Shown piece by piece: positions 1 to 64,000 of a stretch of 64,000 nt of DNA (position 1 is the stretch's first letter; every line of letters starts with the position of its first letter). The notes beneath the pieces were generated by a model. The model searched no databases. It worked only from the letters and a program-made list of their open reading frames with translations, and was not told the origin of the DNA. Source of the stretch: Loktanella sp. D2R18 (GTDB taxonomy: Bacteria > Pseudomonadota > Alphaproteobacteria > Rhodobacterales > Rhodobacteraceae); NCBI RefSeq assembly GCF_003318235.1, contig NZ_QOCG01000031.1, positions 1 to 64,000 on the forward strand, read 5' to 3'. The translations under genes were made by a program, and so were the position numbers.

Positions 1-20
1 TCAAACTTTTCCTTAGCCAT
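1..20 (-). CDS. tuf: Elongation factor Tu, first codons only
   Basis: Only the first six to seven codons lie in the window, reading MAKEKF on the minus strand, which is the usual EF-Tu N-terminus. A strong ribosome-binding site (AAGGAGG) lies just upstream. Its place directly downstream of fusA is the classic str-operon order, which supports the assignment despite the tiny fragment. Confidence 0.75.
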
Positions 21-52
21 GATGGCCTCCTTGGATATTCAAATTATGTTGT

Positions 53-74
53 GCCCCGGGCGCAAACCCGGGGC
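53..74 (-). other. fusA-tuf intergenic stem-loop
   Basis: A perfect 8-bp GC-only inverted repeat (GCCCCGGG / CCCGGGGC) with a 6-base loop lies between the fusA stop and the tuf start. No T-run follows it on the minus strand, so it is not a standard intrinsic terminator. A processing or partial-attenuation element that helps set the tuf to fusA ratio is a possible role (inference). Confidence 0.5.
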
Positions 75-91
75 GCCTAACCCTGGAAGGG

Positions 92-2209
92 TTAAGCGTA
101 TTTCTTTTGGATCTCGTCAGACAGGTTCTGCGGCACTGCTTCGTAGTGACCGAACTGCATCGTAAAGTTAGCGCGACCCGAAGACATAGAGCGCAACGTG
201 TTGATGTAGCCGAACATGTTTGCCAGCGGCACAAAGCAGTCAATCGCAATCGCGTTGCCGCGTGTATCTTGCCCCTGAACCATGCCCCGACGTGATGTCA
301 GGTCACCGATGATACCACCTGTATATTCTTCAGGTGTGATCACTTCGACTTTCATGATTGGCTCAAGCAGTTTCGCACCAGCTTTGCGCATGCCTTCACG
401 CATACACATACGTGCAGCGATTTCGAACGCAAGGATGCTGGAGTCAACATCGTGGAATTTACCGTCAAGCAGTTCCACCTTAAAGTCGATCACGGGGAAG
501 CCAGCCAATGGGCCGCTGTCCATGACAGATTTGATGCCTTTTTCAACACCGGGGATGTATTCCTTAGGAACGGCACCACCAACGATCTTAGATTCGAACG
601 AGAAGCCTTCACCAGGTTCCGTCGGCATGATGCTCAGCTTCACTTCACCGAACTGACCAGAACCACCGGACTGTTTCTTGTGGGTGTAGCTGTGCTCAAC
701 CGCGTGACCAATGGTCTCACGGTAGGCCACTTGTGGCGCACCGATGTTCGCCTCAACCTTAAATTCACGACGCATACGGTCAACAAGAATATCAAGGTGA
801 AGTTCGCCCATGCCTTTCATGATGGTCTGACCAGATTCGAGGTCAGTTTCCACGCGGAAGGACGGATCTTCGGCAGACAAGCGTTGCAGGGCGAGGCCCA
901 TCTTTTCTTGGTCGCCTTTGGTCTTTGGCTCAACAGCGATCTCGATCACTGGCTCTGGGAAGGTCATTGTTTCCAGAACAACAGGTTCGGCGATAGAACA
1001 AAGCGTATCACCGGTTGTTGTATCTTTCAGACCACCAAGCGCAATGATGTCACCTGAGAATGCTTCGTTGATTTCATCACGGTCATTAGAGTGCATGATC
1101 ATCATGCGGCCAACGCGCTCTTTTTTGCCTTTGGTCGAGTTCAGGAAGTTGTCGCCCTTTTCCAATTTACCGGAATAAATCCGTGTAAATGTCAGGGAGC
1201 CCACAAATGGGTCATTCCAGATCTTAAACGCCAGCGCAGAGAACGCCATGTCATCATCCGCACGGCGCGCGATGTCACGAACTTCGTCTTCATCGCCGGG
1301 TTTAAAGCCCATGTAGTCCACAACATCGAGCGGGCTTGGCAGGTAATCAACAACAGCGTTCAACAATGGCTGAACACCTTTGTTTTTAAACGCAGAACCA
1401 CCCAGAACAGGCACGAAGGACATAGACAAGCAACCCTTGCGGATCAGCTTGCGCAGTGTTGGAACGTCAGGCTCATTGCCTTCAAGGTATTCCATCATCG
1501 CGTCATCGTCCATTTCGACGGCGGCTTCGATCAGCTTGCCGCGCCATTCGTTTGCCATGTCTTGTAGGCTTTCACGAATAGGGGCTTTGATCCAAGATGC
1601 ACCAAGGTCCTCACCCTGCCACAGCCACTCTTCCATTGTGACGAGGTCAAGCTGGCCTTCCAGCTCTGTCTCGGCGCCAATTGGGATAGCAACCGGAATA
1701 GCACGCGCACCAGTACGGTCTTCAACCATGTGAACACAGTTAAAGAAGTCCGCGCCGATCTTGTCCATTTTGTTGACAAAAACCATACGTGGCACTTTGT
1801 AGCGGTCAGCCTGACGCCAAACAGTTTCTGTTTGCGGCTCAACACCAGCGTTAGCGTCAAGAACACAGACTGCACCATCGAGAACAGCAAGAGAACGTTC
1901 AACTTCAATTGTAAAGTCAACGTGGCCAGGGGTGTCGATGATGTTCAAACGGTGCTTAGGGCTATCCGCAGTTTCACCGTCTTCTGTGCGTTCCCAGAAT
2001 GTGGTTGTCGCAGCAGAGGTAATGGTAATTCCGCGCTCTTGCTCTTGTTCCATGTGGTCCATGGTTGCAGCGCCATCGTGCACTTCGCCGATGTTATGTT
2101 CTTTACCTGTATAGTACAGGATACGTTCAGAACATGTGGTTTTACCGGCGTCAATATGCGCCATGATACCAAAGTTCCGGTATAGTTCGAGAGGATACTC
2201 GCGTGCCAT
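92..2209 (-). CDS. fusA: Elongation factor G
   Basis: This 705-residue protein is translational GTPase EF-G, which drives ribosome translocation and, with RRF, ribosome recycling. The P-loop AHIDAGKTT is near residue 17, followed by the switch region with RGITI, the DTPGH G3 motif and the NKMD G4 motif. Domains II to V follow, including the conserved domain IV and V segments near the C-terminus, and length is normal. The start MAREYPLE is the usual one. It lies 15 bases downstream of rpsG and just upstream of tuf, completing the rpsL-rpsG-fusA-tuf str operon. Confidence 0.98.
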
Positions 2210-2224
2210 TTCAGGTGCTTCCTA

Positions 2225-2695
2225 TTACCAGCGGTAGTGGCTGAATGCTTTGTTCGCATCGGCCATTTTATGGGTGTCTTCGCGCTTCTTGACGGCTGTA
2301 CCGCGGCCATTGACGGCATCGACCAGCTCGCCAGCAAGGCGTTCTTCCATTGTGTTTTCGTTGCGCTTTTTCGCAGCAGCGATCAACCAACGGATGGCCA
2401 ATGCTTCGCGACGCTCTGGGCGCACTTCAACTGGAACTTGGTATGTTGCACCACCGACGCGGCGCGAACGCACTTCGACGGATGGTTTGATGTTTTCCAA
2501 GCTCTCGTGGAAGACTTCCACAGGGGATTTCTTCAACTTGTCTTCAACGCGGTCGAATGCGTTGTAAACGATGCGTTCAGCTACAGATTTCTTACCATCA
2601 ATCATGAGGTTGTTCATGAATTTGGTCAGGATGATATCGCCAAACTTTGCGTCTGGCAGAACTTCGCGTTTTTCAGCGGCGTGACGACGTGACAT
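2225..2695 (-). CDS. rpsG: 30S ribosomal protein S7
   Basis: This 156-residue protein starts [15 protein letters not shown] and is full-length S7, a primary 16S rRNA binder that nucleates the 30S head. The conserved segments [11 protein letters not shown] and [16 protein letters not shown] are present. It lies 12 bases after rpsL and 15 bases before fusA in the str operon. In many bacteria S7 represses its own operon by binding the mRNA; no such leader can be confirmed here. Confidence 0.98.
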
Positions 2696-2707
2696 CTATA
2701 GTATTCC

Positions 2708-3079
2708 TTACTTAGGACGCTTCGCGCCGTACTTCGAACGGCGTTGCTTACGGTCTTTGACACCTTGGGTATCAAGCACACCGCGCAGAATGTGGTAACG
2801 CACACCTGGCAAATCTTTTACACGGCCGCCGCGGATCAGAACCACTGAGTGTTCCTGAAGGTTGTGGCTTTCACCGGGGATGTAAGAGATGACTTCGAAA
2901 CCGTTTGTCAGGCGCACTTTGGCAACCTTACGCATCGCAGAGTTTGGTTTCTTTGGTGTCGTTGTATAAACGCGCGTACAGACGCCGCGCTTTTGCGGGC
3001 AGCCTTCCATATGCAGCGATTTGGATCGTGTAACTTTTGGCTGGCGCGGCTTGCGGATCAGCTGCTGAATCGTTGGCAT
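2708..3079 (-). CDS. rpsL: 30S ribosomal protein S12
   Basis: S12 is a 30S decoding-centre protein and the classical streptomycin target. The frame can be read from an upstream ATG at 3103, but the family start is [12 protein letters not shown] at 3079, giving the usual 123 residues. The segments [11 protein letters not shown] and [13 protein letters not shown] have the lysines found in sensitive wild-type proteins, so there is no sign of a streptomycin-resistance allele. It is the first gene of the rpsL-rpsG-fusA-tuf unit; roughly 265 bases with the presumed promoter separate it from the EamA gene upstream. Confidence 0.98.
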
Positions 3080-3264
3080 CGTTTGATGTTCCCATCTATT
3101 CACATGTGTGCCCCCTTGCGAGGGGCGGTTTCAAAATACTTTTCGTCTTCGAAAAGCACAAAAATTCCGCAGTCGAACCCTTACCGGAGGTTCGGTGCGG
3201 TTGGGCTACAGAGGAACAAGACAATAGGCGTCCGGTTCTTGACCACTCAACTTTGATATCGGAA

Positions 3265-3284
3265 CAAAAAAGGGAATTCCCCTA
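3265..3284 (-). terminator. Weak intrinsic terminator after the EamA gene
   Basis: On the minus strand a short stem AGGG / CCCT with loop GAATT is followed by six Ts, about 60 bases downstream of the EamA stop. The stem is only 4 bp, so it may be inefficient. The rest of 3080-3344 holds the presumed rpsL promoter and leader, with a small CCCC / GGGG hairpin near 3111-3124. Confidence 0.4.
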
Positions 3285-3344
3285 GTCCGGATGAGCGGCG
3301 TATAGGCGGAGTCGCTGAAGCTGTCAACAGGCGCAAACCCAGTG

Positions 3345-4244
3345 TTAACGCGGTGATGCCACAGGGTTGCGGGGCACCTGTAACCTGCTTTCGCGGTAAA
3401 GTGTGAACAGCCCCGTCGCCACAACAATCGCAGCACCAATCAGCGTCGGCAAATTGGGCCATTCGCCAAAGACAACAACCCCAAGGATCAGCGCCACAAT
3501 CAGGCTAGTATAGCGGAAAGGGGCGACAAAGCTGATCTCTCCCCAGCGCATCGCGGTCACCGAAAAGACATAGCCGCCAATCAAGAACACCATCGCGCCA
3601 AACAGCTGCAATGACGCTTTGGGGGACATTGCTACCGATTCGATAAACAGCATACCAATACCACCGAACAGTGTCACTGCTGCGGCCGCAACAAGCGCCA
3701 CAAAGACCGAGGGCACATCGCGCGACATTCGCCGCACAACGATATCACGCAGTGTGATACAGGCCACAGCACACAGCGCATACACACTGTAAGAATTGAA
3801 ATCGCTGCCTCCCGGCTGAATAATCAGAAGCACCCCGGCAAAGCCAACGCTAATCGCCGCCAACCGCCGCCACCCCAATGGTTCACCTAGAAACATCATC
3901 GCGCTTAGACTGACCGCCAGCGGTAAAGACTGTAAAATGGCGCTGACATTGGCAATGGGCATATTAAACAGCGCGGTCAGAAAGAAATAGGTGCCGGCCA
4001 CTTCGGCCAACGACCGGACAATGATCAACCACCATTCACGGCGTGGTAAATCAAACCGTAATTGCCCCAAGATCTTGCACATAATAGCCAAGCATAAAAC
4101 TGCACCAAGACCACGCAAAAACACCGCTTCAAACAGCGGCATTTCATCGGCCAATGCCTTCATAAAGGCGTCATTGACCGTATAGGCACACATCCCCCCC
4201 ATCATGAGAGCCGCGCCGCGTAGGTTTTCTGAAAAGGGTGTCAT
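3345..4244 (-). CDS. EamA/DMT-family membrane transporter
   Basis: This 299-residue protein has about ten hydrophobic segments arranged as two EamA repeats (roughly residues 10-145 and 155-290), the drug/metabolite transporter fold. An early MMGGMCAYTVNDAFMKAL segment and a late GAAIVVATGLFTLYRE segment match S-adenosylmethionine/nucleotide-sugar type DMT carriers, but the substrate cannot be read from sequence. The start has a GTAGGA Shine-Dalgarno. It lies between a glycosyltransferase-like gene and rpsL, where many related genomes have no gene, so it looks like an insertion into the rpoC-rpsL junction. Confidence 0.85.
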   Translation of the reverse strand: MTPFSENLRGAALMMGGMCAYTVNDAFMKALADEMPLFEAVFLRGLGAVLCLAIMCKILGQLRFDLPRREWWLIIVRSLAEVAGTYFFLTALFNMPIANVSAILQSLPLAVSLSAMMFLGEPLGWRRLAAISVGFAGVLLIIQPGGSDFNSYSVYALCAVACITLRDIVVRRMSRDVPSVFVALVAAAAVTLFGGIGMLFIESVAMSPKASLQLFGAMVFLIGGYVFSVTAMRWGEISFVAPFRYTSLIVALILGVVVFGEWPNLPTLIGAAIVVATGLFTLYRESRLQVPRNPVASPR

Positions 4245-4342
4245 TCCTACGTGCCTATCACAACTTATAGCGGCTCAGTAATGTAAACAGACTGAATCCA
4301 TCCCAAATGCGGCACACCTATCTCGTTGATTTAAACCTACGG

Positions 4343-5200
4343 TCATCCACTACTCTTTGCATTCAAAGCAGCCTTGATTTGCACCCGAATTCCGCGCGGT
4401 GCTTCTCGTAAGACCTTGCGAAGACGGTGCCGAGAATAGTTTTTTTCTCCCGTTTTTATTCGCTCTAGTATGAGGTCCAATGGAATAGTTGGGTGAACGA
4501 CCGACTGGTTTGCCTCTGCAATCGGCATCGCTTCGTAGAGATGTGGCGGGTTTGTTTCAAAATAGTTCGGCGAAAACAGATTTGGTAATGAATGGAACAA
4601 GTCTTCGAACGATAGATCGTTGGAAATCAGTGCACCCGCCAAGACAGCTTCATCGTTAATACGATAATTTCCCGTGCGTTGCGCCTTTACGCGTAACGGA
4701 AGCATTTCATCAATGACATGATCACGAATGCAGGTAACCGCAAAAATGCATCCGCAGTGTGACGTAACTCCTAGATGTTCAAGATCTTTGGAATAGATCT
4801 TCGGGGCGTCAGTGCGCCCCAGCGAACAAGCAAGCGCATCGGCTTCGGTCTGCGACAAATGTGATCCAAGTATTTGCGCCGCACTCAGAGTCACGAAGAC
4901 GTCGCTTTCGATCAAGACATACCAGTTCGCGTCGGGTACTGCCGCACGTGCAGCATAGCAACAAAAATCGCCGCACAGCCAACCCCAGTCTTTTGGCAAA
5001 GACGCGATCCCCCAAGACCGCACCAACTCCTCAGTCAATGATATTTTTTGGTGGCCTTGTGTCTCAATTGGCCCTGAGCGTTCATCAACGATCATGGTGA
5101 CCTCCGAACCAAAGCCATCGGTCAATGTAGCGGCAAGTTGAGCGACCTGCGGTGTGAACGCATGCGTACGGATGAATACAGCAATCTTGTTGTTACGCAT
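4343..5200 (-). CDS. Uncharacterised, possible GT-A glycosyltransferase-like protein
   Basis: This 285-residue protein has no signal peptide or membrane segment. The N-terminal pattern (IAVFIRTHAFTPQVAQL, then VTMIVDERSG) and the acidic motif LIESDVFVT around residue 97 resemble the nucleotide-binding half and metal-binding DxD-type motif of GT-A glycosyltransferases. A Cys-rich stretch GDFCCYAARAA precedes it. The start is well supported by a GGAGGTG site. It lies directly after the rpoC terminator and before the EamA gene on the same strand, so it is transcribed from its own promoter or by read-through. The fold assignment is tentative and no acceptor can be suggested. Confidence 0.6.
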   Translation of the reverse strand: MRNNKIAVFIRTHAFTPQVAQLAATLTDGFGSEVTMIVDERSGPIETQGHQKISLTEELVRSWGIASLPKDWGWLCGDFCCYAARAAVPDANWYVLIESDVFVTLSAAQILGSHLSQTEADALACSLGRTDAPKIYSKDLEHLGVTSHCGCIFAVTCIRDHVIDEMLPLRVKAQRTGNYRINDEAVLAGALISNDLSFEDLFHSLPNLFSPNYFETNPPHLYEAMPIAEANQSVVHPTIPLDLILERIKTGEKNYSRHRLRKVLREAPRGIRVQIKAALNAKSSG

Positions 5201-5279
5201 ATTTTCACCTCCAGATGTGTCGGCGTAGTCGTATTCCGACGGAGCGCTTCGTACCAGATAGCGCGTTGAACCGCCTTAC

Positions 5280-5312
5280 AAAAAAGGCCCCCGCGATGAA
5301 CGGGGGCCTTTT
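5280..5312 (-). terminator. Strong intrinsic terminator of rpoBC
   Basis: Downstream of the rpoC stop, on the minus strand, an AAAAGGCCCCCG stem pairs with CGGGGGCCTTTT across a short loop and ends in a T-run. This GC-rich stem with A/T flanks is a textbook factor-independent terminator and closes the rplJL-rpoB-lipoprotein-rpoC unit. Confidence 0.92.
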
Positions 5313-5331
5313 CTATTTTCTGTTGCGCAGT

Positions 5332-9566
<4,235 letters not shown>

Positions 9567-9570
<4 letters not shown>

Positions 9571-9854
9571 TGGGTGACCTTTCCAGGCTCAATGCAATTC
9601 AAAAAGGCAGCGTCACGATACATACGCCAGCTCATTAATTTTCCTGTCTCGACGTGACGCATGTCACTCCAGCGCGGACGGCTGGTCGGGGTGCAATGTC
9701 GAAGGTCGGCGGAAATACAGGTTCCACTGCAATCCGCCACAGTGACATTCTCAGGGCGATTGGCAACCTCAAATTCTTCGACAACTGACCAACTACACCC
9801 GCTCATCGCGGTCGCAGTAGTCAGAAGTAAAACGGTTGCCGGACCTGATTTCAC
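9567..9854 (-). CDS. Small lipoprotein of unknown function between rpoB and rpoC
   Basis: This 95-residue protein has a hydrophobic N-terminus ending in a lipobox-like TAMSGC, so cysteine 19 or so would be lipidated. The remainder contains four more cysteines ([16 protein letters not shown]) that could form disulfides in the periplasm. It starts at a GTG that overlaps the rpoB stop (GTGA) and ends in an ATGA overlap with the rpoC start, with GAGGA of the rpoB tail serving as ribosome-binding site. Such double overlap means it would be co-translated with the polymerase genes. I do not recognise the family. Chance is possible for a short frame, but signal peptide, lipobox and both overlaps argue for a real gene. 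Confidence 0.72.
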
Positions 9855-12800
9855 TCCTCATCCTCCGCATCCAGGAGTTCCATGTTGAGGCCGAGGCCCC
9901 GGACTTCTTTCACGAGCACGTTGAACGACTCTGGGACACCTGCCTCAAAGTTGTCTTCGCCTTTGACGATGCTTTCATAGACTTTCGTCCGGCCAGCAAC
10001 ATCATCGGATTTGACTGTCAACATCTCTTGCAGCGTGTAAGCCGCGCCATATGCTTCGAGCGCCCAGACTTCCATTTCCCCGAAACGCTGACCACCGAAC
10101 TGGGCTTTACCACCCAGCGGCTGTTGCGTGACAAGGCTGTAAGGCCCGGTAGACCGTGCGTGGATCTTGTCGTCGACCAAGTGGTGCAGTTTGAGCAGGT
10201 ATTTCACACCCACTGTTACCTTACGGCTAAACTGTTCACCGGTACGGCCATCAAACAGAACCGATTGACCAGATGTATCAAAACCAGCGCGTGTCAGCGC
10301 ATCGTTCACATCCAGTTCTTTGGCCCCGTCAAAGACAGGTGTCGCAATCGGCACACCGCGGACGACATTGCCAGCAGCTTCGACGATTTGGCCTTCGTCC
10401 ATGCCTTCGATGCCTTCGTCATAGACGTTATCGCCATAGACGATTTTCATCGCATCGCGCACAGGTGTCAGATCGCCAGAGCGACGGTATTCACCAAGCG
10501 CGTCATCAATCTGGATACCCAGACCACGTGCGGCCCAGCCCATGTGACATTCGAGAATCTGACCGACGTTCATCCGTGACGGCACACCCAGCGGGTTCAG
10601 ACAGAAATCAACCGGCGTACCATCGGCAAGGAACGGCATGTCTTCCATCGGGACAACCTTGGAAATAACACCTTTGTTCCCGTGACGACCCGCCATCTTA
10701 TCGCCCGGCTGCAGCTTACGCTTCACTGCAACAAAGACTTTGACCATCTTCATCACACCTGGTGGCAAATCGTCACCACGACGAACTTTTTCGACTTTGT
10801 CTTCGAACCGTGCGTCCATTGCCTTCTTCTGGATTTCGTACTGTTCGTTCAGGGCTTCGACGACCTGAGCGTCAGCTTCATCCTTCAGGGCAACCTGCCA
10901 CCATTGACCACGGCTAAGTTCAGCCAGCGCTTCTTCGGTCACAATCGAATTTGCCTTAAAGCCACGCGGACCTTTGACAGCTTCTTTGCCAATGATCATC
11001 GATTTCAGACGCGCATAGATGTTGCGGTCAAGGATGACCATTTCATCGTCACGGTCACGTGCAAGCCGTTCGACTTCTTCACGCTCAATCTGAAGTGCAC
11101 GTTCGTCTTTTTCCACGCCGTGGCGGTTAAAGACGCGTACTTCTACAACGGTCCCGAAATCGCCCGGTTTCACGCGCAGTGATGTATCACGCACGTCAGA
11201 GGCTTTCTCACCAAAGATGGCGCGCAGAAGCTTTTCTTCTGGTGTCATCGGGCTTTCGCCTTTTGGTGTGATCTTACCAACCAGAATGTCACCCGGCTCT
11301 ACTTCGGCGCCGATGTACACGATGCCAGCCTCGTCGAGGTTACGCAGCGCTTCTTCACCAACGTTCGGAATATCGCGTGTGATTTCTTCTGGCCCAAGCT
11401 TTGTATCACGGGCAGCGACTTCGAATTCTTCGATGTGGATCGAAGTGAAGACGTCATCACGTGTGATACGCTCTGAAATCAGGATCGAATCTTCGTAGTT
11501 GTAGCCGTTCCAAGGCATAAACGCGACGACCACGTTTTTACCCAAAGCCAATTCACCGATATCCGTTGATGGACCATCGGCAATAACTTCGCCTTTCAGA
11601 ACCGTATCACCAACCTTCACCAGCGGACGCTGGTTGATGCAGGTGTTTTGGTTAGAACGTTGGAATTTACGCATGCGGTAAATGTCTACGCCTGCGTCGC
11701 CCAGTTCCAAATCATGCGTCGCACGAATAACGATACGCTGCGCATCAACTTGGTCGATGATACCCGCGCGTTTCGCCATGATCGCCGCACCTGAATCGCG
11801 TGCAACCACTTCTTCGATACCGGTACCCACCAGTGGGGCCTCGGCCTGAAGCAATGGCACCGCCTGACGCATCATGTTCGATCCCATCAGGGCCCGGTTC
11901 GCATCGTCGTTTTCAAGGAATGGGATCAAAGACGCCGCAACAGAGACCAGCTGCTTTGGAGAAACATCGATCAAGTCGACATTTTCACGTGGGGCCAGTG
12001 TATAATCACCGTTCATACGTGTTGAAACAAGTTCGTTATTGAACCCGCCATCTTCATCCAAGTTCGCGTTGGCCTGCGCAACAGTGTGACGCATTTCTTC
12101 GGTCGCAGACATGTATTGAACATCGTCCGTTACCTTACCGTCGACAACCTTGCGATATGGCGTTTCGATAAAGCCGTATTTGTTCACACGGGCAAATGTC
12201 GCCAGTGAGTTGATCAGACCAATGTTCGGCCCTTCGGGCGTTTCAATCGGACACATACGACCGTAGTGGGTTGGGTGAACGTCACGGACTTCAAAGCCAG
12301 CACGTTCACGGGTCAAACCGCCGGGCCCAAGCGCAGAAAGACGACGCTTGTGCGTGACTTCTGACAGCGGGTTAGTTTGGTCCATGAACTGCGACAATTG
12401 GCTAGAGCCAAAGAATTCACGTACAGCCGCAGCCGCAGGTTTCGCGTTGATCAAATCTTGTGGCATCACCGTGTCGATTTCGACAGATGACATACGCTCT
12501 TTGATCGCGCGCTCCATGCGAAGCAGACCAACACGGTATTGGTTTTCCATCAGCTCGCCGACAGAACGCACACGACGGTTGCCGAGGTGGTCAATATCGT
12601 CCACGTCGCCTTTGCCGTCGCGCAGTTCAACCAGCGCTTTGATGCAAGATACGATATCTTCCTTGCGCAGGGTGCGCATGGTGTCTTCGGCATCCAGATC
12701 AAGGCGCATGTTCATTTTTACACGACCAACGGCAGACAGATCGTAGCGCTCTGAATCAAAGAACAGTGTGTCAAACAAGGCTGACGCGGAATCAACTGTC

Positions 12801-13990
12801 GGTGGCTCGCCTGGACGCATCACACGGTAGATATCCATGAGCGCAGTTTCGCGGTTCATGTTTTTGTCAGAAGCCATCGTGTTACGCATGTAAGCGCCAA
12901 CATTGATGTTATCGATGTCCAGCACTGGGACCGTGGTGATGCCCGCATCAACCAGATCTTTCAGTGTGCCACCGATGACGTCGCCCGCTTTGTCGACTTC
13001 AACAGTCAACTCGTCACCAGCTTCGACATAGATCGCGCCAGTTTCTTCGTTGATGATGTCAGAAGACACGAATTTGCCGATGATCTGCTCGTATGGGACC
13101 AGCAGATCCGTCACTTCTCCAGCGTCGATCAGCTTTTTGACTGAACGTGGGGTGACTTTTTCACCGGCTTTTGCAATCACTTCGCCCGTTTTCGCATCAA
13201 CAAGATCAAACGCAGGGCGGGTGCCACGCACACGCTCTGGGAAGAACTTTGTCTGCCACGCCATCGCTTTGGCATCGAGGTGATACTCAACGGTGTCGTA
13301 ATAGGCATCCATGATGCCTTCTTGGTCCAGACCCAGTGCATAAAGCAGCGTTGTCACAGGCAATTTGCGGCGACGGTCAATCCGGCAGAACACAAGGTCC
13401 TTGGCGTCAAATTCAAAGTCAAGCCAGCTGCCGCGATATGGGATAATGCGGCAAGCAAACAGCAGTTTACCTGATGAATGGGTTTTCCCCTTGTCGTGAT
13501 CAAAGAACACGCCGGGCGAACGGTGCATTTGGGACACGATCACGCGCTCTGTTCCGTTCACGACAAATGTGCCGTTCGGGGTCATCAAAGGCATATCGCC
13601 CATGAACACGTCTTGTTCTTTGATGTCTTTCACAGACTTGTTGCCTGTATCTTCGTCCACATCAAACACGATCAAACGCAGCGTCACCTTCAAGGGCGCG
13701 CTATACGTCATGTCGCGCTGCATGCACTCTTCGACATCATATTTTGGCTTTTCAAGTTCGTATTTTACGAACTCAAGCAAAGCGGTTTCGTTGAAATCTT
13801 TGATCGGGAACACCGACTGGAAGACACCTTTGATGCCTTCACCGTCAAGCGGTGTGTCACTGTCGCCAGAGCGCAGGAATAGATCGTACGAAGATTTCTG
13901 AACCTCAATGAGGTTCGGCATTTCAAGCACTTCACGGATTTTGCCGTAGTACTTGCGCAGGCGTTTCTGACCAAGGAAAGTAGAAGCCAT
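9851..13990 (-). CDS. rpoB: RNA polymerase beta subunit
   Basis: The beta subunit pairs with beta-prime to form the RNA polymerase active centre and is the rifampicin target. The frame extends upstream to 14029, but the family start [16 protein letters not shown] at 13990 with an AGGTGA site gives 1379 residues, the usual alphaproteobacterial length. The rifampicin region reads [15 protein letters not shown] then [13 protein letters not shown], with wild-type residues at the common resistance positions. It ends in EDEE and its TGA overlaps the following lipoprotein start. About 240 bases separate it from rplL. Confidence 0.98.
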
Positions 13991-14166
13991 AAGCGGTGTC
14001 ACCTTTTGTTTGTCTCTCGAACAATGCATCGCCCGGGCCGCGACACATCACCCATTTGACCGGGGGTTTGATGTCTATTCGTGGCTGCCGTCCCACCGGT
14101 AGCCTCCCGACATCTCAAACCTACCCAAGGGGTCGGTCAGCACTGGCCGACCTCTAAGACAGGTTC

Positions 14167-14196
14167 GGCTGGACGCGCATTTCTGCGCGCCCAGCC
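14167..14196 (-). other. rplL-rpoB intergenic stem-loop
   Basis: An imperfect inverted repeat (GGCTGG A CGCGC, 6-base loop, GCGCG C CCAGCC) lies in the roughly 240-base gap between rplL and rpoB. No T-run follows in the direction of transcription. Related operons have a partial terminator or RNase processing site here that makes ribosomal protein message exceed polymerase message; this hairpin is a good candidate for such an element (inference). A second, weaker repeat GGTCGG / CCGACC lies at about 14135-14156. Confidence 0.55.
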
Positions 14197-14234
14197 ATAT
14201 TTTTAAGGCAAATTAATCTTTGCCAAGAACAGGC

Positions 14235-14606
14235 TTAGGCCAGTTCTACTTCAGCGCCAACAGCTTCAAGCTTCGCTTTAACTTCTTCAGCTTCTGCTTT
14301 CGCAACGCCTTCTTTGATCTTGCCGCCAGCTTCAACCAGATCTTTCGCTTCTTTCAGGCCAAGACCTGTAAGACCGCGAACTTCTTTGATCACGTTGATC
14401 TTAGAAGCGCCGGCGTTCTTAAGAACGACGTCGAATTCAGTTTTCTCAGCAGCAGCTTCGCCACCTTCAGCTGGGCCAGCCATCATTACGGCGCCACCAG
14501 CAGCTGGTTCGATGCCGTACTCGTCTTTGAGGATAGTTTTCAGTTCTTGTGCTTCGAGAAGGGTAAGACCAACAATCTCTTCAGCAAGTTTTTTCAGATC
14601 AGCCAT
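14235..14606 (-). CDS. rplL: 50S ribosomal protein L7/L12
   Basis: This 123-residue acidic, alanine-rich stalk protein binds translation GTPases. The N-terminal dimerisation domain ([22 protein letters not shown]), the flexible Ala/Gly hinge around residues 35-50, and the conserved C-terminal domain with [20 protein letters not shown] are all present. It lies 68 bases after rplJ, with which it forms the L10(L12)4-6 stalk. Confidence 0.98.
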
Positions 14607-14674
14607 TTTATGCTTTCCGTTCGTTTTAAGTGTGTTCCAACGTCAGGGCAAAGCCCCAAGTCAATTCAGATGCT

Positions 14675-15187
14675 TTATGCAGCGTTTTCTTCGATAGTAG
14701 AAAGAACGCTTGCGATGTTCGAAGCAGGCGCGCCAATGGCCCCAGCAATGTTCGAAGCAGGTGCACCAATGCAGCCAACGATAGAAGCAATAAGCTCCTC
14801 GCGAGACGGCATACCGGCAACGGCTTTCACACCAGCAGGGTCAAGAGCTGTGTCGCCCATAGCACCGCCGAGAACGACAAGCTTGTCGTTCCCTTTAGCG
14901 TATGTATCCACGACCTTCGCAGCAGCGACAGGGTCTTCGGAATAGGCGATTACAGTCATACCCTCGAGGTATTCCGCGATGCTTGCGCATGGCTTACCCT
15001 CAAGAGCGATTTTGGCGATCTTGTTCTTGGCAACGCGTACAGAACCGCCCGCTTCACGCATGTTCGCGCGCAGGTCCTGCATTTCAGCAACTGTCATGCC
15101 TTCGTAGTGGGCAACCACTACGACGCCAGAGCTTTCAAAGATCTGGCCGAGATCGTCGACCAGCTGTTCTTTTTGTGCTCTATCCAC
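14675..15187 (-). CDS. rplJ: 50S ribosomal protein L10
   Basis: L10 anchors L7/L12 dimers to 23S rRNA and represses rplJL translation by binding the mRNA leader. The open frame extends to 15292, but homologues begin at the segment [20 protein letters not shown] at 15187 with GGAG eight bases upstream fits and gives 170 residues. The rRNA-binding core ([20 protein letters not shown] and [14 protein letters not shown]) and the C-terminal helix that binds L7/L12 are present. The C-terminal region has an internal repeat, with GAPASNIA occurring twice. Confidence 0.96.
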
Positions 15188-15561
15188 AGTTTTACTCCAA
15201 GTTTGGCGCTGGATTAGGCCCAGCACCGGCTCTAATTTTGTCACACGGCAAGCCGCCCGACAGTCTACAGTCCATGCAAACGGGGCGCTCAAATTGCCGA
15301 GGCGAGCCTCAAAAATCTGATCTATCCCGCCTCAGGCAGGAATTAGCGGCAAAACTGCCAACCCACCGTCTCGGACGAAACAAAACAGCGCGCGACGAAT
15401 CGCACGCTGGTTTGCAAGAGTGTTTCTATGGCGAACAATGCCGATTGCCAACCCCAAAATGTACGCCACCCATTCTCACAGAGTTTTGCAAAATATTTCA
15501 CTAGGGATCGCCCCAAAACACCCTAAGTTGTGGCTACTCACACTCAACACGGAGCCATTCC
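15188..15561. other. rplJ leader and divergent intergenic region
   Basis: This 374-base gap separates rplJ (minus) from the MBL-fold gene (plus). On the minus strand it should contain the rplJL-rpoBC promoter and the L10 autoregulatory leader. A clear 8-bp hairpin (GGCGCTGG / CCAGCACC, one G-T pair, loop of seven) lies at 15205-15227, ending 18 bases from the rplJ GTG, where it could sequester the ribosome-binding region. A second repeat-rich stretch lies near 15295-15345. I see no convincing gene here; the plus-strand frame across it is unlikely to be coding. Confidence 0.5.
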
Positions 15562-16485
15562 ATGACTTTAATCACACGCCGCACTGCGCTATTCGCTGGC
15601 GCCGCTGCCCCATTTGCGATTGCCGCAGCTCCTCAAATGGCTGCAGCCGCGGGTCACAGCGCTGTGCAAAATGCCGTTCAAAACACATTTGATTTTGGAG
15701 AGTTTCAAGTATCAACGCTTCTGGCAGGCACACGCGCTGTCGAAGATGTTCAAACAATTTTCGGCATGAACGTATCCGAAGACGAGTTTGCGGCAGTCAG
15801 CGCCGAAAACTTTATCCCCGCCGACAAGGCGCAGTTTTTCTTTACGCCAACAGTGGTACGGGCCGCGGGCGAAGTTGTTCTATTCGATACAGGCCTATCT
15901 GCCGCAGGCACGACAGCCGCACTTGCCCAAGCAGGAATTGCGCCGGGTGATGTCACGATTGTGGTCATCACGCACATGCACGGCGACCATATCGGTGGCT
16001 TGACCGACGATAGTGGTGCTGAGACATTCCCGAACGCCCGCTATGTGACGGGGCAGGTCGAATATGATCATTGGGCCGCCGCCGGAAACGAAGGGTTTGA
16101 TGCAAAAATGCGTCCGCTCGCGGAAAAGACAAGCTTCATCGGTGACGGCGAATCTGTGGTATCAGGCATCACCAGCGTTGCCGCCTATGGGCACACACCC
16201 GGCCACATGGGCTACATGCTTGAAAGCAATGGCGAACAAGTCATGCTGATGGTTGATGCCGCGAACCATTATGTCTGGTCGCTTGCTTACCCTGAGTGGG
16301 AAGTACGTTTTGACGCCGACAAAGAAGCCGCTGCCAACACGCGCAAGCAGATTCTCGGCATGGCAGCTGCGGATCGGTTCCCGGTGATTGGATATCACAT
16401 GCCATTCCCCGGCATGGGCTATGTTGAAGAGGTAGACGCAGCGCGCTTCCGCTATGTCCCAGCGTCCTACCAGCACATCCTTTAG
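15562..16485 (+). CDS. Tat-exported metallo-beta-lactamase-fold hydrolase
   Basis: This 307-residue protein begins with a twin-arginine leader (MTLITRRTALFAGAAAPFAI) and likely cleavage after the Ala-rich stretch near residue 30. The MBL metal motif THMHGDHIGG is at about residues 137-146, with later ligands in GHTPGHMGY, VDAANH and GYHMPF. The family includes lactonases and other hydrolases; substrate is not evident. It lies on the opposite strand between rplA and rplJ, and shares a bidirectional terminator with rplA, so it is an independent insertion that separates rplKA from rplJL. Confidence 0.85.
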   Translation: MTLITRRTALFAGAAAPFAIAAAPQMAAAAGHSAVQNAVQNTFDFGEFQVSTLLAGTRAVEDVQTIFGMNVSEDEFAAVSAENFIPADKAQFFFTPTVVRAAGEVVLFDTGLSAAGTTAALAQAGIAPGDVTIVVITHMHGDHIGGLTDDSGAETFPNARYVTGQVEYDHWAAAGNEGFDAKMRPLAEKTSFIGDGESVVSGITSVAAYGHTPGHMGYMLESNGEQVMLMVDAANHYVWSLAYPEWEVRFDADKEAAANTRKQILGMAAADRFPVIGYHMPFPGMGYVEEVDAARFRYVPASYQHIL

Positions 16486-16507
16486 AAGACGCTGCACCTT
16501 AAAAGCC

Positions 16508-16535
16508 AAAGGCGCGCCCAAATGGACGCGCCTTT
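16508..16535. terminator. Bidirectional terminator between MBL-fold gene and rplA
   Basis: A 9-bp stem AAAGGCGCG / CGCGCCTTT with a 10-base loop lies between two convergent genes. The A-run on one side and T-run on the other make it suitable for terminating both transcripts. Confidence 0.8.
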
Positions 16536-16560
16536 ACTCGTACAAACGTTAGACTTGCGA

Positions 16561-17262
16561 CTAGGCGTTGCCTGTCGCACTTTCTACGCTGATTGATACG
16601 CCTGGGCCCATTGTAGAGCTGACAGCGATCTTTTTCATATATGTGCCTTTGGCGCCAGTTGGGCGGGCTTTGCTGACCGCTTCAACGAATGCCAGCATGT
16701 TTTCTTCCAACTGCTTGGCAGAGAAAGATGCTTTGCCGATACCGGCGTGAACAACACCGGCTTTTTCAGCTTTGAACTGCACTTCGCCGCCTTTAGCAGC
16801 TTCAACAGCGGCTTTGACGTCCATTGTCACAGTACCCACGCGTGGGTTTGGCATCAGATTACGTGGGCCAAGAACTTTACCCAAACGACCGACAACACCC
16901 ATCATGTCAGGTGTGGCGATACAACGATCAAAGTCGATTGTGCCGCCTTGAACAGTTTCCATCAGGTCTTCTGCCCCGATGATGTCTGCGCCAGCTGCTT
17001 TTGCTTCGTCCGCTTTTTCGCCACGTGCAAAGACTGCAACGCGTACAGTTTTACCAGTGCCGTTTGGCAGGTTCACTGTGCCGCGCACCATTTGGTCTGC
17101 GTGACGAGGGTCAACACCAAGCTGCATCGCGATTTCGACAGTTTCGTCGAATTTCGCTTTTGCGTTGTCTTTAACCAGTGCAACAGCCTCGGTGACTGAT
17201 ACATTGTGTTTGCCTTCGAATGCTGCGCGTGCGGCAGTTGTGCGCTTACCGAATTTTGCCAT
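16561..17262 (-). CDS. rplA: 50S ribosomal protein L1
   Basis: This 233-residue protein forms the L1 stalk beside the ribosomal E site and can repress rplKA. The conserved segments [28 protein letters not shown] and [11 protein letters not shown] are present and length is normal. The start overlaps the rplK stop by one base (TAATG), so the two are translationally coupled. A terminator follows. Confidence 0.98.
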
Positions 17263-17687
17263 TACTTGACCTCCACGCCCATAGAGCGGGCAGAACCCGC
17301 GATGATCAGCATTGCGCCTTCGATGGACGTCGCGTTGAGGTCCTTCATTTTGGCTTCTGCAATTTCACGCACCTGTTTACCAGTGATCGAACCAGCAACG
17401 GCTTTACCTGGCGTTTGTGAGCCAGACTTCAGCTTTGCGGCTTTCTTGATGTAATAAGACGCAGGTGGCGTCTTGATTTCCATCGAGAATGATTTGTCCG
17501 CGTAATACGTGATGACAGTCGGGCACGGGGCACCGTTTTCCATGTCAGCTGTTTTGGCGTTAAACGCTTTACAGAATTCCATGATGTTGATGCCGCGCTG
17601 ACCCAATGCGGGGCCGACGGGTGGGGATGGGTTTGCTGCGCCTGCAGGAACCTGCAGTTTCAGTTGTCCAACAACTTTTTTGGCCAT
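17262..17687 (-). CDS. rplK: 50S ribosomal protein L11
   Basis: This 141-residue protein binds the GTPase-associated centre of 23S rRNA and is needed for RelA activation. It starts [16 protein letters not shown] and includes the proline-rich [23 protein letters not shown] region and the C-terminal RNA-binding domain ending SMGVEVK. An AGGAGAGG site precedes the start. The roughly 290-base gap upstream should hold the rplKA promoter and faces a divergent cytochrome b561 gene. Confidence 0.98.
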
Positions 17688-17977
17688 GGGGCCTCTCCTT
17701 TTTCAACTCCCGGTGCGGCGCGCCGCCCGAGACCTACGTTGTGCGGTCAGGCCAGATCACGCGCGCGCGTCTCGCCTCCCACGGGGGATCCTCCCTTGCG
17801 GGTGGATTGAGCGTGCTGTTAGTGGAGTAAATCGCACCATGCAAGCTTTTTGCGCGTTTTTTACCTAATCCCGCCGATCCACCTCAGATAACTTCATTTT
17901 GATTGCAGGTGGCGTGACAAATACGCGCCGTACGCTAGTGTTAGGTACAAGCAACCGAAGTCACTGCGGCAGCCCCT

Positions 17978-18487
17978 ATGAAGTATACCAAGCCCCAAGT
18001 CGTCTATCATTGGCTCACGGTCCTTATGATTCTTGTGATGGTATTGACTGGCCTTGCGTTTCGCTTTGACTGGACGGGAGCTTGGGTCATCCAGGCGCAC
18101 CAAGTAATCGGGCAAAGCCTTATCTTGGTTTTAGGACTGCGAATCGCATCAAGGGTTGCACTCCGTGCGCTCCACCAAAGCACCCACAAGGTTTGGGAAC
18201 GGGTTGCCTCCCACGTCACCCATGTGGCCCTTTATATCTGCATGATTGCGTTCGTCGTCACAGGCTATGTCTCCGCATCTGGCTTAAACACCCCCAATTT
18301 ACTTTGGCCCGTTGACCAAACCTTTGCCCGTTCGGACACGGGCGAGACGCTCCTTGATTGGCACTACTCCCTAAAATGGGTGCTTTTGGGACTTGTCGCA
18401 CTGCATATCTTGGGCGCGCTCAAACACCTACTCTGGGACAAAGACGATACATTCACACATATGACACTCAGATCCCGAAAGGACTAA
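17978..18487 (+). CDS. Cytochrome b561-family membrane protein
   Basis: This 169-residue protein has four membrane segments (about residues 12-30, 38-58, 78-98, 132-150) with histidines at 11, 41, 79/82 and 143 in positions suited to ligating two b-type hemes, as in the cytochrome b561/YodB family. Such proteins move electrons between quinol and periplasmic partners. It begins MKYTKPQVVYHWLTVLM, the typical start. Only five bases separate its stop from the next gene, a Rieske-like exported protein, suggesting they work together. The pair lies on the opposite strand between nusG and rplK. Confidence 0.85.
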   Translation: MKYTKPQVVYHWLTVLMILVMVLTGLAFRFDWTGAWVIQAHQVIGQSLILVLGLRIASRVALRALHQSTHKVWERVASHVTHVALYICMIAFVVTGYVSASGLNTPNLLWPVDQTFARSDTGETLLDWHYSLKWVLLGLVALHILGALKHLLWDKDDTFTHMTLRSRKD

Positions 18488-18492
18488 CTACG

Positions 18493-19062
18493 ATGCATAA
18501 AATGACCCGTCGCCAGGTAATCGCCATGATCCCAAGCAGCACGGTTCTTCTTTGCCCGGCTATTTTGAACGCGCAAACGAATATCGCCACTGAATGGGCT
18601 GACATCCCGACCACGGCACCTATTGGTGAAAAAAACCTTATCGAAGTGCCTGCTGGCCCAGCAGAAATTGACGTCACGGCGCTTTTGCCCGGTGAAGTCA
18701 CGGTGGTCGCGCGGCCCACCGATGATGAGTCGTATGCATCAACTGGAATGATCCAATATATTGCGGTCCATCACCGTACTGCCGATCAGATCACCTTTGG
18801 TGAAACGAATGACCGTGACGGCGCCATACAGAACCCTGCCTATTTCGTGGCAAACCTCGTATGTACACACCGCGGTAAAGCCATCGGCATCACCGGCAAT
18901 CCAGAAGCGCCCTTTGCCTGTACGGATCGCGGCGATCGTCATAGCACTGTTTTTGATGCAACTGGGTTAGCCATCTCTGGCGCCTCCGAGGGTGACTACC
19001 TATCGATCCCTGAGTATGAGATTTCGGTCACAGATGGCGCCGTCGTGATCCAACTGGCCTGA
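18493..19062 (+). CDS. Exported Rieske-like protein with altered cluster ligands
   Basis: The ATG at 18493 gives 189 residues; an open frame further upstream overlaps the b561 gene and is not needed. An N-terminal TRRQVIAMIPSSTVLLC stretch looks like an export signal with twin arginines. Residues 118-175 resemble the Rieske fold: CTHRG (C124, H126) then FACTDRGDRHS (C143) and a family-like tail with FDATG and DYLSIPEYEI. The second Rieske box normally reads C-x-C-H, but here the matching positions are C-T-D-R, so two of four cluster ligands seem lost, though H150 lies close by. It may have lost the 2Fe-2S cluster or bind it differently. Confidence 0.65.
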   Translation: MHKMTRRQVIAMIPSSTVLLCPAILNAQTNIATEWADIPTTAPIGEKNLIEVPAGPAEIDVTALLPGEVTVVARPTDDESYASTGMIQYIAVHHRTADQITFGETNDRDGAIQNPAYFVANLVCTHRGKAIGITGNPEAPFACTDRGDRHSTVFDATGLAISGASEGDYLSIPEYEISVTDGAVVIQLA

Positions 19063-19065
19063 ACG

Positions 19066-19096
19066 AAAAAAGGGGGCGCATCAGCACCCCCCTTTT
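19066..19096. terminator. Bidirectional terminator between the Rieske-like gene and nusG
   Basis: An A-run and five Gs pair with five Cs and a T-run across a short loop between two convergent genes. It can serve both strands. Confidence 0.85.
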
Positions 19097-19117
19097 AAAA
19101 TCTTATTTGCAGCGCAG

Positions 19118-19648
19118 TTACTGCTTAGTAACCTGCGTGAATTCCAGTTCGACTGGGGTTGCCCGACCAAAAATAGATACAGTCACTTTCAAGCGGCTGT
19201 TTTCTTCGTCAACTTCTTCAACCATACCGTCGAAGTCTTCGAACGGACCTTCGTTGACTTTGACTTTCTCGCCGATATCGAAGTGGATCAATGTGCGTGG
19301 GGCGTCTTCGCCCTCTTGAACGCGGCCCAAGATCGCTTGTACTTCGGCATCACGCATTGGCATTGGGCGGCCTTGCGGGCCCAAGAAGCCAGTGACGCGG
19401 TTGATAGAGTTAATAAGGTGGTACCCTTCATCCGACATTTCCATGTGGACAAGCACGTAACCGGGCATAAAGCGACGCTCGGTCGTGACTTTCTTGTTGC
19501 GACGAATTTCAATGACTTCTTCGGTTGGCACCAGCACTTCGCCGATTTGCTCGGCAAGGCCTTGCTCTTCCGCTTTCGTCATAATCGCCTCAGCGATTTT
19601 CTTTTCAAAATTTGAGAGAACGCTTACGGAGTACCAACGTTTCGCCAT
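19118..19648 (-). CDS. nusG: Transcription antitermination/elongation factor NusG
   Basis: This 176-residue protein has the N-terminal NGN domain (MAKRWYSVSVLSNFEKKIAE, RRFMPGYVLVHMEMSDE) that bridges the polymerase clamp and the C-terminal KOW domain (GEKVKVNEGPFEDFDGMVEE) that contacts Rho or S10. Length and start are normal. It follows secE after 190 bases and is followed by a terminator, so it does not read directly into rplK here. Confidence 0.98.
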   Translation of the reverse strand: MAKRWYSVSVLSNFEKKIAEAIMTKAEEQGLAEQIGEVLVPTEEVIEIRRNKKVTTERRFMPGYVLVHMEMSDEGYHLINSINRVTGFLGPQGRPMPMRDAEVQAILGRVQEGEDAPRTLIHFDIGEKVKVNEGPFEDFDGMVEEVDEENSRLKVTVSIFGRATPVELEFTQVTKQ

Positions 19649-19839
19649 GTGTCAAAGCACCTTGTCGTCGCAGGCCCAGATGGGCCGCATGTTCCAATTA
19701 ATCCCGGCAGGTCATCCGCCAGTCCCGAAAATAAAAGCGGCGTGAAGCTCGATTCGCCGCACGCCAATTTCAGGGTTTTGTGGCTCTTACCGCTGACACC
19801 CGCTATTTTCAAGAGGTGACGGGTAAATTCCACAGCAGA

Positions 19840-20040
19840 TTAGTTCCCAAAGTAGTCCAGCACGCCCGTCAATCCGGCACGGATCGCCATATCAACAAGC
19901 GAGAAAAAGATCGCAGCAAGCGCTGCGAGGATAAATACCATAATCGTGGTCAATACGACCTCTCGGCGCGTAGGCCATACGACCTTTGAGATCTCAGAGC
20001 GGACCTCTTGGAAAAACTTGACGGGGTTGGCGATGGCCAT
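19840..20040 (-). CDS. secE: Preprotein translocase subunit SecE
   Basis: This 66-residue short-form SecE has one C-terminal membrane segment (about residues 35-58) preceded by the conserved amphipathic stretch FFQEVRSEISKVVWPTRREV. It is the essential small subunit of the SecYEG channel. Its position before nusG is the usual one, but a sulfotransferase-like gene separates it from tRNA-Trp. Confidence 0.97.
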   Translation of the reverse strand: MAIANPVKFFQEVRSEISKVVWPTRREVVLTTIMVFILAALAAIFFSLVDMAIRAGLTGVLDYFGN

Positions 20041-20112
20041 GACATATCGTCCTTTGTGGAAACACCCTGCGACATACGGCGTTCGAGGTCTGAATTCAAG
20101 CCCGCAGCCGGA

Positions 20113-20985
20113 TCAATCCACCGCTTGCGACAAGAGGGTCACACCGGGCATTTCACGGATTGCATCAACCTGCGCGCGGTAGGCCATATCGGCAAAATCG
20201 TGTTCGCGATCCGAAAACCCATCAAAGCGGGCGAACCCGTTTTCAACAGGAAATGCATTGGCGGCGTCTTTGGCCAGTTCACCCTGCATTCCAGCGTCAT
20301 TCTGGGCAAGAATTTGTGCGACCGCCTGCGCTGACAGACGTGGGTTCACATGATGGGCGACCGGGGTGATCTGGGTGCCCAACATCGCAAGGCAGATATC
20401 ATCGAACAGCGCTGTGTAGTCTTCATAGGTCCAAACGACCAAACGCCCCACACCGGGCGTTTCGCGCAAACGTGTCACCAGATCGGCCCAATCGCCACGC
20501 GTCATTGGGACCATTGCTTTGAAGTCCTCAAAATCCAAGATTTTGTTGCCCCGCAAAAGCTGCGAATAGATCGAATTGATCATCGCTGTCGGGTTGCGGA
20601 CACTGAGAAACAAGTCAATCGGCTTGCCCAGCGCCCGCGACAGCTGCGCGATTTTGATATTTGCATTCGGGTAGCCGAATTCGATGTCCCGGCTGATCGT
20701 ATGGGCAAGCGTGCCGATAAAATTCTCTTCGCTAAACACAATCCGATCCGCGCCTTTACGCATCAGCGCGAGCTGATCTTGAGGCGGGCGCTTGGCACGG
20801 CGCTCTCGCAGCCCAAACAATGCCGAAATCGTGCGCCCAGGCAGGCGAAAATGATCGGGCCCGTAGTAGCGCACGCCTTGCTCTACCAATTCATCCGACG
20901 CCCGCAACAGTGACCGCTGCAAATGCGAGGTCGCGGTCTTGTGCGCCCCAATATGGAACGCGATGCGAAAATCATCTGATGACAT
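20113..20985 (-). CDS. P-loop sulfotransferase-like protein
   Basis: This 290-residue protein has FHIGAHKTATSHLQRSL at residues 10-26, the 5'-phosphosulfate-binding loop of PAPS-dependent sulfotransferases, and DLFLSVRNPTAMINS around residue 125, matching the 3'-phosphate-binding motif. A good GGAGGATC site precedes the start. Acceptor is unknown; roseobacter homologues are often linked to surface polysaccharides, though nothing nearby shows this. It is inserted between tRNA-Trp and secE on the same strand. Confidence 0.75.
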   Translation of the reverse strand: MSSDDFRIAFHIGAHKTATSHLQRSLLRASDELVEQGVRYYGPDHFRLPGRTISALFGLRERRAKRPPQDQLALMRKGADRIVFSEENFIGTLAHTISRDIEFGYPNANIKIAQLSRALGKPIDLFLSVRNPTAMINSIYSQLLRGNKILDFEDFKAMVPMTRGDWADLVTRLRETPGVGRLVVWTYEDYTALFDDICLAMLGTQITPVAHHVNPRLSAQAVAQILAQNDAGMQGELAKDAANAFPVENGFARFDGFSDREHDFADMAYRAQVDAIREMPGVTLLSQAVD

Positions 20986-21025
20986 GGTGTTTTTGATCCT
21001 CCGGCACGGCGGCGCTGATCTGGTC

Positions 21026-21101
21026 TGGCAGGGGCATGGAGACTCGAACTCCAGACCTACGGTTTTGGAGACCGTCGCTCTACCAACTGAGCTATACCCC
21101 T
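21026..21101 (-). tRNA. tRNA-Trp (CCA anticodon)
   Basis: On the minus strand a complete 76-base cloverleaf can be folded: acceptor AGGGGTA / TGCCCCT, D-arm GCTC / GAGC, anticodon arm ACGGT-CTCCAAA-ACCGT with anticodon CCA, and T-arm TGGAG-TTCGAGT-CTCCA, followed by G and an encoded CCA. Its position upstream of the secE-nusG block is the common alphaproteobacterial arrangement. Confidence 0.97.
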
Positions 21102-21172
21102 AGGACCGGGTGTCGGACTAGTCCGAAATTCACCCCGGATCAAGAGGCAACCCGCACCAGACTTGTCTTCAC

Positions 21173-21916
21173 GTGCAGAAATGTGGAAACAACACAAAGT
21201 ATTCAGCGAAAAAGGCCGCACACCCGGTGTCACTACGTCGAAAGATCGAAAAGTCAGATTGGCTTGCTGCGCGGATCGCGACCTTGGCGGGGTGGTATCT
21301 GGGGCGCTGTAACAGGCGGATTTCTTGGAAAACCGAAGGTCTGTCAGAATTACAGGCCGCATTGGCCGATGGCCCCGTTCTTTTGGTGATGTGGCACAGT
21401 CGGTCCGTAATGGGGGCGCTGCATTGGCCCGTTGCAGACGGCCCGCTCTCAAGTTTGCACGACAGCTCGCCCGTTGGGCGGGTTTCAGGCGCGCTCCAAC
21501 GCCAGGTCGGGCTACAACCGATCCGCATGTCGCGCAAAAAAGCGAATCGCGCTGCATCGCGAATGGTGCTCAAGCGGGTTAAAGAAGGGGTAAGCATTGG
21601 AATGACCGGAGACGGTCCACTTGGCCCCGCGCTTAAAGTCAAAGATGCGCCCTTAGATTGGGCGCGCGCGACGGGCCTGCCCGTGTTTTGCTATGCGTTT
21701 TCTGTCACAAAAGGACGGCGCCTGAAATCATGGGATCAAATGCTTGTCCCTCATCCCCATGGCAAAGGTGCCTATGTCTTTGCGCAGTTTGACGGGAAAG
21801 CTTCGCGCAAAATGACGCCCGAAGAAATTGAAGTGTTGCGCGCCCAGATGCACCAGTTGATGGTCGACACAACCGCGCGTGCGGATAGGTTAGCCGGACT
21901 GGACCCTGGGCCCTAG
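21173..21916 (+). CDS. DUF374-type lysophospholipid acyltransferase-like protein
   Basis: This protein of up to 247 residues has VLLVMWHSRSVMGAL near residue 70 and SIGMTGDGPLGPALKVK near residue 143, the conserved blocks of the DUF374 branch of the lipid acyltransferase family, often linked to lipid A or outer-membrane lipid assembly. The listed start is a GTG with a poor ribosome-binding site; a second GTG at 21227, giving MSLRRKIEKSDWL, is equally plausible and better matches the family. Its 3' end overlaps the convergent TetR gene by about 27 bases. Confidence 0.75.
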   Translation: MQKCGNNTKYSAKKAAHPVSLRRKIEKSDWLAARIATLAGWYLGRCNRRISWKTEGLSELQAALADGPVLLVMWHSRSVMGALHWPVADGPLSSLHDSSPVGRVSGALQRQVGLQPIRMSRKKANRAASRMVLKRVKEGVSIGMTGDGPLGPALKVKDAPLDWARATGLPVFCYAFSVTKGRRLKSWDQMLVPHPHGKGAYVFAQFDGKASRKMTPEEIEVLRAQMHQLMVDTTARADRLAGLDPGP

Positions 21917-22483
21917 ACACCCCAACTCATTCGCCATATCGCGGGCGATGTCCTGCGCCTGATCCGGCGCGCGGGCTGCAAGTACACGCAGCCCCAAAAG
22001 GTCAGACTGATAGCGTCGTGCCAATGTTTCGGGATCATACCGCGCGGCGACGTCACCGTTCACCTGCGCGGACCGGAACAAATCCGCGAATTTTTTTTCG
22101 ATCATCACCAGAAGATCATTCGCGACTTCAGCCAAAACGTGATCTTGGCCTTTCAGCTCTAGAAAAGTTTTGGCCAACATACAGGCATGACCGCCCATTG
22201 TGGGATCTGCGACCAAAATCCGTGGATAGGCCTGTAACGCGCCCAACGGCCCGCATTCAGTGCAAAGCGCGTCGATCTTTTCAGCCCCTTCTTGCGCGTA
22301 TTGGTTCAAAGTCAGCTTGTAGAGCGCCTCTTTCGATCCAAATGCCGCATAAAAACTGCCGGGGCGAGTGTCCAACGCCGCTTCCAGATCCTTGAGCGAC
22401 GTTCCCGCCCAGCCGCGCTTCCAAAACACTGTTTTCGCGCGTTTGATCAGATCTTCACGGTCGTAGCTTGCAGTGCGGGCCAT
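21890..22483 (-). CDS. TetR-family transcriptional repressor
   Basis: Starting at MARTASYDREDLIKRA (22483) gives 197 residues. The helix-turn-helix lies at about residues 9-55 (TVFWKRGWAGTSLKDLEAAL, GSFYAAFGSKEALY), followed by a helical ligand-binding domain with a CMLAKTFLEL segment. Upstream in-frame starts up to 22537 would run through the operator, so the shorter form is preferred. It is divergent from an AhpD-like gene, with two matching palindromes in between, which indicates control of that gene and itself. The AcrR/NemR-like shape and the cysteine suggest an electrophile or oxidant signal, but this is inference. Confidence 0.88.
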   Translation of the reverse strand: MARTASYDREDLIKRAKTVFWKRGWAGTSLKDLEAALDTRPGSFYAAFGSKEALYKLTLNQYAQEGAEKIDALCTECGPLGALQAYPRILVADPTMGGHACMLAKTFLELKGQDHVLAEVANDLLVMIEKKFADLFRSAQVNGDVAARYDPETLARRYQSDLLGLRVLAARAPDQAQDIARDMANELGCLGPRVQSG

Positions 22484-22494
22484 AGCGAATCTCA

Positions 22495-22540
22495 TTTTTG
22501 AGCGATCATTCATTTCTATACTTGAATGATCACTCAAAAA
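22495..22540. promoter_or_regulatory. Double palindromic TetR operator
   Basis: Two copies of a 14-bp near-palindrome (TGAGCGATCATTCA and TGAATGATCACTCA) face each other, 13 bases apart, as parts of a larger 18-bp inverted repeat that matches at 17 of 18 positions. It sits between the divergent TetR and AhpD-like genes, as expected for a site bound by two TetR dimers. Confidence 0.85.
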
Positions 22541-22579
22541 AGATCAAGTATCAAGAATCATCAACAGAAAGCGAAAATA

Positions 22580-23149
22580 ATGACTGATTTCCCATCTCAC
22601 GACCTCGACAGCGCACCTGCAGAATCAAAGCCGTTGCTTGAAAAATCACAAAAAGCATTCGGTCGGCTGCCCGGCCTGCACAAAGTGATGGCTGAAAGCC
22701 CACAGATGCTTGAGGGCTACCAAGTCCTACACCACCTGTTCACGCAAACCGCATTTGACGCGGACGAAATGACTGTGGTTTGGCAAACAATTAACGTCGA
22801 AAACGAATGTCATTACTGCGTTCCTGCGCACACAGGCATCGCAAAAATGATGAAAATCGACGATGCTCTTTCCTCAGCATTGCGCGACGAAACACCATTG
22901 GCGTCAGAAAAGCTTGAAGCACTGCGCACATTCACCCTGCGTATGTTGCGTGGACGTGGCAACGTATCTGAAGCTGAAATGCAAGAATTCTTCGCTGCAG
23001 GTTACGGCCATCGCGCTGTGCTGGACGTGATTGTTGGTCTGGCACAAAAAACCATGTCAAACTACGTCAACCACGTTGCAAAAACACCGGTAGACGAGCA
23101 AATGCAGCAGTTCGGCTGGGAGCGCAAAGGCGCACCATTGGCTGTTTAA
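22580..23149 (+). CDS. Carboxymuconolactone decarboxylase/AhpD-like protein
   Basis: The ATG at 22580 (MTDFPSHDLDSAPAESK) gives 189 residues; the longer frame overlaps the operator. The family motif ECHYCVPAHT, at about residues 76-85, has the CxxC and nearby His of AhpD-type alkylhydroperoxide reductases. A typical peroxidase-related segment LEALRTFTLRMLRGRGNVSE follows. It is probably a thiol-based peroxidase or decarboxylase of unknown substrate, induced when the adjacent TetR protein is released. An intrinsic terminator follows. Confidence 0.85.
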   Translation: MTDFPSHDLDSAPAESKPLLEKSQKAFGRLPGLHKVMAESPQMLEGYQVLHHLFTQTAFDADEMTVVWQTINVENECHYCVPAHTGIAKMMKIDDALSSALRDETPLASEKLEALRTFTLRMLRGRGNVSEAEMQEFFAAGYGHRAVLDVIVGLAQKTMSNYVNHVAKTPVDEQMQQFGWERKGAPLAV

Positions 23150-23169
23150 CTGACACGATACATTTCTAA

Positions 23170-23199
23170 AGGGCAGCATTACCATGCTGCCCTAATTTT
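23170..23199 (+). terminator. Intrinsic terminator of the AhpD-like gene
   Basis: A 9-bp stem AGGGCAGCA / TGCTGCCCT with a 6-base loop is followed by AATTTTG, about 20 bases after the stop. Confidence 0.85.
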
Positions 23200-23396
23200 G
23201 TTTGCGACGACCCAGCGCGCATGAGCCGTCCAATTTGACGTGCAAAATTATGCTCTTTCCGGCTCAGCAAATATTTCCTGATATTAAATAATTTTTCTTT
23301 TTGGGTATATTGCCTTCCTGTGCAAAACTCTTTCATGTGGGGAAAGCAGGCGCGGATTCGTCGCCGGTTTTTACATTGATCTCGGATGGGTTTTAA

Positions 23397-24647
23397 ATGC
23401 GGTACTCTGGATTACGGGTCATCAAAGAAGCGCTCAGCGGCCACAAAGGCTGGACACCAGCGTGGCGCGAACCCGATCCCGCGGCGCATTATGATATTGT
23501 CATCATCGGTGGTGGCGGGCACGGGTTGGCGACGGCCCATTATCTCGCCAAAGAGTTTGGACAAGCGCGGGTCGCGGTGATCGAAAAAGGGTGGATCGGC
23601 GGCGGCAACGTCGGGCGCAATACCACCATCATCCGCTCTAACTATCTGCTCGACGGGAATGAACCATTCTACGAGATGTCCCTCAAGCTTTGGGAAGGTC
23701 TGGAACAGGACCTCAATTACAATGCGATGGTTAGCCAACGCGGTATTCTGAATTTGATCCATTCCGACGGTCAGCGTGATGCATTCATTCGACGCGGAAA
23801 CGCGATGATACTGAATGGGGCGGATGCTGATCTGCTTAGTACCGCGGACATCAAAAAACGCTATCCGTTCCTCAAAACCCATGATGCGCGTTTTCCGATC
23901 AAAGGGGGGCTAGCCCAGCATCGCGGCGGGACTGTGCGGCATGATGCCGTTGCTTGGGGTTATGCGCGCAGTGCGGACCAGCGCGGTGTGGAGATCATCC
24001 AAAACTGCGAGGTCACAGGGTTCCGCATCGAAGGTGGCGTTTGCAAAGGCGTTGAAACATCGCGTGGATTTATCGGCGCAGGTAAGGTCGGCTGTGCGGT
24101 GGCGGGCAATTCGTCACGGTTAATGAGCTTGGCCAATATGCGCCTGCCAATCGAAAGCCATGTTTTGCAGGCCTTTGTATCTGAGGGGTTAAAACCTGTC
24201 CTACCAGGCGTAATTACCTTTGGTGCGGGGCATTTTTATTGCAGCCAATCCGACAAGGGTGGGTTGGTGTTTGGTGGCGATATTGACGGCTATAATTCTT
24301 ATGCCCAGCGCGGCAACCTACCCACTGTCGAAGACGTCTGCGAAGGTGCGATGGCAATTTTCCCGATGCTGGGTCGGGCACGTCTTTTGCGGATGTGGGG
24401 CGGGATCATGGACATGTCGATGGACGGCTCTCCGATCATCGATAAAACCCATATCGATGGTCTCTATTTCAATGGCGGCTGGTGCTATGGCGGGTTCAAG
24501 GCCACCCCCGCAAGCGGCTTTGCCTTTGCCCATCTGCTCGCCAAAGATACGCCACACCCCACCGCTGCGGCCTACCGATTTGATCGGTTCGAAAAAGGCC
24601 TGATGATCGATGAAAAAGGGATGGGCAATCAGCCCAATTTGCACTGA
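23397..24647 (+). CDS. mgdA: N-methylglutamate dehydrogenase subunit A (SoxB-like)
   Basis: This 416-residue protein resembles the beta subunit of heterotetrameric sarcosine oxidase, an FAD-dependent amine oxidase. The dinucleotide-binding motif DIVIIGGGGHGLATAHYLA is at about residues 33-51. Followed by mgdB, mgdC and mgdD and linked to gmaS and mgsABC, the best role is N-methylglutamate dehydrogenase, which demethylates N-methylglutamate to glutamate with transfer of the C1 unit to tetrahydrofolate, rather than sarcosine oxidase. The stop overlaps the mgdB start (TGATG). An AT-rich promoter region lies upstream. Confidence 0.9.
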   Translation: MRYSGLRVIKEALSGHKGWTPAWREPDPAAHYDIVIIGGGGHGLATAHYLAKEFGQARVAVIEKGWIGGGNVGRNTTIIRSNYLLDGNEPFYEMSLKLWEGLEQDLNYNAMVSQRGILNLIHSDGQRDAFIRRGNAMILNGADADLLSTADIKKRYPFLKTHDARFPIKGGLAQHRGGTVRHDAVAWGYARSADQRGVEIIQNCEVTGFRIEGGVCKGVETSRGFIGAGKVGCAVAGNSSRLMSLANMRLPIESHVLQAFVSEGLKPVLPGVITFGAGHFYCSQSDKGGLVFGGDIDGYNSYAQRGNLPTVEDVCEGAMAIFPMLGRARLLRMWGGIMDMSMDGSPIIDKTHIDGLYFNGGWCYGGFKATPASGFAFAHLLAKDTPHPTAAAYRFDRFEKGLMIDEKGMGNQPNLH

Positions 24648-24934
24648 TGATTATTGACCACCCCCTGCTTGGTCCGCGTGACAGCGCCGAATTCACCTAT
24701 ATGGGTGACGCGCGCCTGATTGAACGCCCATCCCCGGATAGCCCAGATGCGGCAGCGGCATTTTACGACTATGCCTACCTGCGCGATAACCCAGCCGGCT
24801 GGCACCGTGAACTGTGGTTCCATGAAGCGGGCGACCGGTCGTGGCTTGTGGTGACGCGCAACACCGTCACCCACGAGATTTCTAAGGTTGAATTCGCCAG
24901 CGATGTGGCCCGCGCAAAAGGGCGTTCTAAATGA
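24647..24934 (+). CDS. mgdB: N-methylglutamate dehydrogenase subunit B (SoxD-like)
   Basis: This 95-residue protein corresponds to the small delta subunit of sarcosine oxidase-type complexes (GPRDSAEFTYMGDA, RELWFHE, RNTVTHEI). Ordinary SoxD has a zinc site built from N-terminal cysteines and a late Cys-His, but here the N-terminus reads IIDHPLLGPRD and the protein has no cysteine. It overlaps mgdA by one base and mgdC by four (ATGA), so the subunits are made in step. Confidence 0.87.
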   Translation: MIIDHPLLGPRDSAEFTYMGDARLIERPSPDSPDAAAAFYDYAYLRDNPAGWHRELWFHEAGDRSWLVVTRNTVTHEISKVEFASDVARAKGRSK

Positions 24935-27864
24935 CCCAGAAGAACCGGATCGCAGGCGGTCAGATCGACCGCAACACGACATGTAAATTTACCTTTGATG
25001 GTCGCACTTATGCGGGTCATGCGGGCGATACGCTGGCGTCCGCCCTGCTTGCCAATGGCGTGCGGCTCATGGGGCGCAGCTTTAAATATCACCGCCCCCG
25101 TGGTCCGATGACTGCAAGTTCGGATGAACCGAACGCACTGGTGCATTTGCGCAGCGGCGCGCGCACAGAACCCAACACCCGCGCCACAACCACTGAATTG
25201 TTTGACGGGCTGACCGCGACAAGCCAAAACCGCCTTGGATCGCTTTCATTTGATCTTCTGGCGGTAAACGATCGCCTGTCGACCTTCCTGACGGCGGGTT
25301 TCTATTACAAGACATTCATGTGGCCTGCGGCGTTCTGGGAAAAGGTCTATGAACCAATCATCCGCCGTGCCGCCGGTCTTGGCACGCTTTCATTTGAGGA
25401 TGATCCAGATGTTTACGACAAGGGTTTTTTGCATTGTGATCTGCTGATCATCGGCGCAGGCCCGGCGGGCCTCATGGCCGCATTAACCGCCGCACGCAGC
25501 GGCGCAGAGGTGATCTTAGCCGACGAAGATTTCCGCATGGGCGGGCGCTTGAACAGTGAAACCTACACAATTGACGATGCGGCGGGCGCAGATTGGGCCG
25601 CAGCGACGGTCTCCGAACTGGCCAACATGCCGAACGTGCGCTTGCTGTCGCGCACGACTGTCATCGGCGCGTTTGATCACGGAATTTACGGTGCCGTCGA
25701 AAGGGTCAGCGACCACATCGCAACGCCAGACGCAGGCAAACCACGCCAGATTCTATGGCGGATCTATACGCAAAAAACCATTCTGGCGGCGGGCGCAATC
25801 GAACGCCCGATTGCTTTTAACAACAACGACCGGCCCGGCATTATGACGGCAAGCGCCTTGCGGTCTTATGCCAATCGGTTCGGCGTTGCTGTGAACAAAC
25901 GCACGGCGATATTCACGAACGATGACGACGGGCACCGCACCGCCACTGATCTGCACGCGAAGGGCGTCAAAGTCATCGTGATCGACCCCCGCGCAGACGC
26001 CCCGCGTGCGCGCGATTACGAGGTTCTTGCTGGTGCCCAAGTGGTCGACACGATGGGTCGGCTGGGGCTGACCTTTGCAAAGGTATGTCTTGCAGACGGA
26101 ACTGAACGCATCATTGAATGTGGGGCCTTGGGCACGTCCGGCGGCTGGAACCCGAATGTGCATTTGACCTGCCATCAGCGCGGCCGCCCAGTGTGGAATG
26201 ACGCGCTCGCCGCGTTTGTTCCTGACGATTTGCCAGCAGGGATGACTGTCGCAGGCGCGGCCAAGGGCGACATGTCGACAGCGGGTGCATTAGCAGGCGG
26301 CGCGCAGGCCGCGCACAGCGCACTGGAGCTAAAGGGACGATTGCCCGCGATACCACAGGCCGAAGATGCGCCCGTAAACATCACCCCGTTTTGGTATGTT
26401 GAAGGCGCAAGCCGCGCATGGGTTGATCAGCAAAATGACGTGACCGTTAAAGACGTCAAGCTAAGCCACCAAGAAGGGTTTCGTTCGGTAGAACACCTGA
26501 AACGATATACGACCCTTGGCATGGGGACTGATCAAGGGAAAACCGCCAATATGGGCGGGCTTGCGATCATGGCTGAATTGGCGGGGAAAACCATTCCCGA
26601 AGTTGGCACAACCATGTTCCGCCCGCCCTATACCCCTGTTGCGATCGGCGCCTTTGGCGGGCGGCACCGCGGGCAAGACTTCCACCCCAAACGGCTCACC
26701 CCCTCGCACAAATGGGCCGAAGAACAGGGCGCGGTCTTTGTTGAGGTTGGCAATTGGATGCGGGCGCAATGGTTTCCACGCAAAGACGAAACCACATGGC
26801 GCGAAAGCGTAGACCGCGAAGTTCTGGCAACGCGCAAATCGGTTGGTGTTTGCGATGTTACAACGCTTGGCAAGGTTGATGTGCAGGGGGCGGATGCGGC
26901 GGATTTTCTTAATCTAATCTATTGCAATGGATTTGCGAAACTGCCCGTGGGCAAAGCCCGTTATGGGCTAATGCTGCGCGAAGACGGGATCGCCATGGAT
27001 GACGGTACAGCCGCGCGCATGGCCGAAGATCATTTCGTTGTCACCACCACCACCGCCAATGCCCTCTCCGTATACCGTCACATGGAATTCGTGCGGCAAT
27101 GTCTGGTGCCTGATTTAGACGTGCAGTTGATATCGACCACCGAAAGCTGGGCGCAATATGCTGTAGCCGGACCAAACGCGCGGCGCGTATTGGAAAAAAT
27201 CGTTGACCAAGATATTTCGAACGCGGCTTTCTCGTTTATGGCCTGCGCCAATATCACGGTTTGCGGTGGCTTACGGGCGCGTCTGTTCCGGATTTCGTTC
27301 AGTGGTGAACTTGCTTTTGAAATTGCGGTTCCTACCGCCTATGGCGACGCGTTGATCCGCCGGATCATGACGGCAGGGGCGGAATTTGACATTACCCCAT
27401 ATGGCACCGAAGCTTTGGGTGTGATGCGCATCGAAAAAGGCCACGCAACCGGCAATGAATTAAACGGCACAACCACTGCGGCAAACCTTGGTATGGGACG
27501 GATGGTAAGCGATAAGAAAGACAGTATCGGTTCCGTGCTATCGCGCCGTGAAGGGTTGAACCGCGCCGATGATCTGCGGGCCGTGGGGATAAAACCCATT
27601 GACCCGACGCAGCCCGTGCCAGCTGGGGCGCATCTGATGATATCTGACGGTCCCGTAGATGCCGCCCATGATCAGGGATATGTGACCTCGGCCTGCTATT
27701 CGCCCAATCTGGGGCATCACATTGCCCTGGCGTTTTTGAAAAATGGCGAAGGCCGGATCGGCGAAACCATGCGCCTTGTCAGCCCGCTGACTGACATCGA
27801 CGTGCAGGTCGAAATTTGCAGCGCCCATTTCATTGACCCCAAGGGGGAACGGCTTCGTGCATGA
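24931..27864 (+). CDS. mgdC: N-methylglutamate dehydrogenase subunit C (SoxA-like)
   Basis: This 977-residue protein is built like sarcosine oxidase alpha: an N-terminal 2Fe-2S ferredoxin-like domain without obvious cluster cysteines (residues 10-95), an NAD-binding Rossmann domain with LLIIGAGPAGLMAALTAA near residue 170, a central oxidoreductase part, and a C-terminal GcvT-like tetrahydrofolate domain (about residues 600-977) with segments such as SFSGELAFEIAVP and GTEALGVMRIEKG. The GcvT half receives the methyl carbon. It overlaps mgdB and mgdD. Confidence 0.9.
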   Translation: MTQKNRIAGGQIDRNTTCKFTFDGRTYAGHAGDTLASALLANGVRLMGRSFKYHRPRGPMTASSDEPNALVHLRSGARTEPNTRATTTELFDGLTATSQNRLGSLSFDLLAVNDRLSTFLTAGFYYKTFMWPAAFWEKVYEPIIRRAAGLGTLSFEDDPDVYDKGFLHCDLLIIGAGPAGLMAALTAARSGAEVILADEDFRMGGRLNSETYTIDDAAGADWAAATVSELANMPNVRLLSRTTVIGAFDHGIYGAVERVSDHIATPDAGKPRQILWRIYTQKTILAAGAIERPIAFNNNDRPGIMTASALRSYANRFGVAVNKRTAIFTNDDDGHRTATDLHAKGVKVIVIDPRADAPRARDYEVLAGAQVVDTMGRLGLTFAKVCLADGTERIIECGALGTSGGWNPNVHLTCHQRGRPVWNDALAAFVPDDLPAGMTVAGAAKGDMSTAGALAGGAQAAHSALELKGRLPAIPQAEDAPVNITPFWYVEGASRAWVDQQNDVTVKDVKLSHQEGFRSVEHLKRYTTLGMGTDQGKTANMGGLAIMAELAGKTIPEVGTTMFRPPYTPVAIGAFGGRHRGQDFHPKRLTPSHKWAEEQGAVFVEVGNWMRAQWFPRKDETTWRESVDREVLATRKSVGVCDVTTLGKVDVQGADAADFLNLIYCNGFAKLPVGKARYGLMLREDGIAMDDGTAARMAEDHFVVTTTTANALSVYRHMEFVRQCLVPDLDVQLISTTESWAQYAVAGPNARRVLEKIVDQDISNAAFSFMACANITVCGGLRARLFRISFSGELAFEIAVPTAYGDALIRRIMTAGAEFDITPYGTEALGVMRIEKGHATGNELNGTTTAANLGMGRMVSDKKDSIGSVLSRREGLNRADDLRAVGIKPIDPTQPVPAGAHLMISDGPVDAAHDQGYVTSACYSPNLGHHIALAFLKNGEGRIGETMRLVSPLTDIDVQVEICSAHFIDPKGERLRA

Positions 27865-28411
27865 TTTAATACCAATACCAGCGCTGGGTGTCGCGACCCA
27901 AACCATCGGTACAATCACCATCGCAGAAAACGCTGGTGTCGCACTTGCCTCTGTCGCTGCGCGCAGAGGGCGGGCAGACATCTGCGCAGATGTCCTGACG
28001 TCGATCCTTGGGGCTGTGCCGGACGTCGGCAAAGCAGTGCTCCACGATCCAGAGGCCGGATTTTGGATGGCCGCAGGTCAATGGATGATCGGCGCACCAA
28101 TGGACACGCACGAAGACCTTGCCGATCAGCTAAAAGCAAAGCTAGGCGATGCAGCATCCGTGACTGAACAATCAGGCGGCTGGGTTGTGTTCGATATCAC
28201 CGGGGCTGCGATGCCTGATATGTGTGAAATCCTATGCAATGCCCCAATCCGCAGAATGGCGGCTGGCGACGTGCAGCGCACGATGATTCACCAATTAGGT
28301 TGCTTTGTTATCCGCCGCGCTGCTGATGATCACATCCGCATCCTTGGCCCGCGCGCCTCGGCCGGATCACTGCACCATGCATTGATCACGGCGGCCACCG
28401 CTGTGGCGTAA
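27857..28411 (+). CDS. mgdD: N-methylglutamate dehydrogenase subunit D (SoxG-like)
   Basis: A GTG at 27857 overlaps the mgdC stop by eight bases and gives MHDLIPIPALG, 184 residues, as in sarcosine oxidase gamma subunits. The C-terminal part (FDITGAAMPDMCEIL, VQRTMIHQLGCFVIRR, RASAGSLHHALI) matches the gamma-subunit fold, which is itself a reduced GcvT-type domain. It closes the mgdABCD operon; no strong terminator is seen before the XRE gene 80 bases on. Confidence 0.88.
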   Translation: MHDLIPIPALGVATQTIGTITIAENAGVALASVAARRGRADICADVLTSILGAVPDVGKAVLHDPEAGFWMAAGQWMIGAPMDTHEDLADQLKAKLGDAASVTEQSGGWVVFDITGAAMPDMCEILCNAPIRRMAAGDVQRTMIHQLGCFVIRRAADDHIRILGPRASAGSLHHALITAATAVA

Positions 28412-28491
28412 CGCCTGCCAAGGACCCAAATCGGCACGCGCCGCTTGACCAACCCTTTGAAAGATTTAGAACGGATAGGACATGTAACAAA

Positions 28492-29136
28492 GTGAACATC
28501 AAAACCATGGCCGCAACACCATTATCCCAAGATCCCCACGGCGCCAGCGAGGTGCGTGAAAAAGTTCTTGAGGTGGCCATTGGTCGCGAAGTCCGCGCGC
28601 ACAGGCGCAAACAGAATATCACCGTCGCGGACCTGTCCGAGAGCACAGGACTATCCATCGGTATGTTGTCTAAAATCGAAAACGGCAACACGTCACCATC
28701 GCTGACCACGTTGCAAACTTTGGCCAATGCCCTGTCGGTGCCAATCACATCATTCTTTCGTGGCTTTGAAGAAGGCCGGTCAGCGGTGCACACCAAAGCC
28801 GGCGAAGGCGTTGAGCTTGAACGCGCAGGCACCCGTGCGAACCACCAATACAACCTTTTGGGTCACATTGGGTCAAACACCAGCGGCGTGATCGTCGAGC
28901 CCTATATGATTACGCTGAACGAAAAATCTGACGTTTTTCCCACGTTTCAACACGGCGGAATTGAGACTATCTACATGCTTGAAGGCGAAGTTGATTATCG
29001 CCACGGCGACCAGATCTACCCGTTAAAACCGGGTGATACCCTGTTTTTTGACGCGGATGCCCCCCACGGACCAGAGATTCTGGTGAAGCTCCCGTCGCGT
29101 TACCTTTCAATCATCAGCTATCCGCAAAAAGCCTGA
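28492..29136 (+). CDS. XRE-family regulator with cupin domain
   Basis: This protein of 214 residues has an N-terminal XRE helix-turn-helix (about residues 30-85; DLSESTGLSIGMLSKIENGN) and a C-terminal cupin (residues 130-205; EPYMITLNEKSD, YMLEGEVDYRHGD, PGDTLFFDADAPHGPE) that could sense a small ligand. The start listed is a GTG; an ATG at 28507 is possible. Positioned between mgdABCD and dmmDABC, it is the likely regulator of methylated-amine genes (inference). It is convergent with dmmC. Confidence 0.88.
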   Translation: MNIKTMAATPLSQDPHGASEVREKVLEVAIGREVRAHRRKQNITVADLSESTGLSIGMLSKIENGNTSPSLTTLQTLANALSVPITSFFRGFEEGRSAVHTKAGEGVELERAGTRANHQYNLLGHIGSNTSGVIVEPYMITLNEKSDVFPTFQHGGIETIYMLEGEVDYRHGDQIYPLKPGDTLFFDADAPHGPEILVKLPSRYLSIISYPQKA

Positions 29137-29148
29137 CCTGATCAGGTC
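29135..29148. repeat. 14-bp palindrome over two converging stops
   Basis: The perfect palindrome GACCTGATCAGGTC holds the last bases and stops of the XRE gene (plus) and dmmC (minus), which are five bases apart. No separate terminator is visible between the two genes. Confidence 0.6.
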
Positions 29149-30209
29149 TTTAGCGGCGGTTCGGTTTCCGGCTCTGGGAAGATGCCAGGGCTAGTGGGCA
29201 AACCATCATCAAATTTCGACAGATAGTCGATCATCATCGGGCGGTTGTCGATAAACCCCTTATAGGTCGCCAATTCTTCTGGAAGATCGCGCACAACTCG
29301 GTGCAGCCGCCGCCCCCATTTTGGCATGGTCATGAGGTCCTGAAAGCTGCACAGATAGCACCGGATCGGAAATGCGAGCGCGTTGGAGCGCGGCAAGCGA
29401 TAGAATGTTTGCAGTTCAACCCGCAAATGCTGTTTCGCGCCAATGTTATCGGGCGTCAAAGTCGTCTTTTGAATACCCCATTTATGATAGTTTTCCGGTG
29501 ACGTATCGAGCAATGGATTCACAGTCATCGTCCAATTTAGACGCCGTCCCGGTGACCCTTGCGGAATATTCAGCAGAAACTTCAGCGCGCGCTTAAAAAT
29601 CCCCATTTCATTGGCCATGGGGACAGGTGCGTGCCATTCGAAGAAATTCATCCCAATGTCAAAATCAAGCGACCAATCTGCTTGGGTCGTGATCATACCT
29701 GCATCCATCCACAGGTTGTTTTCGCGCTGATCCAACAAGGCAAAATCGCCTTGAGACTGGCGGGTAATATATTCCATCGGTCCGTAGGGCAGCGTGCTTT
29801 CATCTAGAAAGGTAAACGTATCATCAATGCCCAGCGGCTTATTCACCCAGCGCCATTGGTCGCCGTCGCGGTGCAATTCAAACAGGTCAGGGTAATCTTC
29901 GGATTTGCTGACCATGATCAATTCCAGCAAATCCCAGCCTGCCAATGTCATATGCGGCAACGACTGACAGCGCAGCGGATCGTCGGCCAAAACCTTGGCA
30001 CGATCTTGCATTTCTGAGACGTAATGTTCGTCTACATCAAAACGGTTTTCGTAGACCGATCCTTCTGGCCCGCCGCGATGTTGTTCAGCATTCATCGCAT
30101 ACATGTAGCTGTCTTCGTGGAACGGAAATGGAAACCGTTTTATTGCCCACTCGGAATTATGGAAAGAATAATCATCGCGGAAGGTTTCGTCATTGAACTG
30201 AATGGTCAT
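29142..30209 (-). CDS. dmmC: Dimethylamine monooxygenase heme subunit (DUF3445)
   Basis: This 355-residue soluble protein belongs to the DUF3445/heme-dependent oxidative N-demethylase family. It begins MTIQFNDETFRDDYSFHNS, and conserved blocks include RWVNKPLGIDDTFTFLD and EWHAPVPMANEMGIFKRAL, followed by PRSNALAFPIRCYLCSF. In marine bacteria this protein, with a small subunit and a ferredoxin reductase, demethylates dimethylamine to methylamine and formaldehyde. The order dmmD-A-B-C matches the known operon and assigns this as the heme-binding catalytic component. It overlaps dmmB by four bases (ATGA). Confidence 0.88.
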   Translation of the reverse strand: MTIQFNDETFRDDYSFHNSEWAIKRFPFPFHEDSYMYAMNAEQHRGGPEGSVYENRFDVDEHYVSEMQDRAKVLADDPLRCQSLPHMTLAGWDLLELIMVSKSEDYPDLFELHRDGDQWRWVNKPLGIDDTFTFLDESTLPYGPMEYITRQSQGDFALLDQRENNLWMDAGMITTQADWSLDFDIGMNFFEWHAPVPMANEMGIFKRALKFLLNIPQGSPGRRLNWTMTVNPLLDTSPENYHKWGIQKTTLTPDNIGAKQHLRVELQTFYRLPRSNALAFPIRCYLCSFQDLMTMPKWGRRLHRVVRDLPEELATYKGFIDNRPMMIDYLSKFDDGLPTSPGIFPEPETEPPLKT

Positions 30210-31189
30210 CGGTCAAGCTCCAAAGTTGTGCCGATAAAACGGCTGACACAGGGCATAATTTTTTTACCACTGGCGCGATCGTCATCGTCCAGCCAGTGAT
30301 CGCGGTGAATAAAGTCGCCATCGGCGCTGACGACATTGGTTTCGCATTGTCCGCACGACCCGCCCCGACACAAAAACGGTGCGTCTACGCCTTCGCGCTC
30401 CATTGCTTCCAACAGGCTTTCATGTTCGCCCACTGTGACCGACTTGTCTGACTTGCACAGGCGGACCTCAAACGGTGCCCCGGGTGCAGGCGCTAGGAAT
30501 TCTTCGGAGTGCACATTGCTGTCAGGCCAGCCAAGACCCTTTGCGGTATCACGCAACAGCTCGATCAGCCCCGCAGGCCCGCAAACATAGGCGTGGGTGC
30601 CAAGCGGTTGACCGGTCAACAAGGACTCTAGCGGAATACGAACGCCCTGGCCGCTATAGTAGACATGCACTTTGGTCGGAAATTTTTCCAAAAGCATATC
30701 AGCATAGGCGGCATTTTCTGCGGTGCGGGCCGCGTAATGCAACTCCCAGTTCCCGTTTGTCTGTTCTAATTGCCCAATCATCGCTAAAAATGGGGTTATC
30801 CCGATGCCGCCAGCAAAAAAGATGTGTTTCTTGGCGCGCCAATCCAGACCGAACAGGTTCACCGGGCAGGTGATCGTCATCGCATCACCCGGCGCGACTT
30901 GGCTGTGCATAAATGCCGAACCACCGCGCCCATTGTCTTCGCGGCGCACGGAAATGGCATAGTGCGAAAGATCGGTTGGGTCTGACATCAATGAATAGGG
31001 GTTCAACCGGGTCCGATCGCCGTCTTCCATAGACACGACCGTATGTGCGCCCCCAGAAAAGGGCGGGAAATCCGCGCCGTCTGTGCGGGTGAATTCGAAA
31101 CGGGTGACATATTCAGTGACCGGAACAACTGCGCTTACGGTCACGGCAATTTTTTCTGCCCCAGCTTTCGCTTTTTGTGGCGCGCTCAT
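30206..31189 (-). CDS. dmmB: Dimethylamine monooxygenase reductase subunit
   Basis: Starting at MSAPQKAKAGAEK (31189, ATGA overlap with dmmA) gives 327 residues; a longer upstream frame runs into dmmA. It is a phthalate-dioxygenase-reductase-like protein: an FMN-binding/FNR domain (NPYSLMSDP, residues about 70), an NADH-binding domain (IFFAGGIGITPFLAMI, YVCGPAGLIELL) and a C-terminal plant-type 2Fe-2S ferredoxin (DAPFLCRGGSCGQCETN). It would feed electrons from NAD(P)H to the heme subunit. Confidence 0.92.
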   Translation of the reverse strand: MSAPQKAKAGAEKIAVTVSAVVPVTEYVTRFEFTRTDGADFPPFSGGAHTVVSMEDGDRTRLNPYSLMSDPTDLSHYAISVRREDNGRGGSAFMHSQVAPGDAMTITCPVNLFGLDWRAKKHIFFAGGIGITPFLAMIGQLEQTNGNWELHYAARTAENAAYADMLLEKFPTKVHVYYSGQGVRIPLESLLTGQPLGTHAYVCGPAGLIELLRDTAKGLGWPDSNVHSEEFLAPAPGAPFEVRLCKSDKSVTVGEHESLLEAMEREGVDAPFLCRGGSCGQCETNVVSADGDFIHRDHWLDDDDRASGKKIMPCVSRFIGTTLELDR

Positions 31190-31782
31190 TCGTATATCCC
31201 CTTTTGTGCGGGAACATTTCCGGGATCTTCTGCGTCCACGCAGACACCTTGATAGGCAGCGAGCCTGCGCGAATAGTGGTCGCGAACAAATAGGTTCAGC
31301 CCGCAGTGGCTGCACACGAAGGGGTCTGTTTCGACGTCCTCGGTAAACCCTTTGCAATGCACGCATTGCATCCGGCGCGCAGTTGACCCGCGATGTTCGG
31401 TTTGAATTGATTCAAAAGGCACCCCTGCTTGGGTGGCCTCGTTCGTCATTTGCCCCATCAGGCTTTCGGTTCCCGAAATATATACCTGAAGCCCCATCTT
31501 CGCGTCGCTTAACGCCCGTTTGATCCGTGACAACGCCGCGCCATAGCTTGGCCCTTCGTAAAATTGCGATGGGTTCAAAGCGCGTAATTTATCTGCGTAA
31601 TCAGTACCACGGGTGATATAGATGATATGCGCCCCAGCCATCAATTCAGGCGTCGCAACATCAAGGATTGCTTCGGCCCCTTGTGCATCCGCGACAAACA
31701 AATGTGCCTGCCCGACGCGCGGTTCTAAAGTGCCCCAAACTGGGCGACTTCCAATGCTAAGCGGGAATTCAAACTTTGACAT
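31186..31782 (-). CDS. dmmA: Dimethylamine monooxygenase small subunit
   Basis: This 198-residue protein has a C-terminal zinc-ribbon-like or rubredoxin-like motif (CVHCKG then CSHCGLNL, residues about 140-165) followed by VRDHYSRRLAAYQGVC, matching the DmmA-like C-terminal domain. The N-terminal part (residues 1-125) resembles a reductase-type fold without cofactor motifs. It lies 11 bases downstream of dmmD and overlaps dmmB. Confidence 0.85.
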   Translation of the reverse strand: MSKFEFPLSIGSRPVWGTLEPRVGQAHLFVADAQGAEAILDVATPELMAGAHIIYITRGTDYADKLRALNPSQFYEGPSYGAALSRIKRALSDAKMGLQVYISGTESLMGQMTNEATQAGVPFESIQTEHRGSTARRMQCVHCKGFTEDVETDPFVCSHCGLNLFVRDHYSRRLAAYQGVCVDAEDPGNVPAQKGIYE

Positions 31783-31793
31783 GGGACCCCTAT

Positions 31794-32942
31794 CTAACCT
31801 TTTGCCGTGCGAATAGTTTTGTCCTTGTCATAGAAGGGCATTTCTTCAGCGGTCGCTGCCAGTTCGGTTCCGTCGGGTTGTTTCACCACCAAAGCAGTTC
31901 CCGGAACGGCAGCATCTGGCGCAATCCGCGCAATAGCGACCGAATACCCGTTCAGCTCGGAAGACAGACCATAGGTAATGACACCAATGTCGACACCGTC
32001 ACGCAGCACGCGCGCATGCATCTCCATCTGCGCCATGCTGTCGGTCAGTTGGACGCCGTAAATCTTGAACCGCTCTTTGCCTTTCGCGGCATAGTGGTTT
32101 TCTGATCCGATGAACCCTTCTTTGCCCGGTGACACCGTGAAGTCGAGCCCAAGCTCCCACAATGTGTCGCCGCACGGCTCATCCGCAAACGGGAAGGTCT
32201 CGGAATTGTCACCGGGGTAGAACAACAGGTAGCTTTCGATGCGTAACATATCGAGTGTCGAAAACTGCACGGGGCGCACGCCCATGTCTTTTCCGGCCTC
32301 TAGAATACTATCCCAAAGATGTACGGCGTCCTTGGAGCGGCAGAAAATCTCGTATCCGCGTTCACCCGTGTAGCCTGTCCGCGAAATCATGACATCGCGG
32401 CCGTAAAGACGTGTTTGCATAAGACCAAAATAGGCCAAATCGCGAATGCTTGGAATTTCCTGTGCGAGCAGATCAACAGCGACTGGCCCTTGCAGCGACA
32501 TATCGTGCAGATCGTCGTCAAACAAGATTTCGCAATTTTTACCCGCCGCCACCGAGGCTAGCTGTTCCATACCCGTTCCAGTGCCATGCACGACAAGCCA
32601 AGAATTCACAGCGACGTGGTAGATGATACAATCATCAATGAACTTACCGTCACTGTTAAGAATTGACGCATAGGTCGACCGACCCGGCGCAATTTTTTCG
32701 ACATTGCGCGTGGTAACCCGGTCGATGACATAGGCGGCATCTGCCCCGACGACATGAACTTTCTTTAGCCCAGAGACATCCATAAGCCCCGCCTTGGTCC
32801 GGATTGCTTCGTAATCTGCTTTGGCGCGTTCGGGGGTGTCATCGTAGAACCATGCGGTTCCCATGCCGTTCCAATCTTCCAATTCGCCACCAATTTCAGC
32901 GTGGCGATGCGCAAGCGCGGATGCTCTCCAAAGAATAGCCAT
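31794..32942 (-). CDS. dmmD: GcvT-like tetrahydrofolate-linked protein DmmD
   Basis: This 382-residue protein is an aminomethyltransferase (glycine-cleavage T) homologue: N-terminal GLMDVSGLKKVHVVGADA, VISRTGYTGERGYEIF near the middle, FSTLDMLRIESYLLFYPGDN, and a C-terminal barrel. It is the first gene of the dmmDABC operon and probably captures the formaldehyde released by DmmABC as methylene-tetrahydrofolate. A 6-bp inverted repeat CTGATA / TATCAG spaced by 15 bases lies about 60-90 bases upstream (33004-33030) and could be an operator. Confidence 0.87.
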   Translation of the reverse strand: MAILWRASALAHRHAEIGGELEDWNGMGTAWFYDDTPERAKADYEAIRTKAGLMDVSGLKKVHVVGADAAYVIDRVTTRNVEKIAPGRSTYASILNSDGKFIDDCIIYHVAVNSWLVVHGTGTGMEQLASVAAGKNCEILFDDDLHDMSLQGPVAVDLLAQEIPSIRDLAYFGLMQTRLYGRDVMISRTGYTGERGYEIFCRSKDAVHLWDSILEAGKDMGVRPVQFSTLDMLRIESYLLFYPGDNSETFPFADEPCGDTLWELGLDFTVSPGKEGFIGSENHYAAKGKERFKIYGVQLTDSMAQMEMHARVLRDGVDIGVITYGLSSELNGYSVAIARIAPDAAVPGTALVVKQPDGTELAATAEEMPFYDKDKTIRTAKG

Positions 32943-33032
32943 TTTGTCCCCTGTCGGTATTTGTTTGATCAGATTGAGACTCAGCCCAATTCAAAAATCA
33001 AGACTGATATTAAAATAAGTTTCCTATCAGGC

Positions 33033-33059
33033 AAAAAGGGCCCGCGTAACGGGCCCCTT
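33033..33059 (-). terminator. Intrinsic terminator after the amt-linked small gene
   Basis: On the minus strand GGGGCCCG, a 5-base loop and CGGGCCC are followed by a T-run. It ends the amt transcript and insulates it from dmmD, whose promoter must lie between here and 32943. Confidence 0.9.
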
Positions 33060-33077
33060 GCATCTTTATTCAGCGAC

Positions 33078-33248
33078 TTACTTATACTTCGCGTATTTCG
33101 CAGCTTCGGCTTTTTGGCCAATCACCAAAGCAGCGATGCACAAAATGATCGAGATGACAGTGAAAATGCCTGGCATGGCGCTCCCGTATCCCATGAAGAT
33201 TGGACCGGAAACACCGTCCCATGTCGCGTTTTCAAATGGAAATCCCAT
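33078..33248 (-). CDS. 56-residue membrane protein downstream of amt
   Basis: A short frame reads MGFPFENATWDGVSGP at its N-terminus, has one hydrophobic segment at about residues 27-45 (PGIFTVISIILCIAALVI), and ends in a basic GQKAEAAKYAKYK tail. An excellent AAGGAG ribosome-binding site lies seven bases before the ATG. It is 28 bases after the amt stop and ahead of the shared terminator, so it is co-transcribed. I do not recognise the family; a role as accessory to the ammonium channel is inference from position. Confidence 0.82.
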   Translation of the reverse strand: MGFPFENATWDGVSGPIFMGYGSAMPGIFTVISIILCIAALVIGQKAEAAKYAKYK

Positions 33249-33276
33249 AGATTTTCTCCTTTGTTAGATTTCAAGT

Positions 33277-34686
33277 TTAGCTTGCAGCAGGGGCAGATAC
33301 TGGAATGCCCTCTGGGTAAGCTTGAGCAGGTACTTTGACCGTATCCAAACCAGCGATTTCAGCGGCTTCTGGAACGCGCAACATGCCGAACATCTTCAGA
33401 ATGAAGGATGTGACATAGCCCGTACCAAGGCCGAGTGCGATAAAGACAACGGAGCCGACAAATTGACCAATAAGGTTAATAGTCGGGGCGTCTGGACCGC
33501 CCAATGCAGGGTAACCAGCGGCTGTAACGCCAAGGATCAACATGCCGTAGATGCCAACTGTGCCATGCACAGTAACCGCGCCCACTGCGTCATCGATGCC
33601 AAATTTCTCAAGAACGCCAGCGGCCGGTTTCAGCAATGCGCCTGCGCCAACAGCAATGATGAACGCAAGACCGGGCCAGTAAAGGTCCAAGCCAGACGCC
33701 GTCGAAATGATCCCGGCCAAAGCGCCAGACATCATCCAGAATGGATCCTTCGTAAATACCCAAGCGCCAATGATACCGCCACCGATGGCCATTAAGACGT
33801 TGAACGCCAAAGCGCCAAGGTTTGTTGGCGTGCCATAGATCGTTGAGTAGTTTCCACCCCACGACCAAGCTTCGCCACCAACAACGACGCAGCCCATCAA
33901 GAAGCCCCAGAAACCGACAATGATGATCATCAGACCAGTTGCGGTTAGTGGCATGTTGTGCCCCGGAAGATCGTTCGCGGTGCCGTCTTCGTTAAATTTC
34001 CCGATCCGTGGCCCAAGGTTGATAAGAACACCCAACGCAAAGAAAGCAGCAACCGCGTGTACGAGACCGGCCGCGCCAAAGTCATGCACACCCCATTGCT
34101 GAACCAACCAGCCATCGGCATGCCAAGCCCAAGCGGCAGCAATCGTCCAACTGAAGCCACCCAACACGATTGCGCAGATCACAAAGCCAACAGTCTGGAT
34201 GCGTTCAATCACCGCACCTGACATGATTGACGCAGTTGTCGCGGCGAACAGTGCAAACGCGCCCCAGAAAACACCGTCAATCTGGTCTTCGGTGTTTGGC
34301 CCCATGTAGGCAGCACTTTCACCCCAGCCCCATGCGATGGCATTGGCATATGCCGCACCGGAAATCCCGTTCGGTCCTTCGGATAAAGTCAGACCTGTTG
34401 GGAAACCCCAATAGACCCACCAACCAAAGAAGTAGAATGCCGGAATAACAAACGCAAAAGCGAGAATGTTTTTGACACCCGACGACAGCGCGTTCTTGGC
34501 ACGTGATGCGCCCATCTCGTAGGCTAAAAAGCCTGCGTGAATGATGATCATGAGCGGGATGGTTAAGTAATAGTAAAGCTCTGCGAACATCGTGTTCGTC
34601 AGATTGCCTTTCGTTTCTATAGCAGCGACCTGCGCTGCAAGTTCGGCGAGTTGTTCTTCCACGGTTTCGTTCCCTTGTCGGTTCAT
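33277..34686 (-). CDS. amt: Ammonium transporter
   Basis: The ATG at 34686 (MNRQGNETVEEQLAEL) gives 469 residues. It has an N-terminal coiled-coil-like stretch, then eleven or so membrane segments with Amt/MEP signatures (LYYYLTIPLMIIIHAGFL, WAWHADGWLVQQWGVHDFAA-like region and GAVTVHGTVGIYGML with the twin His region). Nitrogen is recycled as ammonium by amine degradation, and this channel may recapture it or take up methylammonium. Divergent from mgsA with a 187-base intergenic region. It begins a two-gene unit with the small membrane protein. Confidence 0.93.
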   Translation of the reverse strand: MNRQGNETVEEQLAELAAQVAAIETKGNLTNTMFAELYYYLTIPLMIIIHAGFLAYEMGASRAKNALSSGVKNILAFAFVIPAFYFFGWWVYWGFPTGLTLSEGPNGISGAAYANAIAWGWGESAAYMGPNTEDQIDGVFWGAFALFAATTASIMSGAVIERIQTVGFVICAIVLGGFSWTIAAAWAWHADGWLVQQWGVHDFGAAGLVHAVAAFFALGVLINLGPRIGKFNEDGTANDLPGHNMPLTATGLMIIIVGFWGFLMGCVVVGGEAWSWGGNYSTIYGTPTNLGALAFNVLMAIGGGIIGAWVFTKDPFWMMSGALAGIISTASGLDLYWPGLAFIIAVGAGALLKPAAGVLEKFGIDDAVGAVTVHGTVGIYGMLILGVTAAGYPALGGPDAPTINLIGQFVGSVVFIALGLGTGYVTSFILKMFGMLRVPEAAEIAGLDTVKVPAQAYPEGIPVSAPAAS

Positions 34687-34873
34687 GTTGCATTTTATCG
34701 GCCTCTTACAGGCGGGCCGCTTTCCAAAATGAACCACGCCATTCTTAATCTGACCAGAATTTTTTTACCTGTAGTGAAAATTAGTTTCCCAACAGTTGAT
34801 CCCTCCGTGACGTGATGTTAGCGTCGGATTCGATCAACCTGCGCTGTGCAGGACATTAAGCAAGGATGGCAAT

Positions 34874-35800
34874 ATGTGTGGAATTGTCGGGTTATTCCTG
34901 AAAGACAAAGCGCTTGAACCGCAACTCGGTTCTTTGCTGACGAAAATGCTCATCACGATGACAGATCGTGGACCAGATAGCGCGGGAATCGCAATTTATT
35001 CTGATAATTCAATAGGTAATGCAAAGCTCGTCGTGCAATCAGACACGCCAGAATTGGATTTTGAAGGGCTGACTGACGCCCTAAGTGAGGCCATCGGCGC
35101 GCCTGTGACGATGAAAATCGCGAGCACCCATGCGGTTTTAGACGTCCCGCAAAGCGCGCTTGATGCAGCCCGCACTGCACTCAAAACGATTAAGCCCGCG
35201 CTTCGGGTTATGAGTCGCGGCGGTTCACTTGAGATTTATAAGGAGGTTGGCCTGCCTAAAGATGTGGCAGCTCGCTTTGAGATTGGGCAGATGTCAGGCA
35301 GTCACGGTATCGGTCACACGCGTATGGCCACAGAATCAGCTGTCACAACAATGGGCGCGCACCCCTTTAATACCGGTGACGACCAATGCCTTGTTCACAA
35401 CGGGTCTTTATCAAACCACGCCAGCCTACGTCGCAAATTGCGTCGTGAAGGCATCCACATCGAAACAGAAAACGACACCGAAGTTGGTGCCGCCTATTTG
35501 ACCTGGCAAATGCAAAACGGCGCGACCTTAGGGGAAGCCTTGGAAAGCAGTCTCGACGATCTTGACGGTTTTTTCACCTTCGTCGTTGGCACCAAAGACG
35601 GCTTTGGCGTCGTGCGCGATCCAATCGCCTGCAAGCCCGCTGTCATGGCGGAAACAGATCAATACGTGGCTTTCGGGTCTGAATACCGCGCATTGGTTGA
35701 CCTGCCCGGCATCGAAGACGCGCGGGTTTGGGAACCAGAACCAGCAACAGTCTATTTCTGGAGCCACACCGACCAGCCAACACAAGAGAAAGCAGCGTAG
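34874..35800 (+). CDS. mgsA: N-methylglutamate synthase subunit A (class II amidotransferase-like)
   Basis: This 308-residue protein starts MCGIVGLFLKD, so after Met removal Cys2 is the N-terminal nucleophile of class II glutamine amidotransferases. RGPDSAGIAIYSD, GIGHTRMATESAVT and NGSLSNHASLRRKLRREG are GATase2 motifs. In the N-methylglutamate pathway, MgsABC takes methylamine from gamma-glutamylmethylamide and makes N-methylglutamate. It abuts mgsB directly. An AAGGATG site precedes it. Inverted GTTGATC / GATCAAC repeats lie in the region shared with amt (34795-34838). Confidence 0.92.
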   Translation: MCGIVGLFLKDKALEPQLGSLLTKMLITMTDRGPDSAGIAIYSDNSIGNAKLVVQSDTPELDFEGLTDALSEAIGAPVTMKIASTHAVLDVPQSALDAARTALKTIKPALRVMSRGGSLEIYKEVGLPKDVAARFEIGQMSGSHGIGHTRMATESAVTTMGAHPFNTGDDQCLVHNGSLSNHASLRRKLRREGIHIETENDTEVGAAYLTWQMQNGATLGEALESSLDDLDGFFTFVVGTKDGFGVVRDPIACKPAVMAETDQYVAFGSEYRALVDLPGIEDARVWEPEPATVYFWSHTDQPTQEKAA

Positions 35801-36478
35801 ATGCAAACACTAGATATGGCGGACATCGCGCTACGCGAGATGAACGCAACCCTGCACGCACAGGCGGAAACCACCAATCAGACCGCTTGGGAAATCGTAA
35901 ATCCGAAAGGCGCACATGCGATCGCATGTGGTTTAGACGCCCCGATCGAGGTCACCGTAAAAGGGTCAACCGGGTACTATTGCGCTGGGATGAACAAGCA
36001 AGCGACGATCAATATCAAAGGCTCTGCGGGACCCGGCGTCGCTGAAAACATGATGAGCGGCACCGTCGTCATTGACGGGGACGCAAGCCAATATGCTGGG
36101 GCGACAGGCCACGGTGGATTGCTGGTGATCAAAGGTAATGCATCATCGCGCTGCGGGATTTCCATGAAAGGCATCAATATTGTCGTGCATGGTAACATTG
36201 GGCACATGTCCGCCTTTATGGCGCAATCTGGCAACCTTGTGGTTTGCGGTGACGCAGGCGACGCGCTGGGCGACAGCCTTTATGAGGCGCGACTATTTGT
36301 ACGCGGGTCGGTCAAATCTCTCGGCGCAGATTGCATCGAAAAAGAGATGCGCCCCGAACACCTCGCGATCCTTGCCGATTTGTTGGAACAGGCAGGCGCG
36401 GACGCCAAACCCGAAGATTTCAAACGCTACGGATCGGCCCGCGAGCTTTACAACTTCAAGATCGACAATGCGTACTAA
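35801..36478 (+). CDS. mgsB: N-methylglutamate synthase subunit B (GXGXG domain)
   Basis: This 225-residue protein is the beta-helical GXGXG domain of glutamate synthase alpha expressed as a separate subunit (IKGSAGPGVAENMMSGTVVI, GATGHGGLLVIKGNASSRCG). It follows mgsA with no gap and precedes mgsC by nine bases. In GltB this domain separates the amidotransferase and FMN parts. Confidence 0.92.
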   Translation: MQTLDMADIALREMNATLHAQAETTNQTAWEIVNPKGAHAIACGLDAPIEVTVKGSTGYYCAGMNKQATINIKGSAGPGVAENMMSGTVVIDGDASQYAGATGHGGLLVIKGNASSRCGISMKGINIVVHGNIGHMSAFMAQSGNLVVCGDAGDALGDSLYEARLFVRGSVKSLGADCIEKEMRPEHLAILADLLEQAGADAKPEDFKRYGSARELYNFKIDNAY

Positions 36479-36487
36479 GGAACAGCC

Positions 36488-37831
36488 ATGACTGACACAT
36501 CAAACGGCGCCCCTTTGACAGCGCCCATTCAATCCGCCACTTTTTCAAACCCCATCAACGCGGAAATTCGCCGCGCGGCGGCGACCGGCATCTATGACAT
36601 TCGCGGCGGCGGCGCAAAACGCAAAGTGCCACATTTCGATGATCTTCTATTTTTAGGGGCGTCGATCTCACGCTATCCTCTCGAAGGGTACCGCGAAAAA
36701 TGCGAAACATCCGTAAGCCTTGGCACGCGTTTTGCCAAGAACCCCATTGAACTCGATATTCCGATCACAATCGCGGGCATGTCCTTTGGGGCTTTGTCAG
36801 GACCCGCAAAAGAGGCGTTGGGACGCGGCGCCACGCTTGCAGGCACATCAACCACCACGGGTGACGGCGGCATGACAAGCGAAGAACGCGGCCATTCCAA
36901 TAAATTGGTCTATCAATATCTTCCGTCGCGTTACGGCATGAACCCCGACGACCTACGCCGCGCCGATGCGATTGAAATCGTTGTTGGCCAAGGCGCGAAA
37001 CCCGGTGGCGGGGGTATGTTGCTTGGTCAAAAGATCAGCGACCGGGTTGCTGAAATGCGCAACCTCCCGAAAGGCATCGACCAACGTTCTGCCTGCCGCC
37101 ACCCGGATTGGACCGGCCCTGATGATCTTGAAATCAAGATCCTTGAATTGCGCGAAATTACCAGCTGGAAGGTCCCGATCTATATCAAAATTGGCGGCGC
37201 ACGCCCTTATTTTGACACGACGTTGGCCGTGAAAGCGGGGGCAGATGTTGTTGTGCTTGATGGGATGCAAGGCGGGACTGCCGCAACCCAAGATGTGTTC
37301 ATCGAAAACGTCGGCCAACCGATTTTGGCCTGCATCCGCGAATCTGTTCGCGCGCTACAAGATCTCGGCTTGCACCGCGAAGTGCAGCTTGTCGTGTCAG
37401 GCGGCATCCGTACCGGCGCGGATGTGGCCAAGGCGATGGCAATGGGCGCTGACGCCGTCGCCATCGGCACCGCGGCCCTGATTGCCTTGGGCGATAACGA
37501 CCCCAAATGGGAAGCAGAGTACAATGCATTAGGCACCACCGCTGGCGCCTATGACGATTGGCACGAAGGGCGCGATCCAGCAGGCATCACCACCCAAGAC
37601 CCCGAACTGATGAAACGGTTCGATCCGATCGAAGGTGGTCGGCGTTTGAGCAACTACCTTAAGGTGATGACGCTTGAAGCCCAGACAATCGCACGCGCCT
37701 GCGGCAAAAGCCACTTGCACAACCTAGAACCCGAAGACCTTTGCGCGCTGACCATGGAAGCTGCCGCAATGGCAAAAATCCCACTTGCTGGCACCGACTG
37801 GTATCCGGGCAAACCGGGTGCTGGCTATTAA
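36488..37831 (+). CDS. mgsC: N-methylglutamate synthase subunit C (FMN domain)
   Basis: This 447-residue protein matches the FMN-binding barrel of glutamate synthase (Glu_synthase). Conserved segments include AGMSFGALSGPAKEALGRGA, the loop GAKPGGGGMLLGQKI, KIGGARPYFDTTLAVKAGAD and LVVSGGIRTGADVAKAMAMG. The 3Fe-4S cysteines of full GltB are not evident. It completes the three-part N-methylglutamate synthase. Confidence 0.92.
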   Translation: MTDTSNGAPLTAPIQSATFSNPINAEIRRAAATGIYDIRGGGAKRKVPHFDDLLFLGASISRYPLEGYREKCETSVSLGTRFAKNPIELDIPITIAGMSFGALSGPAKEALGRGATLAGTSTTTGDGGMTSEERGHSNKLVYQYLPSRYGMNPDDLRRADAIEIVVGQGAKPGGGGMLLGQKISDRVAEMRNLPKGIDQRSACRHPDWTGPDDLEIKILELREITSWKVPIYIKIGGARPYFDTTLAVKAGADVVVLDGMQGGTAATQDVFIENVGQPILACIRESVRALQDLGLHREVQLVVSGGIRTGADVAKAMAMGADAVAIGTAALIALGDNDPKWEAEYNALGTTAGAYDDWHEGRDPAGITTQDPELMKRFDPIEGGRRLSNYLKVMTLEAQTIARACGKSHLHNLEPEDLCALTMEAAAMAKIPLAGTDWYPGKPGAGY

Positions 37832-37838
37832 TTGCGAA

Positions 37839-37873
37839 TAGGGCGCGGCCAATCATGGCACGCGCCCTTCTTT
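37839..37873 (+). other. Hairpin between mgsC and gmaS
   Basis: An 8-bp perfect stem AGGGCGCG / CGCGCCCT with a 13-base loop is followed by TCTTTATAA. It resembles a leaky terminator inside the operon, 27 bases before the gmaS start, and could lower or uncouple gmaS expression. Confidence 0.6.
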
Positions 37874-37899
37874 ATAAAATGACGACAGGGAATAATACG

Positions 37900-39225
37900 A
37901 TGGCAACAGACCTCGCTAAATTTGCCGAAGACAACGGCGTCAAATACTTCATGATTAGTTTCACCGACCTGTTCGGGGGCCAAAGGGCCAAGCTGGTGCC
38001 AGCACGGGCCATCGCAGACATGCAAGAAGACGGTGCCGGGTTCGCGGGGTTCGCCACCTGGCTCGACCTCACCCCTGCACACCCAGACATGCTGGCTGTT
38101 CCAGACCCAGAGGCGGTGATCATCCTGCCTTGGAACCGTGAAATCGCGTGGGTGCCCGCCGATTGCGTCATGGAAGGCGAACCCGTGGCCCAAGCGCCCC
38201 GCAACGTTTTGCGCCGCCTGATTGATGAAGCCGCCGAAGAAGGCATGCGTGTCAAAACTGGCATTGAGGCCGAGTTCTTTTTGCTCACGCCAGATGGCGA
38301 ACAGGTCAGCGACCCCTTCGATACCGCGGCCAAACCTTGTTATGATCAACAAGCCTTTATGCGCCGCCTTGATGTGATCCAAGAGATCAGCGATCACATG
38401 CTGGAACTTGGATGGAACCCCTATCAAAACGACCACGAAGACGCGAACGGTCAGTGGGAAATGAACTGGGATTTCGATGACGCGCTGGCCACGGCTGACA
38501 AGCACAGTTTCTTTAAGTTCATGGTCAAAACCGTTGCCGAAAAACATGGCTACCGCGCGACATTCATGCCCAAACCGGTTGAGGGTCTAACAGGCAACGG
38601 CTGTCACGCGCATATTTCAGTTTGGGATCTGGACGGCAAAACCAACGTCTTTGCGATTGAACCCAACGATAGCAACCAAACAGCTGAACTTGGGCTATCC
38701 GAACAAGGGCGGTATTTCCTGGGCGGCATCATGAAACACGCGAGTGCGCTGCCCGCAATCACCAACCCAACGATCAATAGCTATAAACGTATCAATGCAC
38801 CGCGTACAACATCTGGCGCGACTTGGGCCCCCAACACCGTCACATGGACGGGCAACAACCGCACACACATGGTCCGCGTTCCCGGTCCCGGCCGTTTTGA
38901 ATTGCGGCTGCCCGACGGCGCTGTGAACCCCTATCTTTTGCAGGCGGTCATCATTGCAGCAGGCCTGTCAGGTGTCCGTAGCGAGGCCGATCCGGGCAAA
39001 CGCTATGACATCGACATGTACGCCGAAGGGTTCAAAGTACGTGGGGCACCAAAACTGCCGCTTAACATGCTTGATGCATTGCGTGCCTTTGACAAAGACA
39101 AAGGCCTTAAGGCTGCAATGGGCGCGGAGTTCTCGACATCTTTCATCAAAATGAAGATGCAGGAATGGGATAGTTTCGTAGGTTATTTCAGCCAGTGGGA
39201 AAAACAGAACACATTGGATATCTGA
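37900..39225 (+). CDS. gmaS: Gamma-glutamylmethylamide synthetase
   Basis: The ATG at 37900 (MATDLAKFAEDNGVKYF, AGGG site) gives 441 residues; a longer frame runs back into mgsC. It is a glutamine-synthetase-like ligase of the GlnT group: beta-grasp N-domain with SFTDLFGGQRAKLVPA, catalytic domain with EAEFFLLTP, GNGCHAHISVWD and the ATP/glutamate region RVPGPGRFELRLPDG. It joins methylamine to glutamate using ATP, the first step of the N-methylglutamate route. The tight linkage to mgsABC distinguishes it from ordinary glutamine synthetase. Confidence 0.93.
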   Translation: MATDLAKFAEDNGVKYFMISFTDLFGGQRAKLVPARAIADMQEDGAGFAGFATWLDLTPAHPDMLAVPDPEAVIILPWNREIAWVPADCVMEGEPVAQAPRNVLRRLIDEAAEEGMRVKTGIEAEFFLLTPDGEQVSDPFDTAAKPCYDQQAFMRRLDVIQEISDHMLELGWNPYQNDHEDANGQWEMNWDFDDALATADKHSFFKFMVKTVAEKHGYRATFMPKPVEGLTGNGCHAHISVWDLDGKTNVFAIEPNDSNQTAELGLSEQGRYFLGGIMKHASALPAITNPTINSYKRINAPRTTSGATWAPNTVTWTGNNRTHMVRVPGPGRFELRLPDGAVNPYLLQAVIIAAGLSGVRSEADPGKRYDIDMYAEGFKVRGAPKLPLNMLDALRAFDKDKGLKAAMGAEFSTSFIKMKMQEWDSFVGYFSQWEKQNTLDI

Positions 39226-39246
39226 TTTAATACCATAAACGAAGGT

Positions 39247-39268
39247 GGTTGGCGCATATGCGCCAACC
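39247..39268. repeat. 22-bp perfect palindrome
   Basis: GGTTGGCGCAT and its reverse complement abut with no spacer between the convergent gmaS and 4-TM genes. No T-run is present on either side; it could act as a weak transcription barrier or a protein-binding site. Confidence 0.6.
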
Positions 39269-39274
39269 GCGATC

Positions 39275-39682
39275 CTAGCGCAGCCAACCTCGCGTCCGTG
39301 ATGCGACCGAAAGCCAAAACAAAATAGCCGCCACGATGACCGAGACGCCGGTGCTCAAAATGGCTTCGCTCGCAAGACCGAGCGCCATCACACCGTACAC
39401 AAACGTCGCCAGCGCCCCGACCAAAGCAAGGCCAAGAACCTGCACCGCGACTGCGCGACGCAACAACAACAAGATGCACCCGACAGCGCCGCCAAACACG
39501 GCAACAGCAAAGCTTGCCGTCGCCCACGCAGGCCGCTGCATGACCAAATCGTGATAGCGATCGGGCAATTTCGCTACAAAATCAGCGTCAGTTTGCATGA
39601 TGAAATTCAGGCAGCCCATCAAGCTCCAGATCAACCCCATCACGGCGATCGACCAATAGCTCCACTTTGGTTTTTCCATCAT
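39275..39682 (-). CDS. Small four-segment membrane protein of unknown function
   Basis: This 135-residue protein has four hydrophobic segments (about residues 10-30, 50-72, 80-98, 104-124) joined by short loops; a conserved-looking motif is LMGCLNFIMQTDADF at the end of the first segment. The tail ends SRTRGWLR. I do not recognise a specific family. It is convergent with gmaS and divergent from tmm. Confidence 0.72.
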   Translation of the reverse strand: MMEKPKWSYWSIAVMGLIWSLMGCLNFIMQTDADFVAKLPDRYHDLVMQRPAWATASFAVAVFGGAVGCILLLLRRAVAVQVLGLALVGALATFVYGVMALGLASEAILSTGVSVIVAAILFWLSVASRTRGWLR

Positions 39683-39842
39683 GTGTCCTTTCGTTTCTTT
39701 ACGACCATTAACGCAGCTAAAAAACGTGACCGAGGTCGATTTGCATACATGAACTGCTTAAGTTTTATTCACTCATAAGAATAATTATTGACTTAAGGTA
39801 ATAGTCACGATGCAATCAAGCAAACGAAAAAAGGATTCCCAG

Positions 39843-41177
39843 ATGCCCAAACGTATTGCCATTCTCGGTGCCGGTCCGTCCGGTCTTGCACAGCTTCGCG
39901 CCTTTCAGTCAGCCCAAGAAAAAGGCGCTGAAATCCCTGAAATCGTCTGCTTTGAAAAGCAATCAGACTGGGGTGGTCTATGGAACTACACATGGCGCAC
40001 AGGGTTGGATCAATACGGTGAACCTGTGCACGGCTCTATGTATCGCTATCTTTGGTCAAATGGCCCGAAAGAAGGTCTAGAATTCGCCGATTATTCGTTT
40101 GAAGAACATTTCGGCAAACAAATCGCATCCTATCCCCCCCGCGCCGTGCTGTTCGACTATATTCAAGGGCGCGTACAAAAGGCGGGCGTTCGCGACTGGA
40201 TCCAGTTTGAAACCGCGGTGCGTTGGGTCAAAAAGGTTGGCGACAAATTTCAGGTGACCGTTTGCCACCTGCCCGAAGATCACACCTACACCGAAGAATT
40301 CGACCATGTCATCGTCTGTACCGGTCACTTTAGCACACCAAATGTGCCGGAATTTGACGGTTTTGACTCGTTCAAAGGGCGCGTGTTGCACGCGCATGAC
40401 TTCCGCGATGCAATGGAGTTCGCGGATAAGGATATCCTGATCGTCGGCACATCGTATTCCGCCGAAGACATCGGATCGCAGTGCTGGAAATACGGCGCGA
40501 AATCCATCACGGTCAGCCACCGCACCGCCGCGATGGGGTATGATTGGCCCGACAACTGGGCCGAAGTGCCGCTATTAACCCATATCGACGGCAAAACCGC
40601 CCATTTCAAAGACGGCACCACCAAAGACGTCGATGCTGTGATCTTGTGCACCGGCTACAAGCATCACTTTCCCTTCTTGCCCGACGATCTGCGCCTAAAA
40701 ACCGCCAACCGACTGGCTGCTGCGGATCTCTATAAAGGGGTCACCTACGTGCACGAACCTGCGCTGTTCTACATCGGAATGCAGGATCAATGGTTCACCT
40801 TCAACATGTTCGACGCCCAAGCCTGGTATGTACGCGACGTCATTATGGACCGCATTGCGCTCCCCGATGAAGCGGCGATGAAAGCCGATGTGGATGACCG
40901 CATCGCACGCGAAGATGCTGGCGCAGATGACTATGACGCGATCTGGTATCAGGGCGATTACATCAAAGAACTGACCGCCGACACCGACTATCCGTCCTTC
41001 GACGTCGAAGGCGCGTGCAAAGCATTCAAAGAATGGAAAGGCCACAAAAAGAAAAACATCATGACCTTCCGTGACAACGGTTACAAATCAGTGATCACCG
41101 GCACAATGGCCCCCAAACACCACACCCCCTGGAAAGACGCGCTTGATGATAGTCTAGAGGTGTATTTGCAAAATTAA
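39843..41177 (+). CDS. tmm: Trimethylamine monooxygenase
   Basis: This 444-residue flavin-containing monooxygenase starts [18 protein letters not shown] at 39843, with AAGGATT upstream; an earlier in-frame ATG at 39810 lies in the promoter region. The FAD motif GAGPSG is at residues 8-13, the FMO motif [11 protein letters not shown] near residue 180, the NADPH motif [14 protein letters not shown] near 200, and a [10 protein letters not shown] motif near 280. It oxidises trimethylamine (and related amines) to N-oxide, and its linkage to tdm and dmm fits. A terminator hairpin follows immediately. Confidence 0.92.
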
Positions 41178-41178
41178 G

Positions 41179-41212
41179 GTTTTGGGCTCAAAGGCCGCTT
41201 TGAGCCCAAACC
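41179..41212 (+). terminator. Terminator hairpin after tmm
   Basis: A 13-bp perfect stem, TTTGGGCTCAAAG / CTTTGAGCCCAAA, with a 4-base loop begins four bases after the tmm stop. The T-run is weak, but the stem is long. Confidence 0.75.
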
Positions 41213-41251
41213 TACCTTGACTGGCAAGGACATAACCGATCTGTTCTCCGT

Positions 41252-41608
41252 ATGGACGTATCAGCAATCTTTAAAAAGGACTTTCGCGGCGAACTCGGTG
41301 AGGCCGTTTGGCTCGTTGATACACCAGAAAATAGAAATCGGTTCGAAAAATCGTGTGACCTTGATCCCAACAGCGCTCTATTTTCTGTGAATGGTTTCAA
41401 TACCTTGCAATCTGGGCTGGCCGAAACGGTTTGGAGCATCCATGATCACTATCCCGATTTGGACAAAATTATTGTCATTGGTGTCAAACTCAGTGCGTTG
41501 ATCGCCAAAGAGCTGGACGGCGATTACATTCTTGAGGGAAAAAAGATGGGTTCATTTGCCGCCCAGCGAATGGCACCTAAGTCCCGCCTGTCCGCCGTCT
41601 CTCACTAA
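41252..41608 (+). CDS. Small protein of unknown function downstream of tmm
   Basis: This 118-residue frame has protein-like composition (MDVSAIFKKDFRGELGEAVW, DKIIVIGVKLSALIAKEL) but a weak ribosome-binding site and no recognisable domain, signal or membrane segment. Its last four bases overlap the relic tdm stop on the opposite strand, so its 3' end may have been altered by whatever brought the relic here. Coding status is plausible, not certain. Confidence 0.5.
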   Translation: MDVSAIFKKDFRGELGEAVWLVDTPENRNRFEKSCDLDPNSALFSVNGFNTLQSGLAETVWSIHDHYPDLDKIIVIGVKLSALIAKELDGDYILEGKKMGSFAAQRMAPKSRLSAVSH

Positions 41609-41712
41609 GAGCGCGGGCGTTCTTTCTTTGGATCATAACCCGCCAGATCAGGGCGGATCGCCGTGGGGAAGCGCCTTTGATGCCCGTCCAGCTTGCCGGT
41701 TTCGACATGCGT
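41605..41712 (-). pseudogene. Relic of a second tdm 3' end
   Basis: On the minus strand this stretch translates to a C-terminus almost identical in design to that of tdm: the residues GKLDGHQ, then RP, IRPDLAGYDP, KE, PRS and a TAG stop appear in the same order and frame. By eye about 27 of the last 35 residues match. The frame upstream meets a stop within about seven codons, so no gene remains. It lies about 2.6 kb from the real tdm end in the same orientation, giving an imperfect direct repeat around the two genes between. Confidence 0.82.
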
Positions 41713-41852
41713 TCAAGGTTTTTTTATGGGTTATCGTTGCACAACGGCATCAAGTAGAACAATTTCAAGAAGGAATATGGCCATTTGTACACCCACGTCC
41801 CTGAGCGTGCTATAGTTTTACCATTATTATCTTAGCAGATGGAAACATATTT

Positions 41853-42584
41853 ATGAAACACTTCACAGTCCCCAAAATGAGCATTGCCGCTTGTGCCGCT
41901 TTGCTAATCAGCAGCGCCCCCGCTTTCGCTGGCGGCTTGGGCGATGCGGTCGCCGAACCAGATCCGGTCATGCCGCCTCTTGCTGTCCCTCAGGCGAACA
42001 GCGACTATTACGTATCTGTTTTTGCAGGTGCCAATATGCTGTCGGATATCGACACCGATTATTACGGCTCTGAATATTCCGTGGGATTTGATACCGGGTT
42101 TGTCGCAGGTGTCACCGTTGGTAAAAAGATAAGTGATACGCTCCGCGTTGAGGGTGAATTGTCCTTTGCACGCGCTGCAGCCGCTGACTTTTCCGCTGGG
42201 TATAACGGCTATACTTACGTTGATTCTGACCCGGCCGACGGCGATCTGGATGCAACATATCTTTTGGTCAATCTTTGGTATGATTTCCCGTCGACTGGTC
42301 CAATGGGATACTATGTCGGCGGCGGCCTTGGCGGGGCCAAGGTCGAAGGTGACATTAGCTTCGATGGCGCCTCCTACGGCTATGGACCGGGAGAGACGAA
42401 GCTTGCGGGCCAAATCGGTGCCGGCTTGATGTACGACGTATCACAAACGCTGACTTTAGATGTTGGGTATCGATTTAAATATGTCGGTGACGTCGATTTT
42501 GACGATAACGATGGCAGCGGCGTTTACACAGGTGGCGATGTACAAAGCCACAGCTTGCAAGCCGGGTTGATGTACAACTTCTAG
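41853..42584 (+). CDS. Outer-membrane beta-barrel protein
   Basis: This 243-residue protein begins with a signal peptide (cleavage likely after SSAPAFA near residue 26). The mature part has alternating hydrophobic strands ending in an aromatic residue (HSLQAGLMYNF), as in OmpA-like/opacity-type barrels of eight strands. Glycine and tyrosine-rich turns are frequent. Function is unknown; such proteins can be porins, adhesins or stress proteins. It sits in the insert between tmm and tdm, and a GC-rich hairpin follows. Confidence 0.88.
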   Translation: MKHFTVPKMSIAACAALLISSAPAFAGGLGDAVAEPDPVMPPLAVPQANSDYYVSVFAGANMLSDIDTDYYGSEYSVGFDTGFVAGVTVGKKISDTLRVEGELSFARAAAADFSAGYNGYTYVDSDPADGDLDATYLLVNLWYDFPSTGPMGYYVGGGLGGAKVEGDISFDGASYGYGPGETKLAGQIGAGLMYDVSQTLTLDVGYRFKYVGDVDFDDNDGSGVYTGGDVQSHSLQAGLMYNF

Positions 42585-42603
42585 ACGGCACTCACAAAAA
42601 TTA

Positions 42604-42628
42604 CGGGGTCCGTTTACTGCGGACCCCG
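42604..42628 (+). terminator. Hairpin after the beta-barrel gene
   Basis: A 9-bp perfect stem CGGGGTCCG / CGGACCCCG with a 7-base loop lies 20 bases after the stop. There is no clear T-run, so termination strength is uncertain. Confidence 0.65.
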
Positions 42629-42679
42629 ACCTACATATGATACGATCTGAAGCGATCCATATTGAAGGTTTGCGATAAA

Positions 42680-44293
42680 GTGTCATCTGCACCTCCGACC
42701 AAAGAACACATTCTGCGCACGCTGCAAGTGGGCGTTGACCTTCAGCGTGACGGCAAATTTCTGGAAGCCGAACGCATATACCAATCCGTTCTGCGGGCTG
42801 ACCCGCGACACCCAGATGCGCTCAATCTCATGGGTACCCTGGCCGTTGAAGCAAACGACGTTGACGTTGCATTAGACTATTTTGGAAAAGCGCTGCGGCG
42901 ATCGCCGCGTAACGCTGTTTACCTAAACAATATGGGTAACCTGCTTTTGCGCTTGAAGCGCAATAAAGAAGGGCGCCAGCATTTACTAAAAGCCGTTCAA
43001 GCCCAACCGAATTTTGTTGAGGCGCTATGCAACCTTTCCAAGGCGCATAAGCTAATGCTGAATGGTGTTGAGGCCGAAAAGCTGCTGAGAAAGGCACTCT
43101 CAATTGACGCCGATAGCCTCAAGGCGCGGCTCGGGCTTGCTGATTTGCTGATCGACAATGGAAACTCTGACGGCGCCGCTGTACTGTATGAGGATATTCT
43201 GCGTCATCACCCTGACAGCGTCGAAGCCCTTTCAGGTCTTGCTGCTTCGCGCAAATTCGCGCCAGATGCGCCTGAGATTGACCTCGTTCTTCAACGGATC
43301 GCAATGCCGGATACATCCGATGACGCGTTGGTTCATCTTCACCATGCCGCAGGTAAGATCCTGAACGATCAGCGCCGTTATGATGACGCTATTCAGCATT
43401 TCTCCAAGGCGAAGACATATAGCAAAGGTGCGTTTGATTTAGATCGTCACCGGCAGTTTTATGGGTCGCTGATCGAAACGTTCACGCCAGAATTTTTTGC
43501 TGAAAGGACCGGTTTTGGGAACGATTCTGAACGGCCTGTCTTTATCGTTGGGATGCCACGTTCGGGCACGACTCTGACAGAACAAATTTGCGCAAGCCAT
43601 CCAGATGTCTATGGCGCAGGGGAGCTTTCTGAGCTGCACAAAATTGCACGTTCACTTGGCCATTCTGCCTCTGAACCAGCGGCACTCGCCAAGGCTTTAG
43701 TTACAATGACCAAACGCGATTCTCAAAAATTGGCTGATCGCTATCTCTCTGCTTTGAAACGGCGCGATAGAAAGGCGCTTCACGTTGTAGATAAGATGCC
43801 ACACAACTACGAGTTCCTAGGTCTCATCACGTTGCTGTTTCCGAACGCCAAAATCATCAACTGCAATCGCGATCCGATGGACAACTGTCTGTCGTGTTTT
43901 ATGCATCGCTTCGCTGAAAGCCACGGTTATAACGCAGATCTCGAAACTGTCGGATATTATTACCGCGAGTACAGAAAGCTAATGGATCACTGGCAAGACG
44001 TTTTGCCAAGCCCCATCCTGCTCATGCAGTATGAAGAAACCGTCGCCGATTTGGAAACACGTGCGCGTGCACTTATCGACTTTGTGGCGTTACCTTGGGA
44101 TCCGGCCTGCCTTGCCTTCCATGAAACTGAACGCACAGTCCGAACACCAAGCCGATGGCAAGTCCGCCAACCTATCTACACGACGTCGGTCAAACGCTGG
44201 ACCCGCTATGGCGACGCAGTCGCGCCATTACAATCTGCACTTGGGGACCTGATCGTAGAGGGCGGTGCGAATGAGAACGCTTTGGCCACATAG
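42680..44293 (+). CDS. TPR-repeat sulfotransferase
   Basis: A GTG at 42680 with GAAGG about 11 bases upstream gives 537 residues; a TTG at 42662 is also possible. The N-terminal half (roughly residues 15-230) is tetratricopeptide repeats (YQSVLRADPRHPDALNLMG, LKAVQAQPNFVEALCNLSKA). The C-terminal half has the sulfotransferase 5'-PSB motif VFIVGMPRSGTTLTEQI near residue 290 and a later INCNRDPMDNCLSCF 3'-PB motif. This common marine architecture is linked to sulfation of surface or secreted compounds; acceptor unknown. Its 3' end is 21 bases from the tdm stop, convergent. Confidence 0.9.
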   Translation: MSSAPPTKEHILRTLQVGVDLQRDGKFLEAERIYQSVLRADPRHPDALNLMGTLAVEANDVDVALDYFGKALRRSPRNAVYLNNMGNLLLRLKRNKEGRQHLLKAVQAQPNFVEALCNLSKAHKLMLNGVEAEKLLRKALSIDADSLKARLGLADLLIDNGNSDGAAVLYEDILRHHPDSVEALSGLAASRKFAPDAPEIDLVLQRIAMPDTSDDALVHLHHAAGKILNDQRRYDDAIQHFSKAKTYSKGAFDLDRHRQFYGSLIETFTPEFFAERTGFGNDSERPVFIVGMPRSGTTLTEQICASHPDVYGAGELSELHKIARSLGHSASEPAALAKALVTMTKRDSQKLADRYLSALKRRDRKALHVVDKMPHNYEFLGLITLLFPNAKIINCNRDPMDNCLSCFMHRFAESHGYNADLETVGYYYREYRKLMDHWQDVLPSPILLMQYEETVADLETRARALIDFVALPWDPACLAFHETERTVRTPSRWQVRQPIYTTSVKRWTRYGDAVAPLQSALGDLIVEGGANENALAT

Positions 44294-44314
44294 CTACCGG
44301 CCGCTCTTAACCAC

Positions 44315-46684
44315 CTAAGATCGTGGCTTTTCTTTTTGGGGATCATAACCCGCCAGATCGGGGCGGATCACAGCCGGAAGGCGTTTTTGGTGCCCGTCCA
44401 GCTTGCCGATCTCCACCTCCGTTCCGGCTGCGGCATGGACGACATCGATGCGTGCCATGGCAATGTTTTTGCCCAAAAGCGGCGACCGCATCGACGAAGT
44501 GACTTCACCAATTTGCGCGCGCCCGATATGGATGCAATCCCCATGCCCCACTTCAACTTCGCTACCAATATCAAGACCAACCAGCTTTCTCATCGGGTGT
44601 TCTTTGCGACGGATCAACGCGTCGCGGCCAATGAAATCATCCGGTTTTGATTTGAGAGGAACAGTAAACCCGATGCCCGCTTCAAACGGATCCGTTTGGT
44701 CAGAAAAGTCATAATCCGCAAAAATGAGACCCGCTTCGATCCGTACCATATCCAAGGCTTCTAGCCCCATGGGGCGCAGCCCATATTCTTGCCCAGCGCC
44801 CCAAATCGCATCAAATATCTCTGTGCAATGTTTGGGGTGGCACATGACCTCGTAGCCCAATTCACCCGTGTATCCGGTCCGCGAAATCACAAACGGTGTG
44901 CCTGCCTCATTGCGCAGACGTGCAGGTGTAAACCGGAACCAAGCGAGCTGATCAAATTCGGGGTTATGCGGCGCAGTCCAAACCAAATCACGTAGCAAAT
45001 CACGTGATTTTGGCCCTTGAACCGCGACGTTGTGCAATTGGTCGGTCGAGGATCTGACCAGCACTTTGAGGCCCAGCTTTTCGGCCTGCTCTCGGATCCA
45101 TTCGCCGCCATATTCACTGCCGCCAATCCAACGGAAATTGTCGCGTCCCAGACGAAATACGGTGCCGTCATCAATCATACCCCCGTGTTCGTAACACATC
45201 GCGGTATAGACTACGCCGCCCAACGGCAGCGTTTTCATGTTGCGGGTGAACACATACTGGCACAGCGCTTCGGCGTCTGGCCCTGTGATTTCAAACTTGC
45301 GCAGCGGCGACAGATCCATGATTGCCACATCTTGGCGGCAGGCATGATATTCCGCGATTGGACCAGCGTCAGCAAAACAATTGGGCAACCAATAGCCATT
45401 GTATTCGACAAAATTACGTGTGTGTTTTGCGAAACATTCATGGAATCCGGTTTGTTTGGTCATCTTAGGCTCCGAATTGGGCGTCGCGCGTGTCGCGATG
45501 GATTTTTGAAAGGTTTCTTTGCCAGAATAAGTCCGCACATGGATATCCGTTGGGTTCCAACCGTTGGCAGCGGTCGTGTCATCTGGGCAAGCACTGCTGA
45601 CGCAAACAATGTCCGTTAATGCGCGCAACAGCACATAGTCCCCCGGCCGTGACCAAGGTTCGTCCGCGTACATGACCCCGTGATCATCGATGCGCGTGTT
45701 GAAAAAAAAGTTGATAGCCATCCACCCCGGCCGCCCTGTGACGCCATATTCAGCCAGTGCGGCATTGAAATTGTCCGAACAGTTCGCGTGGCCAGGATAG
45801 CCGATGTCATCATAGTATTTGGAGGCACAAGCCATCGCAAAGGCATCGTGGCGCCCGCAGGTGTCTTGGATAACCTCCACGAGCGGCACCATTTCCTGAT
45901 CGTAGTATTTCGCATGTAGGCCCGGCATCGGGTAGGCATGGCCCATCAAGGTGCGCGTGGTCGTCACATCCAACGCGTGCTCAATTCCCTCGTCTAGCTT
46001 ACGCGCGCTGAAACATTCGAAATCTGTGCACTGCCTACCATCGACATCAAGAATTTGGATGTAGTCGCCCGCCTTTACAAAATAGGCCTCGGCGGTTTGG
46101 GTATAGACCCGAATATCTTGCAGTGGATCGGCAAGCGGCGTGGGTAGCGCAAACCCCACACGGGGTTTTATGACCGCCCGTTTTATGGTGACAGTCAACG
46201 GTGTTGCCGTGTTCTGTGTTTCAAAATCCATTATGCCGCCGGGTGCTGCGATCACGACGCAACCATCGCGTTGCGCAGTAAAGCTAGCTTCGGTCTTGGC
46301 GGGCGTTGTAGCCTCAAACAGATGCACGGCATGCGCGCTGGCGACATCGATGTTGCGCGCGTTCAGCCCCATCCGAAGTCCGCGCAAAGAACGGTCGCTA
46401 CTTTCCAACAATGACTGCAGGCCCAACGCGGGCCCTTGCGCTGTCGCGCCGACAATGCTCGGGTCAACCACGCCCTTTGGGTCACAGACCAACAGCTCGC
46501 AGGGTTGACCGCCTTCGTCGTTAATTACTGTGATCTTATCTCCGGCAGAGATCGGCACAAGAACCGCACCGCAGGCTTCGACCACATACCGTTCGGTCCC
46601 CGCAGGCAGCGAGAAAACGCGCGGCTCGTAGATCGCGCTCGGCTTTGGAGGGCCGGGGCGTATATTCAAAATTTCGTCCCGCAT
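44315..46684 (-). CDS. tdm: Trimethylamine N-oxide demethylase
   Basis: Starting at MRDEILNIRPGPPKPS (46684; another Met precedes it) gives 789 residues; the frame is open further upstream but through promoter sequence. The N-terminal half has two DUF1989-type regions with Cys-rich motifs (VDGRQCTDFECF, DTCGRHDAF, HANCSDNFN), which bind zinc in the known enzyme. The C-terminal half (about residues 410-789) is a GcvT-like tetrahydrofolate domain (SRTGYTGELGYEV, GLEALDMVRIEAGL). It splits TMAO to dimethylamine and formaldehyde and couples the formaldehyde to tetrahydrofolate. Confidence 0.93.
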   Translation of the reverse strand: MRDEILNIRPGPPKPSAIYEPRVFSLPAGTERYVVEACGAVLVPISAGDKITVINDEGGQPCELLVCDPKGVVDPSIVGATAQGPALGLQSLLESSDRSLRGLRMGLNARNIDVASAHAVHLFEATTPAKTEASFTAQRDGCVVIAAPGGIMDFETQNTATPLTVTIKRAVIKPRVGFALPTPLADPLQDIRVYTQTAEAYFVKAGDYIQILDVDGRQCTDFECFSARKLDEGIEHALDVTTTRTLMGHAYPMPGLHAKYYDQEMVPLVEVIQDTCGRHDAFAMACASKYYDDIGYPGHANCSDNFNAALAEYGVTGRPGWMAINFFFNTRIDDHGVMYADEPWSRPGDYVLLRALTDIVCVSSACPDDTTAANGWNPTDIHVRTYSGKETFQKSIATRATPNSEPKMTKQTGFHECFAKHTRNFVEYNGYWLPNCFADAGPIAEYHACRQDVAIMDLSPLRKFEITGPDAEALCQYVFTRNMKTLPLGGVVYTAMCYEHGGMIDDGTVFRLGRDNFRWIGGSEYGGEWIREQAEKLGLKVLVRSSTDQLHNVAVQGPKSRDLLRDLVWTAPHNPEFDQLAWFRFTPARLRNEAGTPFVISRTGYTGELGYEVMCHPKHCTEIFDAIWGAGQEYGLRPMGLEALDMVRIEAGLIFADYDFSDQTDPFEAGIGFTVPLKSKPDDFIGRDALIRRKEHPMRKLVGLDIGSEVEVGHGDCIHIGRAQIGEVTSSMRSPLLGKNIAMARIDVVHAAAGTEVEIGKLDGHQKRLPAVIRPDLAGYDPQKEKPRS

Positions 46685-46845
46685 CATCGCCCCGTCTGTT
46701 GCATGAATGGAATATTTATTTAATATGATGAATATAATTGAATGTGACGCCTCGCAAACACAATCGACAGGGAACATGTGAATAATTACATCACGTTTTT
46801 GAAAACCTGCGCGCTGTGGTCCCTTTCCGCTCCGGTAAACACCTG

Positions 46846-47688
46846 ATGTCACTCGTTTTAGGTTTAATCGCAGCCGCCTGTTGGGGGCTTCATGATTTTT
46901 GCGTCCGCATCATCAGTCAAAACGCCCCTGTAAGCGCCTGCTTGTTTGCCGTCATGGTGTTTGGACTGATCTTTCAGGCCGGGCTTTTGGTCACAACTGG
47001 AAGCTATGCGCGCATCCCTGCGGCGAGCGTCGGACCATTAATCTGCGCTGGCGCTTCTTTTGCGATTGCTAATTGCGGGCTGTACATCGCCTTTCAGCGC
47101 GGCCCAGTCTGGCTAGCCGCGCCGCTAGTTGCTTGTTTCAGTGTCTTTTCTGTCGGCATCGCGTTGATCGGTGGCACCGCCGTTTCATTAAAACAATGGG
47201 GTGCAATTGCGATGATCTTTGGCGGCATCACGATGATCGCTACCCTCGCGGACCGGGGTGACGCGCAAGACAATGGAAAATTTTTGACAATTGTGAGTGC
47301 GTTGATCGCGGCGGCCGGGTTTTCAAGCACGTTTTACTTTGGGCAAACCGCCACGGAAATGACCAACGGGCTCGTGTCTGCCGTGGTCACGCGCATCGTT
47401 GCCATTGGCGTTTTCCTTACCGGAATTCTCGCCTTGCGTCTGCCAGTGTGGCCTAAATCAGACGCGCTCGGTGTGCTTATAATTATGGGGATCCTTGACG
47501 GTATTGCCATCCTGTCCATCATGATTGCAGGCAATCACCCGCACCCCGAATACGCCGCGGTCACAACGGCGATGTACGGGTTGCCAACCATATGGCTAGC
47601 CGCATTTTTCCTAAAAGAACGTATCAGCCCGATGCAATGGTGGGGCTGCGTCATCGCATTTTTGGGTGTCGGTTATCTCGCATTATGA
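46846..47688 (+). CDS. EamA/DMT-family transporter next to tdm
   Basis: Starting at MSLVLGLIAAACWGLHDF (46846) gives 280 residues; a GTG 30 bases upstream is also in frame. Ten hydrophobic segments in two EamA repeats are seen, with the second ending AAFFLKERISPMQWWG. It is divergent from tdm with a 160-base AT-rich intergenic region, so it may share regulation with tdm. A role in moving TMAO, dimethylamine or another cluster metabolite is inference only. Confidence 0.85.
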   Translation: MSLVLGLIAAACWGLHDFCVRIISQNAPVSACLFAVMVFGLIFQAGLLVTTGSYARIPAASVGPLICAGASFAIANCGLYIAFQRGPVWLAAPLVACFSVFSVGIALIGGTAVSLKQWGAIAMIFGGITMIATLADRGDAQDNGKFLTIVSALIAAAGFSSTFYFGQTATEMTNGLVSAVVTRIVAIGVFLTGILALRLPVWPKSDALGVLIIMGILDGIAILSIMIAGNHPHPEYAAVTTAMYGLPTIWLAAFFLKERISPMQWWGCVIAFLGVGYLAL

Positions 47689-47731
47689 CGCCCTTGATAG
47701 TCTTGTTTCATGGGCTCTTTTGTGCCCGCAC

Positions 47732-47760
47732 AAAAAAGGCCCCGATGCTTTCGCACCGGG
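47732..47760 (-). terminator. Intrinsic terminator with GAAA tetraloop
   Basis: On the minus strand CCCGGTGC, loop GAAA, GCATCGGG is followed by GCC and six Ts. It lies about 30 bases downstream of the small secreted protein gene. Confidence 0.88.
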
Positions 47761-47790
47761 ACAGCTTGGGACAGGTCGAGGGCAGGTTCT

Positions 47791-48183
47791 TTAGCGGCGC
47801 GTTGATGCACCAGTTGGATAACGAGGTTCATCCGTCGGGCGATGGGATGCTTCGCGACCATCGTCGTCATAGTCGCCACGATTGTGAATTTCTTCCGGCT
47901 CTGAAAGGATTTCAAAGCGCAAGCTATAGGTTTCATCTTCGCGTTGGGTGGCAAAGATACCTTTGATGTCGATTCCGCCAACAGAGTTCCCGAAGACTTG
48001 GTCGCAATCATCGAGACCGCTTGTTTGGCTACAATCTTGGTCGGGGAAAGTTTCCGAACACCAATTGATGACCGCTTGGTAACATGCGCCCAAGGTTGTA
48101 AATTCGGCGTGCGCTTGGATAGGCGCAAAAGTTGCTGCAGTTAGTATCGTACCGATCGAAAATGTTTTGATAAAATTAGGCAT
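47791..48183 (-). CDS. Small secreted protein of unknown function
   Basis: This 130-residue protein has a signal peptide (MPNFIKTFSIGTILTAATFA, cleavage after AHA near residue 26). The mature part has four cysteines in two pairs (ACYQAVINWCSETF and DCSQTSGLDDCDQVF), suited to two disulfides, and a charged, disordered C-terminus (HNRGDYDDDGREASHR). I do not recognise the family. It has its own terminator. The upstream 195 bases (48184-48378) are AT-rich with no gene seen. Confidence 0.75.
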   Translation of the reverse strand: MPNFIKTFSIGTILTAATFAPIQAHAEFTTLGACYQAVINWCSETFPDQDCSQTSGLDDCDQVFGNSVGGIDIKGIFATQREDETYSLRFEILSEPEEIHNRGDYDDDGREASHRPTDEPRYPTGASTRR

Positions 48184-48378
48184 AATATAGATCCAGTTTT
48201 TTATTTTGTAGCAACAGTTACCTGCGCTACAGTTATAGGTCGCTGGAGGTCTGAAAATGGTTCAAAGAAAATACATGTTTTTTCGGAAAAATATAAACCA
48301 TTGATATTAATAATTTTTATGGAATGCTTGATGCCGTGGCGCCCCCGATCCTGATTATATAGGGCCGGGGGCAACCGA

Positions 48379-49488
48379 TTAATCAGTGAGTTCGCTCATG
48401 TGAACTAAGCGATGTTCGCGGATCGATATTTGCGCAGCCATGCCCATCAGCACGGCGATTTTTCCATCGTTAAGCGATACATCAGGCTGGTCGCGCTGCC
48501 CACGCACCAATTCAAGGAACCCTTTGTGTTGATAATAGGTCGATCCATTGTGATCGCCTGCGTCAAGCAGGGTTGGATCAACGGGGATATCTTTGTGGGC
48601 CGGCCCTTTGGGGGTGCGGGGACTGACGATCAGTTGCGGCACGGGCGCGTCACCCAAATGGTCCGGCCAAAAACGGCCGGGTCCCGGCACCAAGGCTTCG
48701 ACCTTACCGTTTGGACCAACCGCCGAGATTTCCTCTTGGTACTGCGCGCCTTCGGCAAACATGCAGAGTTCCAGCAAGGCGCGGCTCCCGTTTGCAAAAT
48801 CCACAATGACATAGCCATTGTCCAAAATATCCGGCTGTTCCCCATTATACCGTTCGTCAATGTGGTTCGCATCTTGGCCGCCAGAGGCCATGACCCGGAT
48901 CGGTTCGGATTTCAAAACCAACCGCATTAGATCAAAGAAGTGACAGCATTTTTCGACAAAGGTCCCCCCTGAATAGCGATCAAAACGATTCCAATCGCCG
49001 ACTTTTTCCAAGAACGGAAAGCGGTGTTCGCGGATTGTCAGCATTTTGATCCCGCCTGTGGCGTCATCCGCGCAATTCAAAAGCGCGGTGATGGGAGGCA
49101 TATAGCGGTATTCCATCGCGACCCAAACCGGCGATGGGTATGTATTTGCGAATGTGTTGATACGTTCAATTTGGTCAATGTCGGTAAATAGCGGTTTTTC
49201 AACCAACACCGGCAGGTGCCGTTTCGCGGCCAGCATTTCAAGCTGTTCGACGTGCCGAAAGTTCGGGCTAACAATCAGAATGCAATCCAATTCAGGCATG
49301 TCCAACAACGCGTCAATACTAGCAGCCATTTGGGCGTCAGGCGCGATTGATTGGGCGATTTTTGCCATTTCCTCGTCAGGTTCAAAGACCCCGGCAACGC
49401 GCGCATTTTCCAACAACGCGATGTTGTGCATGTGTTCATGGCCCATCATGCCGCAACCGATGATGCCGTAGTTTGTGGTGTTTGACAT
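48379..49488 (-). CDS. Gfo/Idh/MocA-family protein, candidate NAD-dependent sulfoquinovosidase
   Basis: This 369-residue protein starts MSNTTNYGIIGCGMMGHEHMH, a Rossmann NAD-binding motif (GxGxxG), and contains VLVEKPLFTDIDQIERI (the EKP motif) and a C-terminal substrate domain with GGTFVEKCCHFFDLMR, typical of the family. In several bacteria NAD-dependent sulfoquinovosidases (GH188, SqgA) belong to this fold and occur in sulfoquinovose clusters. No GH31 sulfoquinovosidase is seen here, so this gene is the best candidate for the glycoside-opening step. That role is inferred from context; an ordinary sugar dehydrogenase cannot be excluded. It follows the GntR gene by nine bases. Confidence 0.8.
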   Translation of the reverse strand: MSNTTNYGIIGCGMMGHEHMHNIALLENARVAGVFEPDEEMAKIAQSIAPDAQMAASIDALLDMPELDCILIVSPNFRHVEQLEMLAAKRHLPVLVEKPLFTDIDQIERINTFANTYPSPVWVAMEYRYMPPITALLNCADDATGGIKMLTIREHRFPFLEKVGDWNRFDRYSGGTFVEKCCHFFDLMRLVLKSEPIRVMASGGQDANHIDERYNGEQPDILDNGYVIVDFANGSRALLELCMFAEGAQYQEEISAVGPNGKVEALVPGPGRFWPDHLGDAPVPQLIVSPRTPKGPAHKDIPVDPTLLDAGDHNGSTYYQHKGFLELVRGQRDQPDVSLNDGKIAVLMGMAAQISIREHRLVHMSELTD

Positions 49489-49497
49489 ATTTCCTCC

Positions 49498-50247
49498 CTA
49501 ACGCAGGCGCTGCACATAGCGGGCGCGCTGCGGGTCAAACCAAGTTCTTGAAAACTCAACCGAACCATGTTGTTCGGTATGGCTTATCCGCTCAATAAAC
49601 CCGACGGTTTCGCCGGGTTCTGGCGTGAATTCTGTGGGGGCCCAATCGGGGACCTTTCCGATGGAAACATAGTCTTCGGCGTGTGTGATCCAAAACCCAA
49701 GTCGCATTTTGTAATAGCGGTACAGCGAATCAGATAGGTCTGCGGGCACGATTTCCCCCGCGCAACAGTCGAGCCAGATTTCTTCGACAGCGATAGGTTC
49801 GTGATTCAAAAACCGCAACCGTTTGATCCGCGTGCCCCGTTCCGACTGCCCGAATTGCGGCAGATCGTCGGGCTTTTTCAATTCATCAACAGTCAAAACT
49901 TTCGCCGTTGGCAGACCACCACCACGCAGCAATTCCAGCCGGAACATCGAATAGACGCTGGCGACGTCAGGGGTCTTTCGGACATAGTTTCCCGACCCTT
50001 GAATACTTTCGATCAGGCCGTTTTTTTCAAGTATTGCGAGCGCTTTGCGCAAGGTCCGTACGGTCGTATCATGCTGTTTTGCAAGCGTGCGCTCTGGCGG
50101 CAACCGTTCCCCGTCCAGCAATTGGCCAGACGCGATTTCGCGGATCAAGACCTCACTGATCTGCACATAGAGCGGCAGTGCAGATGCTGTTTCGCTTTTA
50201 ACATACATCGCGGGGAGGGTTGCTTTCGAAAATAATTGATACACCAT
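49498..50247 (-). CDS. GntR/HutC-family regulator
   Basis: This protein of up to 249 residues has a GntR winged helix at about residues 28-95 (LIREIASGQLLDGERLPPER, TTVRTLRKALAILEKNGLIE, GSGNYV) and a UTRA ligand-binding domain beyond, ending in SVEFSRTWFDPQRARYV. An alternative start at 50208 would remove 13 residues and place the FNR-type box upstream of the gene. It is divergent from the monooxygenase gene and co-directional with the Gfo/Idh/MocA gene, and probably controls the sulfoquinovose locus. Confidence 0.9.
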   Translation of the reverse strand: MVYQLFSKATLPAMYVKSETASALPLYVQISEVLIREIASGQLLDGERLPPERTLAKQHDTTVRTLRKALAILEKNGLIESIQGSGNYVRKTPDVASVYSMFRLELLRGGGLPTAKVLTVDELKKPDDLPQFGQSERGTRIKRLRFLNHEPIAVEEIWLDCCAGEIVPADLSDSLYRYYKMRLGFWITHAEDYVSIGKVPDWAPTEFTPEPGETVGFIERISHTEQHGSVEFSRTWFDPQRARYVQRLR

Positions 50248-50260
50248 TGATCCAGATCAA
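50247..50260. promoter_or_regulatory. Perfect FNR-type box
   Basis: The palindrome TTGATCCAGATCAA matches the FNR/FnrL consensus TTGAT-N4-ATCAA without mismatch. It lies 78 bases before the monooxygenase start and touches the GntR gene's first codon if the long start is used. It could adjust the oxygen-dependent pathway to oxygen supply (inference). Confidence 0.6.
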
Positions 50261-50288
50261 AGACACTGTTAGCCGTAAAGAAAGTCAA

Positions 50289-50319
50289 GCGGTTTTCTTG
50301 GGGCAATCCCGAAAGCCGC
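50289..50319. promoter_or_regulatory. Inverted repeat upstream of the monooxygenase gene
   Basis: Arms GCGGTTTTC and GAAAGCCGC (8 of 9 matching) are separated by 13 bases and end just before the AGGGAGG site at 50323. It may be an operator for the GntR protein or an mRNA leader hairpin that masks the ribosome-binding site. Confidence 0.45.
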
Positions 50320-50338
50320 ATCAGGGAGGATGACCAAA

Positions 50339-51493
50339 ATGACCGTCGTGCCGGTAACGTCTGCTGATCTTGATGCCGCCGAAGTGTCGTGGTTTGCGGC
50401 CCTTTGTTCAGATGACTATCAATTTTTGGGGCAACCTGATGGGGCGCTCCGGTCATCGTGGGATCATTGCTCTGGCATTGTGAAAACGGCTGAAAAGCAA
50501 GGATTTCGGAATATCCTATGCCCGTCATCCTATCAGGTTGGGCAAGATACGCTAAGCTTTGTGGCTGGCTGTGCGCCAATCACATCGGACATCAATATGC
50601 TGGCCGCTGTGCGTTGCGGGGAAATGCAGCCGATTATGCTAGCGCGCACAATCGCGACGCTTGATCATATGCTGAACGGTCGTTTGACCGTGAACATCAT
50701 CAGCTCCGATTTTCCCGGACAAGTCGAAGAAAGCAGCTACCGCTATCAGCGGTCACGCGAGGTCGTTGAGATACTCAAACAGGCGTGGACCCAAGACGAA
50801 ATAAACCACAAAGGCGAGATCTACAATTTCTCAGGCCTGACCTCGGACCCGGTGCGCCCCTACCAAACAGGCGGGCCGCTTTTGTACTTTGGTGGCTACT
50901 CCCCTGCCGCGCTTGAGCTTTGCGGTGAGCATTGTGATGTTTACCTCATGTGGCCTGAAAAGGTCGAAGAATTGGCGGGCCGAATGAAGGCTGTGAATGC
51001 AGTCGCCGAAAAATACGAACGTACTTTGGATTACGGGCTACGCGTACACGTGATCGTGCGCGATACAGAGGCCGAGGCGCGTGAATATGCGGATTATATC
51101 GTCTCTAAACTGGATGATGATCAAGGTGACGCGATCCGCAACCGTGCGCAGGATGCGAAGTCACTTGGTGTTAGCCATCAGGCAAAGAACCGTGAAATCG
51201 CGGATGATTCCGGCTACATTGAACCCAACCTTTGGACAGGCGTTGGCCGTGCCCGGTCTGGCTGTGGTGCGGCGCTTGTTGGGTCAACGGATCAGGTTTT
51301 GTCAAAACTTAAAGCCTATCAAAAAATGGGTATCCGTGCGTTTATCTTGTCAGGCTATCCGCATATGGATGAGGCCGAACACTTTGGAACACGCGTATTA
51401 CCGCAGATGAAAACTTGCTCTTTACCACATGAATATGGACGCGTGCCTGCCAGTGTGCCTGCAACCCCCCTTGGAAATGGAGTCCGCCGCTAA
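50339..51493 (+). CDS. smoC: Flavin-dependent sulfoquinovose monooxygenase candidate
   Basis: Two ATGs lie in frame at 50330 and 50339; the AGGGAGG at 50323-50329 abuts the first, so the second, with proper spacing, is chosen (384 residues). It is a bacterial-luciferase-like FMNH2-dependent monooxygenase of the SsuD alkanesulfonate group (NILCPSSYQVGQDTLSF, IATLDHMLNGRLTVNIISS, LYFGGYSPAALELCG). With a flavin reductase, an aldo/keto reductase and a sugar importer, it fits SmoC, which desulfonates sulfoquinovose to 6-oxo-glucose and sulfite. The stop overlaps the next start by one base. Confidence 0.83.
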   Translation: MTVVPVTSADLDAAEVSWFAALCSDDYQFLGQPDGALRSSWDHCSGIVKTAEKQGFRNILCPSSYQVGQDTLSFVAGCAPITSDINMLAAVRCGEMQPIMLARTIATLDHMLNGRLTVNIISSDFPGQVEESSYRYQRSREVVEILKQAWTQDEINHKGEIYNFSGLTSDPVRPYQTGGPLLYFGGYSPAALELCGEHCDVYLMWPEKVEELAGRMKAVNAVAEKYERTLDYGLRVHVIVRDTEAEAREYADYIVSKLDDDQGDAIRNRAQDAKSLGVSHQAKNREIADDSGYIEPNLWTGVGRARSGCGAALVGSTDQVLSKLKAYQKMGIRAFILSGYPHMDEAEHFGTRVLPQMKTCSLPHEYGRVPASVPATPLGNGVRR

Positions 51494-52386
51494 TGATGCC
51501 GCGTATTGATATCACCCCTGACCTTTCGTTTAGTCAGATCGTTTATGGCATGTGGCGGATCGGCGATGACGCTGACACATCTGTCGCCCATATCGAAGCG
51601 AAAATTCAAAGCTGTCTTGCGCAGGGAATTACGACATTTGATCAGGCTGACATTTATGGCGGCTATGCTGCCGAAGACATTTTAGGCACCGCATTAAAGG
51701 CGAACCCTGCGCTCCGCCCGCAAATGGAGATCGTCACCAAATGCGATATCGTCGCACCAATGGGCCGTTATGAAGATGCGAAATGCAAACATTACGACAC
51801 CTCACGGGCGCATATCACATCATCTGTTGACTATTCGCTTGCGGCGATGGGAATTGAGCAAATTGACCTTCTGCTTATTCACCGCCCAGACCCGTTGATG
51901 GATCACAATGAAACCGGCGTTGCGCTTGACGAGATAGTGAAATCGGGCAAGGTGCGCGCTGTTGGCGTGTCCAACTTTAAGCTTTGGGATTGGGAATTGC
52001 TGCAATCGGGCATGAACGAAAAACTGGTCACGAACCAGGTTGAGATTTCAGCCTCCGCAATTACCCCATTCACCAATGGCGATATCGCATTTCATCAACG
52101 CCACGATCATCCAATGATGGCGTGGTCCCCATTGGGTGGCGGCGATTTGATGACAGGGCAAAGCGCGCTGACCGACCGTATGGATGAAATCGCCAAAGAT
52201 CAGGGCGTAGACCGGGCGGCCGTTGCCGTTGCGTTTTTGCTGCGCCACCCGGCCAAAATATTACCGGTATTGGGGACAAATAACCTTGAACGGATTGGCC
52301 GCCTGTCAGATGCTCTTTCTGTTACAATTAGCCGTCAAGACTGGTTCTATCTATACGAATCCGCATTGGGTACCGAAGTCGCATGA
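51493..52386 (+). CDS. smoB: Aldo/keto reductase, candidate 6-oxo-glucose reductase
   Basis: This 297-residue barrel protein has aldo/keto reductase signatures: FDQADIYGGYAAEDIL with the catalytic Asp and Tyr region, EIVTKCD with the catalytic Lys, IDLLLIHRPDPLMD with the His, and LPVLGTNNLERI for cofactor binding. In sulfo-SMO loci SmoB reduces 6-oxo-glucose to glucose with NADPH. It begins one base within the smoC stop and overlaps smoA by four bases. Confidence 0.85.
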   Translation: MMPRIDITPDLSFSQIVYGMWRIGDDADTSVAHIEAKIQSCLAQGITTFDQADIYGGYAAEDILGTALKANPALRPQMEIVTKCDIVAPMGRYEDAKCKHYDTSRAHITSSVDYSLAAMGIEQIDLLLIHRPDPLMDHNETGVALDEIVKSGKVRAVGVSNFKLWDWELLQSGMNEKLVTNQVEISASAITPFTNGDIAFHQRHDHPMMAWSPLGGGDLMTGQSALTDRMDEIAKDQGVDRAAVAVAFLLRHPAKILPVLGTNNLERIGRLSDALSVTISRQDWFYLYESALGTEVA

Positions 52387-52904
52387 TCGCAACCGAAACA
52401 ATCGCAACCGAGACATCATTTGTCCCTGACCCAAGCAACCCGCGCCAACTGCGGGATGCATTTGGTCGGTTTGCGACTGGCGTGACGATTGTGACAGTGG
52501 CCACGCAAGATGGTCCGATGGCAATCACGGCGAATAGCTTTTCATCATTGTCGCTGGAGCCTCCGCTTGTGATGTGGGCACCCGATAAATCATCACGCCG
52601 CTATGCGCATTTTGCGCAGGCTGAACATTTTGCGATCCATGTTCTGGCATCTGATCAAGAAGACCTGTGTTGGCGGGTTGCCCGCGATGGGGCCGGGTTG
52701 TTGGCAAACGAACTGACCACAAACGCCGAAGATGTACCCGTTTTGTCAGGCTGTCTCGCGCGCTTCGAATGCCGCCGCTACGCATCTTACGACGGAGGGG
52801 ATCACGACATCGTCGTGGGGCAGGTTCTGCGTGCCGCCCAGCGCGAAGACGGCGACGCATTGACGTTTTTTAAAGGAAAGATGGCTGGTCACATCGCGCG
52901 GTAA
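52383..52904 (+). CDS. smoA: Flavin reductase of the two-component monooxygenase
   Basis: This 173-residue protein of the flavin-reductase-like family has the typical start of the domain (RDAFGRFATGVTIVTVATQD) and GPMAITANSFSSLSLEPPLV and HFAIHVLA motifs. It would supply FMNH2 to SmoC using NAD(P)H. It overlaps smoB (ATGA). Confidence 0.87.
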   Translation: MIATETIATETSFVPDPSNPRQLRDAFGRFATGVTIVTVATQDGPMAITANSFSSLSLEPPLVMWAPDKSSRRYAHFAQAEHFAIHVLASDQEDLCWRVARDGAGLLANELTTNAEDVPVLSGCLARFECRRYASYDGGDHDIVVGQVLRAAQREDGDALTFFKGKMAGHIAR

Positions 52905-52972
52905 TGCGGTGTAAGAGGAGGCAGCCAACAACAAGGACCAAAACTGAAATCTGAATGTCTGGGGAGGACACC

Positions 52973-54238
52973 ATGAAGATGAAAACGAACAAATTGATGT
53001 TGGCGGCGCTGATGCTGTCAGGCGCAAGCAGCGCATATGCGGACGAAGTATCGTTCCTATGCTACCAAGACAGCAATGAATGCGATGTGATCGCAGAAAT
53101 GTTGCCGACCTTTACCGCAAATACGGGTCACACGGTGAACTTGGAAACTGTCGCCTATGACGTGATCCGCGATCAGCTTGAAAACCAATTGCAAACCGAT
53201 GCCGCCCCTGATGTGGCGCGTGTGACCAACTTGGGTGGTTTGAACCAGTATTACCTTGATCTTGCCCCTTATGTGGACGGCGCGGCTTGGGAAGCCAGCT
53301 ATGGCGCGACATTGCCGTGGTTCCGCACACCCGGTGGCGAAGATGCTGGCATTTACGGTTGGATGACCCAACTGACCGTGACCGGCCCCTATGTGAACGT
53401 GACGCTTTTTGAAGACGCAGGCGTAGACATGCCCGGCGCGGGCGCAACATGGGACGATTGGGCAACCGCCCTGATGGAAGTCAAGGAAATGACAGGCATC
53501 ACAGCGGGCCTAGCGATGGATCGCACCGCACACCGCCTTGCTGGCCCAGCGTTCAGCTATGGCGCGCAATTCTTTGACGACGCGGGCCAGCCAATGTTGG
53601 TTGACGCGGGTTTCCGCGATTTCGCCGAAACATTCGTGGGTTGGCACGAATCCGGCTTGATGCCCGCCGAGGGTTGGCCAGCTGGCGAAGGGACACAGTA
53701 CCGTAACGCGGCACCATTGTTCCAATCAGGCGATGTTGCAATGCACATGTCTGGGTCATGGATGATCAACAGCTATGCTGACAACATCTCCGACTTTGAT
53801 TGGATCGCAGTTCCGGCACCATGTGGCACAGGTGGTTGTGGTGCAATGCCCGGTGGCGCTGCGATTGTCGCGTTTGAATCAACAGACGTGCCTGAAGCGG
53901 CCGCTGCCTTGATTGATTTCCTTGCGATGGAAGAAAACGCAGCACAATTTGCGGCCGCGACCCGCAACATCACGGCACACCAAGGTCTGCAAGCATCCGG
54001 CATTGACTATGCAGATGCATCCCCAGCGGTTGCGGCGGCTTTGTCAGTCTTTGCAGCCAATGCAGGCGTTGCGGCGGAAACAACCCCGCAAGCCTACACA
54101 TTGCAAGGGTACGCGAAGAACTTTGTCATCTATGGCGCGGTTCCAGATTACCTGACACAGGCAATCACGGGTGAGCTGACGCTAGACGAAGCGCTTGATG
54201 CGATTGATGCGGATGTTGCCGCCAAGATCGCCGAGTAA
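52973..54238 (+). CDS. smoF: ABC transporter sugar-binding protein
   Basis: GGGGAGG lies inside the longer frame (52955), so the ATG at 52973 is the start; this gives 421 residues. The signal peptide is cleaved after AYA near residue 23. The mature protein is a family-1 extracellular solute-binding protein (EMLPTFTANTGHTVNLETV; PGGAAIVAFESTDVPEAA; C-terminal DEALDAIDADVAAKI). In sulfo-SMO loci SmoF binds sulfoquinovosyl glycerol; here the ligand is inferred from neighbours. It is followed by its two permeases. Confidence 0.87.
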   Translation: MKMKTNKLMLAALMLSGASSAYADEVSFLCYQDSNECDVIAEMLPTFTANTGHTVNLETVAYDVIRDQLENQLQTDAAPDVARVTNLGGLNQYYLDLAPYVDGAAWEASYGATLPWFRTPGGEDAGIYGWMTQLTVTGPYVNVTLFEDAGVDMPGAGATWDDWATALMEVKEMTGITAGLAMDRTAHRLAGPAFSYGAQFFDDAGQPMLVDAGFRDFAETFVGWHESGLMPAEGWPAGEGTQYRNAAPLFQSGDVAMHMSGSWMINSYADNISDFDWIAVPAPCGTGGCGAMPGGAAIVAFESTDVPEAAAALIDFLAMEENAAQFAAATRNITAHQGLQASGIDYADASPAVAAALSVFAANAGVAAETTPQAYTLQGYAKNFVIYGAVPDYLTQAITGELTLDEALDAIDADVAAKIAE

Positions 54239-54261
54239 GACGTCTAACAGGGGGTCACGGC

Positions 54262-55326
54262 ATGTCTGAGGCATTATCTGCTGCTTTTTCCGGCTCGCCG
54301 TGGCCGCTTTATCTGCTGATCTATTTGATCAACGGTTGGGCGCTCTTGCGCCCTTCCGGGCCCATCTGGGATCGCTGCATTAGCACGCTTGGCTGGCCCA
54401 TTGAAATGACCCAGCGCCTGTCGGGCGCAACCGGGCTTCCTTATCTATTCTTGCTGCCCAATATGATCATTTTTGGGCTGTTCACCTTTGCGCCCCTGTT
54501 CATCAACATGGGTTTTTCGGTGACCGAAGGGCAATCAATTCTGTTTTCTGATCGCGAATGGGCGGGGTTAGACAACCTGCGCCGCCTGTTGTCGGAAACC
54601 CAAATCGACACCGGGGCTGCGAACCTCGAAGATGATAAATTTCTTAGCGCGGTCTATGACACGGCAACATTTGTGGTGTTCCAAGTGCCGATCATGATCG
54701 CGGTCGCGCTGACGTCGGCTTTGGCGTTGAACCGCAAAATCGTGGCGCGTGGGTTATGGCGCGCGGTATTCTTTTACCCGGTGATGCTATCGCCCGTAGT
54801 TGTTGGCTTTCTCTGGAGCCTGATCCTCAAACGCCAAGGCGTGCTTTCTGAAACACTGATGCGCTGGGGCTGGATTGACGCGCCGGTACAGTGGCTGACC
54901 GATCCGTCTTGGACGATGTTTTGGTCCGTGTTTGTCTACACGTGGGCGCATCTGGGGTTCTACATGTTGATCCTTTTGGCCGGGCTTCAGGCGATCCCAC
55001 GCGATGTCTATGAGGCCGCCGAAATGGATGGCACCCCTGCATGGCGGCAGTTGACGCGGATCACGATCCCGCTTTTGGCCCCTACATTACTGGTGGTGAC
55101 GGTGCTATCGCTGGTCAAAGCCTTCCAAGCATTTGAAGAGCTCTACGCGATGTCAGTGCGCTGGACGTCGCTTGTCGGCTATATTTTTGAAACCTCTGGC
55201 CTGCGCGGGCAGCCAACGGCCAATGGGCTGGGCATTGCGGCGATGGCGTCGCTATTGGTTGCGGTCGTGCTGATCATGTTGTCGCTGCTGCAAGTCTATC
55301 TTTCATCGAAATCGAGCAAAAAATGA
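54262..55326 (+). CDS. ABC sugar permease, MalF-like
   Basis: This 354-residue membrane protein has about eight hydrophobic segments: two N-terminal ones (residues 12-30 and 60-82) and the MetI/BPD core with the EAA-type cytoplasmic loop DVYEAAEMDGTPAWRQLTRITIPLLAP near residue 250. It forms the channel with the next gene. Overlap with it is four bases (ATGA). Confidence 0.92.
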   Translation: MSEALSAAFSGSPWPLYLLIYLINGWALLRPSGPIWDRCISTLGWPIEMTQRLSGATGLPYLFLLPNMIIFGLFTFAPLFINMGFSVTEGQSILFSDREWAGLDNLRRLLSETQIDTGAANLEDDKFLSAVYDTATFVVFQVPIMIAVALTSALALNRKIVARGLWRAVFFYPVMLSPVVVGFLWSLILKRQGVLSETLMRWGWIDAPVQWLTDPSWTMFWSVFVYTWAHLGFYMLILLAGLQAIPRDVYEAAEMDGTPAWRQLTRITIPLLAPTLLVVTVLSLVKAFQAFEELYAMSVRWTSLVGYIFETSGLRGQPTANGLGIAAMASLLVAVVLIMLSLLQVYLSSKSSKK

Positions 55327-56759
55327 CAGCACTCGCAACATTTCTGACGCGCAAAGCGGGCGGTCGCCAGGCGAATTGGCTTGATTGGCTGACCTATGCC
55401 TATCTGTTCACTGGGTTCTTGGTCATTGTCATTCCGGTGATGTGGCTTGCGCTCAACTCGCTCAAATCCGCATCACAGCTTGAAAAGCAAGACCTATCAC
55501 TGTTGCCTTCCAGCTTTGAAAGCGTGGCACGCGCCACAGTGTCCGGCCCTGACGGTAAAGAAATCTTTTTCATTCAGGACCTGCCTGATTGGGTGCTGGG
55601 ATGGAATGATCTGTCGGACGCAGAACAAGCCAGCCATGACATCCCAGCGTTTCTTGCCGATTGGTCGGGCAATGAACTATACGCCGTGCGGTCGCAACTG
55701 GGCTATGTGCCAACATTGGTCCGTGAAATGGTCGCAGCGCAGGATTTGCCTGATTGGTTGCTGCGGTATCCGTCCATGTCAGCTGCTGCCAAACAAGATT
55801 TCGACCCCGCCGAAGTGATCGCGGCCCTTGCGCCTGAAGATCAGCGGCTATTGTCTGAATTTCTGGGCGTCGGCGGATACGAGCCTTCGCGGCTGACCCT
55901 ACAAATTCTAGCGCGCGCACCAGACCCCGAAACAGGTGAAGAAACCCTATTTGGCATTTCAAATTTTAAGGCCACGCGCGCACTAACCCCTGCCCGCTAT
56001 GTCGACAATCGCAGCGCTGACGTCGTGCGTCTGAACACCGCGGATATCACAATGCGCCGTCCGCTTGATCCGTCATGGAACAATTTCACCGACCCGCTGA
56101 CCGGAAATGCCTTTGGTGTGAACGTAAACTTTGCGACGTGTTTCACTAACTCGGTCCTGGTGACGTTGATCGCGACGGTATTGACGCTCTTAATCAACTC
56201 TATGGCCGCATTTTCGTTGGCAAAGTATAAATTTCGCGGCCAAGTCGCGTTCTTTATCGTCATTCTGGCCACCTTGATGGTGCCGCCAACCATTACGCTG
56301 GTTGGTGTGTTCAAGGCGGTCAACGCGACCGGGTTATCAGGATCCATTTGGGGTGTGATCATTCCAGGCGCGGCAACGCCAACAGGGGTGTTCTTGCTGC
56401 GCCAATACATGCTGTCAATCCCAGATGAATTGATCGAAGCCGCGCGTATGGATGCGGCGTCGGAATGGAAAGTCTATTGGCGGATCGTGCTGCCACTTGC
56501 AATGCCTGCATTGGCCGCGCTTGGGATTTTGTCGATCATCTGGCGCTGGAACGATTTGATCCTGCCGTTGGTCGCGATTGCCACCACCAAAGAAGCCTAC
56601 ACCATCCAACTTTGCCTGCTTGAATTCCGCGGCGAACATCTGTCGCAAGAACATTACCGCCTTGCGATGACGATGGTCAGCCTTGTGCCATCGACGCTCG
56701 TCTTCGTGTTTTTGCAGAAATACATCACCACCGGTATTGCCAATACAGGACTGAAATAA
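55323..56759 (+). CDS. ABC sugar permease, MalG-like with a large insertion
   Basis: This 478-residue protein has an N-terminal membrane segment (about 20-42), then a soluble insertion of about 200 residues (50-265), then the MetI core with ELIEAARMDAASEWKVYWRIVLPLAMP near residue 370. Family members are commonly about 280 residues, so the periplasmic insertion is unusually large and holds the repeat IQDLPDWVL / AQDLPDWLL. It overlaps the ATPase gene by one base (TAATG). Confidence 0.92.
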   Translation: MTALATFLTRKAGGRQANWLDWLTYAYLFTGFLVIVIPVMWLALNSLKSASQLEKQDLSLLPSSFESVARATVSGPDGKEIFFIQDLPDWVLGWNDLSDAEQASHDIPAFLADWSGNELYAVRSQLGYVPTLVREMVAAQDLPDWLLRYPSMSAAAKQDFDPAEVIAALAPEDQRLLSEFLGVGGYEPSRLTLQILARAPDPETGEETLFGISNFKATRALTPARYVDNRSADVVRLNTADITMRRPLDPSWNNFTDPLTGNAFGVNVNFATCFTNSVLVTLIATVLTLLINSMAAFSLAKYKFRGQVAFFIVILATLMVPPTITLVGVFKAVNATGLSGSIWGVIIPGAATPTGVFLLRQYMLSIPDELIEAARMDAASEWKVYWRIVLPLAMPALAALGILSIIWRWNDLILPLVAIATTKEAYTIQLCLLEFRGEHLSQEHYRLAMTMVSLVPSTLVFVFLQKYITTGIANTGLK

Positions 56760-57823
56760 TGACCAAACTTGTCCTTAATAACGTCAAGAAATCCTATGGT
56801 GATGTTGATGTCATCCATGGGATCGACATGGAAATTCAATCCGGCGAATTCTGCGTTTTCGTTGGACCGTCTGGTTGCGGAAAATCGACCCTATTACGGG
56901 TAATTTCAGGCCTAGAAGACATTAGCGCGGGTGACATTGAAATCGACGAAACCGTGGTCAACCAAGTACCCGCGGCCCAGCGCGGGCTGGCGATGGTGTT
57001 CCAGTCTTATGCGCTTTATCCGCATATGTCGGTGCGCAAAAATCTCAGCTTTGGATTGGAAAATCTTAAGACCTCAAAAGCTGAGATTGAGAAGCGCGTG
57101 ACCGAAGCCGCCCGGATGCTGCAGATTGACCCTTACCTTGATCGCCGTCCCGGCCAGCTATCTGGCGGGCAACGTCAGCGTGTTGCCATTGGCCGTGCGG
57201 TCGTGCGCGAACCCAAGGTTTTTTTGTTTGACGAGCCGCTGTCCAACCTTGATGCCGAATTGCGCGTAAGCATGCGACGCGAAATTGGTGCGTTGCATCG
57301 GCGGCTTGGCAACACAATGATTTACGTCACCCATGATCAAGTCGAAGCCATGACAATGGCCGACAAGATCGCGGTCCTGCGGGCCGGCAAGGTTGAACAA
57401 TTTGGTACCCCCTTGGACCTGTTCAACCATCCCAAGAACCGCTTTGTTGCAGGGTTTATTGGATCTCCCGCGATGAATTTCTTGCAAGGCAAGGTCGGTC
57501 CGCAGGGCATTATTTTGGATGATAAAACGGAGATTGCAGTTGATCCGGCACGGTTACACGGGCCCGAAGGCACGCCCGTTGAACTGGGTGTCCGACCACG
57601 CGACTTGATCATCGATCCGACTGGACCGATCAATTTGTCGATTTTGGAAGTAGAGCAACTGGGTGCTGAAAGTTACCTGTTCGCAGAGCTTTCAACAGGA
57701 GAATCTATCGTGGTGCACCAACCCGGCCAAACGGATGTCAAAATCGGCGACGGGCTCCGCGCTGCAGTAAATTCCGATGCATTATTCGTCTTTGATAAGG
57801 CCAGCGGGCAAGCATGGTACTAA
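56759..57823 (+). CDS. ABC transporter ATP-binding protein (MalK/UgpC-like)
   Basis: This 354-residue protein has Walker A GPSGCGKST at residues 36-44, Q-loop, signature LSGGQRQRVAIGRA at about 134, Walker B FLFDEPLSNLD and the switch His in THDQVEAMTMAD. The C-terminal OB-type regulatory domain (about 235-350) is present. It energises the two permeases. The following UPF0324 gene overlaps it by ten bases. Confidence 0.95.
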   Translation: MTKLVLNNVKKSYGDVDVIHGIDMEIQSGEFCVFVGPSGCGKSTLLRVISGLEDISAGDIEIDETVVNQVPAAQRGLAMVFQSYALYPHMSVRKNLSFGLENLKTSKAEIEKRVTEAARMLQIDPYLDRRPGQLSGGQRQRVAIGRAVVREPKVFLFDEPLSNLDAELRVSMRREIGALHRRLGNTMIYVTHDQVEAMTMADKIAVLRAGKVEQFGTPLDLFNHPKNRFVAGFIGSPAMNFLQGKVGPQGIILDDKTEIAVDPARLHGPEGTPVELGVRPRDLIIDPTGPINLSILEVEQLGAESYLFAELSTGESIVVHQPGQTDVKIGDGLRAAVNSDALFVFDKASGQAWY

Positions 57824-58794
57824 ACGCTAGGGCCGTTTTTCCCGGCCTCTTATTCGCAGCGATGGTCGCAATGGCCGCGCAATTCTTGTCAGAACACTAC
57901 GGCGCCCCGGTCATGTTGATGGCCATCCTGCTAGGCATTCCGTTTCAATTTCTATCAACCGAAGAACGCACTTCGGTCGGGATCGCCTTTGCGTCACGCC
58001 GCGTATTGCGGATCGGGGTGGCTTTGTTGGGGGTGCGCGTCAGCGTTGATATGGTCGCAGAGATCGGTTTTGCCAATGTGGCGCTCGTTGCATCTGGGGT
58101 GGCGTTGACCATTCTCTTGGGGTTAGTGCTTGCCCCGCTCTTTGGCCGTAGCCGTTCCTTTGGCTTCTTGGTCGGCGGTTCAGTCGCAATTTGCGGCGCG
58201 TCAGCAGCAATGGCGATCGCGTCCTTGTTGCCCAAAGGCGAAAATACAGAACGCGATGTGACCTTTACTGTGGTATCGGTCACGCTCGCCTCAACTGTGG
58301 CGATGATCGCTTATCCGATATTGATCAGCGCCATGGGCATGGATAGCCAATCAGCGGGGGTTTTCTTGGGTGGGACCATCCATGACGTCGCGCAGGTTGT
58401 CGGCGCCGGGTATTCCGTGTCGGAAGAAACGGGCGACATTTCTACTTTGGTCAAACTGTTCCGGGTCGGTATGCTGGCGCCTGTGGTTTTCATTGGCGCG
58501 TTATTCCTGCGTCAATCCGGTCAAGGTGCAGAAGGCGTGCCGCTTGTCCCGGGCTTTGTAATTGGGTTTTTGGCACTTGCGGCGATGAACTCCTTTGGGT
58601 GGCTTCCTGACTTCGCTATCCAAACTGCCGATACGGTGTCACGCGCATGTCTTGTCACCGCTGTCGCGGCCGTCGGGATGAAGACATCGTTCGAAGACTT
58701 GCGTTCCGTGGGCAGATCAGCGCCATTGATGATCTTAATCTTGACGGTCGCGCTCGCAGGTTATGTTTTAATTGGGCAGCATACCCTGCTTTGA
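57814..58794 (+). CDS. UPF0324 (YeiH-type) membrane protein, probable sulfite exporter
   Basis: This 326-residue protein has ten or so hydrophobic segments and the UPF0324 motifs SVAICGASAAMAIASLLP and GVFLGGTIHDVAQVVGAGYS. Members are proposed sulfite exporters in sulfonate-degrading bacteria (SuyZ). In a locus that releases sulfite from a sulfonate this fits export of a toxic product. It overlaps the ATPase gene and is the last gene of the operon. Confidence 0.87.
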   Translation: MVLNARAVFPGLLFAAMVAMAAQFLSEHYGAPVMLMAILLGIPFQFLSTEERTSVGIAFASRRVLRIGVALLGVRVSVDMVAEIGFANVALVASGVALTILLGLVLAPLFGRSRSFGFLVGGSVAICGASAAMAIASLLPKGENTERDVTFTVVSVTLASTVAMIAYPILISAMGMDSQSAGVFLGGTIHDVAQVVGAGYSVSEETGDISTLVKLFRVGMLAPVVFIGALFLRQSGQGAEGVPLVPGFVIGFLALAAMNSFGWLPDFAIQTADTVSRACLVTAVAAVGMKTSFEDLRSVGRSAPLMILILTVALAGYVLIGQHTLL

Positions 58795-59070
58795 TTTCAG
58801 CCCGAAAGATGGGCTTCAATACAGGGTTTACGTTTTTATGATGCCGGGGCAAAGCGGCACCAAAATGATCACCCCTAACCGACTGAGGTGATCAAAGATC
58901 ATCTGACATGACGCTGCAAGCCATTCGACAAAGAGGGCATTAGTACGTTTTTTGCAGCGAATGGCAGGCTTGAGCCCAAATTGACAAGGTTTCTGCAATG
59001 CAGCTAATGTCTGCTATCAAGGTTAGTGCAAAAATTTGACAACCACCTGAGCTTTTAACAGGGTTTATCC

Positions 59071-59547
59071 ATGAATTCTAAAACACTTACTTCTTCGGCA
59101 TTACTGTGCTTTGCCTTGGTTTGCGCCTCATCTGCCAAGGCAGACGAACCCACAATAGATGAAAGTTGCGAACTTCTTATCCAGTTTCTACCTAATGATA
59201 TCCAAGATATTCCAATAAACCAATGTGAAAGCCCAACAGAATCTCAAACAGTGGTTACGGCCGCGTTAACAGTTCCCGCAAACCGTGTGTTAGATGTTCA
59301 AAGAATCCTGATTTCGTCCTACGGGATGGAGCCTTTGCAGTTCGTTTGTTGTGGTTACGAAACGTCCCCCGTTACAGTTGCACTTCCGGCAGGCCATCCA
59401 CTTAGACAAAATACCCCAAGAGGAGTATATCGCGACATTTTACTATCGTTCTCCGCGCCCGGAATTTCAGATAATAACAAAGGCAACGAGTTCTTGGACG
59501 TGGGGCAAGCTGATGCCATATTGCGACTTCGACTTGTGGACTACTAG
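59071..59547 (+). CDS. Small secreted protein of unknown function
   Basis: This 158-residue protein has a signal peptide (ALLCFALVCASSAKA, cleavage near residue 24). The mature part has several cysteines (ESCELL, NQCESP, FVCCGYE) and ends IRLRLVDY-like with a strand-rich pattern. I do not recognise it. Base use is more AT-rich than its neighbours. The flanks 58795-59070 and 59548-59756 hold no gene that I can support. Confidence 0.7.
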   Translation: MNSKTLTSSALLCFALVCASSAKADEPTIDESCELLIQFLPNDIQDIPINQCESPTESQTVVTAALTVPANRVLDVQRILISSYGMEPLQFVCCGYETSPVTVALPAGHPLRQNTPRGVYRDILLSFSAPGISDNNKGNEFLDVGQADAILRLRLVDY

Positions 59548-59756
59548 GTCTGCATCTCCCAGAAGCAGCCATTGGCGCAACCGCAGCGAATTCACGCTTT
59601 GTCCGCATAGCAGACTTCGACCACTGCTGTTTGAAGGTCATTTTGGGTGTCGGTTGCATATAGTTTGCCATGACGTAAGTTAGTGATCAAGGGTGTTGGG
59701 TTGGCTGGCTGCCTGCAGTCGGGCACACATTCGCCCCAAACACCCGAGGAACGACG

Positions 59757-60986
59757 ATGACGCGACCGCTTTGCAATCCAAACAATTGCCATCAACATTG
59801 GCTGCTAGACACGGTACATCGCGGCTACTTGCAGATGGATGCACAGCGACAGTTCGACTTTTTTCGCCCAAGTTTGCGATCTTCCGGCGGGTTTTATGTG
59901 CTTGATCTGGACGGCGCGCCGTTGGACAGCACCGTACAAGAATTGCATACAACCGCACGCATGGTGCATTCCTTTGCGCTTGGGCAGATGGCAGGGTCCG
60001 CGGGTTGTGCCGCTGTGGTTGATCACGGTTTGAAATACCTCAATTGCCACCATCGCGACGCCGACTATGGCGGCTATGTCTGGGCGTTAGATGGCGATGA
60101 CATCCATGATGGGCGTAAGCTGGCTTATGGGCATGTGTTTGTTTTGCTGGCCGCATCTTCCGCGCATATGGCGGGGCATCCGGAGGCGATGGCCATAATT
60201 GATGATGTAACAAAGGTGCTTGAAACGAAATTCTGGCAAGACGATTTCGGCTTGTTCGCAGACGAATGGAACCGCGATTGGACCCCGTTTTCGACCTATC
60301 GTGGCATGAACGCCAATATGCACGGAGTTGAAGCCTTGTTGACCGCATATGAGGCGACGGGTCGTACCGCTTATTTGGACAAAGCAGGCCGCATTTTGGA
60401 TTTCTTTGTCGGGCAAATTGCCCCGGCGAACAAATGGCGACTGGCCGAGCATTACACCAAAGATTGGCAGATCGATTGGGCCTATTCTGAGAACCCGATG
60501 TTCCGCCCAGCCGGCACCACGCCGGGGCATTCGTTTGAATTGGCGCGCCTGTCTTTGCAATACTGGGATCTGCGCGGACGGCCAGAGGGAGGCGCGGTGA
60601 ATGCAGCGCGTAACCTCATGCAAGCTGCACTTGATGATGCATGGGACCCTGAACGCGGCGGGTTGATCTACACGCTAAACCACGACGGAACCCCTGCGAT
60701 CAAAGACCGGTATTGGTGGCCCGTTACCGAAGCCATTGGCGTTTTGGCAGCCTTGATCAAGCTGGACCCGACCACGGCAGATGAAGACTGGTATCGCAAG
60801 CTATGGCAATTCGCGGATAACCATTTCGTCGATCACGCGCGTGGCGGTTGGTATCCTGAAATTGATAGCGCAGGCGTGCCGACGGATGCGCAGTTCAAAG
60901 GGAAGCCTGATATTTATCACGCTGTGCAAGCATCTCTATTTGCATTGGCACCAGGTATTTCGAACATGGCAAAGCCGCGGGCCTAA
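59757..60986 (+). CDS. AGE-superfamily sugar isomerase (YihS/mannose isomerase-like)
   Basis: This 409-residue protein is an (alpha/alpha)6 barrel of the N-acylglucosamine 2-epimerase family: STVQELHTTARMVHSFALG, YGHVFVLLAASSAHMAG, YRGMNANMHGVEALLTAYE and FRPAGTTPGHSFELARLS carry the conserved His and Arg residues, with a final KPDIYHAVQA. Members include sulfoquinovose isomerase YihS and mannose isomerases; sequence alone cannot separate them. It lies between the sulfoquinovose-type operon and a TRAP transporter, and is convergent with the latter. Confidence 0.85.
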   Translation: MTRPLCNPNNCHQHWLLDTVHRGYLQMDAQRQFDFFRPSLRSSGGFYVLDLDGAPLDSTVQELHTTARMVHSFALGQMAGSAGCAAVVDHGLKYLNCHHRDADYGGYVWALDGDDIHDGRKLAYGHVFVLLAASSAHMAGHPEAMAIIDDVTKVLETKFWQDDFGLFADEWNRDWTPFSTYRGMNANMHGVEALLTAYEATGRTAYLDKAGRILDFFVGQIAPANKWRLAEHYTKDWQIDWAYSENPMFRPAGTTPGHSFELARLSLQYWDLRGRPEGGAVNAARNLMQAALDDAWDPERGGLIYTLNHDGTPAIKDRYWWPVTEAIGVLAALIKLDPTTADEDWYRKLWQFADNHFVDHARGGWYPEIDSAGVPTDAQFKGKPDIYHAVQASLFALAPGISNMAKPRA

Positions 60987-60987
60987 A

Positions 60988-61025
60988 CAAAAGCGGCGCC
61001 CCACAAATTGTAGCGCCCCGCTTTG
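60988..61025. terminator. Bidirectional terminator between the isomerase and dctM
   Basis: A stem built from AAAGCGG-CGC and GCG-CC-CCGCTTT, with A- and T-rich ends, lies between two convergent genes. Confidence 0.75.
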
Positions 61026-61029
61026 TTGT

Positions 61030-62313
61030 CTATTTTGCAAAGACCGCAGGCAACCAAAGCGACACCGCAGGAATAAACGTCACCAAAACCAAAGCACCCA
61101 AAAGCGCCAGATAGAACGGCCAGATAGACTTCAGGGCCGACTCGATTTTAATTTTACCAACAGCGCAACCGACGAACAAACATGTCCCTACGGGTGGGGT
61201 ACACAGGCCAAGGCCAAGGTTCACCAACATCATAATACCGAACTGTGCCGGATCCATTCCGAGTCCTACAGCTATGGGCAAAAAGATCGGCGTGCAAATG
61301 AGAATCAATGCCGCCATGTCCATGATCATCCCTAACATCAGCAAGATCAGGTTAATCATTAGCAGAATGATGATCGGATTGTCCGAAATCGTGATCAGCG
61401 CTGAGCTGAGCAACTCGGGCACCGAATAGATTGCGAGCAGATACGCAAAGGATTTGGCGAATGCGATCAAGACCATGACCATGGACGTCGTGCGCACCGT
61501 TCCGACAACGGACCGTTTAAACGAATCCAAGCTGAGGCTTTTGTAATAGAACTTGGTCAGCAACAACGCATAAATCGCGCCAAATGCACCGGATTCGGTC
61601 ACAGTGAACCATCCCGACAGTGTACCACCAACGATGATCACCGCCGTAAAAAACCCAGGGATTGCGTCAAACGCGGTACTGCGGACGGTATTCCAGCCAG
61701 GAAAGGGATCAGCAGGATAGTTGTGCTTGATCGACAAAATGTAGGCCGCGATGGCGATGCATATGCACATCATAACGCCTGGAATGACGCCTGCTAGGAA
61801 CATCTTGGACACAGTCACGCCGCTGCCAGCTGCCACGACATAAATGATCATGTTGTGGCTTGGCGGAATCACGATCCCTGCGATGGACGATGTCACGGTG
61901 ACGTTAACGGCAAAATCTGGCCGGTAACCGCGTTCTTTCATCACTGGCACAAGGATTGAACCCAGAGCAGAAATATCGGCAACGGCAGACCCAGAAATGC
62001 CACCAAATAACATGCTTGAGAAGATGTTGACCATGGCGAGGCCGCCTTTGAAATGCCCTACCAGCGCCTGCGCCAATTTGACAAGGCGTGTCGCAATGCC
62101 GCCGTGCAGCATCAACTCCCCCGCAAAGACAAAGAACGGGATCGCCAGCAATGACTTGGCTGTGATGCCAGCAGTCGCCTGTTGGAACGTCGTCAAAAGA
62201 CCGAAGCTATCGTACCACATTGCGGACGCAGCAGCGATACCCATTGCAAAGGCGACAGGCAGACCAATAACGACACCGGCGCCAAAAACGCCTAACAAAA
62301 TGAGCAGGCCCAT
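61030..62313 (-). CDS. dctM: TRAP transporter large permease
   Basis: This 427-residue protein with about twelve hydrophobic segments is the TRAP large membrane subunit. It starts MGLLILLGVFGAGVVIGLPV and has SMLFGGISGSAVADISALGS and PPSHNMIIYVVAAGSG motifs typical of DctM. It carries out sodium-coupled transport with the small subunit. It starts one base after the dctQ stop. Confidence 0.95.
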   Translation of the reverse strand: MGLLILLGVFGAGVVIGLPVAFAMGIAAASAMWYDSFGLLTTFQQATAGITAKSLLAIPFFVFAGELMLHGGIATRLVKLAQALVGHFKGGLAMVNIFSSMLFGGISGSAVADISALGSILVPVMKERGYRPDFAVNVTVTSSIAGIVIPPSHNMIIYVVAAGSGVTVSKMFLAGVIPGVMMCICIAIAAYILSIKHNYPADPFPGWNTVRSTAFDAIPGFFTAVIIVGGTLSGWFTVTESGAFGAIYALLLTKFYYKSLSLDSFKRSVVGTVRTTSMVMVLIAFAKSFAYLLAIYSVPELLSSALITISDNPIIILLMINLILLMLGMIMDMAALILICTPIFLPIAVGLGMDPAQFGIMMLVNLGLGLCTPPVGTCLFVGCAVGKIKIESALKSIWPFYLALLGALVLVTFIPAVSLWLPAVFAK

Positions 62314-62314
62314 A

Positions 62315-62866
62315 CTATAAGTTCTCCGTTTCGATCGGGTCGTTTGAGAATGGCTCTTCGGGCAACCATGTGGAAAATGTCAGGATGCGCGATATGGCGC
62401 GCATGCCCGCAAATATAAAGATCAGCCCGCCGAATATGCAGATAGCCGCTGACCGGATGCTTTCGGGAACGTCAAGCATCGGGATGAGTGAGTCCCAACC
62501 AAAGGCGACCCAACGCCAACTGGACACCATCATAACGAGCCCAAAGGCGGCAACGATCAAATCAATACTCACAATGAGTACTTTTTGAATCATTACAGGC
62601 ATCATGTCGCGAAAAACTGTCACGCCGAGGTGGGTGTTATTTCTGACGCCGGCTGCGGCGCCAAGAAAGACGATATAGCAGATCAGAACAAAAGAGAGTT
62701 GTTCAACCCAGGTCGGGGAATCGTTAAGTACCTTTCGGCCAAACGCCAACCAGAAGTACGTCACGATCAGGATGACCAATGAGATTGAGGCGATAAAAAT
62801 GCAGAGCTTTTCGACGGCTCCAAGCACCTTTTCGATCCAGTTAAGAACCGCTCTACGGCTAGACAT
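62315..62866 (-). CDS. dctQ: TRAP transporter small permease
   Basis: This 183-residue protein has four hydrophobic segments and the short-chain DctQ pattern (SPTWVEQLSFVLICYIVFLGAA-type region near residue 55, followed by NNTHLGVTVF). It is the small membrane subunit partnering dctM. Confidence 0.92.
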   Translation of the reverse strand: MSSRRAVLNWIEKVLGAVEKLCIFIASISLVILIVTYFWLAFGRKVLNDSPTWVEQLSFVLICYIVFLGAAAGVRNNTHLGVTVFRDMMPVMIQKVLIVSIDLIVAAFGLVMMVSSWRWVAFGWDSLIPMLDVPESIRSAAICIFGGLIFIFAGMRAISRILTFSTWLPEEPFSNDPIETENL

Positions 62867-62949
62867 ACTCGCCTCGTGTGTTGTTTTGATGGGGAATTAG
62901 GAAGGGCGGCTCGCGTGAATATCGCAAGCCGCCCAAAGATGTGCCGCGC

Positions 62950-63933
62950 TTATTCAGCGTTGCGGATCAGGTTTACCAGATCAGTCAGGTCAGGGTTTTC
63001 TGCTAGGAAGCCTTCGTATACTGGCGCCATTGCGTCTTGGAATGGGCCTTTGTCAGCAATCGTGTTGACGACTGTTCCGCCAGCTTGAACGATTTCCATA
63101 GAAGCCGCCTCACGTGCTTGCCACAGTTCACGCTGCAAGATTGCAGAGTTGTGACCAGCTTCTTTCAGGATTTCCTGCTGCTCAGCAGACAGACCATCGA
63201 AAGTGATCTTGGACATGCACAGGCACTCAGGAATGATCAGGTGCTCTGTAAGCGAGTAGTAAGAAGCAACTTCAAAGTGACTTGTTGATTCATATGATGG
63301 CGGATTGTTTTCCGCACCGTCAACAACGCCAGTCTGGATCGACTGATACACTTCGGCGAATGCCATTGGTGTTGCGTTGCCGTCCATTGATTCAACCATC
63401 TGAACGAACAAATTGTTGTTCATAACGCGAATTTTCAGACCTTCTACGTCTGCAGGCGTGTTGATTGGACGGACAGAGTTATAGAAAGACCGTGCGCCAG
63501 CATCGTACCAGCCCAGTGGTTCGACACCACGGGCGCGCATGCCTTCAGAGATGGCTTCGCCAACTTCACCGTCCATCATTTCATACATCGCTGGGATGGA
63601 TGGGAAGATGAATGGCAGTGAAACAACGTTTGCTTCTGGAACAGACGTGCCGAACGGGCCGAGGCTGAATTCACCGAAGTCGATGACGCCAAGACGCAGC
63701 TGTTCGATCGCATCAGGCTGGCTGCCCAAAACGCCGTTGTGGAATGTTTTTGCGGTCAATTCACCGCCGGTGCGTTCTGCAACTTCGGCAGCGAATGATT
63801 CCATCGCGATAGAAACCGGATAGTCTTCGACGTGGATGTTCCAGCCGCGCAGCTCTTCGGCTGAGGCCCCAGTCGCTGCAAGTGCAAGGCAGCTGCCAAG
63901 AACGGCACTGCGAAGTGTGAATGATGTCGTCAT
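62950..63933 (-). CDS. dctP: TRAP transporter substrate-binding protein
   Basis: An in-frame upstream start exists at 63978, but GGGAGG precedes the ATG at 63933, giving 327 residues with a signal peptide cleaved after ASA near residue 25. DctP-type motifs are seen: MESFAAEVAERTGGELTAKT, GVLGSQPDAIEQLRLGVIDF and VDGAENNPPSYESTSHFEVA, with the Arg/Asn region contacting carboxylated ligands. A carboxylic or sugar-acid ligand is likely but unknown. It is the first gene of the P-Q-M operon; its promoter region lies at 63934-64000 at the window edge. Confidence 0.94.
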   Translation of the reverse strand: MTTSFTLRSAVLGSCLALAATGASAEELRGWNIHVEDYPVSIAMESFAAEVAERTGGELTAKTFHNGVLGSQPDAIEQLRLGVIDFGEFSLGPFGTSVPEANVVSLPFIFPSIPAMYEMMDGEVGEAISEGMRARGVEPLGWYDAGARSFYNSVRPINTPADVEGLKIRVMNNNLFVQMVESMDGNATPMAFAEVYQSIQTGVVDGAENNPPSYESTSHFEVASYYSLTEHLIIPECLCMSKITFDGLSAEQQEILKEAGHNSAILQRELWQAREAASMEIVQAGGTVVNTIADKGPFQDAMAPVYEGFLAENPDLTDLVNLIRNAE

Positions 63934-64000
63934 GTGATCCTCCCAGATACAAATATGGTTTGCGCCCCCCACCGGCACGGAAAAGAATCCGTCCGATTGC

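Follow-up and report, generated by a model that had tools for sequence, protein, structure and literature searches.

The DNA between the genes for trimethylamine monooxygenase (tmm) and trimethylamine N-oxide demethylase (tdm) of Loktanella sp. D2R18 contains a relic that probably stems from another tdm allele of the same genus, whose 3′ tail stayed behind when a block of two genes joined at the end of tdm. Relic and block are real, they are older than the split between this species and its relative G461, and the event that they record is of a known kind. Two divergent tdm tails lie in direct repeat around the block, the differences between them are mainly of the type found in coding sequence, the arrangement is shared with G461, and the block occurs elsewhere in a further relative, G423. 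The window (the whole stretch analyzed, 64,000 nucleotides) belongs to the genome under study, denoted W or G000; the other G numbers are genomes of relatives, and L numbers are loci, L160 being one of W itself. The features of the locus, in window positions, are the following:

39843-41177, plus strand: tmm, trimethylamine monooxygenase (NCBIfam equivalog NF058570, 829 bits, cut-off 675)
41178-41604, no strand: segment from the tmm stop to the relic, without similarity to the same interval of G461
41252-41608, plus strand: open reading frame of 118 aa, absent from the first-pass annotation of the relic, its end overlapping the stop of the relic
41605-41714, minus strand: relic, probably the 3′ end of another, divergent tdm (DNA 79% identical to the tail of tdm; codon-position differences 5/4/14)
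41605-41622, minus strand: last 18 bases of the relic, where W and G461 carry different tdm tails; the putative crossover lies at or just inside them
41853-42584, plus strand: outer-membrane beta-barrel gene of the block (PF13505 OMP_b-brl, E 6e-12)
42662-44293, plus strand: TPR-sulfotransferase gene of the block, start codon uncertain (PF13469 Sulfotransfer_3, E 8.8e-45, plus TPR families)
44315-46687, minus strand: tdm, trimethylamine N-oxide demethylase, intact (NCBIfam equivalog NF053776, 1191 bits, cut-off 1100)
44315-44424, minus strand: 3′ tail of the intact tdm, the other arm of the direct repeat, matching the relic

A search of the genome against itself aligned the relic with the tail of tdm (41605-41714 and 44315-44424, both on the minus strand) over 110 bases at 79% identity (E 7.2e-21), and this is the sole direct repeat of more than 20 bases within 41150-44460. 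Relic and tail have their frame and stop in common and, counting back from that stop, 28 of the 36 final codons agree with the stop included, that is, 27 of 35 residues. The first-pass annotation, which had described a stretch with the frame, stop and C-terminal residues of tdm and about 27 of 35 residues matching, was therefore accurate, and so was its statement that no gene lies upstream: a stop in the relic's frame stands immediately upstream of the matching codons (slightly further upstream in G461), no gene runs into the relic, and the similarity to tdm tapers off at about 41714. The barrel gene and the TPR-sulfotransferase gene are bracketed by the repeat, between the relic and the intact tdm. 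Chance similarity was rejected on the E value (7e-21) and on the finding of the relic in G461 as well, and an assembly artefact is unlikely because this second genome has the relic too.

The distribution of the arrangement was followed among relatives in the genus and in the family. In the genus set of 56 genomes, W included, tdm was found at the cut-off used in 14, and the surroundings of the other 13 were mapped (G394 and G465 lie on short contigs, the sequence of G465 reaching no more than 686 bases past tdm, and in G403 some of the tmm-tdm interval reads N). G461, whose tdm is 98% identical to that of W, is the only one of these 13 with the block, which is placed and ordered as in W; its relic has a frame broken by a 2-base insertion, and its repeat amounts to 79% over 113 bases. 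Together with 80 further loci, the 13 genomes gave 93 tdm loci with 85 distinct tdm, 11 of the 93 having less than 3 kb downstream. When each locus was searched with its own tdm tail, a second tail was present in G461 only; all other second matches in the 93 loci, whether of tdm or of tmm tails, measured 16-34 bases. The stretches examined around the 80 loci contained neither of the two block genes, and, as far as sequence reaches, this non-homologous insert adjoins its homologous anchor gene, tdm, in W and G461 only. G423 carries the block as 78% identical DNA among quite different neighbours, and gave no tdm match at the cut-off used. Since G461 shares relic and block, the event predates the separation of the two species, which upholds the earlier opinion that it was not a very recent one. 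Comparison of the tmm-tdm interval among relatives, as had been proposed, thus found block and relic in G461 and neither in the other tdm loci examined; no intact gene other than tdm covers the position of the relic in these loci, and the sole relative with the order tmm, barrel, TPR-sulfotransferase, tdm also carries the relic. As a separate observation, W and G461 are 98-100% identical at 43400-44300, against 85-97% in most other segments of this stretch, which may reflect recent exchange within the gene for the TPR-sulfotransferase; a small number of further segments, some of them in tmm, are equally identical.

The place occupied by the block has a history of its own in the family. The genes tmm and tdm converge in 58 of 86 loci, where they are a median of about 1.1 kb apart (two records being counted twice); in the other 28, tmm is not within the sequence examined or is not convergent. 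The convergent intervals already contain other genes, most often a globin gene or genes for small secreted-looking proteins, and so give no support, in the form in which it was stated, to the notion of an older, close tmm-tdm pair split by the block. A globin-family gene is found in 29 of the 58 intervals (27 of 56 distinct ones), with Bac_globin (PF01152) in the one member tested, while L003 and L113 have purU here, and L004 a kinase-like and a hydrolase-like gene (names given by eye). From this variety among relatives it follows that the block occupies a place that was re-filled several times, and it stands where they have globin genes or genes for small secreted-looking proteins. With respect to the globin itself, an example from the family is the Bac_globin gene at L017:10729-11151, adjoining tdm, and the start of the globin gene lies within 20 bases of the end of tdm in 19 of the 26 cases measured. 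Searching G000, G461, G414, G423 and G394 with one family globin gave no match (no positive control was run alongside), and no paper joining trimethylamine demethylase with truncated hemoglobin in marine bacteria was found; a globin next to tdm could have a role in TMAO breakdown. On the other side of tmm, between it and a glutamine-synthetase-like gene, an ORF of 135 aa on the opposite strand (39275-39682) is present in the same place in a number of relatives at 40-68%, and in G461 at 96%.

Evidence on the origin of the relic comes from the nature of its differences. A functionless, decaying duplicate is expected to change about evenly across the three codon positions. The 23 differences between the relic and the intact tail are distributed as 5/4/14 over positions 1/2/3, an excess at the third position (14 of 23, binomial p 0.006), and, for comparison, intact tdm tails that are 76-82% identical (274 pairs) average 3.4/2.3/17.4. 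This excess argues that much of the divergence arose in a working gene, with some decay since, so that the relic would have diverged largely as a functional tdm and not as a decaying duplicate of the tdm of W. Its first- and second-position changes (9 of 23) are above the average of 5.7 for the intact pairs, indicating that part of the divergence is decay, and decay also pulls the relic outward in the tree of tails. Four residues of the relic do not occur at the corresponding positions of 94 tdm ends, a set that includes W and G461 and is partly out of register. In the tree, made from 84 distinct tails and the W relic, ungapped from the stop over 108 bases (some distant tails being out of register), the relic falls in a clade with W, G461, L113, L003 and L004 with a support of 0.92, and outside the tails of these five with a support of only 0.75, which is weak and comes from 108 bases. 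The codon positions (5/4/14) and, more weakly, the tree thus point to a diverged allele at the anchor and not to a self-copy, and the relic tail appears to derive from a tdm close to the genus. Trees built from 24 loci give the complete tdm and tmm genes of W identical nearest neighbours, G461 and then L004 and L113 (L021 joins L003 in the tmm tree only, not in the tdm tree), and therefore no foreign tdm body is visible. This agreement leans towards the relic as the foreign copy, but the 108 bases of the tail tree are too few to decide the matter.

The block itself offers little sign of a mobile element. No transposase or integrase family was found among its genes, no tRNA lies within 36000-50000 and no inverted repeats stand at its ends. 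An insertion sequence, an integrase-driven island or a tRNA-linked island was rejected as a candidate, no such gene or site having been found at the block: the insert holds the OMP barrel and the TPR-sulfotransferase and no integrase gene (earlier loss being possible), and the repeats, at 79% over 110 bases in W and 79% over 113 in G461, are not near-identical, as the attachment repeats of such an island would be. Nothing linking the block to amine use was found, and the stretch upstream of the barrel is not common to W and G423. The barrel gene lies directly upstream of the TPR-sulfotransferase in W, G461, G423 and G414 (with identity down to 43% and 46%); pairs of this kind are located at L163:6870-10853, at 41853-44293 of the window and at L112:7951-10378. 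The barrels have many tyrosines beside acidic residues, as judged by eye, and the TPR-sulfotransferase might modify the neighbouring barrel proteins. In G414, three barrel genes adjoin a related TPR-sulfotransferase, and at the equivalent site, marked by the same long gene as a neighbour, G000, G461 and G415 have a paralogue of the TPR-sulfotransferase (both by eye); the G414 site hints at where such a block may originate, and not at its function.

The scar is best fitted by homology-facilitated illegitimate recombination, that is, by an insertion or displacement anchored by homology at the 3′ end of tdm. A piece of DNA from a congener would pair by homology with the end of tdm on one side and would be joined without homology on the other, in such a way that the block would come to separate an intact tdm from the last 36 or so codons of one allele, which would be left facing tmm. 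Short linear DNA taken up by transformation or delivered by gene transfer agents would supply such pieces. Here we infer, as parts of the best explanation, how the recombination proceeded, in what form the DNA came in and which allele was the newcomer; among the loci examined, none was found that could represent a donor, with tdm followed by the TPR-sulfotransferase and the barrel and without the relic. The first-pass annotation had likewise proposed entry by recombination at the 3′ end of tdm from a relative with a variant tdm; the divergence of the relic supports this proposal, in which the relic, rather than the intact tdm, may be the incoming part.

Other histories would produce a similar outcome. 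A circular DNA that carried the block and a tdm tail, and integrated by a single crossover in that tail, would yield precisely what is seen, namely an intact gene and, beyond an insert, a directly repeated 3′ fragment, and the last codons of the G461 relic do resemble its own tdm tail, as a crossover within the tail could produce. However, the block genes include no replication, integrase or plasmid family, and a distant-mode plasmid search matched 43 records, none of them covering 80% of the query, the best 20 of the 43 being matches to tdm tails only; a circular intermediate is thus considered unlikely. The visible instability of the interval, with purU in L003 and L113, the kinase-like and hydrolase-like genes in L004 and the differing small ORFs of W and G461, would suit two separate events, the tail stemming from an earlier replacement of tdm and the block arriving in between by an unrelated illegitimate recombination. 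This history needs an extra step, and relic and block are found together in W and G461 and neither of them alone in the tdm loci examined, which makes it quite unlikely.

The alternative that the earlier annotation had put forward, a tandem duplication of tdm within the lineage, after which the block took the place of most of the second copy, has the merit of simplicity and also produces a direct repeat. It is disfavoured by the concentration of the differences at third positions, unlike neutral decay, by the position of the relic outside the tails of W, G461, L113, L003 and L004 (even if with a support of only 0.75), and by the finding of a second tdm tail in none of the other tdm loci examined except G461 (11 of the 93 with less than 3 kb downstream), and we regard it as very unlikely.

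The DNA between tmm and the relic was exchanged again at a later time. W and G461 are 94% identical up to the end of tmm and 93% identical again from 41622 onward, and have nothing in common from the tmm stop to the last 18 or so bases of the relic. In these last 18 bases the two relics resemble two different tdm tails, and between tmm and the relic W has the 118-aa ORF and G461 a different small ORF, neither stretch finding a match in the other DNA examined. From this lack of similarity, the stretch was exchanged in one of the genomes after the species split, and the simplest account would be an exchange bounded by two crossovers, one near the tmm stop and the other within the relic or at its end. 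The 118-aa ORF matched no family of Pfam, NCBIfam or PHROGs at the cut-offs applied and was found in none of the 55 other genus genomes; its product has one distant homologue (50%), in one of the 393 other family genomes searched and at another site. A donor with the order tmm, 118-aa ORF, tdm was rejected, as the site of this sole homologue contains no tdm across the 3.3 kb examined.

A second scar was encountered at purU. In L160 (G000 contig C14), purU (7661-8545) is followed by a class-V aminotransferase gene and a TauE permease gene, beyond which, on the same strand, lies a 3′ fragment of purU (10840-11099, 73% DNA identity) whose differences from purU over codon positions 1/2/3 are 9/11/46 (p 2e-9). 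A gene, two inserted genes and a divergent 3′ fragment make up the same architecture as that of the tdm relic. When this region was used as a query, the matches of G461, G414 and G423 were confined to purU, apart from 175 bases at the opposite extremity of the query in G423, and G394, G420 and G468 gave no match. A survey for 3′ fragments returned two in 494 kb of the W genome, both reached by a lead, and no further one in the 400 kb taken without a lead, so that genome-wide recurrence was not seen there; 435 kb of G414 yielded none, and the other loci, 1.42 Mb in all, yielded the G461 copy of the tdm relic and a folD fragment in L070. The latter (L070:2568-2809) is broken and divergent, and immediately follows an intact folD. 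The other rows of the survey (8 in the W genome, 1 in G414 and 5 elsewhere) were set aside, from coordinates only, as apparent paralogues, reciprocal or opposite-strand rows, or broken neighbours. The survey suggests that 3′ tails of this sort are rare. It is conceivable, though rather unlikely, that the 3′ ends of one-carbon genes (tdm, purU and perhaps folD) would be repeated docking points at which congeneric DNA adds accessory genes and leaves tails; were this true, metabolic genes of these marine bacteria would keep array-like records of exchange, as toxin-immunity arrays do.

Judged by titles, no paper about this tmm-tdm locus was found, and passages of PMC13390433 on tdm regulation have no bearing on the origin of the relic. 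The locus provides a checkable case in which, away from toxin loci and with no mobile element in sight, a small block of genes came to lie between core genes and the tail of the anchor gene remained as a marker of its entry; if such tails were common, one-sided exchanges could be counted in environmental genomes. Some islands insert at the 3′ end of a gene, which they restore in doing so. The tdm scar is like them in that an insert separates an intact gene from a directly repeated 3′ fragment of that gene, and unlike them in that the block has no integrase family and the two tails are only 79% identical. Small variable segments of dimorphic type, replaced between backbone genes, are described for E. 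coli and other species in PMC2884548, where homology-assisted illegitimate recombination is offered as an explanation. The stretch described here is likewise a small one replaced between backbone genes, whereas the repeats flanking those segments are mostly shorter than 30 bp and here they consist of 110 bp of a divergent gene tail. A further parallel is found in the type VI secretion system (T6SS) of Vibrio cholerae, whose effector genes, according to Kirchberger et al. (2017, PMC5361080), are displaced sequentially: a newcomer with one homologous end enters beside the conserved part of the gene and the older material is shifted downstream, one of the shifted pieces being the 3′ end of an effector gene, in a process that the authors suggest to be akin to homology-facilitated illegitimate recombination. 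The tdm case differs in its metabolic anchor gene, in a cargo other than an effector-immunity pair and in having a single relic instead of an array, but both systems have in common the one homologous end and the 3′ end of a gene left as a leftover.
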